Shown here one piece after another: positions 1 to 44,716 of a stretch of DNA of 44,716 nt. Within the stretch, counting starts at the first letter, position 1; each line of letters begins with the position of its first letter. A model generated the notes under the pieces. It was not told the origin of the DNA. It saw only the letters and a program-made list of their open reading frames with translations, and did not search any database. The position numbers and the translations under genes were made by a program. This DNA comes from Chloroflexi bacterium bin125 (GTDB taxonomy: Bacteria; Chloroflexota; Dehalococcoidia; Bin125), in assembly GCA_002239025.1 (NCBI GenBank), contig MPNM01000023.1, positions 1 to 44,716 on the forward strand, read 5' to 3'.

Positions 1-85
1 ATCCATCACTCCGAGCATCCCTCTCTCCCGACCGGTGTCGGCGCCCGCCGATCACAGGTTCGGGCTTGGCCACCAAGTGGTCTGG

Positions 86-124
86 TTTTAGACCGATCAC
101 TGGCCGAGTTTTAGAGCGATCAAT
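86..124. repeat. Imperfect 16-bp direct repeat at the broken edge of a gene
   Basis: TTTTAGACCGATCACT (86-101) recurs as TTTTAGAGCGATCAAT (109-124), two mismatches apart, with the second copy ending just upstream of the truncated reading frame that starts at 139. The copies are 23 nt apart start to start. It may mark a deletion or recombination junction that removed the 5' part of the downstream gene. Function is not known and a chance duplication is possible. Confidence 0.4.
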
Positions 125-138
125 ACATTTGCGGCAGC

Positions 139-456
139 GTGTTGGAAGCTGTGCTGTTGGGAGCTGCTGCGCGAGACCCGCAGACATTCAATCAAGCGAC
201 CCGTTCACCGAAGCAGGAAAACGGAAAGGTCAAACAGTTCCATGGCTGGAAACTGTCAGAGCTAATCGATGTCGCGAGTGAAGTCGGCCTGCTCAAGCCA
301 GATGTCCAGAAGTTTAGTCATGGACTACGGGATTTCAGAAACTACATTCATCCTTACCAGCAATTGAATTCGGGATTCACTCCTGATGAACATACTGGGA
401 ATCTCTGCTTTCAAGCCTTGAAGGCCGCTCTAGCAGACGTTTCTGGAAGTCGGTAA
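139..456 (+). pseudogene. 5'-truncated remnant of a hypothetical protein
   Basis: The 105-residue frame opens at a GTG inside what looks like a conserved segment (VLEAVLL) and ends with the blocks WKLSELIDVA and LRDFRNYIHPYQQ. These resemble the C-terminal part of a widespread family of uncharacterised, mostly helical bacterial proteins in which the FRNYIHP block is preceded by a longer N-terminal region. Here an in-frame stop at about 112-114 cuts the upstream part off and I see no continuation in the other frames. No Shine-Dalgarno sequence precedes the GTG. I infer a decayed or rearranged gene; it could also be a short functional paralogue. No biochemical function can be assigned. Confidence 0.5.
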
Positions 457-482
457 TCCACAACACAACTCACAAACCAACC

Positions 483-845
483 CTACTCCGACGACGCAAC
501 CACAAACCCCGACCAATCCGCCTCCGCCTCTTCATCAAGTGCCGATATCCCCTTCAGCACGACCGGTGGCCTGCCCGGATACTCGACCACCAGGCTCAGC
601 TTGCCGCCTGTGGCGCAGACGTACTTGTTTAACGTCGACAGCAGAAGATCGTCTCGATTCTCGATCCGCGAGACGTTCTCCTGGTTGATACCCAGTTGCT
701 TCGCCAGGCTGACCTGCGTCAGCTCAAGCGCACGGCGAAGGTCTTGCAGCGTCATCTCCTCGGCGATAATCGCCTGCGCGCCCTCCTCGATCCCCCTTCG
801 ACGCTCAGGAGTCAGTTCCTGCAGGATGTCTTCTAGTGATGTCAT
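483..845 (-). CDS. higA: HigA-type antitoxin, XRE-family DNA-binding protein
   Basis: A 120-residue protein with a helix-turn-helix of the Cro/C1 type at about residues 38-75 (LTQVSLAKQLGINQENVSRIE) and a C-terminal strand-rich tail (KLSLVVEYP). This is the architecture of HigA2/XRE antitoxins, which bind their toxin and repress their own promoter. Its ATG shares an ATGA overlap with the terminal TGA of the upstream toxin frame, so the order is toxin first, antitoxin second, as in higBA. Translation is probably coupled to the toxin, although the toxin carries an internal stop 30 codons before this start, so coupling may be weakened. Confidence in family is high; in partner specificity, moderate. 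Confidence 0.85.
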   Translation of the reverse strand: MTSLEDILQELTPERRRGIEEGAQAIIAEEMTLQDLRRALELTQVSLAKQLGINQENVSRIENRDDLLLSTLNKYVCATGGKLSLVVEYPGRPPVVLKGISALDEEAEADWSGFVVASSE

Positions 846-1228
846 TGCGTGCTTCTCGCTCTCCTCAGCCGGCCAAGATGAGCGTCATAGCGCTCGTCCG
901 CCAGCTTGATCAATCGTTGATAGAACCTTCGCTAATTCTGCCCCCGCTTGTTGCCCCCTACGAGCAGGATTGCTTGCTGTGCAGGGTCAAACGCGAAAGC
1001 GACTCGCCACACGTCGGCGCCGACTCGAAATCGAAGCTCCTTCATGTTCGAATGGCGCGATCCGTTCAATGTGTCTGCTCTCGGTCGTCCCATAGCGGGT
1101 CCTCGTTCGCGTAGCGCCACTGTGTGCTTAAGAATTGCGTCCTGGACAGATGTCTCCAGTGCGCGGAACTCGACGAGGAAATGAGGATCGAAGTCGACTC
1201 GCCAGAACATGTAGCCAGTATGCCGCAA
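842..1228 (-). pseudogene. higB: HigB/RelE-type toxin (phage Gp49-like, DUF891) with in-frame amber stop
   Basis: The frame begins with FWRVDFDPHF and continues through LRFRVGADVWRVAFAFD and LLVGGNKRGQN, all characteristic of the Gp49/DUF891 branch of RelE-fold toxins, mRNA interferases. It then meets a TAG at 932-934. Reading on in the same frame gives RRFYQRLIKLADERYDAHL, which is exactly the conserved C-terminus of this family, and ends at a TGA (842-844) overlapping the antitoxin ATG. The full length would be 128 codons with the TAG as codon 99. A single GAG-to-TAG change would explain this, because a glutamate is common at that point. The start may be the internal ATG at 1208-1210 (MFWRV). 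Either the toxin is inactivated, or the stop is read through, or it is an assembly error. Confidence 0.8.
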
Positions 1229-1341
1229 AGAGCATAGGCATTCAAGCGCATTTGCACTGACGAGGAATGGTCTCCCTGGGAACTCGGACGGTCACCCGAC
1301 CAACTAGAAGTCCTTCGCACTTCCAAACAAGCCACGTGAGT

Positions 1342-1548
1342 TCAGTGATCGAGGTGTTCCGCCTCATGTGCTGGAGATTTCCTAGACCCATCCGACGCCT
1401 CTACATAGTCCCAAAGCACAACAATCCCGGTCTCCACCTCTGCCGCGAGCAGACACTCAATCCCCTCCCGCAGTAACGCCCGATGAAACGCGGAGTCACG
1501 TCGAGCCCGAGCCCGCACCGTGTCCTTGAAGTCCCGAGTGAACACCAC
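1342..1548 (-). CDS. Small antidote-like transcriptional regulator, possibly 3'-truncated
   Basis: A 68-residue protein starting VFTRDFKDTVRARARRD, followed by FHRALLREGIECLLAAEVETG and VVLWDYVEAS. The pattern (TRDFKxTVxxRxxRDxxFxxALLxExxxxLLxGExxTGxxxLRDYxxA) belongs to a small family of addiction-module antidote or HTH regulators that normally continue about 30 residues with a DNA-binding helix pair. Here the frame ends soon after DYVEAS in unrelated residues (DGSRKSPAHEAEHLDH), so the C-terminal part appears lost or frame-shifted. It lies upstream of the HigBA-like pair on the same strand with about 110 nt between. No toxin partner is seen beside it. Confidence 0.55.
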   Translation of the reverse strand: MVFTRDFKDTVRARARRDSAFHRALLREGIECLLAAEVETGIVVLWDYVEASDGSRKSPAHEAEHLDH

Positions 1549-1643
1549 AGCGTTTCCTTCTCACTCGACCGTATCGCGAACCTGAATCACAGACCCTCTC
1601 AGCAAACCCCGACACACCACCCCATCCCCTAACACGCTCTAAT

Positions 1644-1657
1644 GTTCTATTAAGAAC
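1644..1657 (+). promoter_or_regulatory. Palindrome just upstream of the HTH/SEC-C gene, candidate operator
   Basis: GTTCTATTAAGAAC is a perfect 5+5 inverted repeat (GTTCT/AGAAC) around ATTA. It directly abuts the Shine-Dalgarno AGGAG (1658-1662), which lies 7 nt before the ATG at 1670. The internal TATTAA could act as a -10 element. As the downstream gene encodes a helix-turn-helix protein, autoregulation is a reasonable guess, but nothing in the sequence proves that this protein binds here. Confidence 0.35.
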
Positions 1658-1669
1658 AGGAGCCCAACC

Positions 1670-2476
1670 ATGCCCATTTCACCTCGGCGACGCCGACGTA
1701 TGCAGCGCGAACACCAGCTTCGCCAGAATGGATACACCCTCCAACAGATCGCCGACAAGCTCAAAGTCTCCGTCGCCACCGTCCACGCCGACCTCCGCGC
1801 GCTCGAAACCGATTGGGATGACTTCGCCCAATCGCTTCACAACGACCTCCTGCTCCAGCAAATCACACGACTCAACCGCCGTATCAGCAGGCTCAGCAAC
1901 AGTCCCGTTCCAGGTCACGAACTCTGCCGGACCATCGAAGACCGCCTCCGGCTCGAGGCACTGTTTACCCAGAACCTCAACGCAGCCAACCGCGAACTCC
2001 GCTTGCTCCTCCGCCAACTCTCGCCCAGCGCTCGGCCCGCCAATGGCGAAGTCATAGACATCGAACTCGCCGACTACCCAGACCACGAACTCGCCGACCC
2101 TGAACGAACCCGAGTAAACCTGAAAAAACCTGAAAGCCTTCAGGCCGCCATCCCGCAGAAAACGCAGGAGATCAAAGCCTCAGAGACCCAGAAAAAAAAC
2201 TCACCCGAAAACCTGAATCCTGACCTGCCCCGCAACACTGGACGCAACAAACCTTGTCCCTGCGGCAGCGGACAGAAGCGCAAACACTGCCATCCCCAAC
2301 ATTCCAGCTCTCCCCCTCTGGGGGAGATGTCACAGAGTGACAGAGGGGGCCTCCCACTCGACATCGAAGCCGAGGTCCTACGCCTCACCAGGCAGTTTGA
2401 GGCCGCGGAACGAAACGACGGTCAACTCGCCCAGGTCAGGACTCAGAAGCAGCTAGCTGCGCTCCCGGGGAAGTGA
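1670..2476 (+). CDS. HTH protein with C-terminal SEC-C zinc motif
   Basis: This 268-residue protein has an N-terminal helix-turn-helix (residues about 9-46: REHQLRQNGYTLQQIADKL then VSVATVHADLRALE), a helical middle, a lysine- and proline-rich linker (about 140-195) and a SEC-C zinc-binding motif, GRNKPCPCGSGQKRKHCH (about 191-208; C-x-C-x8-C-H). SEC-C modules bind zinc and occur at the end of SecA and in many regulatory or accessory proteins. Immediately after the zinc motif the frame runs through a genomic hairpin repeat (2308-2349) that codes PPLGEMSQSDRGGL, so that segment is probably an insertion rather than ancestral protein. Start chosen at ATG 1670 with AGGAG 7 nt upstream. Function is unknown; a DNA-binding regulator is likely. 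Confidence 0.7.
   Translation: MPISPRRRRRMQREHQLRQNGYTLQQIADKLKVSVATVHADLRALETDWDDFAQSLHNDLLLQQITRLNRRISRLSNSPVPGHELCRTIEDRLRLEALFTQNLNAANRELRLLLRQLSPSARPANGEVIDIELADYPDHELADPERTRVNLKKPESLQAAIPQKTQEIKASETQKKNSPENLNPDLPRNTGRNKPCPCGSGQKRKHCHPQHSSSPPLGEMSQSDRGGLPLDIEAEVLRLTRQFEAAERNDGQLAQVRTQKQLAALPGK
2308..2349. repeat. Hairpin repeat (single arm) inside a coding region
   Basis: CTCCCCC/GGGGGAG (2310-2316, 2320-2326) forms one hairpin, TGTCAC-AGA-GTGACA (2328-2342) a second, and CCCCCTCT (2312-2319) can instead pair with AGAGGGGG (2342-2349). The same unit occurs as inverted pairs near 22.3 kb and 34.5 kb in this window. Here only one arm is present and it keeps the reading frame of the HTH/SEC-C gene open. 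Similar units translated as (P)LxGEMSxSDRGG are seen in proteins of other bacteria, from general knowledge. Confidence 0.85.
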
Positions 2477-2538
2477 TAGCCAGATGGCGACAGAAGCGGC
2501 ATGGTTCCCCCGCTGACGCGCTCCCGGACCAACGATCC

Positions 2539-3981
2539 CTATCGCGTTCGCCTTGCTCTAGAACGGTCCCCGGCGGCTTTGGATTCGTTCCAGGGCTGAC
2601 GAGTGAAGGGGACTCCCAGGTTTCGGTCGATCTCTCGCCACTTGGACTCTTCCTCGCGGGTGACAAACGTGATCGCTTCGCCTTCGCGGCCCATCCGACC
2701 TGTGCGGCCGACTCGATGGGTGAAGAGCTGCGGGGATTCGGGAAGGTCGTAGTTGATCACCTGGCCGACGCCCTCGACGTCAAGCCCGCGCGCGGCCACG
2801 TTCGTCGCAACCAGGATCGGCGTCTCGCCGGAGCGGAAGTCGCGCATCACCCGCTCGCGAGCGTTCTGGCGCAGGTTGCCTTGCAGCGCGCCCACCGGGT
2901 AGCCCAGCGCATCGAGCTGACGGGCGAGCTTCTTGACCCCATGCTTGGTCTTGCCGAAGACAATCACTGCCTCGTCGTCGCGCTCGTCCAGCAACGTCCT
3001 CAAAGCGTCGATCTTTTGGTCGCGCTGAATCGTGTAGATCAGATGCATGACGCCGGGCAGCGTTTGCAGGTCTGCGTCGACCTCCGCCGTGGCGGGCTGG
3101 CGCAAGTGCTTGGCTGCGGTCTTCGCCACCCAGTCGGGCAAGGTCGCCGAGAACATCGCGGTCTGACGGTCGGAAGGTGTGTGACCGAGGATTGCCTCAA
3201 CATCGCGAGCGAAACCGCGGTCCAGCATCTCATCGGCCTCATCCAGCACCAGGAAATGCACAGATCGGAGGTCGAGCGTGCCCTGTCGGATGTGGTCCAG
3301 GGTGCGACCCGGAGTGCCGATCACGATCTGCGGGCCGCGCCTGAGCGCCTGCTGTTCGGTGCGCGCTGAGCGGCCGCCATACAGCAGGGTCGTCTGCAGC
3401 CCGTTTGCGTTGGCGACAGCGTCAGTGACCTGGCTCACCTGGATTGCCAACTCCCGGGTCGGTGTGAGCACCAGTGCCTGGACCTGATGAACGGAGGGGT
3501 CGCAGCGCTCGACCAACGGGATCGCGAACGCCAGGGTCTTGCCCGAGCCGGTCCGCGCCTGCCCGATCACGTCCCGACCGCCGAGCAGCAGGGGAATCGT
3601 CTGGTCCTGGATGGGCGTGGGCTCTGAGATCTCCATCACGGCCAGTGCCGTCATCGTCGAGCGGCTCAGCCCAATCTCGGAGAAGGCCGAGACCGGACCG
3701 ACTTCTCCTGGACCGTCGCCGATGGATTCGTCTGCTCGATCGGGCGCCGCCGGCCTTGCTTCCGGCCTCGCTGCCGGCTTGGCTCGTTGGAGGTTGTCAG
3801 ACGGCAGTGCTGACTTGGTGCTGCCCTGGCGACCTGCGTAGCACGACTTGCAATACACCGGCCGGTCCGCGCGAGGACGGAATGGAACACTCGCTGAAGC
3901 GCCGCAGTCTGCGCAGGTGACCGAGTGTCGAGGTTTGCGCGCCCGCGATCGTCGTCGAGCGGCTACGGATGCTGTAGGCAT
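2539..3981 (-). CDS. DEAD-box ATP-dependent RNA helicase with N-terminal zinc ribbon
   Basis: A 480-residue cytoplasmic RNA helicase that unwinds structured RNA in ribosome assembly or mRNA decay. It has an N-terminal zinc ribbon (CADCG about residues 23-27, CKSC about 45-48), a low-complexity linker, then the full DEAD-box set: Q motif (PTPIQDQTIP), motif I (ARTGSGKT), Ia (PTRELA), Ib (TPGR), II (DEAD), III (SAT), V (ATNVAARGLD) and VI (HRVGRTGR), ending in a basic tail. The N-terminal ribbon is unusual for E. coli-type RhlE/CsdA but is seen in some Chloroflexota proteins. It converges with the HTH/SEC-C gene, leaving 62 nt between stops. The exact family name (RhlE, CsdA, CshA) cannot be decided from sequence alone. 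Confidence 0.93.
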   Translation of the reverse strand: MPTASVAARRRSRARKPRHSVTCADCGASASVPFRPRADRPVYCKSCYAGRQGSTKSALPSDNLQRAKPAARPEARPAAPDRADESIGDGPGEVGPVSAFSEIGLSRSTMTALAVMEISEPTPIQDQTIPLLLGGRDVIGQARTGSGKTLAFAIPLVERCDPSVHQVQALVLTPTRELAIQVSQVTDAVANANGLQTTLLYGGRSARTEQQALRRGPQIVIGTPGRTLDHIRQGTLDLRSVHFLVLDEADEMLDRGFARDVEAILGHTPSDRQTAMFSATLPDWVAKTAAKHLRQPATAEVDADLQTLPGVMHLIYTIQRDQKIDALRTLLDERDDEAVIVFGKTKHGVKKLARQLDALGYPVGALQGNLRQNARERVMRDFRSGETPILVATNVAARGLDVEGVGQVINYDLPESPQLFTHRVGRTGRMGREGEAITFVTREEESKWREIDRNLGVPFTRQPWNESKAAGDRSRARRTR

Positions 3982-4025
3982 GTGTTAGAAGACTCCTCAG
4001 GGGACGGTGTTAGTTGAGTGAATCG

Positions 4026-4042
4026 GGGCCGGCTGGCGGCCC
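4026..4042. other. GC-rich hairpin in the helicase 5' region
   Basis: GGGCCG-GCTGG-CGGCCC forms a 6-bp perfect stem about 45 nt upstream of the helicase start on the minus strand. It could be part of a structured 5' UTR, as several DEAD-box helicase genes are controlled by leader RNA structure, but no T-tract or known motif accompanies it. The rest of 3982-4234 shows nothing that I can recognise. Confidence 0.25.
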
Positions 4043-4234
4043 AATTGAAGCAAAAGTGAAATTCGGATCTTGCGTGGGGATTCAAAGATGATCCATACGT
4101 CTTGCTCGACGGTATCAGTGAACGCTCATTCCCCATATCGCGGAGTTACCGCCGGGAACATCCACGCATCGGTGAGCTCAACGTGCAAACGCCAATCCCT
4201 GCTTCCGCACCCTTGGCAAACCCAGTCCTTCGCG

Positions 4235-4311
4235 TGGTCCCCCCGGGAGGACTCGAACCTCCAGCCTACGGATTAGAAGTCCGTTGCTCTGTCCGGTTGA
4301 GCTACGGGGGG
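4235..4311 (-). tRNA. tRNA-Arg (anticodon TCT)
   Basis: On the minus strand the 74-nt body (4238-4311) folds as a full cloverleaf: acceptor CCCCCCG/CGGGGGG, D-arm GCTC/GAGC, anticodon stem ACGGA/TCCGT with loop CTTCTAA (anticodon TCT), T-arm GGAGG/CCTCC with TTCGAGT loop, discriminator A and a genome-encoded CCA at 4235-4237. It reads AGA codons for arginine. Its first base lies directly against the stop codon of the upstream lysozyme-fold gene (4312-4314), so it is probably cut out of a shared transcript. Confidence 0.97.
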
Positions 4312-5685
4312 TCAGCTTTGCGGGCGGCCCGCCTCGTAGAAGGCCGCGCCCCGCTTATCCAATGATATGTTGACCGACTCCGTCTCCGACCTCCCGTCCG
4401 GGTAGTGGAACTCCAACGCGATCCGGCCTCGATGTGATCCCTCGGGCACGCCGCCGGCCGCTGCCGAGATGCTCAACCGCGATGGCTGCGGCGCAAACCC
4501 ATGCCCTTCCCCGAGCGCGACGCCACCGCTCACGTTGATACTCAGCCAGCTCGGTGTCTCCACCACATGCCAGGCCAGCAGTCCCGAACCGTCGTTGTGA
4601 ATCAACAGCGGTACATCACCCGATTCGAGCTGCGACGAACTGATCTCCAGCGTTGTCTCGTCGAGACGCAGCACCGGCTGACCCAGGATCCGAGCCCGTG
4701 TCGTATCCGCCGAAGGATCGCCGGATGCCGCGCGCGCTTGCGCCCCGCCAGGCAGCGGCATGTTCATTTCGGCGAACGCCGAGGCCGCACTGATCTCCAC
4801 ATAGATCGCATCCAGACCGGCATAGAACACATCCAAGTCTAACGGCATCCCGGTTGCGCTCAGCGCGGCCAGGTTCGGCAGCGAGATCGCCAGCGGGTCC
4901 CACAGCCGCTGGCCACGCTCAATCGGCGGATTGATCACGCAGCCCAGCACCAGTTCCTGATAAGTGAACTCCCAGCGTCGCTCCTCGTCGCAACCGTAGA
5001 TCCCACGTCCCGGCTGCTTCGACGGATGCTGGGGATGATTAATCCCGGCCCAACCGTTGTACGCCCATAACGCGTAGTACCACGACTCGATGAAGGTTGG
5101 ATCATGCGTACCGACGATTGGGAAAAAGGTGTCGTTCCACTTCTCGGCCAGGATTCGCGCACCGGCCGCAATGTTGTAAGCGAAGTGCGACCCCACCAAC
5201 GCCTCATACCGCGAAGGCAGCCCGCCGTCGTTATTGATGCTGCTCGTGATCTGCATGATCCCATAGCCGCAGTCGATCGAGAGCTTGGGCGCTCCCAGTG
5301 TGCCCCAGTCGACCTCGTACGCAGCCTGCGCCATCTTGCTCTCAACCCAGGCGATGGCGTACAGAATCTGCGGTGGTATCGCCGCCGATGGCACTTCGAT
5401 TCGATCCTCGCCGATCGTCAACACCGGCAGTTGAAAGTCCTCGTCCTCAGGAAAGAGCTGGTTGGCGGCCGCCAAACGCAGCGTGTCAAGATACGTCAGT
5501 CGAGACTCTGCTGCTTCATACGCCTCCAGCGAGAACGGAGGCCCGCCGCCGCTGTATGGACAGCTCGACAGAGCCGCCTGGACCGAGCCGCCCTCAAGCA
5601 ACTGATCCACAGCCAGCCCTGCGCTGAGAACGAGCAGCATGATCAGCAGCGTCTTGGCTCGCAGCGCTCTCACCCCACCCACCAT
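4312..5685 (-). CDS. Secreted lysozyme-fold (lytic transglycosylase-like) protein
   Basis: A 457-residue exported protein. Residues about 10-30 form a hydrophobic signal or anchor (KTLLIMLLVLSAGLAV). The SLT/lysozyme-like region spans about 100-235: ILYAIAWVESKM with the candidate catalytic glutamate E115, then GYGIMQITS (about 139-147) and AGARILAEKWN, the core pattern of family 1 lytic transglycosylases that cleave peptidoglycan. Three cysteines after it (SIDCGYG, YGCDEE, LGCVI) suggest disulfides. The C-terminal 120 residues look like a beta-sandwich (PSWLSINVSGGV). Its start overlaps the end of the small membrane gene upstream by 16 nt, so the two are coupled, and its TGA touches the tRNA-Arg. 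Substrate not proven. Confidence 0.75.
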   Translation of the reverse strand: MVGGVRALRAKTLLIMLLVLSAGLAVDQLLEGGSVQAALSSCPYSGGGPPFSLEAYEAAESRLTYLDTLRLAAANQLFPEDEDFQLPVLTIGEDRIEVPSAAIPPQILYAIAWVESKMAQAAYEVDWGTLGAPKLSIDCGYGIMQITSSINNDGGLPSRYEALVGSHFAYNIAAGARILAEKWNDTFFPIVGTHDPTFIESWYYALWAYNGWAGINHPQHPSKQPGRGIYGCDEERRWEFTYQELVLGCVINPPIERGQRLWDPLAISLPNLAALSATGMPLDLDVFYAGLDAIYVEISAASAFAEMNMPLPGGAQARAASGDPSADTTRARILGQPVLRLDETTLEISSSQLESGDVPLLIHNDGSGLLAWHVVETPSWLSINVSGGVALGEGHGFAPQPSRLSISAAAGGVPEGSHRGRIALEFHYPDGRSETESVNISLDKRGAAFYEAGRPQS

Positions 5686-5897
5686 CCAGCCAGCGAAGAC
5701 TCGGCCAGAATGTACTGCCCTTCCAACACGTGATTTGAGAATTCAAGTGCGCCGCTGCCGAGCTCAATCGTCGCTCCGCCTTGGGGTATCAATAGCCCCA
5801 GCAACAGCCCGACGATCGGGAGCAAGATCAATAGCAGCCAGACAATCAGGCGTCGCCGCCCGCGTGGCTTGAAGCTTGACGCATCCACTCGCAGCAT
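5670..5897 (-). CDS. Small single-pass membrane protein of unknown function
   Basis: About 75 residues if it starts at the ATG at 5895-5897 (MLRVDASSFKPRG); an upstream in-frame ATG at 5927 would add ten residues. A basic stretch (KPRGRRRL) is followed by a strong transmembrane segment (IVWLLLILLPIVGLLLGLLI) and an outside tail that ends in GWWVG. Its 3' end overlaps the start of the lysozyme-fold gene, which suggests the two work together at the cell surface. I do not recognise a family. Confidence 0.55.
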   Translation of the reverse strand: MLRVDASSFKPRGRRRLIVWLLLILLPIVGLLLGLLIPQGGATIELGSGALEFSNHVLEGQYILAESSLAGWWVG

Positions 5898-5929
5898 CGA
5901 CCCGTCGGCCCCGCCAGGCCCCACCATGT

Positions 5930-5988
5930 CGTGTGTTCACACGCGTTCCGACTCTACCACGATGTCTCCAGCTCGAAGTCGTGTGAAC
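5930..5988. promoter_or_regulatory. Inverted repeats in the divergent tyrA / membrane-gene intergenic region
   Basis: CGTGTGTTCACACG (5930-5943) is a perfect palindrome, and its half GTTCACACG recurs inverted as CGTGTGAAC near 5980-5988. The pair lies between the divergent starts of the small membrane gene and tyrA, where an operator would be expected. No matching regulator is encoded nearby, so this is a candidate only. Confidence 0.3.
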
Positions 5989-6125
5989 CGACGCGGAGAG
6001 GCGCGGCTCGTGCCGCGCTGCGATACTGTGAGCGTCAACAGGCGCATGGACACTGCGGCCGCGACTCATGCGGCATCGACGAGCGATTCAGCGCAGGCCG
6101 TTCAGGGCGAGAACAGGAGGCGCCG

Positions 6126-7154
6126 ATGGCGCGCATTGCGATTATTGGATTGGGCTACATCGGTGGCTCAATCGGGATGGGGTTGCGAGCAGCGAAACTG
6201 CGCGACACCGAGATCGTCGGGTTCGACGATTGGCGCTCGGCGCGCAATGCCGCCGGCAAGCAAGACGCCGTTGACAAGGTGGTCGGCAATCCACGCGAAG
6301 CGGTCGACGGCGCGGGTCTCGTCATTCTCGCCACGCCGCCCGCCGCTACGTCGGAGTTGCTGGAGGAGATCGCGCCATCCCTCGGTCGCGGCGCAGCGGT
6401 GACCGACACGGCAGCTTCGAAGACGCAGATTCAGGCATGGGCTTCGCAGCACCTCCCCACTGGCGTGTCGTTCGTCGGTGGACACCCGATGGCCGGCGAC
6501 GCGTCGGCGTTCGGCATCGACAACGCCAGTCCCGACCTGTTCCAGGGCAAGCGCTGGTTTGTCAGCCCGTCGCCAACCGCATCCGACAGCGCGGTCAAGT
6601 CCGTACTCGGCATGGTCCGCGAACTCGGTGCGACGCCTCACTTTCTCGAAGCCACCGAGCATGACTACGTGATGGCCGGAGTCTCGCATTTGCCGTTAGT
6701 AGTCTCTTCAGCGCTGTTCACGATGCTGCGCAGCTCGGACGGCTGGCCCGACTTCGGACGCGCGGCCGGCGATACGTTCCGCGCCATGACCGCGTTCAAC
6801 TCGGGCGATCCCAGCATGACCACCGAGATCGCGGTCACCAACAAGGAGCAGGTCCAGCACTGGATTGACCGATTGGTGCTCGAATTGAGTCGGGTCCGCG
6901 AATTGCTCGACGAGCCGGAGGAGGAGGTCTTCCGCGAGTACTCGGCGGCGCAAATTAATCACGCCAAATTCCTCGGCGGAGACGACCTCGATCCTGACGC
7001 CGGCGCGCAACCGGACATTCCCGACGCAACATCGCAGATGGCGGCGCTGCTCGTCAGTCCACGCCTGTACGACAAGGTGCGCACGATGACCAAGCGCAGC
7101 GAAGACAAAGAAAAGCAGCGCGAATCTCGCAGTCGTCGTTGGGGTCGCGGTTGA
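6126..7154 (+). CDS. tyrA: Prephenate dehydrogenase
   Basis: A 342-residue enzyme that oxidatively decarboxylates prephenate to 4-hydroxyphenylpyruvate in tyrosine synthesis (or arogenate to tyrosine; substrate choice cannot be read here). It has the N-terminal dinucleotide-binding motif GLGYIGGSIG (residues 8-17), GGHPMAG around H120 and the conserved GVSHLP histidine (H188), then the all-helical dimerisation domain. No ACT domain follows; the tail is basic and disordered. The start at 6126 is supported by AGGAGG (6115-6120), 5 nt upstream. It begins the plus-strand aromatic cluster and is separated from aroA by only 3 nt. Confidence 0.95.
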   Translation: MARIAIIGLGYIGGSIGMGLRAAKLRDTEIVGFDDWRSARNAAGKQDAVDKVVGNPREAVDGAGLVILATPPAATSELLEEIAPSLGRGAAVTDTAASKTQIQAWASQHLPTGVSFVGGHPMAGDASAFGIDNASPDLFQGKRWFVSPSPTASDSAVKSVLGMVRELGATPHFLEATEHDYVMAGVSHLPLVVSSALFTMLRSSDGWPDFGRAAGDTFRAMTAFNSGDPSMTTEIAVTNKEQVQHWIDRLVLELSRVRELLDEPEEEVFREYSAAQINHAKFLGGDDLDPDAGAQPDIPDATSQMAALLVSPRLYDKVRTMTKRSEDKEKQRESRSRRWGRG

Positions 7155-7157
7155 TCC

Positions 7158-8462
7158 ATGTCGATAGACATCTCGATCGCACCGAGCGGGCCGCTACGTG
7201 GGGAATTGAGCGTCCCCGGCGACAAATCGATCTCGCATCGTGCCTTGATCTGCAACGCACTCGCCGATGGCGAAGCGCAGATCACGGGCCTGCTCGACAG
7301 CGCCGATTGTCGCTCGACGATGTCGTGTCTGCGTCAGTGGGGCGTCGAGTTTGAAGAGACGAGCGACCGCGTCGTGGTCAGAAGTCCAGGACAGGGCAGA
7401 TTTCGATCTGCGCCAAGCGTGCTGGACTGCGGCAATAGTGGCACCTCCATCCGATTGCTCAGCGGCGTCGCGGCGGGCTTGCCGTTTCGCAGCCAGTTCG
7501 ACGGAGATGAGTCGCTGCAGCAGCGTCCCATGCGACGAGTCCTTGAGCCACTGGCTTCGATGGGCGCAAACGTGGACAACTCCGAAACCGCGCCTTTCTG
7601 GATCGATGGTTCCGCCGGACTGTCTCGCGGCTTCGATGGCGAGCTGGCTGTCGCAAGCGCGCAGGTCAAAAGTTGCATCGTCTTCGCCGCACTGAGAGCT
7701 GAACAGCCAAGCAGGATCGTCGAGCCGGGTCCGTCGCGAGATCACACCGAGCGAATGCTCTCGGCGATGGGCGCGTCGATCGACGTTGGTGGCGCGATGA
7801 TCGCCGTGCAGCCAGGCGCCTCTTTGACGCCTCAGGACGTCGATGTGCCGGGCGATATCAGCGCGGCGGCCTTTTGGATGGTTGCAGCGGCGATGACGCA
7901 AGGTTCCGAGATCGTCATGCCTAACGTTGGCGTAAATCCAAGACGCACCGGCGTGATCGATGTGCTCCAATCGATGGGGGCGCAGATTGAGCTGTCTAAC
8001 CGGCGGGTGATGTCGGGGGAGCCAGTTGCAGACGTGATCGTTCGTGGTGGCAGGTTGCGCGGCACAACTATTGACGGCGATATGATCGTCCGCGCGCTCG
8101 ATGAGATTCCCGTCCTCGCGGTCGCTGCCGCCGTGGCGGAAGGCGCGACCGAGATTCGAGACGCGGCCGAGTTGCGCGTGAAGGAGTCCGACAGAATCAC
8201 GACGACTTCGGCCATGTTGACCGCGATGGGCGTCGACGTGGAGCAATGGAGCGACGGGATGCGGATTGTCCCGGGCACGCTGCGCGGCGGCGAGGTTGAT
8301 TCGTTCGGCGATCACCGTCTCGCGATGGCCGCCGCCGTGGCCGCGTTATCGGCCGATCCGGAATCCGGTCCGACCACGATCCAGCGGGCCTCCGCGGTCG
8401 AGATTTCATATCCGGCCTTTTGGCGGGACCTCGATCGATTGCGTCATGTCGACGCCGTCTGA
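7158..8462 (+). CDS. aroA: 3-phosphoshikimate 1-carboxyvinyltransferase (EPSP synthase)
   Basis: At 434 residues this is a full-length EPSP synthase, joining PEP to shikimate-3-phosphate in the shikimate pathway. Signatures visible are GDKSISHRAL (about 21-30), GNSGTSIRLLSG (about 95-106), the RDHTERML block, DEIPVLAVAAA with the catalytic aspartate and LRVKESDRI with the catalytic glutamate. Both inside-out alpha/beta domains are complete. It follows tyrA after 3 nt and overlaps the next gene by 17 nt, consistent with tyrA-aroA translational coupling. Confidence 0.96.
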   Translation: MSIDISIAPSGPLRGELSVPGDKSISHRALICNALADGEAQITGLLDSADCRSTMSCLRQWGVEFEETSDRVVVRSPGQGRFRSAPSVLDCGNSGTSIRLLSGVAAGLPFRSQFDGDESLQQRPMRRVLEPLASMGANVDNSETAPFWIDGSAGLSRGFDGELAVASAQVKSCIVFAALRAEQPSRIVEPGPSRDHTERMLSAMGASIDVGGAMIAVQPGASLTPQDVDVPGDISAAAFWMVAAAMTQGSEIVMPNVGVNPRRTGVIDVLQSMGAQIELSNRRVMSGEPVADVIVRGGRLRGTTIDGDMIVRALDEIPVLAVAAAVAEGATEIRDAAELRVKESDRITTTSAMLTAMGVDVEQWSDGMRIVPGTLRGGEVDSFGDHRLAMAAAVAALSADPESGPTTIQRASAVEISYPAFWRDLDRLRHVDAV

Positions 8463-9036
8463 GTCCGTGCCGTTGGTGGTCGTGATTTCCGGCCCGTCGG
8501 GAGCGGGCAAGGACACCGTGATTAACCAGGCAATGGTTCTGGACGCCTCGCTGGCGAAAGTCGCGACGGCCAAGACAAGACCCCCTCGAGCCGGAGAAGT
8601 CGACGGGATACACCACGTGTTCCTGTCCAACGAGGAATTCGAACGCTGGGTGGCTGAGGATGCATTCCTCGAGCACGTCGAGTCATACGGCCACCGCAGC
8701 GGAGTCCCACGAGCAGCGGTCGCCGAGCTGTTGGCTCAGGGTCGCACAGTCATCCTGCGGACCGACGTAGAAGGTGCAGAGACGCTCAAACAGCAGTTGG
8801 ATCAACCGTTGCTGGTATTCGTCACAGTGCCCGACACCGAGGCGCTGGAACGACGAATCCGCGCGCGTGGAGCCGAAAGCGAGCGGGAGATTGCGGTGCG
8901 ACTGGCAGAGGCGGAAGCGGAGATGGCGGAGTCGGCATGGTTTGATGAGGTGATTGTCAACACGGATGGTCGTCAGGACCAAGCGGCGCAGAGATTGGTT
9001 GACGTGATCGAAGCGGAGCGGCGACGTCGACAGTAG
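8446..9036 (+). CDS. gmk: Guanylate-kinase-like nucleoside monophosphate kinase
   Basis: 196 residues with a P-loop GPSGAGKD (about 16-23), the GMP-binding segment TRPPRAGEVDGIHHVF, EEFERWVAEDAFLE with a HVESYGHRSG loop, and IL(R)TDVEGAE. These are guanylate kinase features; the enzyme phosphorylates GMP. In many genomes the gene after aroA encodes cytidylate kinase instead, but Cmk motifs are absent. The start at 8446 gives a 17-nt overlap with aroA and places the P-loop at the usual distance from the N-terminus. The TDVEGAE block replaces the usual IDVQGA. It might be a second, specialised Gmk paralogue. Confidence 0.85.
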   Translation: MSTPSESVPLVVVISGPSGAGKDTVINQAMVLDASLAKVATAKTRPPRAGEVDGIHHVFLSNEEFERWVAEDAFLEHVESYGHRSGVPRAAVAELLAQGRTVILRTDVEGAETLKQQLDQPLLVFVTVPDTEALERRIRARGAESEREIAVRLAEAEAEMAESAWFDEVIVNTDGRQDQAAQRLVDVIEAERRRRQ

Positions 9037-9362
9037 CTGCCCAACTGTGCGCCGTCACATCAAGGTCATACCCGCGCTTGCCGGGGGAATGACGAGCACA
9101 CGGATTGCTTCTGTGTCGGCGTTGATGTTTGACTGCGGGCTGAACTGGCGTAGCATTTGCTCAGAAGTGGGAGCGCGCGATGTCGGCCATGCTGTACAGC
9201 GGTGAATCGGGGACGCGTGTGCGTCCCGCCGCGCACTGCCACACCTCGGGCGGGCAAGGGGCTTGGCGCGACCAACTCTAAGTTGAGTCGCCACGACGAC
9301 GCAGTCCCTCTGTACTCCATCTCACTCCCTGGACTGCGCCACATCCCCTGGAGCCTGTTCCC
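9037..9362 (+). promoter_or_regulatory. Possible structured leader of the trp operon
   Basis: This 326-nt gap precedes trpE and has no convincing gene. After the small repeat at 9065-9093 it holds three hairpins: GGGACGC-GTGT-GCGTCCC (9210-9227), CGACCAACT-CTA-AGTTG(A)GTCG... spanning 9269-9290 with one bulged A, and GCAGTCC/GGACTGC (9301-9307, 9331-9337). This is the expected place for trp promoter and attenuation signals. I see no Trp-rich leader peptide and no clear T-box core, so the mechanism is unresolved. Confidence 0.3.
9065..9093. repeat. Short dispersed hairpin repeat, GTCATxCCCGCGCTTG type
   Basis: GTCAT (9065-9069) and ATGAC (9089-9093) bracket a CCCG/CGGG core with the sequence CCCGCGCTTG between. 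The first half matches 34444-34459 (GTCATGCCCGCGCTTG). Repeats of the GTCATCCCCGCG type are scattered through many bacterial genomes; here two copies are visible in one window. Confidence 0.6.
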
Positions 9363-10871
9363 ATGCCCTCAGCCGGTCAACCTACCCCCAGCCTTGAAGA
9401 ATTCAAACAGCTCGCTGCCGATGCACGGGCTTCAGCCAGCGGCAACTATGCCGCCATCTATCGCGAGGTACTCGCCGATCTGGAAACGCCCGTCTCCGCC
9501 TTCCTCAAGGTGAAGCGCGGCGCGTACTCGTTCCTGCTTGAATCGGTCGAGGGCGGAGAGCGTCCCAGTCGGTACTCCTTCATCGGGACCGAGCCTTATC
9601 GGGTGTTCCGCGCACCATCGGGCGGCGCAGTCGATCCGCTCGATGAGGTCGAAGCTGAACTGGATCGATACAACCTCGTCCCCAATCCGGACCTGCCTCC
9701 GTTTCACGGAGGAGCAGTCGGCTATCTGGGCTATGAGTCGATTCGGCACTTTGAACCTCGAGTCAAGCCAGCGCAACATGACCACCACGGACTGCCCGAG
9801 GCGTTGTTCCAGTTTGTCGATACTGTCCTGCTCTTCGACCATCTCAAACACGTGATTAAGGTCGTGACGCACGCACGTCTCGATGGAGACATCGAAGCTG
9901 CCTATCGCGCGGCCGAGTTCCGAATCGACGAACTGGTCAAGCGGTTGCAGTCCGGCCCACCGATCCCGCCTGCAGATGCGCCAGAACCCATCGGTCACTC
10001 CAGCGCCATTCGCTCCAACATTGAGCGTGAAGGCTACTTCTCCGACGTGAAGCAGATCATCGACTACGTCATCGCCGGCGACATCATTCAGTGCGTCTAC
10101 TCGCAGCGGTTCTCACGAGAAACGTTTGTGCATCCGTTCAACGTCTACCGGACGCTGCGTACGGTGAATCCGTCGCCGTACACCTATTACCTGGAGATGG
10201 ACGATCACCAAATCGTCGGTACATCTCCGGAACTACTGGTGATTGTTGAGGACGGCAAAGTTTCGACGCATCCGATCGCCGGCACGCGTCGCCGTGGCTT
10301 CGACAACGACGAAGATCTGGCGCTTGAAGCTGAACTGCGACACGACGAGAAGGAAGTGGCCGAGCACGTGATGCTGCTCGACCTGGGCCGCAACGACATC
10401 GGCCGCGTGGCCAAGCCGGGCACGGTGCGGGTGACGCAAGAGCTTGATATCGAACGCTATAGCCATGTGATGCACCTGGTCTCGCACGTCGAGGCGGAGC
10501 TTGCCGAAGGTGCGACATCGTTTGACGCCGTCCGGGCGACATTCCCGGCAGGCACGGTCTCAGGCGCACCCAAGATCCGGGCGATGGAGATCATCTCGGA
10601 GCTGGAAGAGGATCAGCGCGGACCCTATGCGGGCGCTCTGGGGTACTTCGGCTTCGGCGGCAACATGGAGACGGCGATCACGATCCGCACGATCATCATG
10701 CAAGACGGCGTCGCCTCGGTGCAGGCCGGCGGCGGGATCGTCTTCGACTCCAAGCTGAACGATGAGTTCGATGAGACCGTGAACAAGGCGATGGGCATGT
10801 TCACTGCCCTTGATCTGGCCGAGGAACGCTCACGCGCAACGGTCGGCGCCGAGGGGTCTCGGGGCTACTGA
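9363..10871 (+). CDS. trpE: Anthranilate synthase component I
   Basis: 502 residues, usual length for TrpE, which with TrpG converts chorismate and glutamine to anthranilate. The N-terminal LLESVEGGERPSRYSF segment carries the LLES tryptophan-feedback motif, so end-product inhibition is likely. The chorismate-binding domain shows GTSPELLV, HPIAGTRRRG, EHVMLLDLGRND, SGAPKIRAMEII and a C-terminal QAGGGIVFDS. GGAG lies about 9 nt before the ATG. The stop overlaps the ATG of the next gene by one base (TGATG), so the Nudix-CMD gene is translationally coupled to it. Confidence 0.97.
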   Translation: MPSAGQPTPSLEEFKQLAADARASASGNYAAIYREVLADLETPVSAFLKVKRGAYSFLLESVEGGERPSRYSFIGTEPYRVFRAPSGGAVDPLDEVEAELDRYNLVPNPDLPPFHGGAVGYLGYESIRHFEPRVKPAQHDHHGLPEALFQFVDTVLLFDHLKHVIKVVTHARLDGDIEAAYRAAEFRIDELVKRLQSGPPIPPADAPEPIGHSSAIRSNIEREGYFSDVKQIIDYVIAGDIIQCVYSQRFSRETFVHPFNVYRTLRTVNPSPYTYYLEMDDHQIVGTSPELLVIVEDGKVSTHPIAGTRRRGFDNDEDLALEAELRHDEKEVAEHVMLLDLGRNDIGRVAKPGTVRVTQELDIERYSHVMHLVSHVEAELAEGATSFDAVRATFPAGTVSGAPKIRAMEIISELEEDQRGPYAGALGYFGFGGNMETAITIRTIIMQDGVASVQAGGGIVFDSKLNDEFDETVNKAMGMFTALDLAEERSRATVGAEGSRGY

Positions 10872-12142
10872 TGGCCGAATCACTGATCATCGGGTATGGA
10901 GTCGTCTTTGACGACGACGGTCGGGTGATGTTGCTGCGCCGTCGTCAGAGCGAGCAGCTCTGGCCGGGCGAATGGTGGCTGCCAGGCGAAGTCACGCCGC
11001 TCGAAGAAGAGCCGGATGACACGGTCCCTCGAATCTTCGAACACCTCCTGCGCCAACGCGTCCGAGTCTCATATGCCCATACCGTCTATGGCGAGGAACC
11101 GACGAGCGGTCGACACACGATTCACAACGGATACGTGGTGGCCGTGGAGCAGGCGCTGGACTCTGCGCCGGCGGACGAGACCAATCCCTTTGACGCGATG
11201 GAATGGTGGGACGTATCCGCCGCCATCACCGAGTTGCCCGAACGGCAATCGGAACTGTTGACAGCCATCATTGAGCGCGTCGAGTCCGGTTGGGACTTCG
11301 ACGCCGACTCCAGCTTCGAAGCGCTGTTTGGTGACGATGAGGATTCCGAAGTGTCGGTGCCGAACGCCACTCATGCAGAACGGCGAGCAGCCGGTGAGGC
11401 GATTCTCTCGGAGGTTACCGGTCTGGAGAACTTTGCCGAAGTGATTGAAGCTCGGATGGGGCCATTCGGCTCGTTCCTCGTTGATCACATCTGGGGCGAC
11501 ATCTGGCAAGACAGTTTGCTCTCACGACGTGATCGCAGCCTGGCGGCGATGTCTGCCGCCGGAGCGCTGATGCAGATCGACGGCTTCGCGTTCAACGCCG
11601 GCATCGGCGAGCGCAATGGCGTCACGCGCGACGAGATCGTCGAAGTTTGTGTCCAACTGACCGTCGAGTGCGGCTTCCCCTTTGGCAATCTGTGCCTAAC
11701 AACGGTGCTCTCGGATTGGGCCAAGTCGGGGAGTCCGTATCAGTCCTTGCCGGCTATGGGCAAGGATGATGAACAGAGACGCATTGACGCTGCGTCCGTT
11801 GCTGACACGTTGTTGGGACGACCGCTGAGTGCGGGAAGTATCGCTCATGAGGCGCAGCGCGAACTTGGATCGCTAGGGCGACTGACTGTGGACTGGTCCT
11901 GGGGCGATGTCTGGAGCCGCGACCAGCTCTCGTCGCGCGATCGCGCCCTGGTCGTGTTGGCCATGCACCTGGCGATCGGTCGGGAACGTGAACTGGAACG
12001 TGATCTGCAGACCGCGCATCGACTTGGCTGCACGTGGGACGAGCTTGATGGCGTGATCGCCATCGCTTCAGCATTCTGCGGATTGCCGCGAGCCTCCGAT
12101 GCGGCGCGCATCCTGCAGCGACTGCGCAGCCAATCGAGCTGA
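10871..12142 (+). CDS. Degenerate Nudix domain fused to two CMD-like domains
   Basis: 423 residues in three parts. Residues about 1-140 fold like a Nudix hydrolase (YGVVFDDDGRVMLLRRR, WWLPGEVTPLEE), but the Nudix box lacks its metal-binding glutamates: where RExxEE is expected the protein has RIFEHL. Residues about 170-270 and 300-420 are two carboxymuconolactone-decarboxylase/AhpD-like helical domains ([50 protein letters not shown]). The histidine usual in this fold is N242 in the first and D378 in the second. It is a paralogue of the following gene (THAERRAAGEAILSEVTG against [18 protein letters not shown]). All three domains therefore look catalytically impaired, yet the frame is intact and coupled to trpE. 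A regulatory or scaffold role is possible; function unknown. Confidence 0.75.
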   Translation: MAESLIIGYGVVFDDDGRVMLLRRRQSEQLWPGEWWLPGEVTPLEEEPDDTVPRIFEHLLRQRVRVSYAHTVYGEEPTSGRHTIHNGYVVAVEQALDSAPADETNPFDAMEWWDVSAAITELPERQSELLTAIIERVESGWDFDADSSFEALFGDDEDSEVSVPNATHAERRAAGEAILSEVTGLENFAEVIEARMGPFGSFLVDHIWGDIWQDSLLSRRDRSLAAMSAAGALMQIDGFAFNAGIGERNGVTRDEIVEVCVQLTVECGFPFGNLCLTTVLSDWAKSGSPYQSLPAMGKDDEQRRIDAASVADTLLGRPLSAGSIAHEAQRELGSLGRLTVDWSWGDVWSRDQLSSRDRALVVLAMHLAIGRERELERDLQTAHRLGCTWDELDGVIAIASAFCGLPRASDAARILQRLRSQSS

Positions 12143-12203
12143 GATTCCTAGAATGCGCGCCAACAGATGACACGCAAACAGACTTCGGGAATGAGGAACT
12201 GAG

Positions 12204-13010
12204 ATGCCGACCCACGCAGAACGACGCAAGGCAGGCAGTGAGTTGTTGGCCGAGATGACCGGTCAGCCGGTCGGATTCGCCTCGGCAGCCGAGCAGCGCA
12301 CGGGCGCATTCGGTAGCTATGTGGTCGACTACATCTTTGGCCAGGTCTGGCAGGGCGAAGAGCTTTCGCGACGTGACCGAACGATCGTGGCGCTAGCGAT
12401 GCTCGGGGCGCTGGAGCGTTTGCAAGCCGTGCAGTTCCACGCCAGCTTCGGACCGGCCAACGGCGTCAGCCGCGAGGAGATCATAGAGATCGCGCTACAA
12501 ATCGCCGGCTACTCCGGATTCCCGGCTGGAAACGAGATGGTCAACGTCCTGGTCGAGATGTGGAGCAAAGCCGACGGCGAGCCGTACCGCATTCCTCCCG
12601 CTGAGTACAAGGACGATGACCAGCGTCACCGCGACGCGGTCGATGTGCAGCGTACGCTCGCCGGTCGTGAGGAAGCGCAGGATCCAGCCGAGGCGTTGGC
12701 CGGCATGGAGAGGATCGGGCCGGTGGGCAAGCTCGCATTCGAGTTTGCCTTCGGCGACCTCTGGTCGCGGTCGCAGCTCTCGCGGCGCGACCGCTCGCTG
12801 GTCGTGGTCTCCATCCTGGTCGCTCTAGTCAAGCCCGACGAGTTGCAATTCCATATCCCCGGGGCGCTCAACCACGGCGTCACCGAAACCGAACTCGAAG
12901 GCGTGATGGCAACAGCCGCGCCGTACTGCGGATTCCCGCGTGCGGTCGAGGGCTATCGCACGTTGCGCCGCATTCTCCGCGAACGGGAGGCTGCCTCTGA
13001 TGGCGGTTGA
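12204..13010 (+). CDS. Double CMD/AhpD-like domain protein in the trp operon
   Basis: 268 residues made of two carboxymuconolactone-decarboxylase-like domains. Each has the xLSRRDRxxVxxxxL signature followed by QFH and GVxxxE (H79 with NGVSREEI; H217 with HGVTETEL), so the conserved histidine is kept in both, unlike in the upstream fused paralogue. No CxxC pair of AhpD peroxidases is visible. The CMD family includes decarboxylases and lactone-acting enzymes of aromatic breakdown, but the substrate here is not evident. The gene overlaps trpG by 11 nt and so is part of the operon. It may act on an aromatic intermediate or serve as a partner of the Nudix-CMD protein; both are guesses. Confidence 0.75.
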
Positions 13011-13608
13011 TACGTTACTGATCGACAACTACGACTCGTTTACCTACAACCTGTACCAGTACCTGTGCGAGTTGGGCGCCGATGTCGTTGTACACCGCAA
13101 CGACATGATCACGCTTGACGAAATCGAAGCGCTCCAGCCGCGCCGGATCGTGATTTCACCGGGTCCCAAGACGCCGGTGGAAGCCGGCGTCAGCGTGCCC
13201 GTGCTGCAGCGCTTCAGCCCCACGATTCCCACGCTCGGCGTCTGTCTGGGACACCAGGCGATGGGCGCTGCATTCGGCGCGACTGTGGGACCAGCAGGCG
13301 AGATCCGGCACGGCAAGGTGTCGTCGATCGAGCATGACGGCGAGGGAGTCTTCGCCGGACTTCCTAATCCGATTGAGGCGACGCGCTACCACTCGCTCAT
13401 CGTCGAGCCCGACACTTTGCCGGAGGAGATCGTTCCAAGCGCCTGGTGTGAGCGGGTCGACGGGTCGGGCAAGATTCTGATGGGCATGCGCCACACAAAG
13501 TTTCCAATCGAAGGCGTGCAGTTTCACCCGGAGTCGATTCGGACCAAAACCGGCCACGCCATCCTGAAGAACTTCCTCGACCAGTCCGAGGCGTACCACC
13601 GTGACTAG
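13000..13608 (+). CDS. trpG: Anthranilate synthase component II (glutamine amidotransferase)
   Basis: 202 residues, a class I glutaminase that supplies ammonia to TrpE. It opens with [10 protein letters not shown], has the catalytic nucleophile in [10 protein letters not shown] (C82) and the H/E pair in QFHPES (H176, E178). The oxyanion segment reads ISPGPKTP instead of the more common SPGPGTP. The ATG at 13000 was chosen because it begins just before the conserved DNYDSFTYN and GGGAGG lies 9 nt upstream; this start overlaps the CMD gene by 11 nt. It in turn overlaps trpD by 8 nt. In some bacteria the same subunit also serves 4-amino-4-deoxychorismate synthase. Confidence 0.97.
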
Positions 13609-14665
13609 TGGAGACCTGGGTCCAGCGTTGGCTGCGGTGATCGACGACGGGCGCAGTCTGTCCGACACCGAGGCATCAGGCGCGATGGATGCTTTGATGT
13701 CGGGTGAGGCCGACGAAATCCAGGCGTCGGCGCTGCTCGCCGGCCTGCGAATGAAGGGCGAGTCGGTCGACGAAGTCGTCGGCCTGGCCCGTGCGATGCG
13801 TGAGCATGCCCTGCGCGTCGATCTCTCGGATCTGCCTCGGCTGGCCGACACGGCCGGTACCGGAGGGTCGGGCAAGCACACGTTCAACTCGTCGACCGCT
13901 GCTGGATTCGTCCTGGCGGGCTGCGGCGTGCCCGTGGCCAAGCATGGCAATCGGGCGATGTCCTCGAGCGTCGGCAGTGCCGATGTGCTTGAGGCGCTAG
14001 GCGGACAGATTTCAGTCAGTCCCGACCAGGCCGCGAGCCTGATTCGAGAGGTGGGCTTCGGATTCCTCTTCGCCCAGGCGTTTCATCCCGCGATGCGCTT
14101 CGTAGCCCCGGTCAGGCGCCGGATCGGTGTTCGCACAGTGTTCAACATTCTTGGACCGCTAACCAATCCCGCCCGCGCGACGCATCAACTCATCGGAGTG
14201 GCGCGTCCCGAGCTCGGTCCGCTGATGGCGACTGCGCTAGGACGCCTTGGCGTGAAGCGAGGCCTGGTCGTCCACGGACACGAAGGACTGGACGAGGTCT
14301 CGCCGTCAGGTGAGACTACTTGCTGGCAAGTCGATGGCAGTGAGCTGACCGAGTTCACTGTCTCACCGCAGGACTTCCAGATTCGTCCTGTGCCTCTGTC
14401 CGCGGTTAGCGGCGGCGAGACCGCCAGCGAGTCCGCGCAGATGATGCGCGAGGTGCTAGGAGGCAAGACATCGGCGCTGACCGGCTTCGTCACGCTCAAC
14501 GCTGCAGCCGGACTGTTGGCCGCCGAGGAAGTGCCGACCTTCGCCGAGGGCGTGAGCAGAGCGGCGGAATGCATCGACGATCAGCGCGCATTGCGCAAGC
14601 TGGAACTCTGGGTTGAGCGATCACAGGCGATTGCCATCGCAACCGAAGCGCAGAAGGCGACATAA
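13601..14665 (+). CDS. trpD: Anthranilate phosphoribosyltransferase
   Basis: 354 residues, catalysing transfer of phosphoribose from PRPP to anthranilate. The PRPP loop [35 protein letters not shown], the [19 protein letters not shown] block and [16 protein letters not shown] are all present. The start is GTG at 13601, inside the end of trpG (8-nt overlap), and the stop overlaps trpC (TAATG). It belongs to the core trp operon. Confidence 0.97.
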
Positions 14666-15450
14666 TGGCGACCGTTCTCGAAGGCATTGTGGCCGACACT
14701 CGCGCCTCGGTCGCCGAGCGCAAACGCAGCGCGCCGGTTGAGGAGTTGCGACGAATCGCGGTTCAGCGTGCGACGCGGAACGACTTCATCGCGGCGCTGC
14801 AGCAGCCGGGCGTCGGGCTGATGGCTGAGATCAAACGCGGTTCACCATCCAAGGGCCTGTTCGCTCCCGATCTTGTGCCGTCGGAACTCGCTCAGACATA
14901 TCGAGACATCGGAGCGATCGCGGTGTCTGTGCTCACTTCGCCCGCATTCTTCGCCTCTGATGATGATCTCTGCGCTGCATCGCAGGCGCTCGACGGCAGT
15001 GGACTTCCGCTGTTGCGCAAAGAGTTTCATGTCGATCCGTACCAGGTCGCCGAAGCGGCAGCGCTCGGCGCCGACGCGTACCTGTTGATTGCCAAGACGT
15101 TGACTGCTGAGGAGTTGACGGAGTTGTCGCGAGCAGGTGAGGAGCTTGGATTGACGGCGTTTGTTGAGGTCACCGATGAGATGGAAACTGCGATGGCGCT
15201 CGACGCTGGCGCGGCCGCCGTCGGGATCAACAACCGCAATCTGCATACATTTGAAGAGGACCTTGGCACGACTGAACGATTGCGAGACAAGATTCCAGCC
15301 TCGGTGCCGGTCGTCGCCGCGAGCGGCGTGCGCACGCGAGAGGATATGCAGCGGATGGAAGCTTGCGGCGTCAACGCGGTCTTAATCGGGGAAGCATTGG
15401 CTTCGGCTGCAAATCCACATGCCAAAGCACGAGAGTTGCTGGGACGATGA
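14665..15450 (+). CDS. trpC: Indole-3-glycerol phosphate synthase
   Basis: 261 residues, a TIM barrel that closes the ring of CdRP to indole-3-glycerol phosphate. Signatures: AEIKRGSPSKG with the catalytic lysine, VSVLTSPAFFASDDDL, LRKEFHVDPYQV, GADAYLLIAKTL, GINNRNLHTFEEDL and ASGVRTREDM. Length and motif spacing are standard. It shares the A of its ATG with the trpD stop and overlaps trpF by ATGA. Confidence 0.97.
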   Translation: MATVLEGIVADTRASVAERKRSAPVEELRRIAVQRATRNDFIAALQQPGVGLMAEIKRGSPSKGLFAPDLVPSELAQTYRDIGAIAVSVLTSPAFFASDDDLCAASQALDGSGLPLLRKEFHVDPYQVAEAAALGADAYLLIAKTLTAEELTELSRAGEELGLTAFVEVTDEMETAMALDAGAAAVGINNRNLHTFEEDLGTTERLRDKIPASVPVVAASGVRTREDMQRMEACGVNAVLIGEALASAANPHAKARELLGR

Positions 15451-16121
15451 CGTTTGTCAAAATCTGCTCAGTGCGCGCCGTCGAGCACGCCGTCTGGGCC
15501 CGCGAGTCAGGAGCTGATCTGGTCGGCATGATCTTCGCCGACGCGCCCAGGCGGATCGACATCAAGGTTGCCCGTGCGGTGAGGCGTGAGCTCGGGCCGC
15601 GAGTCGAAATCCTTGAATCGAGCACTGCAACTGTCGAGCGTGAACGGCAAGCCTCCGGTCAGCCGCTGCTCGTCGGGGTGTTTGCTCGTCAGTCGGTAGA
15701 CGACATTGAGCGCGTGCTGGATCGGGTCGACCTTGACCTCGTGCAGCTCAGCGGTGGAGAACATCCGGCGCTCGCCAGTCGGATCTGCCGCGCCGTCGTG
15801 CGTGCCGTCCACGTGGCCGATGGCATGGACGCTGACGCCGTGCGCCGAGAGATTGATCGTGCGCCCAATACCGTGACCATGCTCGATGCCAAGTCGAAGC
15901 AGGGCGGCGGGACCGGACAGAAGATTGACTGGTCGGTTGCCGCAGAGCTGGCCGCCAAGCGGCCGTTCGTGCTGGCCGGCGGACTGAATCCTGAGAATGT
16001 CAAGGACGCCGTTCGTTCCGTGCGCCCCTGGGCTGTCGATGTGTCTTCCGGTGTCGAAACTGATGGCGTCAAAGATCGAGACAAAATCCGCGCGTTTATC
16101 GCGGCGGCGAAGGGTGGGTAG
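15447..16121 (+). CDS. trpF: Phosphoribosylanthranilate isomerase
   Basis: 224 residues, isomerising PRA to CdRP. It starts MTFVKICSV with the catalytic cysteine C7 (the usual text is KICG) and has the catalytic aspartate in MLDAKS (D147), followed by [20 protein letters not shown] and [14 protein letters not shown], typical phosphate-binding and C-terminal motifs. It has a longer segment after helix 2 ([15 protein letters not shown]) than the minimal enzyme. The ATG at 15447 forms an ATGA overlap with trpC. Confidence 0.95.
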
Positions 16122-16125
16122 CGCA

Positions 16126-17307
16126 GTGGTCAAGGAAAGCGGAGCATTCGGTCCATTCGGAGGACAGTTCGCGCCGGAGACGTTGATGCCGGCCCTGGCC
16201 GAGCTGGAAGAAGCCTGGCTGGACGCTCAGGCCGATCCAGAGTTTCAGGCCGAGCTGGGCGGCATGCTCAGGGATTACGTCGGACGTGAGACGCCGCTGA
16301 CCCATGCCGAGCGACTCTCCGAGCAGCTCGGCGGAGCGCAGATCTGGCTCAAGCGTGAAGACCTCGCACACACTGGTGCGCACAAGATCAACAATGCGCT
16401 GGGACAGGTCCTGCTGGCCAAACGTATGGGCAAGCCGCGGATCATTGCCGAGACCGGCGCCGGGCAACACGGCGTCGCCACGGCGACCGCCTGTGCTCGA
16501 TACGGCATCGAATGCATTGTCTACATGGGCGCCGAGGACGTCCGCCGTCAGGCGCTCAACGTTTTCCGCATGGGACTGCTGGGCGCCGAGGTCGTGCCCG
16601 TGGAATCCGGCGCGCAGACGCTCAAGGACGCGATCAACGAGGCAATCCGCGATTGGGTAACCAACGTGCGCACGACGCACTACCTGATCGGCAGCGCGAT
16701 CGGTCCGCATCCGTATCCGATTATCGTGCGCGAGCTGCAATCCTGCATCGGTCGTGAGGCTCGAGAGCAACTGCAGGAGAAGATTGGCAAGCTGCCCGAT
16801 GTCGCGGTGGCCTGTGTCGGCGGTGGCAGCAATGCGATCGGGTTGTTCCATCCACTGATGGACGACCCGGTGCGGTTGATTGGTGTTGAGGCCGCCGGCG
16901 AGGGATTGGATGCCCGTCATGCGGCGACGCTGACCGCCGGAGCGCCCGGCGTCTTACATGGCACTCGCAGCTATGTGCTGCAAGATGAGCATGGACAGAT
17001 CACCGAGGCGCATTCCATTTCGGCTGGTCTCGACTATCCCGGCGTCGGACCCGAGCACGCCTGGCTGATGCTGACCGAGCGCGCAGAATACGTGTCGGTG
17101 ACCGACGATGAGGCGCTCGACGGACTAAAGTTGCTGTCCGAGACCGAAGGCATCATCCCTGCGCTCGAGACCGCGCACGCAATCGCCTACGCAGCTAAGA
17201 TTGCGCCCGAAATGAGTCCCGATCAGACGCTGTTGCTCGGCTTGTCGGGTCGTGGCGACAAGGACGTGGAGATTGTGCGCGATGCGCTGGCATCGCGCGA
17301 CGACTGA
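16126..17307 (+). CDS. trpB: Tryptophan synthase beta chain
   Basis: 393 residues, joining indole and serine in a PLP-dependent reaction. From the GTG at 16126 the PLP lysine falls at K87 (HTGAHKINN) and the catalytic glutamate at E109 (AETGAGQHG), the same numbers as in the classic enterobacterial enzyme, which supports this start. A GTG at 16114 is the alternative. [18 protein letters not shown] and GLSGRGDKD complete the family pattern. It sits 4 nt after trpF. Unusually, trpA does not follow directly; two membrane genes lie between. Confidence 0.97.
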
Positions 17308-18191
17308 TGCCCGAGGATGCGCTGCGGCTCATCGCGCAGCCTGTCGACCAACAGTCGACACTAACGCTGGACGCTCAGCCAGCCGGTCAATCGCAATCGG
17401 CGCCACTCTCGTACGTTCCCGACACCTGGCTCGATCTCAGGGCGCCGGTCACCGTCGAACCAGAAGCTGTCGAGCCCACGCCTCGCAGCCTGGGCCGGAT
17501 TCGCATGCCGGTGCGGGTCTTGTTTCTTGTCGTGGTTGGATCCGCAGCGTTAGCCGGCTGGTTCTACCTGCTCAGAGAGACCAATGCCTACAACGAGCTA
17601 GGTTGGCAGTGGTATCTCGTTGCCCATTTGGCCGGTACTAGCGTGCTCGCGATCCTCTGCTGGGTATTGCTACCACGTTGGATTCTCAGACGGCACGGTT
17701 TGAGCGAGCTAGTCGCCTGGCGTCGACCGACGCGACAGGACTTCAGCTGGCTGACAATAGGGCTGGCTCTTTTCGTCGGGTTCTGGTTCCTGTACTGGCA
17801 GATCATTCCCTGGAGCGGCTGGGAGTGGGCGCTCCCTGTCCGACCTCCTGATGATGCGAATGTGGTGGTCTTCGCTGCCTGGTGGCACGCCGCGATCCTT
17901 GCGATTCAGGTCGTAATCGTCGCGCCCTACGTGGAGGAGACATTCTTCCGCGGCTTCATGTTGGGCGCGTTGAATCGTGTCTGGTGGCTGGTCCCGTCGC
18001 TGGTCTTGAGCGCCGTGGTGTTCTCAGCCCTCCACTTCAACCTTCGACTGATCATTCCGTTCGCCATCGGTGGCCTGATCTTCGGCGCCATGTACCTTCG
18101 CACGAAGCACTTGACCGCCCCGGCAATGGCACACGCCGGATGGAACCTGGGAGTCACAGTCTTCCTGTTGATGGAGTACGGAGTGGGATGA
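17307..18191 (+). CDS. CPBP-family intramembrane protease-like protein
   Basis: 294 residues with a long cytoplasmic N-terminus (about 70 residues) and six or more transmembrane segments. CPBP (Abi/Rce1-like) motifs are present: VEETFFRGF (EExxxR), SALHFN and HAGWNLG, which form the putative glutamate/histidine active site of these intramembrane metal-independent or metal-dependent proteases. Its ATG shares a base with the trpB stop, and its end overlaps the next CPBP gene by ATGA, so it is embedded in the trp operon. Why a membrane protease should sit here is unclear. Substrate unknown. Confidence 0.82.
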   Translation: MPEDALRLIAQPVDQQSTLTLDAQPAGQSQSAPLSYVPDTWLDLRAPVTVEPEAVEPTPRSLGRIRMPVRVLFLVVVGSAALAGWFYLLRETNAYNELGWQWYLVAHLAGTSVLAILCWVLLPRWILRRHGLSELVAWRRPTRQDFSWLTIGLALFVGFWFLYWQIIPWSGWEWALPVRPPDDANVVVFAAWWHAAILAIQVVIVAPYVEETFFRGFMLGALNRVWWLVPSLVLSAVVFSALHFNLRLIIPFAIGGLIFGAMYLRTKHLTAPAMAHAGWNLGVTVFLLMEYGVG

Positions 18192-18940
18192 CGCAGCACC
18201 CGGAAGTCAATGATGCGCTGCATGATGAGCAGCCTGAGGATCGCGGCCTGGAGGGATTCAAGCTGGTTGGCTGGGGGCTGCTATGCACCCTGGCCTGGCT
18301 TGTGGTGCTGTTGGTGACGGGTCTGATCGTCAGGATGATCGATGACTCGGGCGAGGCGATCAGCGAGACCGGCTTGCTCGCGTTCGTGATCGGGCAAGGC
18401 ACGGCAGGCCTGATCGGCTGGCTGGTACTGCCGCGTTTGGTTTTGCGCCGCAAGCAGCGAACTGAAATCATCACATGGCGACGGCCCACGTCTACCGACG
18501 CACGCTGGGCAGTCGGCGGATTGATCGCGATCTACGCCGTCCTGTATGCCTACATCGCGATCGTCAGTGCGGCTGGCTTGGAATCACTGGAGCCGCAGTC
18601 GACGATTGATGATGACCGCCTGTTCGTCCATACCTCGGTCATGGTTGCGCTGGGCATCCTGGTGATTGTCTGCGCGCCGATCTACGAGGAAGCGTTTGCG
18701 CGAGGCTTCGTGCTTGGCGGATTGAAACCCTACTGGGGAATGATCCCGGCGTTCGTGGTCTCGGCTGCTGTGTTCTCCGCATTGCACGCCGACCTGGGCA
18801 GCCTGATTCCGTTTGCGATTGCAGGGGTGATACTGGGGATAGTGTACTTGCGCACCGAATCGCTGACTGCTGCGTCAATGGCTCACTTCGGCTTCAACGT
18901 AATCGGATTCTCGGCGACGCTGTACCAACAGCTTGGTTGA
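18188..18940 (+). CDS. Second CPBP-family intramembrane protease-like protein
   Basis: 250 residues, a paralogue of the preceding gene: it shares the WRRPTxxD block, the YEEAFARGF (EExxxR) motif, SALHADLGSLIPFAI and the HFGFN segment. The extended cytoplasmic N-terminus of the first copy is absent here (about 25 residues only). The ATG at 18188 overlaps the upstream stop (ATGA) and trpA begins 10 nt after its stop, so expression is very probably linked with trpB and trpA. The pair looks like a local duplication. Function unknown beyond family level. Confidence 0.82.
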   Translation: MTQHPEVNDALHDEQPEDRGLEGFKLVGWGLLCTLAWLVVLLVTGLIVRMIDDSGEAISETGLLAFVIGQGTAGLIGWLVLPRLVLRRKQRTEIITWRRPTSTDARWAVGGLIAIYAVLYAYIAIVSAAGLESLEPQSTIDDDRLFVHTSVMVALGILVIVCAPIYEEAFARGFVLGGLKPYWGMIPAFVVSAAVFSALHADLGSLIPFAIAGVILGIVYLRTESLTAASMAHFGFNVIGFSATLYQQLG

Positions 18941-18950
18941 AGGGTGTGGG

Positions 18951-19826
18951 ATGACTGAACTTGGGAAACGCTTTGCTAAAGCATTTGCGGCCTCTGCCGC
19001 GAGTGGCGATGGACCGCTGGTCTTCCCATTCCTGACGGCTGGATTTCCCACGCCGGAAGAAACGCCCGACCTGGTCAGGGCAGCGCTGCGTGGCGGTGCG
19101 GCTGGTTTCGAGATTGGCGTGCCGTTTTCGGATCCGATCGCGGATGGTCCAGTGCATCAAGAGGCCTACACCGTGGCGCTGGCTGCCGGAGCCACATTGG
19201 AGACGGCGCTCGAAGCGGTCCGCGTGGCGCGCGAGACTTCGCCCGATGTTCCTATCACACTGATGGGTTATCTCAATCCCTTCCTCTCGTACGGGACGGC
19301 GAGTGACAGCACGACCGACGATCCCGGCGCCGCAGTTGGACATCCAATGGAGCCACTGGCGAAACGGGCTGCCGAGGCGGGCGTTGACGGCGTAATCGTG
19401 GTCGATCTCCCCGTCGAAGAATCTGATGCGGCAAGAGAAGTGTTCGCCCGACACGGCATATCGATGGTGTACCTACTCGCGCCAACCTCGACTGCGGAAC
19501 GCATCGCGGCCGTCGCGGAGCGTGCATCCGGTTTCATCTATCTGGTTTCCTTGACGGGTGTAACTGGCGCTCGCGATCAGGTCGCTGCCGACTTCGAGGC
19601 GTTTGTCGCCCGCGTACGATCGTTGACTGACACGCCGTTGGCAGTTGGATTCGGCATCAGTCAGCGTGCGCACGTTGAGGAAGTAGGAAAACTGGTTCCG
19701 GCTGCTATCATCGGCTCAGCGCTGACCTCGACGATTGCGTCGGCGCCGGTTGACGGCCGTGCTGCGGCCGTCGAACGATATCTTGGGGTGGTCACCGGCC
19801 GCCGGAGCGAAGAGACCAGAACATGA
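18951..19826 (+). CDS. trpA: Tryptophan synthase alpha chain
   Basis: 291 residues, the aldolase-like subunit that releases indole from indole-3-glycerol phosphate. FLTAGFPTPEET, FEIGVPFSDPIADGP (catalytic E54 and the following aspartate), LMGYLNPFLSYG, GVDGVIVVDLPVEE, YLLAPTSTAERI, SLTGVTGARD and GFGISQ are seen. There is an insertion of about 16 residues (116-131, rich in D, S and T) between NPFLSYG and the MEPLAKRAAEAG helix, in a loop near the active site. The ATG at 18951 is preferred over upstream TTG because conserved sequence begins just after it. Confidence 0.96.
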   Translation: MTELGKRFAKAFAASAASGDGPLVFPFLTAGFPTPEETPDLVRAALRGGAAGFEIGVPFSDPIADGPVHQEAYTVALAAGATLETALEAVRVARETSPDVPITLMGYLNPFLSYGTASDSTTDDPGAAVGHPMEPLAKRAAEAGVDGVIVVDLPVEESDAAREVFARHGISMVYLLAPTSTAERIAAVAERASGFIYLVSLTGVTGARDQVAADFEAFVARVRSLTDTPLAVGFGISQRAHVEEVGKLVPAAIIGSALTSTIASAPVDGRAAAVERYLGVVTGRRSEETRT

Positions 19827-20005
19827 ACAGCCGCCGCCCGTCTGGAACGCCGCTATTCGCTCACTGCGTCTATATCTCCGCGGCCGGCATCTTTGAAGCC
19901 GGTCGCTAGATCGCGTGTCGACGAGAACCGTCGAAGCGCTGATCGCACCGTAGCAACAACCACCGCACCGACTCCCGCTTCCCGGGAACCACTGAGCACC
20001 TGACC

Positions 20006-20470
20006 ATGGCCCCACCTGATTCTGAGCCTGTCTGGCGTCTACGCGGCATTCGCGGCGCAACGACCGTTGAGGAAAACACGCGCGCCGGGATTATCGAGGC
20101 GACCGAAGAGTTGCTCGCCGAGATGATCGTCGCCAACGACATCGAGTCGAGCGAAGTGGCCTCAGCCTGGTTCACGACGACTCCAGATCTCAACGCAGAG
20201 TTTCCGGCGGTCGCGGCGCGGCTCACGTTCAAGTGGAGTCATGCCGCCTTGATGTGCGGGCACGAGATGCAAGTTCCGGGTTCATTGCCGTCCTGTTTGC
20301 GGATCCTGTTGCATGTCAACACTCCGCTCAGACAGAACCAGGTCCAGCACGTCTACTTGCGTGGCGCAAGGGTGTTGCGAACAGACTTAACAGTTAACAC
20401 AGAACCATCACGTTCAGTCGGGGAACTACTGAGAAGATTCAGAGGGAACCCCGATCAGAACAGCGACTGA
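20006..20470 (+). CDS. aroH: Chorismate mutase, AroH type
   Basis: 154 residues of the trimeric AroH class (Bacillus type), converting chorismate to prephenate. RLRGIRGATTVEENT at the N-terminus, ATEELLAEMIVAND, ESSEVASAWFTTTPDLNAEFPA and the HVNTPLRQNQVQHVYLRGARVLRTDL end are all diagnostic. A tail of about 20 polar residues extends beyond the usual end. It lies 179 nt after trpA and 16 nt before the DAHP synthase gene, supplying the Tyr/Phe branch. Confidence 0.95.
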   Translation: MAPPDSEPVWRLRGIRGATTVEENTRAGIIEATEELLAEMIVANDIESSEVASAWFTTTPDLNAEFPAVAARLTFKWSHAALMCGHEMQVPGSLPSCLRILLHVNTPLRQNQVQHVYLRGARVLRTDLTVNTEPSRSVGELLRRFRGNPDQNSD

Positions 20471-20486
20471 CTGAAAAGGTGACGAC

Positions 20487-21536
20487 ATGCTGATTGTCAT
20501 GAGAATGGGCGCGACCGACGAGCAGGTTCGCGGCGTGCTCGCACGGCTCAAGGAATTCGATCTCGACGGACACCTCTCCCCGGGAAAGGAACGAGTCGTG
20601 ATTGGCGCAGTGGGTGTGATCGGTGATCCCGACATCCGCCACCAGATGGGCCGGATGAGCGGCGTCGAGGAAGTCATCGCGATCTCACGTCCGTACAAGC
20701 TGACGGGCCGTGAGTTCCAAAAGGAAGAAACCATCATCGACGTCGGCGGCGTGAGGATCGGCGGCGGCACGATGGTCGTCATGGCCGGCCCGTGCTCGAT
20801 CGAGAGCGAAGAGCACATGGTCACGACCGCCAAGGCCGTGGCCGCTTCAGGTGCGCAGATTCTGCGTGGCGGTGCATTCAAGCCGCGCACCTCGCCCTAC
20901 GCCTTCCGCGGACTGGGCGAAGAAGGACTACAGCACCTGGCGACCGCTCGTGAAGAGACAGGTCTGCCGGTGATCACCGAGGTCATGGAAGCGCGCGACG
21001 TCGATCTCGTGGCCCGCTACGCCGACATCCTGCAAATCGGTACGCGCAACATGCAGAACTTCATGCTGCTCGATGAGGTCGGACTGGCACGCAAGCCGGT
21101 CATGCTCAAGCGCGGGCTCTCGGCCACGATTGACGAGTGGCTGCTCGCGGCCGAGTACATCATGGCCAAGGGCAACCGCGACGTCATCCTCTGTGAGCGC
21201 GGTATCCGTACGTTCGAGACTGCGACACGCAACACGCTCGACCTCTCCGCGATTCCCGTCGTCAAGCGACTCAGCCACCTGCCGATCGTCAGCGACCCGG
21301 CGCACGGCACCGGTCACTGGTATCTCGTCGAGCCGATGGCGCGCGCCTCGATGGCCGTGGGCGCGGACGGTCTCATGGTTGAGGTACACCCCAACCCGGA
21401 CCACGCGTTGTCGGACGGTCCGCAATCACTGACGCTCGAGAACTTCGATTCGCTGATGAAATCGCTGGAGAGAGTCGGAGAGGCGGTCGGACACCCGCTC
21501 GCAGCGCAGCCGCAGATGGCCGCCGTCGGCGACTAA
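20487..21536 (+). CDS. aroF: 3-deoxy-7-phosphoheptulonate synthase (DAHP synthase, type I-beta)
   Basis: 349 residues, joining PEP and erythrose-4-phosphate in the first step of the shikimate pathway. An N-terminal ferredoxin-like regulatory domain of about 75 residues ([14 protein letters not shown]) precedes the barrel, as in Thermotoga and other I-beta enzymes, where it mediates aromatic feedback. Barrel motifs: [72 protein letters not shown] and [11 protein letters not shown]. It ends the aromatic cluster; the symbol follows common Chloroflexota usage and could equally be given as aroG. Confidence 0.95.
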
Positions 21537-21580
21537 CGCGGACGCTCCCGGAACAACGTCAGTCGAAGCCGTTCGTCGCG

Positions 21581-22165
21581 CTAGAACTCGGTCGAGAGTG
21601 CGCGACGAGCGGCTTCGTCACGTTCGTCGATGGCTTGCGAGTGCTCGCCCTGCTCCACCTTGAGTTCGAGCTGATCAAGCGCGCCGGAGACTGACGTCTG
21701 CATTGATCTCAACTGGTCATGCAGTCGTCGAAGCATCTCCATCGAGTAGCGGTCGGCTTCGAGTGCCTGCGAAACGGCCTCTGTCGTTGCCTGACCGCGA
21801 ACGGACGCGGCTTCTTGATTTGCGCGGGTCACGGTCTCGGTCGCGGCGTGATGCGCCTGGTCGACGATGCTCTGTGCCCGCGACTCGGCAGCCTGGACCA
21901 GTTCATGCACTGAAATCTGTTGCTCGGCATCTTGTCGGGCCTGCTGAGCCAGTACGGCGGCCTCTTCTTGCGTCTGCCTGAGTAAGCGCTCGCGCTCTTC
22001 CAGCAACCGTTGAGCCTGATCGGCCGATGCCGGCGCAGCCATGCGCAATCGGTCGATGAGGTCGAGCAACTGCTCGCGATCGACTGTCCAACCGGAGCCG
22101 AATCGGCTGCGCCGACCAGCGACAACCGCTGCTTCAATCTGATCGATTAATTCAAGGAGGTCGAT
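21581..22165 (-). CDS. DivIVA-like coiled-coil protein, apparent ATC start
   Basis: About 194 residues. It opens IDLLELIDQIEAAVVAGRR, then LLDLIDRLRMAAPA and a long coiled coil (RLLEERERLLRQTQEEAAVLAQQ) with Ala/Gln-rich heptads. Close relatives in Chloroflexota and Firmicutes begin MDxLELxDxLE, so the ATC at 22163-22165 lies exactly where their ATG sits, with GGGAG 6 nt upstream. No ATG, GTG or TTG fits that point; the nearest in-frame alternatives lie inside the neighbouring inverted-repeat element. I propose an ATC start or a recent ATG-to-ATC change. The family sits beside coaD/rsmD in related genomes; a role in cell division or the envelope is inferred only. Confidence 0.65.
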   Translation of the reverse strand: MDLLELIDQIEAAVVAGRRSRFGSGWTVDREQLLDLIDRLRMAAPASADQAQRLLEERERLLRQTQEEAAVLAQQARQDAEQQISVHELVQAAESRAQSIVDQAHHAATETVTRANQEAASVRGQATTEAVSQALEADRYSMEMLRRLHDQLRSMQTSVSGALDQLELKVEQGEHSQAIDERDEAARRALSTEF

Positions 22166-22309
22166 GGTGAACTCCCGCCTATTGCACCGCCTGTTTCGAC
22201 TGTAGCGCAGATGTTGTCGAAGCTCAGTGAACGCGCATTCCGTACCTACCGCAGCGAGATGCTGGGCAATAGGCGTCCATCCAACAACTTCCAGTCCCCG
22301 CGTAACGGA

Positions 22310-22483
22310 GACCTTTGAAGAACTCCCCTTCTCCCCCCTTGCGGGGGAGATGCCGAAGGCAGAGGGGGGTCCTCTGTTCGTGATCCCTATCCGGTCATTG
22401 TCAGCCGACCCCACCCCTCTGTCACTCCGTGACATCTCCCCCCGCAAAGGGGGGAGAGGGGATTCGGGAGTTATTCAAAGGTC
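22310..22483. mobile_element. MITE-like inverted-repeat element (copy 2)
   Basis: The 174-bp element has terminal inverted repeats GACCTTTGAA (22310-22319) and TTCAAAGGTC (22474-22483), extended by AACTCCC/GGGAGTT. Inside are two inverted arms, 22330-22369 and 22414-22457, each of the form CTCCCCC...GGGGGAGATG-hairpin-AGAGGGG. The left arm carries TGCC-GAA-GGCA and the right TGTCAC-GGA-GTGACA as inner hairpins. About 44 nt of unrelated sequence separates the arms. It codes for nothing, and has the look of a small element moved in trans. The rest of 22166-22526 holds nothing else that I can recognise. Confidence 0.7.
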
Positions 22484-22526
22484 GCCGTAAATCGTGGACG
22501 GGGCGCCATCGGGGAGTTGGGAGACC

Positions 22527-23009
22527 CTAGCGGACCGGTGGGCCATACCGCTCGACAAGCATCTTGGCGACGTTCGGAGGCACCAGATCGTCCACAGGAT
22601 GCCTCAAGGATGCGAGCTCGCGGATTCGGCTGGCCGAGATGAACAGGTGCTCGTGACCGGCCATCAGGAAGACCGACTCAATCTGTGGCGCAATCTTCTT
22701 GTTCATCAACGCCATGTCAAACTCGGCTTCAAAGCCGGTCACGGCGCGGATTCCGCGGACCAGCACGCTGGCGCCTACCTCGTCGGCGAAGTTCACGACC
22801 AGGCCGGTGAATTTGGCGGCACGTACGTTGGGACAGTGCGCCGTGGCGCCTTCGATCATGGCCAGGCGCTCATCGACGCCAAATGTCTCGCTGGAACGGG
22901 GATAAATCGCCATGACGACTTCTTCGAACATCGAAGCCGCACGCTGCACGATGTCGAGATGTCCGTTGGTGATGGGGTCAAAGCCGCCGGGGTAGAGCGC
23001 GATCGTCAT
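22527..23009 (-). CDS. coaD: Phosphopantetheine adenylyltransferase
   Basis: 160 residues, catalysing the fourth step of coenzyme A synthesis (4'-phosphopantetheine to dephospho-CoA). YPGGFDPITNGHLDIV holds the T/HxGH nucleotidyltransferase motif, LVRGIRAVTGFEAEFDMALMN the substrate-binding block and ISASRIRELASL the C-terminal ISSTxxR-like motif (ISASRIR here). The start overlaps the rsmD stop by 4 nt, the common rsmD-coaD pairing. Confidence 0.96.
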   Translation of the reverse strand: MTIALYPGGFDPITNGHLDIVQRAASMFEEVVMAIYPRSSETFGVDERLAMIEGATAHCPNVRAAKFTGLVVNFADEVGASVLVRGIRAVTGFEAEFDMALMNKKIAPQIESVFLMAGHEHLFISASRIRELASLRHPVDDLVPPNVAKMLVERYGPPVR

Positions 23010-23587
23010 GATTGTGCCTCCGCGCGATACGTGTCGATAGCGCCGTCACCATAGCGCCGTTGATCGACTCTGACTAGTGTCCCGATCCGCTCCGGTGGAG
23101 GAGAGACGCCGCCGGAAGCCCGAGTCAGGCGCCGCCAGATGGCCAGTGTGCCGGCCGCGAGGTCGGCCCGCTCTGCGAACGTCTCGATCACGGGCCGAGC
23201 GTCCACCCGATACGGAGGATCAATGAAGATCAAGTCAGGGTCCAGCGGAATCCGTGAGAAGCAACGCTCGACCGGCAGGCGATGCACACGCGCCAGGTCG
23301 GTCAGGCCGAGTTCGTCCAGGTTCCGGCGAATCACGGCGCAGGCTGGACCGTTGCGCTCGACGAAATCAACCGAGGCCGCGCCTCGGCTGAGGGCTTCGA
23401 TACCCAGGTATCCGGCTCCGGCATACAAGTCCAGGACGCGCGCGCCCTCGACGAGGTTGCCGATCTCGGGCCGATCGAAGATTGCCGACCTGATGATCGC
23501 CGTGGCCGGACGTGTGCCGTTGGCCGGAGAGCGCAGGCGTCGTCCGGCCAGCTCTCCGCCGACGACCCGGGCGTGCGACTGGGCCAT
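23006..23587 (-). CDS. rsmD: 16S rRNA (guanine966-N2)-methyltransferase
   Basis: 193 residues. VVGGELAGRRLRSPANGTRPATAIIRSAIF is the expected N-terminal region, DLYAGAGYLGIEALSRGA the SAM-binding motif, VERN the acidic ribose-binding position and IFIDPPY the catalytic (N/D)PPY motif. It methylates G966 of 16S rRNA in the small subunit. It is translationally coupled on both sides: one base is shared with the upstream stop (TAATG) and coaD starts within its end. Confidence 0.95.
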   Translation of the reverse strand: MAQSHARVVGGELAGRRLRSPANGTRPATAIIRSAIFDRPEIGNLVEGARVLDLYAGAGYLGIEALSRGAASVDFVERNGPACAVIRRNLDELGLTDLARVHRLPVERCFSRIPLDPDLIFIDPPYRVDARPVIETFAERADLAAGTLAIWRRLTRASGGVSPPPERIGTLVRVDQRRYGDGAIDTYRAEAQS

Positions 23588-25446
23588 TACTCTTCCCCAT
23601 CCTCGGCTCGCACTGGCACGGTAATCACGTGTCCCACGCGGACGTCACCATCTGACACGACGAGCTGCGCGCGATAGTCGCCGGGTGTCGTAGGCAGGTC
23701 CCAGAACTGCCAGCCACTGCCGCTGTTGCCGGAAAGCTCGCCGGCTTCGACGCTGAAGATGGGATCGAACAGAATCGCGTTGGGCAGGCGCAGGTCGGGA
23801 ATGCCTGCTTCGAAGAATGCAGCGATCGCCGGCCAGAGATTCGCATTTGCCGGGTCGGCGGATGCATTGCTGACGTATACGCCGCCCAGTTCATATTGTG
23901 AGACGACCTGCAAATGGAAGGCGGCACTGAAGCGATTGTGAAGCCAGATTGTCACCGCCGCTCCCGTCTGGTCGGGGTAAGTGAAACTCATAACGCGATT
24001 GACGTTGTCCCAGCGCAGGCCGCCAGATAGCGAGTCGAGCATGATCGAGTTGCCCTGGAGCGTCACGCGTTGGCCGGGCCGGTAGGGCCCAGGCTCGCGG
24101 ATGCTGAGCTCCGACGCGATGCCCAATGCGTCTCGCTGTGAGGTCTGACTGAATCCGGCTGATGTCCGCACCACCGCATTCGATCGAAGCGCCAGCAACA
24201 GCTTGTTCGATTGCACCCGTTGCAACAGCGTGGGCAACGATGCATCGATCGAAGCCTGGAAGATCGTCGGATCAAGCGGCGGCTCAATCACAATGAAATC
24301 GGCAGATGCTCCGAGCTGCGACAGGTCATAGGCGCCTTCACCGATCCCGCCGGAGGCGCTAATCGGGATGTGGACAGCCAGCCCGCGATCCTCACGGTGT
24401 AGCCGATCCGCCAGTTCACTGATAAACGATGTGAATTGCGATCGAAGCGCAGGCGAGACGTTTAGATAGTGAATGTCGACACCATCGTGAAGTCCGCTCT
24501 TGATCGCGTGTTGAATGTTGGCGATGTGCTGCCGTCGCAGGTTGTCGGAAGCCAAGATGTCGTTGACCAGTTCTGTCTGATCATCGGTCGCCGAGACTGT
24601 CGGCCAGACACTCTGTGTGGTCGCCGCCGCCGGCAGGTCGACCAGTCCCAGCAACGATCCGTCGCCGCCCGGTTGCCAACCGTCCGGATGCACGATCGTC
24701 AGTGAGCCGGACAGAATAGACTGAGGCTCTTCCCCTCGAGGCACCCGACCAGCGATCACGTCGCGGAACTGCAGACGCCGCAAGATCGCCAGGTTCTCAG
24801 GGACCTCGCTGAGTGCGATGCGGGCGGCGCTGCGATCACTGGTCAGCACGGCATCGCCGAGCCGAATCCAGTCCTCACCGTTCCAGGTGTACACACCAAG
24901 ATTGCGATCATCTTGCGTTGGATTGGTCAAGCTGAGCTGGAACTCGAATGGCCCAATCCGGCCGTCCGGCGCTTTGATTTCGTAGATCGGCGAGGCCGCA
25001 CCCAGCACGTCGGGAATTGGCGGCGCTTGCTCCATTAGTCGCGATTCGAACAGCACTGGCGCGGGCGCTCCGGCGGTTTCACCTGGAGTCAGGGACTGCG
25101 AATCGTCATCGGTATTGAAGCTGGTGTCGATGAGTCCTGGCTCGAAGAACAAAACGATCACTACAGCGACCAGCAGGGCCGCTATGAGCAGGATCAGCAT
25201 GATGCCCAGACCACGACCGCCCGATGGCGCTCTAGGGCGCCCCATCCCTGACCCTGGAGGACCAGGTTGCCGTACACGACGGGCCGGCGTCGGGACAGGA
25301 GGCGGAGGCTCTTCGGGAATTTGTTGGAATGGCGCGGGTTGCGGTGGACGACGGGCCCTTCGAGGACGATTCGCCGGTTGCTGCGGCGACTCTCCGATTC
25401 GTCGTACCGGTCGCGGCTGCCAGTCGCCGCCTGCCGGGGTCGTCAC
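23587..25446 (-). CDS. Membrane-anchored GH18-like protein lacking catalytic residues
   Basis: 619 residues: a proline/arginine-rich cytoplasmic N-terminus (1-78), one transmembrane helix (about 80-101), a beta-rich region (about 155-260) and a domain that resembles family 18 glycosidases such as spore YaaH proteins (about 295-560). At the catalytic site DGxDxDxE the protein has DGVDIHYL (321-328), so the last Asp and the proton-donor Glu are replaced by His and Leu. The downstream FTSFISELADRLH and ADFIVIEP match the fold. It may bind, rather than cut, glycans. GTG start at 25446 overlaps the protease stop by 4 nt (GTGA), placing it in the htrA-rsmD-coaD operon. Confidence 0.65.
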   Translation of the reverse strand: MTTPAGGDWQPRPVRRIGESPQQPANRPRRARRPPQPAPFQQIPEEPPPPVPTPARRVRQPGPPGSGMGRPRAPSGGRGLGIMLILLIAALLVAVVIVLFFEPGLIDTSFNTDDDSQSLTPGETAGAPAPVLFESRLMEQAPPIPDVLGAASPIYEIKAPDGRIGPFEFQLSLTNPTQDDRNLGVYTWNGEDWIRLGDAVLTSDRSAARIALSEVPENLAILRRLQFRDVIAGRVPRGEEPQSILSGSLTIVHPDGWQPGGDGSLLGLVDLPAAATTQSVWPTVSATDDQTELVNDILASDNLRRQHIANIQHAIKSGLHDGVDIHYLNVSPALRSQFTSFISELADRLHREDRGLAVHIPISASGGIGEGAYDLSQLGASADFIVIEPPLDPTIFQASIDASLPTLLQRVQSNKLLLALRSNAVVRTSAGFSQTSQRDALGIASELSIREPGPYRPGQRVTLQGNSIMLDSLSGGLRWDNVNRVMSFTYPDQTGAAVTIWLHNRFSAAFHLQVVSQYELGGVYVSNASADPANANLWPAIAAFFEAGIPDLRLPNAILFDPIFSVEAGELSGNSGSGWQFWDLPTTPGDYRAQLVVSDGDVRVGHVITVPVRAEDGEE

Positions 25447-26627
25447 GGCGCTCGCAAATCGGGGGCGATGCTGAGTCGATACTCCTCGCCGCCGCGGTGG
25501 ACATGGACAATGACCGGCACGTTGGGACGCAACGTCTTGAGCGCGTTCAGGAACGGAGTCTCGGCGTTGATCGCCACTCCATTGAGATTGCGCAGCACAT
25601 CTCCAGGCCTGATGCCTGCCCGGGCGAATGCGCCGAGGCGTTCCAACTCAATCAAGAATGATCCTTCGGTGACTTCCAGATCGAGCTGCACTGCTGCGGT
25701 CGGTGTCAGCAGACGCTCATTGATGACACCGAACGTGGGTCGCGGATAGAAGCCGTCCTCAGCGATGGCGCGCGCCACTTCCAGCACCGGATCGATCTGC
25801 ACGGCAAACCCAACGCCGTCGACGAAGTCGCCATCATGGGTCTCGCGCGCGATGACTGCGGTCATACCGATGATCTTGCCGTCCAGGTCAACAAGGATGC
25901 CTCCCGAGTTGCCATGATTGAGTGCCGCGTCCGTCTGGATCAGATTGTCCTGTTCGTAGCGCTCTCGGAAAAACGTCGTGTCAGGGTCGCTGACCACGCC
26001 GACCGTCACGGCGATCTCTTCTCCCAAAAGCGTATTGCCAATCGCGATCACCGTCTCACCGGCGTCGACGGTCTCTGTGCTGCCAAAACTTGGGACGATC
26101 AGTTCTGTGTCCGTCTCTTCAATGTTCACGCGAAGCACGGCCACATCCGAGAATGGACGGTCATCTCCAACGCGCTGGGCAGGTAGGCGTTCGTCGTTGG
26201 GCAGGATCACGGTGAAGCTGGTCATGCCCTCGAGGACGTGGGCCGCCGTCACGATGTGTCCCGCCTCGTCCAACACGAATCCGGTCGCCAGAGCAGCCGA
26301 GACCACGACCACGCCCTGGTCGTTCGTGCGCTCCGGCCCCTCAGCGTCAATCACAACAACCGACTGGGAGATTTGCGCGAAGATGTCGGCGACCTGACGG
26401 CGTTCGGTCGACATAGTGTCGTCAAGCTGCGAAGCGAGTTCTTCGGCCGACTGTTGCATCGCATGTTCGACCGCTTCGGCGACCGCCGACTCCACAGCCG
26501 AAGAGACGGCTGCGTTCAATTCCTCATCCGTTGTTTGGTCGTCAGAACCAACGATCAACACAACAACGGCGCCACATATTGCGCCGATCAAGGCCGAAAC
26601 GACGATGATTGTGAAAGTGTGACGCAC
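25443..26627 (-). CDS. htrA: HtrA/DegP-like membrane-anchored serine protease
   Basis: 394 residues with an N-terminal anchor (about 5-27), a coiled acidic linker (30-75), a trypsin-like domain with the triad H130 (VTAAHVL), D161 (SDVAVL) and S241 (GNSGG), and a C-terminal PDZ domain (about 290-390; AGIRPGDVLRNLNG). It belongs to the extracytoplasmic quality-control proteases. It is the first gene of a minus-strand operon with the GH18-like protein, rsmD and coaD. The start at 26627 sits about 110 nt from the divergent greA. Confidence 0.9.
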   Translation of the reverse strand: MRHTFTIIVVSALIGAICGAVVVLIVGSDDQTTDEELNAAVSSAVESAVAEAVEHAMQQSAEELASQLDDTMSTERRQVADIFAQISQSVVVIDAEGPERTNDQGVVVVSAALATGFVLDEAGHIVTAAHVLEGMTSFTVILPNDERLPAQRVGDDRPFSDVAVLRVNIEETDTELIVPSFGSTETVDAGETVIAIGNTLLGEEIAVTVGVVSDPDTTFFRERYEQDNLIQTDAALNHGNSGGILVDLDGKIIGMTAVIARETHDGDFVDGVGFAVQIDPVLEVARAIAEDGFYPRPTFGVINERLLTPTAAVQLDLEVTEGSFLIELERLGAFARAGIRPGDVLRNLNGVAINAETPFLNALKTLRPNVPVIVHVHRGGEEYRLSIAPDLRAP

Positions 26628-26737
26628 GTTACATCGATGCCTCAGTGCGTGAGGCGAATTTCTCGACCATGAATGCTATCGTAGCCTGCCATAAAGTTGT
26701 TCGACTTTGCGTAAGATTGAGCGGTCAGGCAGGACTC

Positions 26738-27217
26738 GTGGTACTCAGACGGTCGGTGCCAATCACAGCAGATGGTCTGCAGCGGTTGCGAAGCGAACTG
26801 GTCAAGCTGAAAGAACGCCGCCGCGAAGCGGCAGAGCTGATCCAGCAATCTCGCGAAGACTCGCCTGGTGCTCGCGACGAGGGCGACGGCAGCGAGACCA
26901 AGAACGAGCAAGCCTTCATTGAAGGACGAATTCGCGAGATTGAAGCTGTCATCTCAGCCGCCGAAGTAATCGATGAGCAGGAGATCCAGGGCTCCGATGT
27001 CGTCAGAGTGGGCTCGACTGTGACGGTACGGCCGTTGCCTAAACGAACAGACGTGGACTACCGGATCGTCGGGCCGGCCGAAGTTGATCCGAAGAATGGG
27101 TTCCTCTCCGACGAGTCGCCCGTGGGCAAGGCATTGTTGGGCGCGAAGGTCGGCGACACTGTGGAAGTCGCGACGCCGACCGGCGTGCGCAAGTTCAAGG
27201 TCAAGGCAATTTCGTAA
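26738..27217 (+). CDS. greA: Transcription elongation factor GreA-like protein with divergent tip
   Basis: About 159 residues from GTG 26738 (another GTG at 26759 is possible). The N-terminal coiled coil (ITADGLQRLRSELVKL ... FIEGRIREIEAVI) and the FKBP-like C-terminal domain (YRIVGPAEVDPKNGFLSDESPVGKALLGAKVGD) are clear GreA features; the factor rescues backtracked RNA polymerase by transcript cleavage. The loop at the coiled-coil tip, normally GDLSENAEY with two essential acidic residues, reads EDSPGARDEGDGSETKNEQ. It is still acidic but its spacing differs, so cleavage activity is uncertain. It is followed closely by lysS. Confidence 0.85.
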   Translation: MVLRRSVPITADGLQRLRSELVKLKERRREAAELIQQSREDSPGARDEGDGSETKNEQAFIEGRIREIEAVISAAEVIDEQEIQGSDVVRVGSTVTVRPLPKRTDVDYRIVGPAEVDPKNGFLSDESPVGKALLGAKVGDTVEVATPTGVRKFKVKAIS

Positions 27218-27223
27218 CCGCGT

Positions 27224-27277
27224 GCGGTCTCCCTGCGCAGCCTCTGTTCAACCTCAGAACGGCGGTCGGGAGACCGC
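27224..27277. terminator. Long-loop inverted repeat between greA and lysS
   Basis: GCGGTCTCCC (27224-27233) and GGGAGACCGC (27268-27277) form a perfect 10-bp stem with a 34-nt loop. It starts 6 nt after the greA stop. There is no T-tract, so it is not a standard intrinsic terminator; it could limit read-through or stabilise the greA mRNA. Confidence 0.3.
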
Positions 27278-27326
27278 TGACAGGCGTCGGTGCGCATAGC
27301 GCTCCGGCAGTCAGGGAGTGTCCAAA

Positions 27327-28874
27327 GTGAGTGCGACAGACTCCGAACCCATACCTGAGACGGTCGACACGCCGGAATCGGCAGCCGCCGAGAGCCGCCG
27401 TCTGCGCGAAATCATCTCCGAACGTCAGCGCAAGGCAGAGGTGCTGAGAGGCGAGGGTCTCGATCCATATCCGCCGCGGACCGGCAGAACGCATTCCATC
27501 GGCGAAGCCATCAATACGTTCGAGAATCACGAAGCGAAATCGCCCGATACAGACGGTCCGCGAGTGGCCCTCGCTGGACGGATCGCGGCGATGCGCAACA
27601 TGGGCCGGATCGCGTTCATCGATGTCGAGGACGACTCGGGCGGGATCCAGATCCTGGCGAGCAAGAAGGCGCTCGGAGACTCCTGGCCACTACTTGACGC
27701 ATTTGACCTCGGGGATTTCCTCGAAGCCTCCGGACCGCTGATTCGTTCCAGGCGCGGCGAGATTTCGGTCCAGGCCGACGCCGTATCGATGCTCGGCAAG
27801 ACGCTCAGGCCGCCGCCCGAGAAGTACCACGGCCTGCAGGACGTCGAAACCCGCTACCGCCAGCGCTATCTCGACCTGATTGCCAACGACGAAGCCAAGG
27901 AGATTCTCCGCGCACGCTCGCAAATCGTTTCGTCAATGCGACGGTTCATGGACAATCGAGGATTCCTGGAAGTCGAGACGCCGGTCTTGCAGTCCGAGGC
28001 CGGCGGTGCAGCGGCGCGTCCATTCCTCACGCATCTGAACGCGCTAGGCGAGCCGCGGCAACTGCGGATTGCTCTTGAGCTTCATCTCAAACGGCTGATC
28101 GTCGGTGGATTCGACAGCGTCTACGAAATCGGTCGCGTCTTCCGCAACGAGGGTGTCGGCAATCGCTGGAACCCCGAGTTCACGATGCTCGAAAGCTACG
28201 AGGCCTACACCGACTACCACGGCGTCGCCGAGATGGTCGAAGCGGCGCTCTCGTATGTCGCCACTGAGGTCACTGGTTCGTCAATCGTTCCCTGGCGCGA
28301 CGGCGAGATTGACTTCACGCCGCCGTTTGCCCGTGTGAAGATGGTTGACGCTGTCAAGCAACACGTGGGCGTCGACTTCCGCGACTATCCGACCGTTGAT
28401 GCGATGGAAGGGCTGTTGCGCGAGCACGGAGTCGGAATTCCGCCCGACGCCGGGTGGGGCAAACTCTTCGACGAGCTGGTCTCGGAGCGGGTCGAGCCGC
28501 ACCTGCAGCAACCGACGTTCCTGCTCGACTACCCAGTCGCGATCTCGCCGCTGGCCAAGCGGACAGAGTACGACGAGACGTTGGTCGAGCGTTTCGAGCT
28601 CTTCGTCGGGGGCTGGGAGTTGGCCAACGCCTACACCGAGCTCAACGATCCCGTCGATCAGCGTCAGCGCTTCGAGGAACAGCTCAAGCTCAAAGACGCC
28701 GGCGACGACGAGGCCGAACTCTTGGATGAAGACTTCATCATCGCGCTCGAACACGGGATGCCGCCAACCGGAGGTCTGGGCATGGGTATGGATCGCCTGG
28801 CAATGCTGCTAACCAACTCACAGTCAATCCGCGACGTGATCCTCTTCCCGCAGATGCGCAAGCTGTCGGGCTAG
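27327..28874 (+). CDS. lysS: Lysyl-tRNA synthetase, class II
   Basis: 515 residues from GTG 27327, chosen because AGGGAG (27313-27318) lies 8 nt upstream and would overlap the alternative GTG at 27318. An N-terminal disordered extension leads into the OB-fold anticodon-binding domain (VALAGRIAAMRNMGRIAFIDVED), then class II motif 1 (FLEVETPVLQ), motif 2 (FRNEGVGNRWNPEFTMLESYEAY) and motif 3 (GLGMGMDRLAML). It charges tRNA-Lys. A greA-lysS pairing is common in bacteria. Confidence 0.97.
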   Translation: MSATDSEPIPETVDTPESAAAESRRLREIISERQRKAEVLRGEGLDPYPPRTGRTHSIGEAINTFENHEAKSPDTDGPRVALAGRIAAMRNMGRIAFIDVEDDSGGIQILASKKALGDSWPLLDAFDLGDFLEASGPLIRSRRGEISVQADAVSMLGKTLRPPPEKYHGLQDVETRYRQRYLDLIANDEAKEILRARSQIVSSMRRFMDNRGFLEVETPVLQSEAGGAAARPFLTHLNALGEPRQLRIALELHLKRLIVGGFDSVYEIGRVFRNEGVGNRWNPEFTMLESYEAYTDYHGVAEMVEAALSYVATEVTGSSIVPWRDGEIDFTPPFARVKMVDAVKQHVGVDFRDYPTVDAMEGLLREHGVGIPPDAGWGKLFDELVSERVEPHLQQPTFLLDYPVAISPLAKRTEYDETLVERFELFVGGWELANAYTELNDPVDQRQRFEEQLKLKDAGDDEAELLDEDFIIALEHGMPPTGGLGMGMDRLAMLLTNSQSIRDVILFPQMRKLSG

Positions 28875-28972
28875 GCACCCGTTACGCGACCGTCGTAGCA
28901 CGGCAGTGAGGCAGTGGCTCCGGACCTGTCGACGCTTCGAGCGCACAGACGAAGTTAGCCTCAGTGTTCGTT

Positions 28973-28993
28973 GCCCCGTGTCAAGCATGGGGC
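28973..28993. terminator. Hairpin between convergent lysS and CoA-transferase genes
   Basis: GCCCCGTG-TCAAG-CATGGGGC makes an 8-bp stem (one G-T pair) with a 5-nt loop, centred in the gap between two convergent genes. It may end transcription from both sides, though neither side carries a clear T-run. Confidence 0.4.
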
Positions 28994-29017
28994 GTCGGAG
29001 ACAGATGCTGAAGCGAC

Positions 29018-30307
29018 TCAGATCGCATCACGCGTGACACCCGACTCTACTAGCACGTCGATCTCCGATTCTTCGAATCCGAGTTCCCCGAGAATCTCAC
29101 GTGTCTCACTCGCAAACGGCTTCGTGGCGGAGGGCTGCCGGAATCCGGCCTTGTCCAACGCGACCGGCGGCGCGAGGGTTCTCACTGTGCCGATCTGTGG
29201 GTGTTCCAGGTCGTAGAGCATGTCGTTGGCGGTTGCCTGGGGGTCATCCAGGATTTCGAAGGGCAGCAACACTCGCGACGCCGGGACTCCTGCCTCGGCC
29301 AGGGTTGCTTCCCATTCGGCGGTTGTGCGCTCCGACATGCGCTGCTCGGCGGATCTCTGGAGATTGGCGTAGTAATCCTCGCTATCGACCTCGTCACCGG
29401 CATGGGGGTCCGACAGGCCGATCGCCTCGATGAACAACGCTCGCAGCCGGCGGCTGCCACAGGCGATCGCCAGCCAGCCGTCGGCCGTCGTGTAGGTGCG
29501 GAAGTAGATGTCGGCCATCGTCCGCGCTCGAGCCGACGGCTGCGCCGCGCGTTGGTCGTCATAGCTGGCGCCTCGTTCGCGTAGACCGGCTAGCCGTTCT
29601 CTCGATTCGTCATGGATTGGTCCGTCGACCGATTCCACTCGCATCATCTGATTGTTGTTCAGTGTCATCGAGGCCTGCATCAGCGATGCATGCACCTCGC
29701 CGCCTTTGCCGGTCTTCGTGCGTCGCAGCAATGCCGAGGCGACTCCAAATGAGAGCGACATCGCCGCCATGTAGTCGGCGCTGACCGGGTCGCCGCTCAT
29801 CGGGCGACCATCAAGCTGACGGCCGTTGGCGACCATCAGGCCGCTGCGCGCCTGGACAACGATGTCCATCCCGGCGAGCCCGGCGTCGGGACCGTAGCGG
29901 CCGAATGGCGTCACCGTGGCAATCACGAGTCGGGGATACTTCTCGCGCAGCGTGTCGGCGTCAAGACCGATTTGAGCTGCCAGGCCAGGCCGGAAGTTCA
30001 TCATTGCCACGTCGGCACGACTCAGCAGTGCGTCGATGATCGCCGGAGCGTCGTCGTGGCGCAGGTGCAATGGCAGTGAGCGTTTGCCCCGGTTACGCGA
30101 GAGGTAGATGCGCGACTCCATCGGCGCGAGCTGCGCCAGGCGACGCGTTGGGTCGCCTTCCAGCGACTCAATCTTGATTACTTCTGCGCCACCCTCGGAC
30201 AGCAGTTGCGCCGCGAACGGCACGGCGACGAACTGTCCAAACTCCACAACCCGAATACCGTCGAACGGCTGCTCGCTGACTGCATCCTCTGAGACATCAC
30301 TGGGCAT
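29018..30307 (-). CDS. CaiB/BaiF family class III CoA-transferase
   Basis: About 429 residues from the ATG at 30305-30307 (MPSDVSEDAV); an upstream in-frame ATG at 30328 would add seven. FDGIRVVEFGQFVAVPFAAQLLSEGGAEVIKIE is the typical N-terminal Rossmann-like start, with DPTRR, NRGKRSLPLHL, NFRPGLAAQIGLD, GMDIVVQARSGLM (the aspartate here is the likely active-site residue) and GEVHASLMQASM. Such enzymes move CoA between carboxylic acids, often in breakdown of aromatic, terpenoid or carnitine-type compounds. The substrate cannot be predicted. It is divergent from priA, with the promoters in about 70 nt. Confidence 0.88.
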   Translation of the reverse strand: MPSDVSEDAVSEQPFDGIRVVEFGQFVAVPFAAQLLSEGGAEVIKIESLEGDPTRRLAQLAPMESRIYLSRNRGKRSLPLHLRHDDAPAIIDALLSRADVAMMNFRPGLAAQIGLDADTLREKYPRLVIATVTPFGRYGPDAGLAGMDIVVQARSGLMVANGRQLDGRPMSGDPVSADYMAAMSLSFGVASALLRRTKTGKGGEVHASLMQASMTLNNNQMMRVESVDGPIHDESRERLAGLRERGASYDDQRAAQPSARARTMADIYFRTYTTADGWLAIACGSRRLRALFIEAIGLSDPHAGDEVDSEDYYANLQRSAEQRMSERTTAEWEATLAEAGVPASRVLLPFEILDDPQATANDMLYDLEHPQIGTVRTLAPPVALDKAGFRQPSATKPFASETREILGELGFEESEIDVLVESGVTRDAI

Positions 30308-30381
30308 CCGGTACTCGCCTTCATCCACCGTTGACTGGTCGCGCTGGGAGTGACGCTAGCACCGGCGCGACAATACGCACT

Positions 30382-32832
30382 ATGACCGATGAGATTCGAT
30401 ACGCCGAAATCGCGGTGCTCAATGGCAGCCCGCAGCGCGGAGCGTTCACGTATGCCGTCCCTGCCGACCTGGAGATCCGGCGCGGCATGTCGGTTGTCGT
30501 GCCCTGGCGCACGCAGTGGGCTCTCGGCATCGTCCTGGAGGTGTCCTCCGAGTCGGAAGTGACCAGTCCTCGACCTATCAGCCACGTGCTCGATGCGTCG
30601 GTGTTGCTCAGCCAGCAGCAACTTGAACTCGCGTCGTGGCTCGCCGCCGAGTACCTGGCCCCGATTTCCGCATGCGTATCCCTGTTTCTGCCGCCGGGCA
30701 CACCAACGAGACCACGCCAGTCGGCGTCGACGTTTCGATCGATCACGCCGGCAGCGCCGACAGTACCGAAGCGACTAGAACTTTCCATAACGGATCAGCA
30801 GCTTCGAGAACTCATCGATACACGGCCAATGAGCAAACCCTCGCGACCTGCGCAACTTCTGCTGCTGTTGAGCGATGGCGACGTGGCGATCACCGACGCC
30901 GCACGGACGCTCGGTGGTACCAGGGCGCTGGATGCGTGGTTGGATTCAACGTTGTTGGCCATCCGTCGAGGTGATTTTGTTCGTCTGGCCATCGATCCGA
31001 AAGAGGCTCGGCAAGCTGCGAATTCGCTGCGCCGTACGGCGGCGGAACGAAGGCAACTTGCATTGCTGAGACTTCTTGCTTCGGGTGATGTGGATGAAGC
31101 GGAAGCGAAACGAGTGTGTGAGGCAACGGAAGCTGACATCGCCGCACTCGAGCACACGGGAGTGGTCCGGCGTCGGGCTGTGGTCACAACGGAATCGTCC
31201 GCCTCGCCGATTCCTGCACCTAGGTTGACCGGAGACCAACAGGACGCCACCGACGTGATAACTCGAGCTCTTGAAGCTGGCCAGGGTGAGACGTTCCTGC
31301 TCCACGGGGTCACAGGAAGCGGCAAGACGGAGGTCTATCTGGCAGCCGCCGAACAAGCGCTTGCGACGGGTGGCGGAGTGATTGTGCTCGTCCCCGAGAT
31401 CGCGCTCGCGCCGCAGACCATCGCTCGATTCGAAGCGCGATTCCCGGGACAAGTCGCCGTGCGCCATTCGGGACTGTCGCGTAGCGAATCACGCGAACAG
31501 TGGCGACAGGTGGCAACGGGTGAGAAACGTGTCGTCGTGGGCGCTCGCTCGGCATTGTTTGGACCGATGCAGGACCTCGCACTGGTCATCGTCGACGAAG
31601 AGCACGAGTGGACCTACAAGCAAACCGATCCGCAACCGCGATATCACGCTGGCGCGGTTGCGCGAGAAATGGCGCACCGCTGGCGAGTGGTCGCAGTGCT
31701 CGGCTCCGCGACGCCGGACATCGTCTCGATGTCGGCAGCGCGGTCGGGCCAGAGCAAGCTGCTGAAGTTGCCCGACCGCATCCAATCGGGCGCCGGAAAA
31801 CCAATCGTCATTCCACAGCCGACTGTCGATGTTGTCGACATGCGCGATGAGTTGGTGGCTGGCGTACGTTCGGTATTCAGTCGCGAGCTCGATGCGGCAA
31901 TTTCGGAGGCGCTAGTGCGTGATGAACAAGTGCTGCTCTTTCTCAATCGACGCGGCATGTCGGCGCTTGTCTGCCGCGCCTGCGGTGAGGCCGTTGGATG
32001 CAGGCGCTGCGACATTTCCATGACCCTGCACCGACCCGGGCCATTCCTCCAGTGCCACGAGTGCGGCGAGCGGCAATCGGTACCTGCGCTGTGTCCCACC
32101 TGCGACGATCCGCGCATCGGGGCCATGAGTTTCGGTACGGCCCAGTTGGAAGCGGAGGTCCGTCGCCGATGGGGCGAGGTGCCAATCACACGCTGGGATC
32201 GCGATACGTCTTCGTCCAGCGAATCGCATGAGTCCTTGCTCAAGGAGTTTGCCGAGGGACGCTCGCAGGTTCTGATCGGCACACAGATGATCGCCAAGGG
32301 ACTCGACCTGCCTCGCGTCACCGTCGCCGGAGTGGTCAATGCTGATCTGTCGTTGCGCGAGTCGGACTACATGGCCTCGGAGCGGACGTTTCAGCTGCTG
32401 TCGCAGGTAGCGGGTCGCGCAGGAAGAGGCGCGCTGGGCGGTCGGGTGATCGTGCAGACATACGCGCCGGACCACTTCGCCGTCGTCGCAGCGGCCGCGC
32501 ACGACTACGAAGCCTTCTACAGACATGAGATGAGCCTGCGCGCGACCCTGGACTATCCGCCCTACGGCCGACTGGCACGCCTGACGGTGTCGCGATCCTC
32601 AGCCGCTGAGGCGATTCAGGAGGCGGACCGAGTCGTCCGAGAGCTAGTCGCCCTGAGAGCAAGCGAGCCGGGGGCGGCCGGGGATGTGATAGGACCGGCC
32701 CCTGCCAATCCAGCGCGCCGCCGCAACCAGTGGCGACGGCAGGTCCTGCTCAAAGGAGATAATCCGGCAGTGCTGCTCTCAAGGCTGGACCTTGGACGCG
32801 GGTGGTCCGTCGATATTGACCCGGTTGGCTAG
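30382..32832 (+). CDS. priA: Primosomal protein N', replication restart helicase
   Basis: 816 residues. The N-terminal 3'-DNA-binding domain, Walker A GVTGSGKTEVY, VPEIALAPQT, the DEEH box (VDEEHEWTYKQ), LGSATPD, the paired zinc-binding cysteines (CRACGEAVGCRRC, CHECG, CPTC), GTQMIAKGLDLP and QVAGRAGRG are all present. PriA reloads DnaB at stalled forks. The ATG at 30382 fits the conserved start (YAEIAVLNGSPQRGAFTY). Its TAG stop lies on the same CTAG as the stop of the convergent permease. Confidence 0.97.
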   Translation: MTDEIRYAEIAVLNGSPQRGAFTYAVPADLEIRRGMSVVVPWRTQWALGIVLEVSSESEVTSPRPISHVLDASVLLSQQQLELASWLAAEYLAPISACVSLFLPPGTPTRPRQSASTFRSITPAAPTVPKRLELSITDQQLRELIDTRPMSKPSRPAQLLLLLSDGDVAITDAARTLGGTRALDAWLDSTLLAIRRGDFVRLAIDPKEARQAANSLRRTAAERRQLALLRLLASGDVDEAEAKRVCEATEADIAALEHTGVVRRRAVVTTESSASPIPAPRLTGDQQDATDVITRALEAGQGETFLLHGVTGSGKTEVYLAAAEQALATGGGVIVLVPEIALAPQTIARFEARFPGQVAVRHSGLSRSESREQWRQVATGEKRVVVGARSALFGPMQDLALVIVDEEHEWTYKQTDPQPRYHAGAVAREMAHRWRVVAVLGSATPDIVSMSAARSGQSKLLKLPDRIQSGAGKPIVIPQPTVDVVDMRDELVAGVRSVFSRELDAAISEALVRDEQVLLFLNRRGMSALVCRACGEAVGCRRCDISMTLHRPGPFLQCHECGERQSVPALCPTCDDPRIGAMSFGTAQLEAEVRRRWGEVPITRWDRDTSSSSESHESLLKEFAEGRSQVLIGTQMIAKGLDLPRVTVAGVVNADLSLRESDYMASERTFQLLSQVAGRAGRGALGGRVIVQTYAPDHFAVVAAAAHDYEAFYRHEMSLRATLDYPPYGRLARLTVSRSSAAEAIQEADRVVRELVALRASEPGAAGDVIGPAPANPARRRNQWRRQVLLKGDNPAVLLSRLDLGRGWSVDIDPVG

Positions 32833-33641
32833 AACGCTTCGAAGGCAACCCTGACGGCGACGATCAGCATCCCAAATGCGAGTAGTCGTGAGAGCACTGA
32901 CTCGCGAATCCTCGACGCGACTCTCAGGCCGATCGGGTTGGCGATCATGGCGCCAATCAGCAAGGGCGGGACATCGTTGAGCGGGTCGCCGAAGTGCTGG
33001 GTCGCCACGTGATAGATGACTACCACGACTGCGATCGAGCTCACGATTGCGTGGGACGCCGGTACTCCCAGCCAGGCGGGCATGCGCATCACGCGGATCG
33101 TGATGGTTGCGAAGAACAGTCCACCGCCGATACCGGCCAAAGAGGTGAGCACTGAGGTTAGGCCTATCACGCCGAGCGACCTCCGGACGGGAATCCAATA
33201 GAGATATCGCTCGCCGCGACCATCGCGGATCATCCGTCTCCAACCTCGTTGTCCGACGGCGCCAGCGTTGCCAGTTGGTCGCCAGATCAGATACGCGCCC
33301 AGTCCGGCCAGTAGCACTGTGAATCCGAGCGCAAACACCTCACGCGGCAGTTCGGCTGTTCCCGTCGCGCCGATCAAACCAGCAGGCACCGCGATCGCCG
33401 CGGCCATACCGACGGCGCGGTAGTCGATTCGCTTCTCTCTCGCCAGTCGCACGGTCGCCAGCCCCGAAGACGCGAGCACAAGGCACATCGAGGCCAGCGC
33501 GACCTCAGCCGGGCTCGATTCAACGTGCCGGGTCAGAAGTACCGGAGCAAACAGAAACCCGCCGCCCGCGCCCACCGCCGTCGCATAGACGCCAACGGCG
33601 ATACCGACGCCAATCAGCGCAACGAAGGTGAGGGGCTCCAT
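32829..33641 (-). CDS. TauE/SafE-family membrane transporter
   Basis: 270 residues with about eight transmembrane helices in two repeats; GGGFLFAPVLL and GIGGGLFFATITIRVM are the paired glycine-rich motifs of the TauE/SafE (sulfite/organosulfonate exporter) family. Helices end with ANPIGLRVASRI in the second half. Substrates in this family include sulfite, sulfoacetate and other small anions; none can be chosen from sequence. It converges on priA and both genes stop at one CTAG. Confidence 0.9.
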   Translation of the reverse strand: MEPLTFVALIGVGIAVGVYATAVGAGGGFLFAPVLLTRHVESSPAEVALASMCLVLASSGLATVRLAREKRIDYRAVGMAAAIAVPAGLIGATGTAELPREVFALGFTVLLAGLGAYLIWRPTGNAGAVGQRGWRRMIRDGRGERYLYWIPVRRSLGVIGLTSVLTSLAGIGGGLFFATITIRVMRMPAWLGVPASHAIVSSIAVVVVIYHVATQHFGDPLNDVPPLLIGAMIANPIGLRVASRIRESVLSRLLAFGMLIVAVRVAFEAF

Positions 33642-33693
33642 CCACGCAGGCTACGACGGGCCAGCGAAGAAAGATGAAGAACCGAAACGGTCC

Positions 33694-34362
33694 CTACTGC
33701 TTTGGAATCTTCGGCAGTAGCCAACTGAGGAAGGCATCTTGGCTGCGTGTCTGCATGTAGAAACGGCCCGGCCCCTCGAGCTTGCAGACCAGGCCCTCAC
33801 CCGAAAGCAGGGTCGTTTTCCAGCCGCCCGAGCGTCCGACGCTGTACTTGACCGACTCGTCGAACGCGACCATGTGACCCGAGTCGACGGTGTACTCCTC
33901 GCCGACATTGAGTTCCTTGAGGTGGATTGCACCGTAACTGGAGAGGAACAGCAGACCGTGTCCGCTGCAGCGGAGCAGGATCAGACCCTCGCCGGAGAAG
34001 AAGCCTTTCGCGCCGCTCCAGGAAGTGTCGACCTCGACATCGGTCGTCGCTGCGAGGAAAGACCCGGACTGGACCAGAACCGAACCGCCGTTCATCTCCA
34101 GCGCCTGGATGTCGCCGGGCAGCCCTGGCGCGATCGTGACTTCCCCCGACTGCTCAGCAGTAAACGTGTTGATGAAGAAACTCTCGCCGCCCAACACCGA
34201 CCGCTTGAGTCCACCCAACAGCCCACCCTTCATCTCCGTCTCGATCTTGATGCTGGCCGACATCGAGACCATCGCCCCAGCCTCGGCCTGCAGCTTCTCA
34301 CCCGAGGCCAATTCAATGCGTCCCAGGGCGTAAGAAGGTCGGTGAAGAATCTCGTACTGCAC
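33694..34362 (-). CDS. AIM24 family (TIGR00266-like) protein
   Basis: 222 residues forming the beta-helical AIM24 fold: LHRPSYALGRIELASGEKLQAEAGAMVSMS at the start, GGLLGGLKRSVLGGESFFINTFTA, and VDSGHMVAFDESVKYSVGRSGGWKTTLLSGEG at the end. The family is widespread in bacteria and includes a mitochondrial inner-membrane protein, but its biochemical role is not established. The gene is alone between the permease and a repeat element. No signal peptide. Confidence 0.92.
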   Translation of the reverse strand: MQYEILHRPSYALGRIELASGEKLQAEAGAMVSMSASIKIETEMKGGLLGGLKRSVLGGESFFINTFTAEQSGEVTIAPGLPGDIQALEMNGGSVLVQSGSFLAATTDVEVDTSWSGAKGFFSGEGLILLRCSGHGLLFLSSYGAIHLKELNVGEEYTVDSGHMVAFDESVKYSVGRSGGWKTTLLSGEGLVCKLEGPGRFYMQTRSQDAFLSWLLPKIPKQ

Positions 34363-34443
34363 TTGTCATAGTCCTTTGCGTTGAAGGGTGTTCGATTCAC
34401 TCTATGTCTTCACGCAGTACCGGTGTCACTTCTCTTCCCAGTC

Positions 34444-34469
34444 GTCATGCCCGCGCTTGTCGCGGATCC
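34444..34469. repeat. Second copy of the GTCATxCCCGCGCTTG repeat
   Basis: This 26-bp unit starts with the same GTCAT-x-CCCGCGCTTG as the copy at 9065 and ends with CGCGGATCC. It adjoins the left end of the larger inverted-repeat element, so two repeat families meet here. Confidence 0.55.
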
Positions 34470-34626
34470 TCCTACTCCCTTCTCCCCCCCTTGCGGGGGG
34501 AGATGTCACTCTGTGACAGAGGGGGGGTCAGCAGGCAGCAACCAGATGAGGGTCTCGAACTCGGACCCCCTCTGCCTTCGGCATCTCCCCCGCAAGGGGG
34601 GAGAAGTGGAGGATTAGTCAAAGGGC
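34470..34626. mobile_element. MITE-like inverted-repeat element (copy 3)
   Basis: Two inverted arms, 34481-34527 and 34566-34604, repeat the units of the 22.3-kb element: CTCCCCCCC TTGC GGGGGGAGATG in the left arm followed by TGTCAC-TCT-GTGACA, and the right arm with TGCC-TTC-GGCA. The right terminus keeps CCTTTGACTAA on the minus strand, close to the CCTTTGAATAA of copy 2; the left terminus is changed. About 38 nt of different sequence separates the arms. The remaining parts of 34363-34683 show no gene. Confidence 0.68.
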
Positions 34627-34683
34627 GGGGCACGGAGCCGTGAGGCGTATCGCAACAGTTCCCTCACTCCCTGTGGAGCGGAC

Positions 34684-35544
34684 TTAGCTGCAGTCGCGCA
34701 TGAACTGGCGAATGGCGTCGAGTGTGGCTGGCAGTTTCTCCGGAGAGCGGGCGTCGACATCGAGGCAGCGCGCGTTTGGGGCCTCGTTGCAGATTCGCCG
34801 ACCGATGCCTGTGGGATGGAATGGGTCGGCGCCTGGAATCACGAGCATTGGCGAGTACGTCCGCTGCACCGCGACCTCATTGACGGCGAAGTAGGGCGGA
34901 TTGATTGGCCACATGCCGTCCCGAAACTCGACGACGAGAGCGATATAACCCTCGCGACGGATGCCGCGCACCGCGTCGGCGAAGAGCGGTTCGTCGTGGA
35001 TGCGCTGGGCGAACGGACCGCCTTCGTTGTTCTGCATGAAGATCGGGTCTCGCTGCGCAGCCTCGATCACTGCTTCCAGGCCCTCGGCCCGACACAGCCT
35101 GATTGTGGGATTGAACATGTCGTAGAACGTCTCGGGCGAGTTGGTCTCGTCGAGCCCGACCGGATCCTGCATGATCACGCCGGCGACGCGGGCTGGGGCC
35201 TGGTCAGCAATGCGTAGCGCGTAAGCGCAGCCGATGCAGCCACCCATCACGTGAGCTCGCTGGACCCCGAGATCGTCCAGCACGGCTATCTGGTCCTTCA
35301 TCGCCTCGTCGTAGCTGAATGCGGTGAGACCGGTCTTCGATTGACCGCAGTGGCGCTGATCCATGCCGATCACAGTGAATTCGTCAGCGAACGATTCGAT
35401 CGGATTGATGATCGAACGCCGCCAGAACCCAATCTCCGAGTTCACGCCGCCGGGTGCGAAGAGCAGCAGCGGAATCTCGCTGTTGCCCTCGCCAAAGACC
35501 TCATAGTGAATCGTGGTGCCGTCGGGTCGCATGACATCGGCCAT
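34684..35544 (-). CDS. Alpha/beta hydrolase with cysteine at the nucleophile elbow
   Basis: 286 residues of alpha/beta-hydrolase fold. It has a normal oxyanion loop region (FAPGGVNSE), MDQRHCGQS, and the elbow HVMGGCIGCAYAL in which C103 takes the place of the usual Ser in GxSxG, with C106 next to it. A catalytic acid and the final His are not obvious at canonical places; VIPGADPFHPTGIG near 240-255 carries the usual acid/His region. A cysteine nucleophile occurs in dienelactone hydrolases and other subgroups. It is divergent from the P450 pair. Substrate unknown. Confidence 0.82.
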   Translation of the reverse strand: MADVMRPDGTTIHYEVFGEGNSEIPLLLFAPGGVNSEIGFWRRSIINPIESFADEFTVIGMDQRHCGQSKTGLTAFSYDEAMKDQIAVLDDLGVQRAHVMGGCIGCAYALRIADQAPARVAGVIMQDPVGLDETNSPETFYDMFNPTIRLCRAEGLEAVIEAAQRDPIFMQNNEGGPFAQRIHDEPLFADAVRGIRREGYIALVVEFRDGMWPINPPYFAVNEVAVQRTYSPMLVIPGADPFHPTGIGRRICNEAPNARCLDVDARSPEKLPATLDAIRQFMRDCS

Positions 35545-35676
35545 CGGTCGCCTCCTGCATCGTCTCTGAGCCTGATTGATCGCCGCTCGGCTTCAAATCG
35601 TTCAGATTCTAGAGCGACGACGTTACTCTGTGTCTCAAGTCACATTTCCAGAGCCATACCTCGTGGAGGAGCAGAC

Positions 35677-37002
35677 ATGGTGATCGCAGAAGCCCCAGCA
35701 CTGAGCGTCGACACACTCGACATCACCGATGCGGATCGCTACCGAGACTTCGGCTATCCCTGGGCCGAATGGGACGTCCTGCGTGCAGAAGCGCCTGTCT
35801 ATTGGTACCAGCGGCCGGGATTCGAGCCGTTCTGGGCGATCACCAAGCACGCGGACATTCGCTACATCTCCTCGCATCCCGAACTCTTCTCCAACACGCA
35901 GATGCTGCGTCTCAACCGAGCGTCGAAGCTGGGCTCGGCGCAGCGTCAGCGTCAGCAAGGCGCCAATCGCACCGGCGGCGACCCCGACGATCCGCCCGAT
36001 TTCATCTACATGGACCCGCCCGAGCATCGACAGCATCGCGGCCTGGTGGCGAAACACTTCACGCCGCGGATGATGAAGATGCTCGAAGACCACTTCGCCG
36101 ATATGTCGGAGAACTACGTTTCCGACTTCGCCGACAAGATCATCGCCGATTTCGCTGAACGCGGTTCCAAGTCGGCTGTCGATGTCGTACACGAACTCTC
36201 GGCCAAGCTGCCTGTTGCGGCGATCTGCTCGATGGGCGGTGTGCCCGAGGAAGACTGGGACCAGATCTTCGAATGGACCGAAGTGCTGGTCGGCGCGGAC
36301 GACCCCGAGTACCGCTTGCCCGGAGAGACGCCAGGCCAGGCCACGACCCGGATCTCAGTCGAGTGGTTCCACTACAACAACAATCTGATTGAAGAGCGCA
36401 AGAAGAATCTGGGCGACGATCTGCTCAGCGATCTGCTCCGTGCTGAAGTCGATGGACGCAAGCTCTCACCAGCCGAGATTCATGGCTACTTCGTCCTGCT
36501 ACTCGCCGCCGGCAACGAAACGACGCGAAACTCGATCTCCGGCGGCGTCAAAGCCCTGATTGATCATCCCGAGCAGATGCAGATGCTGGTGGATGATGCG
36601 TCGCTGGTGCCGTCGGCAGTCGAGGAGATCTTGCGCTGGACTTCAATCGTAATCCAGTTCCAACGCACCGCCGTCGAGGATGTCGAGCTGCGCGGCAAGA
36701 CGATCCGCAAGGGCGAGTCGGTTGTGCTCTGGTACCCGTCGGCCAACCGCGATGAGGATGTCTTCGAGGATCCCTACAAGTTCGACATCCGCCGCGACCC
36801 CAATGATCATTTTGCTTTCGGCGGCTACGGCGAGCACTTCTGCCTGGGCGCCAACTTAGCCCGTTGGGAAATGCGAGCCATCTTCCACGCACTGCGACCG
36901 ATCCTGCCGCAACTTGAGCTCACCGCCGACCCCGAGCACGTGATCGGCTTCCTCCATGTCGGCGGCATCAAGAGGCAAATGGTCCGCTACCGGCCTTCGT
37001 GA
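35677..37002 (+). CDS. Cytochrome P450 (first of a tandem pair)
   Basis: 441 residues, soluble bacterial P450. The I-helix reads LLLAAGNETTRNS (oxygen activation, about 277-289), the ExxR motif is EEILRW, and the heme thiolate loop FGGYGEHFCLG puts the ligand at C389. ATG 35677 is supported by GGAGGAG (35665-35671) 5 nt upstream. The MDPPEHRQHRGLVAKHFTPRMM helix-C region is shared with the next gene. Substrates of this class range from terpenoids to steroids and fatty acids; redox partners are not encoded here. Confidence 0.95.
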   Translation: MVIAEAPALSVDTLDITDADRYRDFGYPWAEWDVLRAEAPVYWYQRPGFEPFWAITKHADIRYISSHPELFSNTQMLRLNRASKLGSAQRQRQQGANRTGGDPDDPPDFIYMDPPEHRQHRGLVAKHFTPRMMKMLEDHFADMSENYVSDFADKIIADFAERGSKSAVDVVHELSAKLPVAAICSMGGVPEEDWDQIFEWTEVLVGADDPEYRLPGETPGQATTRISVEWFHYNNNLIEERKKNLGDDLLSDLLRAEVDGRKLSPAEIHGYFVLLLAAGNETTRNSISGGVKALIDHPEQMQMLVDDASLVPSAVEEILRWTSIVIQFQRTAVEDVELRGKTIRKGESVVLWYPSANRDEDVFEDPYKFDIRRDPNDHFAFGGYGEHFCLGANLARWEMRAIFHALRPILPQLELTADPEHVIGFLHVGGIKRQMVRYRPS

Positions 37003-37074
37003 GTATCACTCGCTGGCTCGGAACAAGTATCTTCACAGTGATCCTTAGGACAGGGATCGCCATGGAGGACTCGA

Positions 37075-38403
37075 ATGGTTACCGCTGAACGACCCGCGTT
37101 GACGCTTGACACCCTGAACATCACCGACACGTCGCTGTACGTCGACTACGGCTACCCGTGGGAGGCATGGGACATCCTGCGACGTGAGGCGCCGGTCTAC
37201 TGGTATCAGCGGCCGAATTTCGAGCCGTTCTGGGCAGTGACGAAGCATGCCGACATCCGCTACATCTCCTCACACCCGGAACTCTTCTCCAACACGCAGA
37301 TCCTGCGGATCAACGACACCGAGTCGATCGGCATCGGCGAGCGAGGTCGCGAGATCAACGCCAATCGTTACGGTGGGCACCCATCCGATCCGCCTGATTT
37401 CATCTTCATGGACCCGCCCGAGCATCGGCAGCATCGCAAGCTTGTGGCACACCACTTCACACCGCGGATGATGAAGAAGCTCGAGGATCACTTCGGAGAG
37501 ATGGCCGAGAACTACGTCTCAGACTTTGCAGACTCAATCGTTGCCGACTTCACCGACCGCGGTTCCAGATCGGCAGTGGATGTCGTACACGAACTGACGG
37601 CCAAACTTCCCGTCGCTGCAATCTGCGACATGGGCGGCGTGCCCGAGGAAGACTGGGACAAGATCTTCCACTGGACGGAAGCCGGCATCGGCGCCGCCGA
37701 TCCCGAGTTCCGCTTGCCCGGCGAAGATCGCGAACAGACCATCCGTCGCGTCAATCTTGAGTTCAACCTGTACAACGAAAACCTCGTCAGAGATCGACAG
37801 GCGAACGGCTTGGGCGACGACTTGCTCAGTGACCTGCTCCGCGCCGACATCGACGGACAGAAGCTGACTCCGCGCGAGATCTCTTCTTACTTCCGTCTGT
37901 TACTTGGGGCCGGCAACGAAACGACACGTAACTCCATCACCGGCGGAATCAAGGCCTTGATCGACCACCGCGATCAGCTTGAAGATCTGGTGGCCAATCC
38001 CGAGCTCGTTCCCTCCGCCGTCGAGGAGATTCTGCGTTGGACATCAATCGTGATTCAGTTCCAGCGCACGGCCACGCAGGATCTTGAAATTCGCGGCCAA
38101 CAGATTCGCAAGGGCGATTCGGTTGTCATCTGGTATCCCTCGGCGAATCGCGACGAAGAGGTCTTCCCCGATCCCTACAAGTTCGACATCCGCCGCGACC
38201 CGAACGACCACTTCGCCTTTGGCGGCTACGGCGAGCACTTCTGCCTCGGCGCGAACTTGGCCCGTTGGGAGATGCGCTCGATCTTCCATTCGCTGCTGCC
38301 GATCCTGCCCGATCTTGAGTTGGCCGGCGAGCCCGAGATGGTTCCCAGTTCGCTTCATGTTGGTGGGATCAAGCGACAGATGGTGCGCTACCGCGCGCAG
38401 TAG
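37075..38403 (+). CDS. Cytochrome P450 (second of a tandem pair)
   Basis: 442 residues, a close paralogue of the preceding gene: the two are almost co-linear from PVYWYQRP to IKRQMVRYR. LLLGAGNETTRNS, EEILRW and FGGYGEHFCLG (heme ligand C390) are retained. The main differences are at about residues 75-100 and in the F-G region (about 210-240, FHWTEAGIGAADPEFRLP), parts that shape substrate access. GGAGG (37064-37068) lies 6 nt before the ATG. Seventy-two nucleotides separate the pair, so co-transcription is likely; substrate divergence after duplication is an inference. Confidence 0.95.
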   Translation: MVTAERPALTLDTLNITDTSLYVDYGYPWEAWDILRREAPVYWYQRPNFEPFWAVTKHADIRYISSHPELFSNTQILRINDTESIGIGERGREINANRYGGHPSDPPDFIFMDPPEHRQHRKLVAHHFTPRMMKKLEDHFGEMAENYVSDFADSIVADFTDRGSRSAVDVVHELTAKLPVAAICDMGGVPEEDWDKIFHWTEAGIGAADPEFRLPGEDREQTIRRVNLEFNLYNENLVRDRQANGLGDDLLSDLLRADIDGQKLTPREISSYFRLLLGAGNETTRNSITGGIKALIDHRDQLEDLVANPELVPSAVEEILRWTSIVIQFQRTATQDLEIRGQQIRKGDSVVIWYPSANRDEEVFPDPYKFDIRRDPNDHFAFGGYGEHFCLGANLARWEMRSIFHSLLPILPDLELAGEPEMVPSSLHVGGIKRQMVRYRAQ

Positions 38404-38424
38404 GCTCCGACGTTCTGGCATACA

Positions 38425-41403
38425 GTGATGGAGATGCTGTTCTCCATCCGGTACGCCTCCGTTCTCGGTATTGGACTTGTTGGCCTGATTGGCACCCTTG
38501 CATACCTGTTCGTGAACTCAGCGTCTGCACAGAATCCCCCGCTGCCTGAGCCCCGTTATGAGCTGAGCGGGCAGATTCTCTCTCGTGTCACTCCGAGTGG
38601 CATGGTGGAACTTTGTCTGCGCACCGACGAGGGCGAAGTCTTGTGCCCGGAGAATCGATATCTCCGGCCCGTAACGGTTGACCCAGATCGCTGGTTGCGC
38701 AGCAGTGAGATCTCCTGGCAAGCGCCCATCGACGTCGATCGCATCATCTACTCCGTACCAGAATTGACGCCACCACCAGACGATTCGACCTGCGCACCCG
38801 ATTTTGAACGCATGCTTGCCGCGACATGGAAAGTCGAAACGAGTCGCAGCCTGGGGACCGCGTTCCATATCGGCGGTGGCCGCTTCATTACTGCGCATCA
38901 CGTCATTGAGCGCCGGCCGCCGTTTGTCTCGCTGATTCATGGCGAGCGCACGATCGGGGCTGCTGTCCTGGGATTCGATGCGCAACACGACCTGGCGTTG
39001 CTCGAGGTTGAGACGCCTGAACTGCTGCACGACGTGCCGGTGATGAACCTGCGAACGCCGACCCAGGAGGATGTCGGACAACCTGTGTACCTGGTCGGAT
39101 ATCCCGGCGGCGAGGCGCTCAGCCTGTCCGGCGGCGGCGTGGTCACGCAGGTCTGGGACGACAACATTCAGACCTCGAGCGCCGTGCGCGGCGGTAACAG
39201 TGGCGGACCGATGTTTGACGCCTGTGGCGATGTCATCGGCGTCGTTTGGGCCGGTGGTAGCTCGTTCGCGTACACCAACTCAGGCCGTGCCGTTCTGAGA
39301 TCCTTGCAGCAAATCAATGAGCGCTGGCCGAGCTGGCCGCGGATGCCGGAATCGCTGCCCGAATCGCTCAAGGCGGCCAACCGTCTCGTTTGGCACTACG
39401 ACGCCGAACCGCCGCCCGGAGTGGATTGCTCAGAGCTGGACGGCGATTGGTGGATCGGCGTCTCCGGTGTCGCCGACGAAGCGAGTGTGCGCGCCGATCT
39501 CGGTCGGGCGGGATGGCGTCAGGTCGGCGTCTGCGGCGCCGCCGGTCCCGAAGACTTCGACAACGGCCGGACCTGGGTTGCCGCCCTCGAGCCACTGGCT
39601 GAAGATCAACGCTTCCCCCTCGATTGTGTGCTGGATCCGGCAAGTCAAACCGAATCGGTGATCTATCAATCGGCGTTGGACATTGGCGATGTCCGCCTGC
39701 TGGCCAGCGAGCCGACTCCTGACTGTCCTGAGCGCAATGAGTTTGGATTGCGTCTGACGTTTGCTTCTCCGCAGGTTGCTGGAACCGACCTGGGCGCGAC
39801 GCTGATTGGCCGCGATGGATCTCTGCTGGTCGGCAACTGGCGCGGCAGGTCGTACCAGGGAGTGACCGACGCTCCTGATGCGCTGGTCGTGAGCTTCTGG
39901 CAAGACTGGATCGCTCCCGCCCACTTCGAGCCGGTCGCGCTCAGGCTGGCCCTGGGTGACGAGCGTCGCTTGATTTCTCTCACCGATGCGCCAGTGGTTG
40001 CGACTGTGTATCCGGAACTGACGCTGGACCAACGCCTTCGCATCATGGTTCGCGTCGATGGTAGTTCCGGCGCCATTTCCGCGTGTCTCAATATCGACGG
40101 CACGATCGCTTGTCCCACAGACGGCGGCGCTGTCCCTTATCCGGGCGTCGAGAATCGTTGGCGCGAGTCGGCGCCTGTGGTCTGGACTTCTCCGATCTCG
40201 ATCGAAGCGACGCCGATTGCCGAGCATCTCAGCCAACCGGTGTTGTCTTGCTCGTACCGGGACCCCGCCGAGCTGTACGCCTGGCAGTTCAACTCCCTGG
40301 CCGGCACTGGGACTGCCGTCTATGTGGGCGAGCGCCAATTCCTTGTCAACCGAGGTCGGCTGCCCGACACCGCGCCCTGGGCAGTCATTTCCCGTGGCGA
40401 GACATCCGTTGCTGTGATTCGTGTGGCCAACGATCCTCGCAATGACATCGCGTTGGTCGAAGTGTTTGATCCCGACGAAGAGGTTGAGCTGGGCGCGTCG
40501 GCAGTGTTCGGCGGCACCGACGAGTCGATGCTGGGGACGAATGTGCATCTGCTCTCCTATCCCAGCGGCAGCGCCGAACGCTTCAACCTCGGCGTGCTGA
40601 ATGTCAGCGCGGTGACCGAGCGGGTGTTCAGGGCCGAACCGAGCGGAATTGGTCGGCATGGCGCTCCGTTGTTGGATCTCTGCACCAGTGAGCTGCTTGG
40701 CGTCTCGATTGGCGGCGACGACTTGCTCAGGGCGGAGGTCGTCGAGGCTTCGCTGGCTGCGATGCGAGACCGCGCGGAGCGGCCGGACTACTCGCAGGAC
40801 GGCCCGCCGGCGCATGGTTCTGCTGCGGCCTATGGGCAGCCGCTGTACGCAGGACCGATCCAGCCTGACTTCTCAGGCAGAATCTGCGATGTCCATCCAT
40901 CGGAACGGCATCGCCAGTACTTCGCGGTCTATGTCTCCAACATCGACAATCCGGACGTCTGGAGGGTCTATGAGAATGACGGCAGCCGGCCGGATACCTG
41001 TGACTTTGGCGACAAGATTTTCATCGTCGAGTACCGTCCCGACGAAACGCCGGAAGCCGTGTGCATCGAGCCGAGGCGCCCGCTGTCTCCCGTTTCCACC
41101 GTCGAGTGGGAACTTGAAGCGCCCGATGGTGTGGAGCTGCTGCTGGCCCGGGAGTTCCCGCGCAACGACTGCCCCGGCCTCTCGTCGATTGAGGAGACGC
41201 GCTGGTTCTCGACGCACTACTTCAAGCTGCGCAACACCAGCAAGCACGATTTCGAAGACTTCATCGTGCGCGTCTACAACGAGGAAGACAAGCGGCACAT
41301 TCCCCGTCGAGACGTCTACACGTTCGCCGACTCCGACGTCTGGGGCTGGAGAGTCAACGTCGAAGAAGGCCAGCCGGTCAAGGTCGTGGTGACGGTGCGG
41401 TAA
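38425..41403 (+). CDS. Large secreted double trypsin-like protein, second domain inactive
   Basis: 992 residues from GTG 38425 (ATGs at 38428 and 38434 are alternatives). A signal peptide or anchor (about 8-37, ending ASAQ) leads to two repeats of a lectin-like beta region plus a trypsin fold. The first protease domain has an intact triad, H159 (TAHHVI), D189 (HDLALL) and S259 (GGNSGGP). The second, about residues 620-780, keeps D674 (NDIALV) but has glycine (644) in NRGRL where the histidine should be and H745 in GRHGAPLL where the serine should be. A C-terminal region of about 170 residues follows. The Cys pairs in each repeat suggest disulfides. It lies 21 nt after the P450 pair. Confidence 0.8.
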   Translation: MMEMLFSIRYASVLGIGLVGLIGTLAYLFVNSASAQNPPLPEPRYELSGQILSRVTPSGMVELCLRTDEGEVLCPENRYLRPVTVDPDRWLRSSEISWQAPIDVDRIIYSVPELTPPPDDSTCAPDFERMLAATWKVETSRSLGTAFHIGGGRFITAHHVIERRPPFVSLIHGERTIGAAVLGFDAQHDLALLEVETPELLHDVPVMNLRTPTQEDVGQPVYLVGYPGGEALSLSGGGVVTQVWDDNIQTSSAVRGGNSGGPMFDACGDVIGVVWAGGSSFAYTNSGRAVLRSLQQINERWPSWPRMPESLPESLKAANRLVWHYDAEPPPGVDCSELDGDWWIGVSGVADEASVRADLGRAGWRQVGVCGAAGPEDFDNGRTWVAALEPLAEDQRFPLDCVLDPASQTESVIYQSALDIGDVRLLASEPTPDCPERNEFGLRLTFASPQVAGTDLGATLIGRDGSLLVGNWRGRSYQGVTDAPDALVVSFWQDWIAPAHFEPVALRLALGDERRLISLTDAPVVATVYPELTLDQRLRIMVRVDGSSGAISACLNIDGTIACPTDGGAVPYPGVENRWRESAPVVWTSPISIEATPIAEHLSQPVLSCSYRDPAELYAWQFNSLAGTGTAVYVGERQFLVNRGRLPDTAPWAVISRGETSVAVIRVANDPRNDIALVEVFDPDEEVELGASAVFGGTDESMLGTNVHLLSYPSGSAERFNLGVLNVSAVTERVFRAEPSGIGRHGAPLLDLCTSELLGVSIGGDDLLRAEVVEASLAAMRDRAERPDYSQDGPPAHGSAAAYGQPLYAGPIQPDFSGRICDVHPSERHRQYFAVYVSNIDNPDVWRVYENDGSRPDTCDFGDKIFIVEYRPDETPEAVCIEPRRPLSPVSTVEWELEAPDGVELLLAREFPRNDCPGLSSIEETRWFSTHYFKLRNTSKHDFEDFIVRVYNEEDKRHIPRRDVYTFADSDVWGWRVNVEEGQPVKVVVTVR

Positions 41404-41506
41404 GCGCTCGGGAACGGCGAATCGGCATTGTTCTGAGTTGCAGGAGCAAATTATCCGTCCAGATGGGCTGATTTGCTGTCGTGGGCAGCGGATCGTGCGG
41501 ATTCTT

Positions 41507-41536
41507 GTTCGGTTTTGTTCGATTCTGTTCGATTTT
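41507..41536. repeat. Three tandem 10-bp units, GTTCGATTTT
   Basis: GTTCGGTTTT, GTTCGATTCT and GTTCGATTTT follow each other without gaps. Together with the five-copy array at 41691-41740 this places T-tracts at 10-bp steps, close to one turn of DNA, which could produce curved DNA. Confidence 0.7.
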
Positions 41537-41690
41537 GCGCGGACCGGTACGGGATTGGGTGATCGCTGTGCGAGAATCGTGCGCTGTTGGGCGGGAACGG
41601 ACGGCGACTTTCAGGTTTTTCAGCGAACTTTTTTCTGTGGGGTTCGAGCGGATGAATCTCCAGTGCATTGCTGAAGATCGTGGATTTGAG

Positions 41691-41740
41691 CTTTCAGGTT
41701 CTTTCAGGTTCTTTCAGGTTTTTTCGGGTTGTTTCAGGTT
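41691..41740. repeat. Five tandem 10-bp units, CTTTCAGGTT
   Basis: Units are CTTTCAGGTT (three exact copies), TTTTCGGGTT and GTTTCAGGTT. On the minus strand this reads AACCTGAAAG; the same motif occurs twice in the HTH/SEC-C gene at about 2119-2137. Slippage is the probable origin. Confidence 0.85.
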
Positions 41741-42037
41741 GGGGCTGCATGTCCGAATGGCGAGGAGGCGCCGGCCGAAGAACGGCGGTCGGTGGCGGTG
41801 TCGACAGGTTGTGTTGCACGGCGGGCTCCGGTTGCTGGCGTTTATACAGAACAAGTGTACTGTAACGCACTGCGGATCGGATGAGGCGGATGTGTGGCTG
41901 CGGCGACAGGTTAGGGTCTGGCCGAGCGGTTTAGCCGCGGTCGGTGCGCTTGACCGATTTCTCGCCATCGTCGGTGAAGACGACGCGAGACTTCTTGCCG
42001 CCGTGGATCTGTGGTTCTCGGGCAAGTTTGCGTCGGA

Positions 42038-42817
42038 TTAAGCGACGCGCCGCAACAGTTTGCGCCCAAGATCGCCGGTGGACTCAAGGGACGACACCAT
42101 GTCCCCTCCAACGTCAGAGAGCCGGGCGAGGTCGCTCCTGGGGATTTCGGACTGGTTCTCGAACACGATGATGGACTCAAAATCCAATTCGTGGCGGTGG
42201 AAATGGCCGAGCATGATGGTCGTCAACCGTGCTTTGTCACGGTTGGGAACGCCGTATAGAAACAGTGGAACGCCGCTCTTGCCTTCGATTCGATAGTCAA
42301 CGGGATATGCGTCGGCATTGGGCACCTCGGGCAGATAGTCTTTGTCCAGCTTGGACTCGTCCACGAAACTTGCCAGATAGTCGGCCAAGTCATCGTAAAA
42401 GGTGGACCCAACGTTGGATCGCGAGAGCAGAGTGAGATCATAGATGCGCGTGAGCGCCTGCCCAAAGCTGAAGAGCGCTTCCGGCAAGCGTTCTGCTGAT
42501 GTTTCGACAGCGAACACGCCTTCGTCGTATGAAATGGCGCTTTCTCCGACGATTCGCTCCAACAGCATGCCGCGGGTACCGCTGAGGAAACCGTCAATGT
42601 CGTGCTCGTAGCTGATGTGCATCAGGGTGTGGCCAAGATCCGAGAGACGAAGTCCCCCTGATGGGGCTTCAGCCAAGTGGAAGGGATAGCCGTCGCCATC
42701 CGGGAACTTGAAGTGCGTGCGCAACATGAGATCGCCACCCGGGCGCTCAACAACCCCCACATCCTCGCAGAGACGGGAGCAAAGCAGGTCCTTAAGCGCC
42801 TCGGCGTTCAGGGTCAT
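42038..42817 (-). CDS. DUF1828 (and DUF1829-like) domain protein
   Basis: 259 residues. The N-terminal DUF1828 region contains LCEDVGVVERPGG, THFKFPDGDGYPFHLAEAP and RLSDLGHTLMHISYE; the C-terminal half (about 140-240: PVDYRIEGKSGVPLFLYGVPNRDKARLTTIML) corresponds to the DUF1829 region that follows it in longer members. The family's function is not established; it is found mainly in accessory regions and phages. It overlaps the upstream small gene by ATGA, so the two are coupled, and it lies near an HNH endonuclease and an IS element. Confidence 0.75.
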   Translation of the reverse strand: MTLNAEALKDLLCSRLCEDVGVVERPGGDLMLRTHFKFPDGDGYPFHLAEAPSGGLRLSDLGHTLMHISYEHDIDGFLSGTRGMLLERIVGESAISYDEGVFAVETSAERLPEALFSFGQALTRIYDLTLLSRSNVGSTFYDDLADYLASFVDESKLDKDYLPEVPNADAYPVDYRIEGKSGVPLFLYGVPNRDKARLTTIMLGHFHRHELDFESIIVFENQSEIPRSDLARLSDVGGDMVSSLESTGDLGRKLLRRVA

Positions 42818-43278
42818 AGCAACCTTCCTTGATCAGGTTCCGGAGGCACAACCCCGCTGACATGGAAGTCCTCGAGCAGGCATCGGAATGCGCCGTCGAG
42901 GGTATTGAATCTGTCAGTCTCGTCTGCCTCGGACTCTGGTTTCTTGCCCGCAGCGATGGCTCTCGCGGTCGCGTGGTGAATGTGGGGACGAAATTCGATC
43001 TCGCCGTGAATGTGGCTGGGGCCGTTGTATCGAGCCAAGGTCAGACGCGTGCCACCTGGTGGGAGGAATGCGATACCGCAGGAGAAATCGTCGTCGTCAA
43101 GCTCACCTTGTCGCTGGTAAATCGCCAAGGCGATCTCGTCCATGTCACCGGCGATGACCTGGAAGTTCCGCTGACGGTGGCCCGGCTTCGAGACCCAACG
43201 TGCGCCTGGATTCGTGACCATCTTGGGTACCGCCTGAAGCTCGGCCAACTCATCGTCACTGTAGAACTTGACTGCCAT
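42814..43278 (-). CDS. Small protein coupled to the DUF1828 gene
   Basis: 154 residues. A short helical N-terminus (FYSDDELAELQAVPKMV) precedes a beta-rich middle (NFQVIAGDMDEIALAIYQRQ, CGIAFLPPGGTRLTLARYNG) and a His-rich turn (PSHIHGEIEFRPHIHHAT), then a helical end. The layout is like the small genes of DUF6978-type that sit beside DUF1828, but I cannot place it firmly. The four-base overlap with the DUF1828 gene suggests that they act together, possibly as a toxin-antitoxin or defence pair. Function unknown. Confidence 0.6.
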   Translation of the reverse strand: MAVKFYSDDELAELQAVPKMVTNPGARWVSKPGHRQRNFQVIAGDMDEIALAIYQRQGELDDDDFSCGIAFLPPGGTRLTLARYNGPSHIHGEIEFRPHIHHATARAIAAGKKPESEADETDRFNTLDGAFRCLLEDFHVSGVVPPEPDQGRLL

Positions 43279-43463
43279 GCACGGAGCATACGGCTAGACC
43301 GGAAGCGGAAGTGCGACAAACGGCGTCCGGTGCGCGTGGGGCGTGGGGCCCACTCTTCCTTGGCTTCGAAAGGCGGGACGGGACGCCTCGATGCGCCGGC
43401 CTTGCGAATTGAGGGCAGGGATTGAGGAAGCAGGCGCTTTCGACAGTTGGCAGCTCTGATCGA

Positions 43464-44384
43464 TCAGCCCTTGTAGACACGTTCGTTGTGCCACTCCAAC
43501 GATGCGAGATTCGGACGTTCACCCGGATCTCCTGGTACGTAGATCTTTGATCCGTGCATCGCGTAGTAATGGCGGCCATTACTGAATTGCTCACGGATTG
43601 ACCTGCTGACTTCTAAGCGGAGGGACGAGTTCACCGTCACGTAACCGGCGTCGAACAAGCTATGAATGTCACGGCGGAGCAACAATCCGTTGCTGGCATC
43701 GTGTGGGCCGCCATCTGCGTAGGGTCGAATATGGGCGGCTTCCAGCGCAGGCAGGGTACGTTCGCCAGTCACAGCACATTTGCGATCGTAAATGTCAGCC
43801 ACTTTCAGCCTGAACGCCCCTTGGCCAAGTCTCGGAGCCACAGGTTGAGGAGCGCCGTACATGGGTGCGTCTTCAGCGATGCCAACGGCCTGCCGGCGCC
43901 TGAGCCTGTCTTGCACGGTGCTCCACAGGTTGTAGCCCTCATCGGTGTCGCTGCGATAGGTCTTGTGTCGAACGATGTTTTGGCTCCAACTGGGGGGAGG
44001 GTCGAACCATTCCGAGTGATCGAGAAAGAAGGGTTGAGTCAGAATCCTGCAGCCTATCTCGAAGTCTTTCTGAACGTCCGGAGTGGTGCTTCTCAAGTTG
44101 GCTATTCGCGTTCGCATTTCAATCAGCGACGTGGCCCCATTGCTGGTTCCGAACGCATGCCAAGCGAACGAGCATGGCATGACGGTCGAGTGCGCAAAGA
44201 TTCCTCCACCGACGATCTTGTTGACCGGTGCCTTGGCTTTGAACAGAAACAACTCTCCCTCCATGAGAGACCGAAATGCCGTTGGCGATGGAGACCAGAA
44301 GTTTACTTCAGTGAGATCACTTTGACTGCTTAGGAAGGAGTGCCAGTCAAGATCAGTAACTGCGACCACGATGCTGATAGCCAT
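43464..44384 (-). CDS. HNH endonuclease (HNH_2 type), restriction-like
   Basis: 306 residues. The C-terminal part has the HNH nuclease core: CAVTG (about 205-209), LEAAHIRPYADGGPHDASNGLLLRRDIHSLFDAGYVTV with the conserved AAH, N and H positions. The N-terminal half (1-185) resembles an SRA/EVE-like recognition region (FWSPSPTAFRSLMEGELFLFKAK, GGGIFAHSTVMP), as in proteins annotated as putative restriction endonucleases that act on modified DNA. No methylase is beside it. An orphan Type IV-like nuclease is plausible but unproved. Confidence 0.82.
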   Translation of the reverse strand: MAISIVVAVTDLDWHSFLSSQSDLTEVNFWSPSPTAFRSLMEGELFLFKAKAPVNKIVGGGIFAHSTVMPCSFAWHAFGTSNGATSLIEMRTRIANLRSTTPDVQKDFEIGCRILTQPFFLDHSEWFDPPPSWSQNIVRHKTYRSDTDEGYNLWSTVQDRLRRRQAVGIAEDAPMYGAPQPVAPRLGQGAFRLKVADIYDRKCAVTGERTLPALEAAHIRPYADGGPHDASNGLLLRRDIHSLFDAGYVTVNSSLRLEVSRSIREQFSNGRHYYAMHGSKIYVPGDPGERPNLASLEWHNERVYKG

Positions 44385-44592
44385 GTGCCTGCCTCGAGAC
44401 CTAGAGCATGTTCAAGTAGCAAGCCAAATGATAGGGTCCCGAATGACTGAACAGTGCGATAGTAAGCGAGATTCCTTCGGCCTTCGTCAGCTCTCCCGGC
44501 AAGAGGCTGATGCAGATACTCTCGCCAGTCCCGGCGTTGGAGCGGAGGCTACTCCTTGTCGGCTCTTTGGCGGCTGCAACACTTGTCGCCTA

Positions 44593-44716
44593 GGGTCTGT
44601 TCACTTCGGGGCGTAGTTGTGGCAGAGTGGGGACAGTTGGCGGCGCGGTCCTGGTGACCAGATGAGCAACCAGAAGAAGTTGAGCGACGCTCAGTACGCG
44701 CGGCTGGCTCCGTTGC
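44593..44716 (+). mobile_element. Left end of an IS5-family insertion sequence (cut by window end)
   Basis: After CTAG (44590-44593) the sequence GGGTCTGTTCACTTCG has the look of a left terminal repeat of an IS427/IS1031-like IS5 element, followed by a short leader and the transposase start at 44662. The exact first base and the target duplication cannot be fixed because the right end lies outside the window. Confidence 0.6.
44662..44716 (+). CDS. IS5-family transposase, N-terminus only
   Basis: The frame from ATG 44662 runs MSNQKKLSDAQYARLAPL to the window edge. This is the usual opening of IS427-group IS5 transposases (xLTDxQWxxLxPLLP), which pair with a DDE domain in a second, often frame-shifted, reading frame. 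Only about 18 codons are visible, so intactness cannot be judged. Confidence 0.6.
   Translation, partial: MSNQKKLSDAQYARLAPL

Follow-up and report, generated by a model that had tools for sequence, protein, structure and literature searches.

A dispersed two-armed repeat with triplex-type arms in a Chloroflexota genome and the neighbourhood of such arms with stand-alone DUF559 genes

The palindromic repeats of the window, which is the whole 44.7 kb stretch of DNA that was analysed (contig C9 in a Chloroflexota MAG of 3.68 Mb), are best explained as copies of a single asymmetric unit. This unit is a dispersed, non-autonomous element of roughly 178 bp, in which two unlike arms, A and B, are inverted with respect to each other. 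Motifs of the same kind as the arms have a specific neighbourhood with stand-alone DUF559 genes, and this neighbourhood is found across phyla. The reading that we prefer, and consider fairly probable, is that of a non-autonomous element with triplex-type arms which a DUF559 nuclease would spread in trans.

The window was searched with a motif detector for a pyrimidine block, its complement and the mirror, blind to the coordinates of the first-pass annotation. It returned five arms and no other place in the 44.7 kb, all within a few bases of the arms annotated before; the match at 22412 extends to 22503 via a chance block. The A type, with the inner hairpin TGTCAC/GTGACA, is found at 2308-2350(+), 22412-22459(-) and 34480-34528(+), and the B type, with TGCC/GGCA, at 22328-22369(+) and 34565-34606(-). 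Both paired copies consist of one A arm and one B arm, as had been noticed from the sequence at first reading. The features are the following:

22308..22485, no strand: whole two-armed element of ~178 bp, with end pairs 22308-22326(+) and 22467-22485(-) and the layout of the ~60 genome copies
22308..22327, plus strand: left terminal inverted repeat GAGACCTTTGAAGAACTCCC, TTTGAA type
22328..22369, plus strand: B arm, made of the pyrimidine block, TTGC loop, purine block, inner hairpin TGCC/GGCA and mirror purine block GAGGGG
22370..22411, no strand: inter-arm spacer, less conserved (0.77)
22412..22459, minus strand: A arm, inner hairpin TGTCAC/GTGACA
22466..22485, minus strand: right terminal inverted repeat GCGACCTTTGAATAACTCCC
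34480..34528, plus strand: A arm of the second two-armed copy
34529..34564, no strand: spacer of the second two-armed copy
34565..34606, minus strand: B arm of the second two-armed copy
2308..2350, plus strand: solitary A arm within ORF 1670-2476

The element at 22308..22485 is flanked by a DAHP synthase gene and a CTP_transf_like (coaD-like) gene. The second two-armed copy is intergenic, with an AIM24 gene on one side and an alpha/beta-hydrolase gene on the other, and its ends are degenerate. The solitary A arm is composed of a hairpin (2309-2316/2320-2327), an inner hairpin (2328-2333/2337-2342) and a free third-strand tail (2343-2350). The ORF 1670-2476 has an HTH_11 and a SEC-C domain; the arm lies directly after the SEC-C motif and would encode SSPPLGEMSQSDRGG. 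An Rfam search of the window gave a tRNA as the sole match.

Searching the whole host genome with the core GGGGAGATG gave 255 matches, compared to 6 for the reversed control pattern. The pattern of an A arm facing a B arm was matched 58 times (1 in the control), of which ~55 were true elements by eye, while the A/A and B/B pair patterns had 0 matches each in the host genome. Further copies of the family thus exist outside the window: the host genome has ~60 two-armed copies, each with one TGTCAC arm (A) and one TGCC arm (B). Such an A/B rule was already known for the intrastrand triplex motifs of E. coli, the TMECO / PIT elements of Holder et al. 2015, where 5 of 5 inverted motif pairs join a type A with a type B (PMC4666352), and it is extended here to ~55 pairs. 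As A/B pairs are the only ones found, without A/A or B/B, the stem difference in the window reflects two arm types. The compensating stem changes claimed from the window hold across genomes (see below), but the five arms of the window are not repeated independent compensations, because A/B is a fixed two-type architecture common to all copies. When the sixty copies were read together with their flanks, the identity was 0.96-0.98 in the arms, 0.77 in the spacer and 0.71-0.79 in the ends.

In about 16 of the 60 copies (among L032-L091), and also in L002, the inner loop of the B arm contains a further hairpin, GCCTGCCCCGGGCTTGACCCGGGG(G)CAG. It is also found alone and probably represents a different dispersed palindrome that is nested in the arm.

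Within an arm, a pyrimidine block is followed by the complementary purine block, a small hairpin and a mirror purine block (CTCCCC/GGGGAG/hairpin/GAGGGG). Single-stranded DNA folding of all five window arms gave a C/G hairpin with an adjacent inner hairpin and an unpaired GAGGGGG tail. Across the fetched loci, the third block mirrors the second (GGGGAG followed by GAGGGG) in 290 cases and repeats it directly in 1, a ratio that is partly ascertained, since the fetch pattern outside the own genome included the mirror block. A mirror block is required for a purine-motif triplex, but not for an alternative duplex pairing. In its order the arm belongs to the class II intrastrand triplex motifs, with a hairpin as its second loop, and it may form a triplex in the cell. 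The two alternative pairings first proposed for each arm (CTCCCC/GGGGAG or CCCCTCT/AGAGGGG) are better explained as the strands of one triplex, because the third block mirrors the second. The mirror test is weaker in other motif families, with 14 mirror, 5 direct and 13 tied cases, and the GGGGAG arms are therefore where the triplex reading is strongest.

The standard triads of the purine motif are T.A*A and C.G*G, and T as a third-strand base suits a C.G inversion. Among 142 distinct arms the outer triads are T.A*A in 119, G.C*T in 5 and C.G*G in 3. The bases flanking the two purine blocks, which the phylum search pattern left free, are coupled (A/A, G/G, C/T) in 70 of 70 stem-bearing arms; one exception, C with G, is found in another arm listing. 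Inner stems of at least 3 bp are present in 70 of 96 distinct arms (shuffling expects 2.8), with 21 different stem sequences, so that the inner-stem variants covary in other copies and across phyla. Selection on a hairpin fold and the spread of a non-autonomous element, which the first-pass annotation had put forward, are likely because there are further copies, the stems covary and the arms are conserved above the spacer and the ends.

Exact A arms (25 fixed bases) were found, among the matches listed, in Clostridia, Rhizobiales, Caulobacterales, Chloroflexota, Bacteroidetes and Spirochaetes. Those in Rhizobium, Hoeflea and relatives, again among the matches listed, presumably resemble the RIME repeats of rhizobia. 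A/B pairs also exist in three genomes of the same genus, G203, G204 and G210, in few copies and with another spacer, and most other genomes have none. Gene-less A/B pairs are present in ~60 copies in the window's species and in 0-8 in its sister species, and with few or no A/B pairs in related genomes the window's species had its own burst. In the distant Chloroflexota genome G095 the GGGGAG-type arm pattern is matched 54 times, perhaps through a second independent burst.

Some of the copies are intergenic and fold well, as functional RNA or terminator hairpins without mobility would. We regard such hairpins, or chance, as extremely improbable and as the least probable of all explanations considered, given the copy number, the A/B rule, the nesting, the spacer subfamilies and the exact match of 25 fixed bases across phyla.

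Most copies have imperfect terminal inverted repeats. Two end types, GAGACYGATGCATAAC and GAGACCTTTGAANAAC, were distinguished, and some copies combine the two. L056, L072 and L078 are such hybrids, with one GATGCAT-type and one TTTGAA-type end, which suggests recombination between subfamilies. Copies with GATGCAT ends are mostly located within C/G hairpin loops, for example CTCCCCC-TTGCA-GGGGGAG, and the copies can be nested, with copy L081 sitting within the arm of another copy. In the GATGCAT class (17 copies) the flanking 5 bases agree at 59 of 85 positions, compared to 45 +/- 4.8 when re-paired (p=0.002), and no duplication signal was seen in this class at 3, 4, 6 or 7 bases. The 5-bp duplication is exact in just 6 of the 17 copies. 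In the TTTGAA class, target duplications were looked for and none were seen.

Outside the GAGAC ends, several TTTGAA-class copies (L033, L036, L039, L053, L061, L065 and others) have a further inverted repeat in common, CCCAGTCCCCGC...GCGGGGACTGGG. The idea that the flanks of this class are insertion hairpins was rejected, as there is no duplication and the flank is common to copies; it probably belongs to the element.

The imperfect terminal inverted repeats and the partial 5-bp duplication signal of the GATGCAT class would fit an ordinary MITE, on which a DDE transposase would act via the GAGAC...GTCTC ends and whose DUF559 neighbours would be incidental. We consider this explanation improbable. 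The host genome contains no longer element with these ends, the ends are the least and the arms the most conserved part, many copies keep the core without a recognisable end, and the association with DUF559 in other phyla, where the ends are unrelated, would be left unexplained. No transposase that would mobilise the repeat, as first suggested, was found, nor a full-length element combining a transposase with the element's ends in the host genome, and a DUF559 nuclease is the better candidate enzyme.

We also rejected a long element between the element's ends, as single ends are separate short elements. A 2.8-kb end pair at C23 encloses, by eye, an electron-transfer-flavoprotein-like gene pair and no transposase.

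An inverted palindrome doublet with conserved arms and a variable spacer is likewise known from REPINs (PMC3116915), which would point to an element of REPIN/BIME type that a RAYT (Y1 HUH transposase) moves. Against this, the only Y1/RAYT gene of the host genome (L092) has its own GTAG-type repeat (GGGCGACC..GGTCGCCCCTAC) at its 3' end, the arms have no GTAG tag, and the motif was found at 1 of 30 Chloroflexota RAYT loci from the genome set used for DUF559, with a near rate equal to the far rate and hence no excess. We rejected the RAYT as mobiliser and consider this type of element very improbable. The A/B copy L043 is inserted beside a GTAG-type repeat like that of the host RAYT gene.

The first lead to DUF559 came from reading the cross-phylum loci: in a record from Hoeflea, an A arm adjoins a DUF559 gene. 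In the 866 kb of sequence that surround exact A arms of several phyla, 4 of 4 DUF559 homologues are located 40-187 bp from an A arm, and no RAYT homologue was found there. We then have 31 Chloroflexota DUF559 loci, 29 from other Chloroflexota genomes and two of the host, of which 24 have a motif within 300 bp (<=300 bp) and 17 have motifs on both sides. There are 48 motifs near these genes (2.63/kb) and 5 far from them (0.087/kb, beyond 500 bp; p ~1e-24), and the difference persists in non-coding DNA only, with 3.8 vs 0.2 motifs per kb. Markov-shuffled flanks gave 2.45 motifs compared to the 48 observed. In 7 of the 31 loci a motif was not detected, several of them having long-loop C/G hairpins. 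In other phyla the motif is present at 11 of 13 DUF559 loci (Alpha- and Gammaproteobacteria, Cyanobacteria, Deinococcus; plasmid collection). Among relatives, 15 of 17 stand-alone DUF559 genes have the motif, compared to 2 of 10 weak PF04480 matches, most of which are within long proteins.

Individual loci illustrate the arrangement. In the same-genus genome G210 (L328), the DUF559 gene lies within a tandem array of A/B elements, three directly upstream and one directly downstream. In an alphaproteobacterium (L135), a complete pair of A/B type lies upstream of the DUF559 gene, a Clostridia locus (L141) and an Asticcacaulis locus (L146) have arms on both sides, and the DUF559 gene of Sinorhizobium sp. 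K101 has two exact-A-type arms on its downstream side. In E. coli K-12, ycjD (1351407-1351760) is 168 bp from the published TMECO no. 9 (1351204-1351239), with a chance probability of ~0.003. The host genome has two stand-alone DUF559 genes without an A/B pair; one (L211) is enclosed by arms of the GGGGAG type, in the C and G classes, and the other (L210) by CCCTCTCCC-type motifs. In Photobacterium sp. GJ3 (L281), an array of twelve triplex-like motifs was seen in a 3.3-kb stretch away from the DUF559 gene. A search of the open-access literature for a link between DUF559 and repeats, or for CTCCCCC repeats, gave nothing relevant.

By profile, DUF559 matches PDB 3hrl of the same family at E 5.4e-37 and, at E 1.6e-5, the homing endonuclease I-Bth0305I. 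The structure predicted for it, with a pLDDT of 87, matches 3hrl, I-Bth0305I (E 2.6e-5) and, more weakly, Vsr. Across 46 sequences of several phyla, the residues E12, D41, E52 and D54 do not vary. The DUF559 partner is thus predicted to have the fold and catalytic residues of a Vsr-like homing endonuclease. The Caulobacter DUF559 protein VsrA drives the SOS response in cells without a methyltransferase, and its authors propose a role as a Vsr-type mismatch-repair nuclease (PMC12907096).

This similarity also fits an explanation in which the motifs are target and not cargo: DUF559 would be a homing nuclease with triplex motifs as the insertion site of its gene, and the motifs would multiply via replication slippage or recombination. 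Homing genes normally occupy their own target site, and the instability of the E. coli motif was ascribed to replication (PMC4666352). Slippage does not, however, explain the burst to ~60 copies compared to 0-8 in sister species, nor that the A/B units of L328 are tandemly arrayed around the DUF559 gene. We consider this explanation unlikely, though the strongest of the alternatives.

In the preferred model of spread in trans, the C-rich block of each arm would pair with the G-rich block, and the mirror G-rich block, brought round by the small hairpin, would lie in the groove as the third strand. Arm-flanked DUF559 genes would be the autonomous form and the gene-less A/B elements the form mobilised in trans. 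The DUF559 nuclease may recognise an extruded arm and cut nearby. Repair would then copy the arm pair into C/G hairpin loops at other sites, frequently those of other arms, with ~5-bp duplications left in one end class. The main weaknesses of DUF559 mobilisation are that no DUF559 was found in G203 and G204, which have A/B elements and are incomplete MAGs (89-95%), that the host DUF559 genes lack A/B arms and that the duplication signal is partial. The 7 Chloroflexota DUF559 loci with no motif detected, the E. coli motif with no triplex detected in vivo and the repair role proposed for the Caulobacter protein also count against the model. We see about even chances for the wider proposal that DUF559 proteins are the mobilising enzymes of triplex-forming repeats throughout bacteria. 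Such a system would be distinct from both RAYT/REPIN and DDE/MITE systems, and the A/B element would be its two-armed non-autonomous form.

DUF559 proteins are common and conserved. Pfam assigns the family no function, and apart from the Caulobacter case (PMC12907096) no open-access paper searched does so. The neighbourhood makes them a candidate partner for triplex motifs and the first testable candidate mover of these repeats. The question can be tested in E. coli K-12, where ycjD lies beside one of 23 listed motifs.

Several known systems share features with the element. It is short and non-autonomous like a MITE, with terminal inverted repeats and, in one class, a partial signal of a short target duplication; it differs in that a cognate transposase was not found in the host genome and that the arms, not the ends, are conserved. 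As in REPIN/BIME and RAYT systems (PMC3116915, PMC3733652), two inverted palindromes with conserved arms and a looser spacer form the unit, and a partner nuclease gene is flanked by repeats. Heterodimers are found in some REPIN families as well, among them GTAG REPs (PMC3733652). Here, the arms have no GTAG or CGTC tag, and the partner is a PD-(D/E)XK DUF559 protein and not an HUH enzyme. I-Bth0305I and Vsr (PDB 3r3p, 1vsr) are alike in fold and catalytic region, whereas the present DUF559 genes stand alone between repeats, outside any intron, and cleavage of the arms is putative. With TMECO / PIT elements, for which alone triplex folding (CD/NMR) has been published and whose E. coli motif gave no detected triplex in vivo (PMC4666352), the arms share the class II order of pyrimidine, purine and mirror purine blocks, the C.G*G and T.A*A triads, and a dispersed, cross-phylum occurrence with inverted pairs of the unlike types A and B. 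The authors of that work report never having found mobility genes near the motifs, whereas DUF559 genes are adjacent to the motifs here and also at TMECO no. 9. The second loop here is a 10-20-nt hairpin with a covarying stem, compared to loops of 1-6 nt as the limit of the ITxF search, and the arms are part of an element of ~178 bp with ends of its own.
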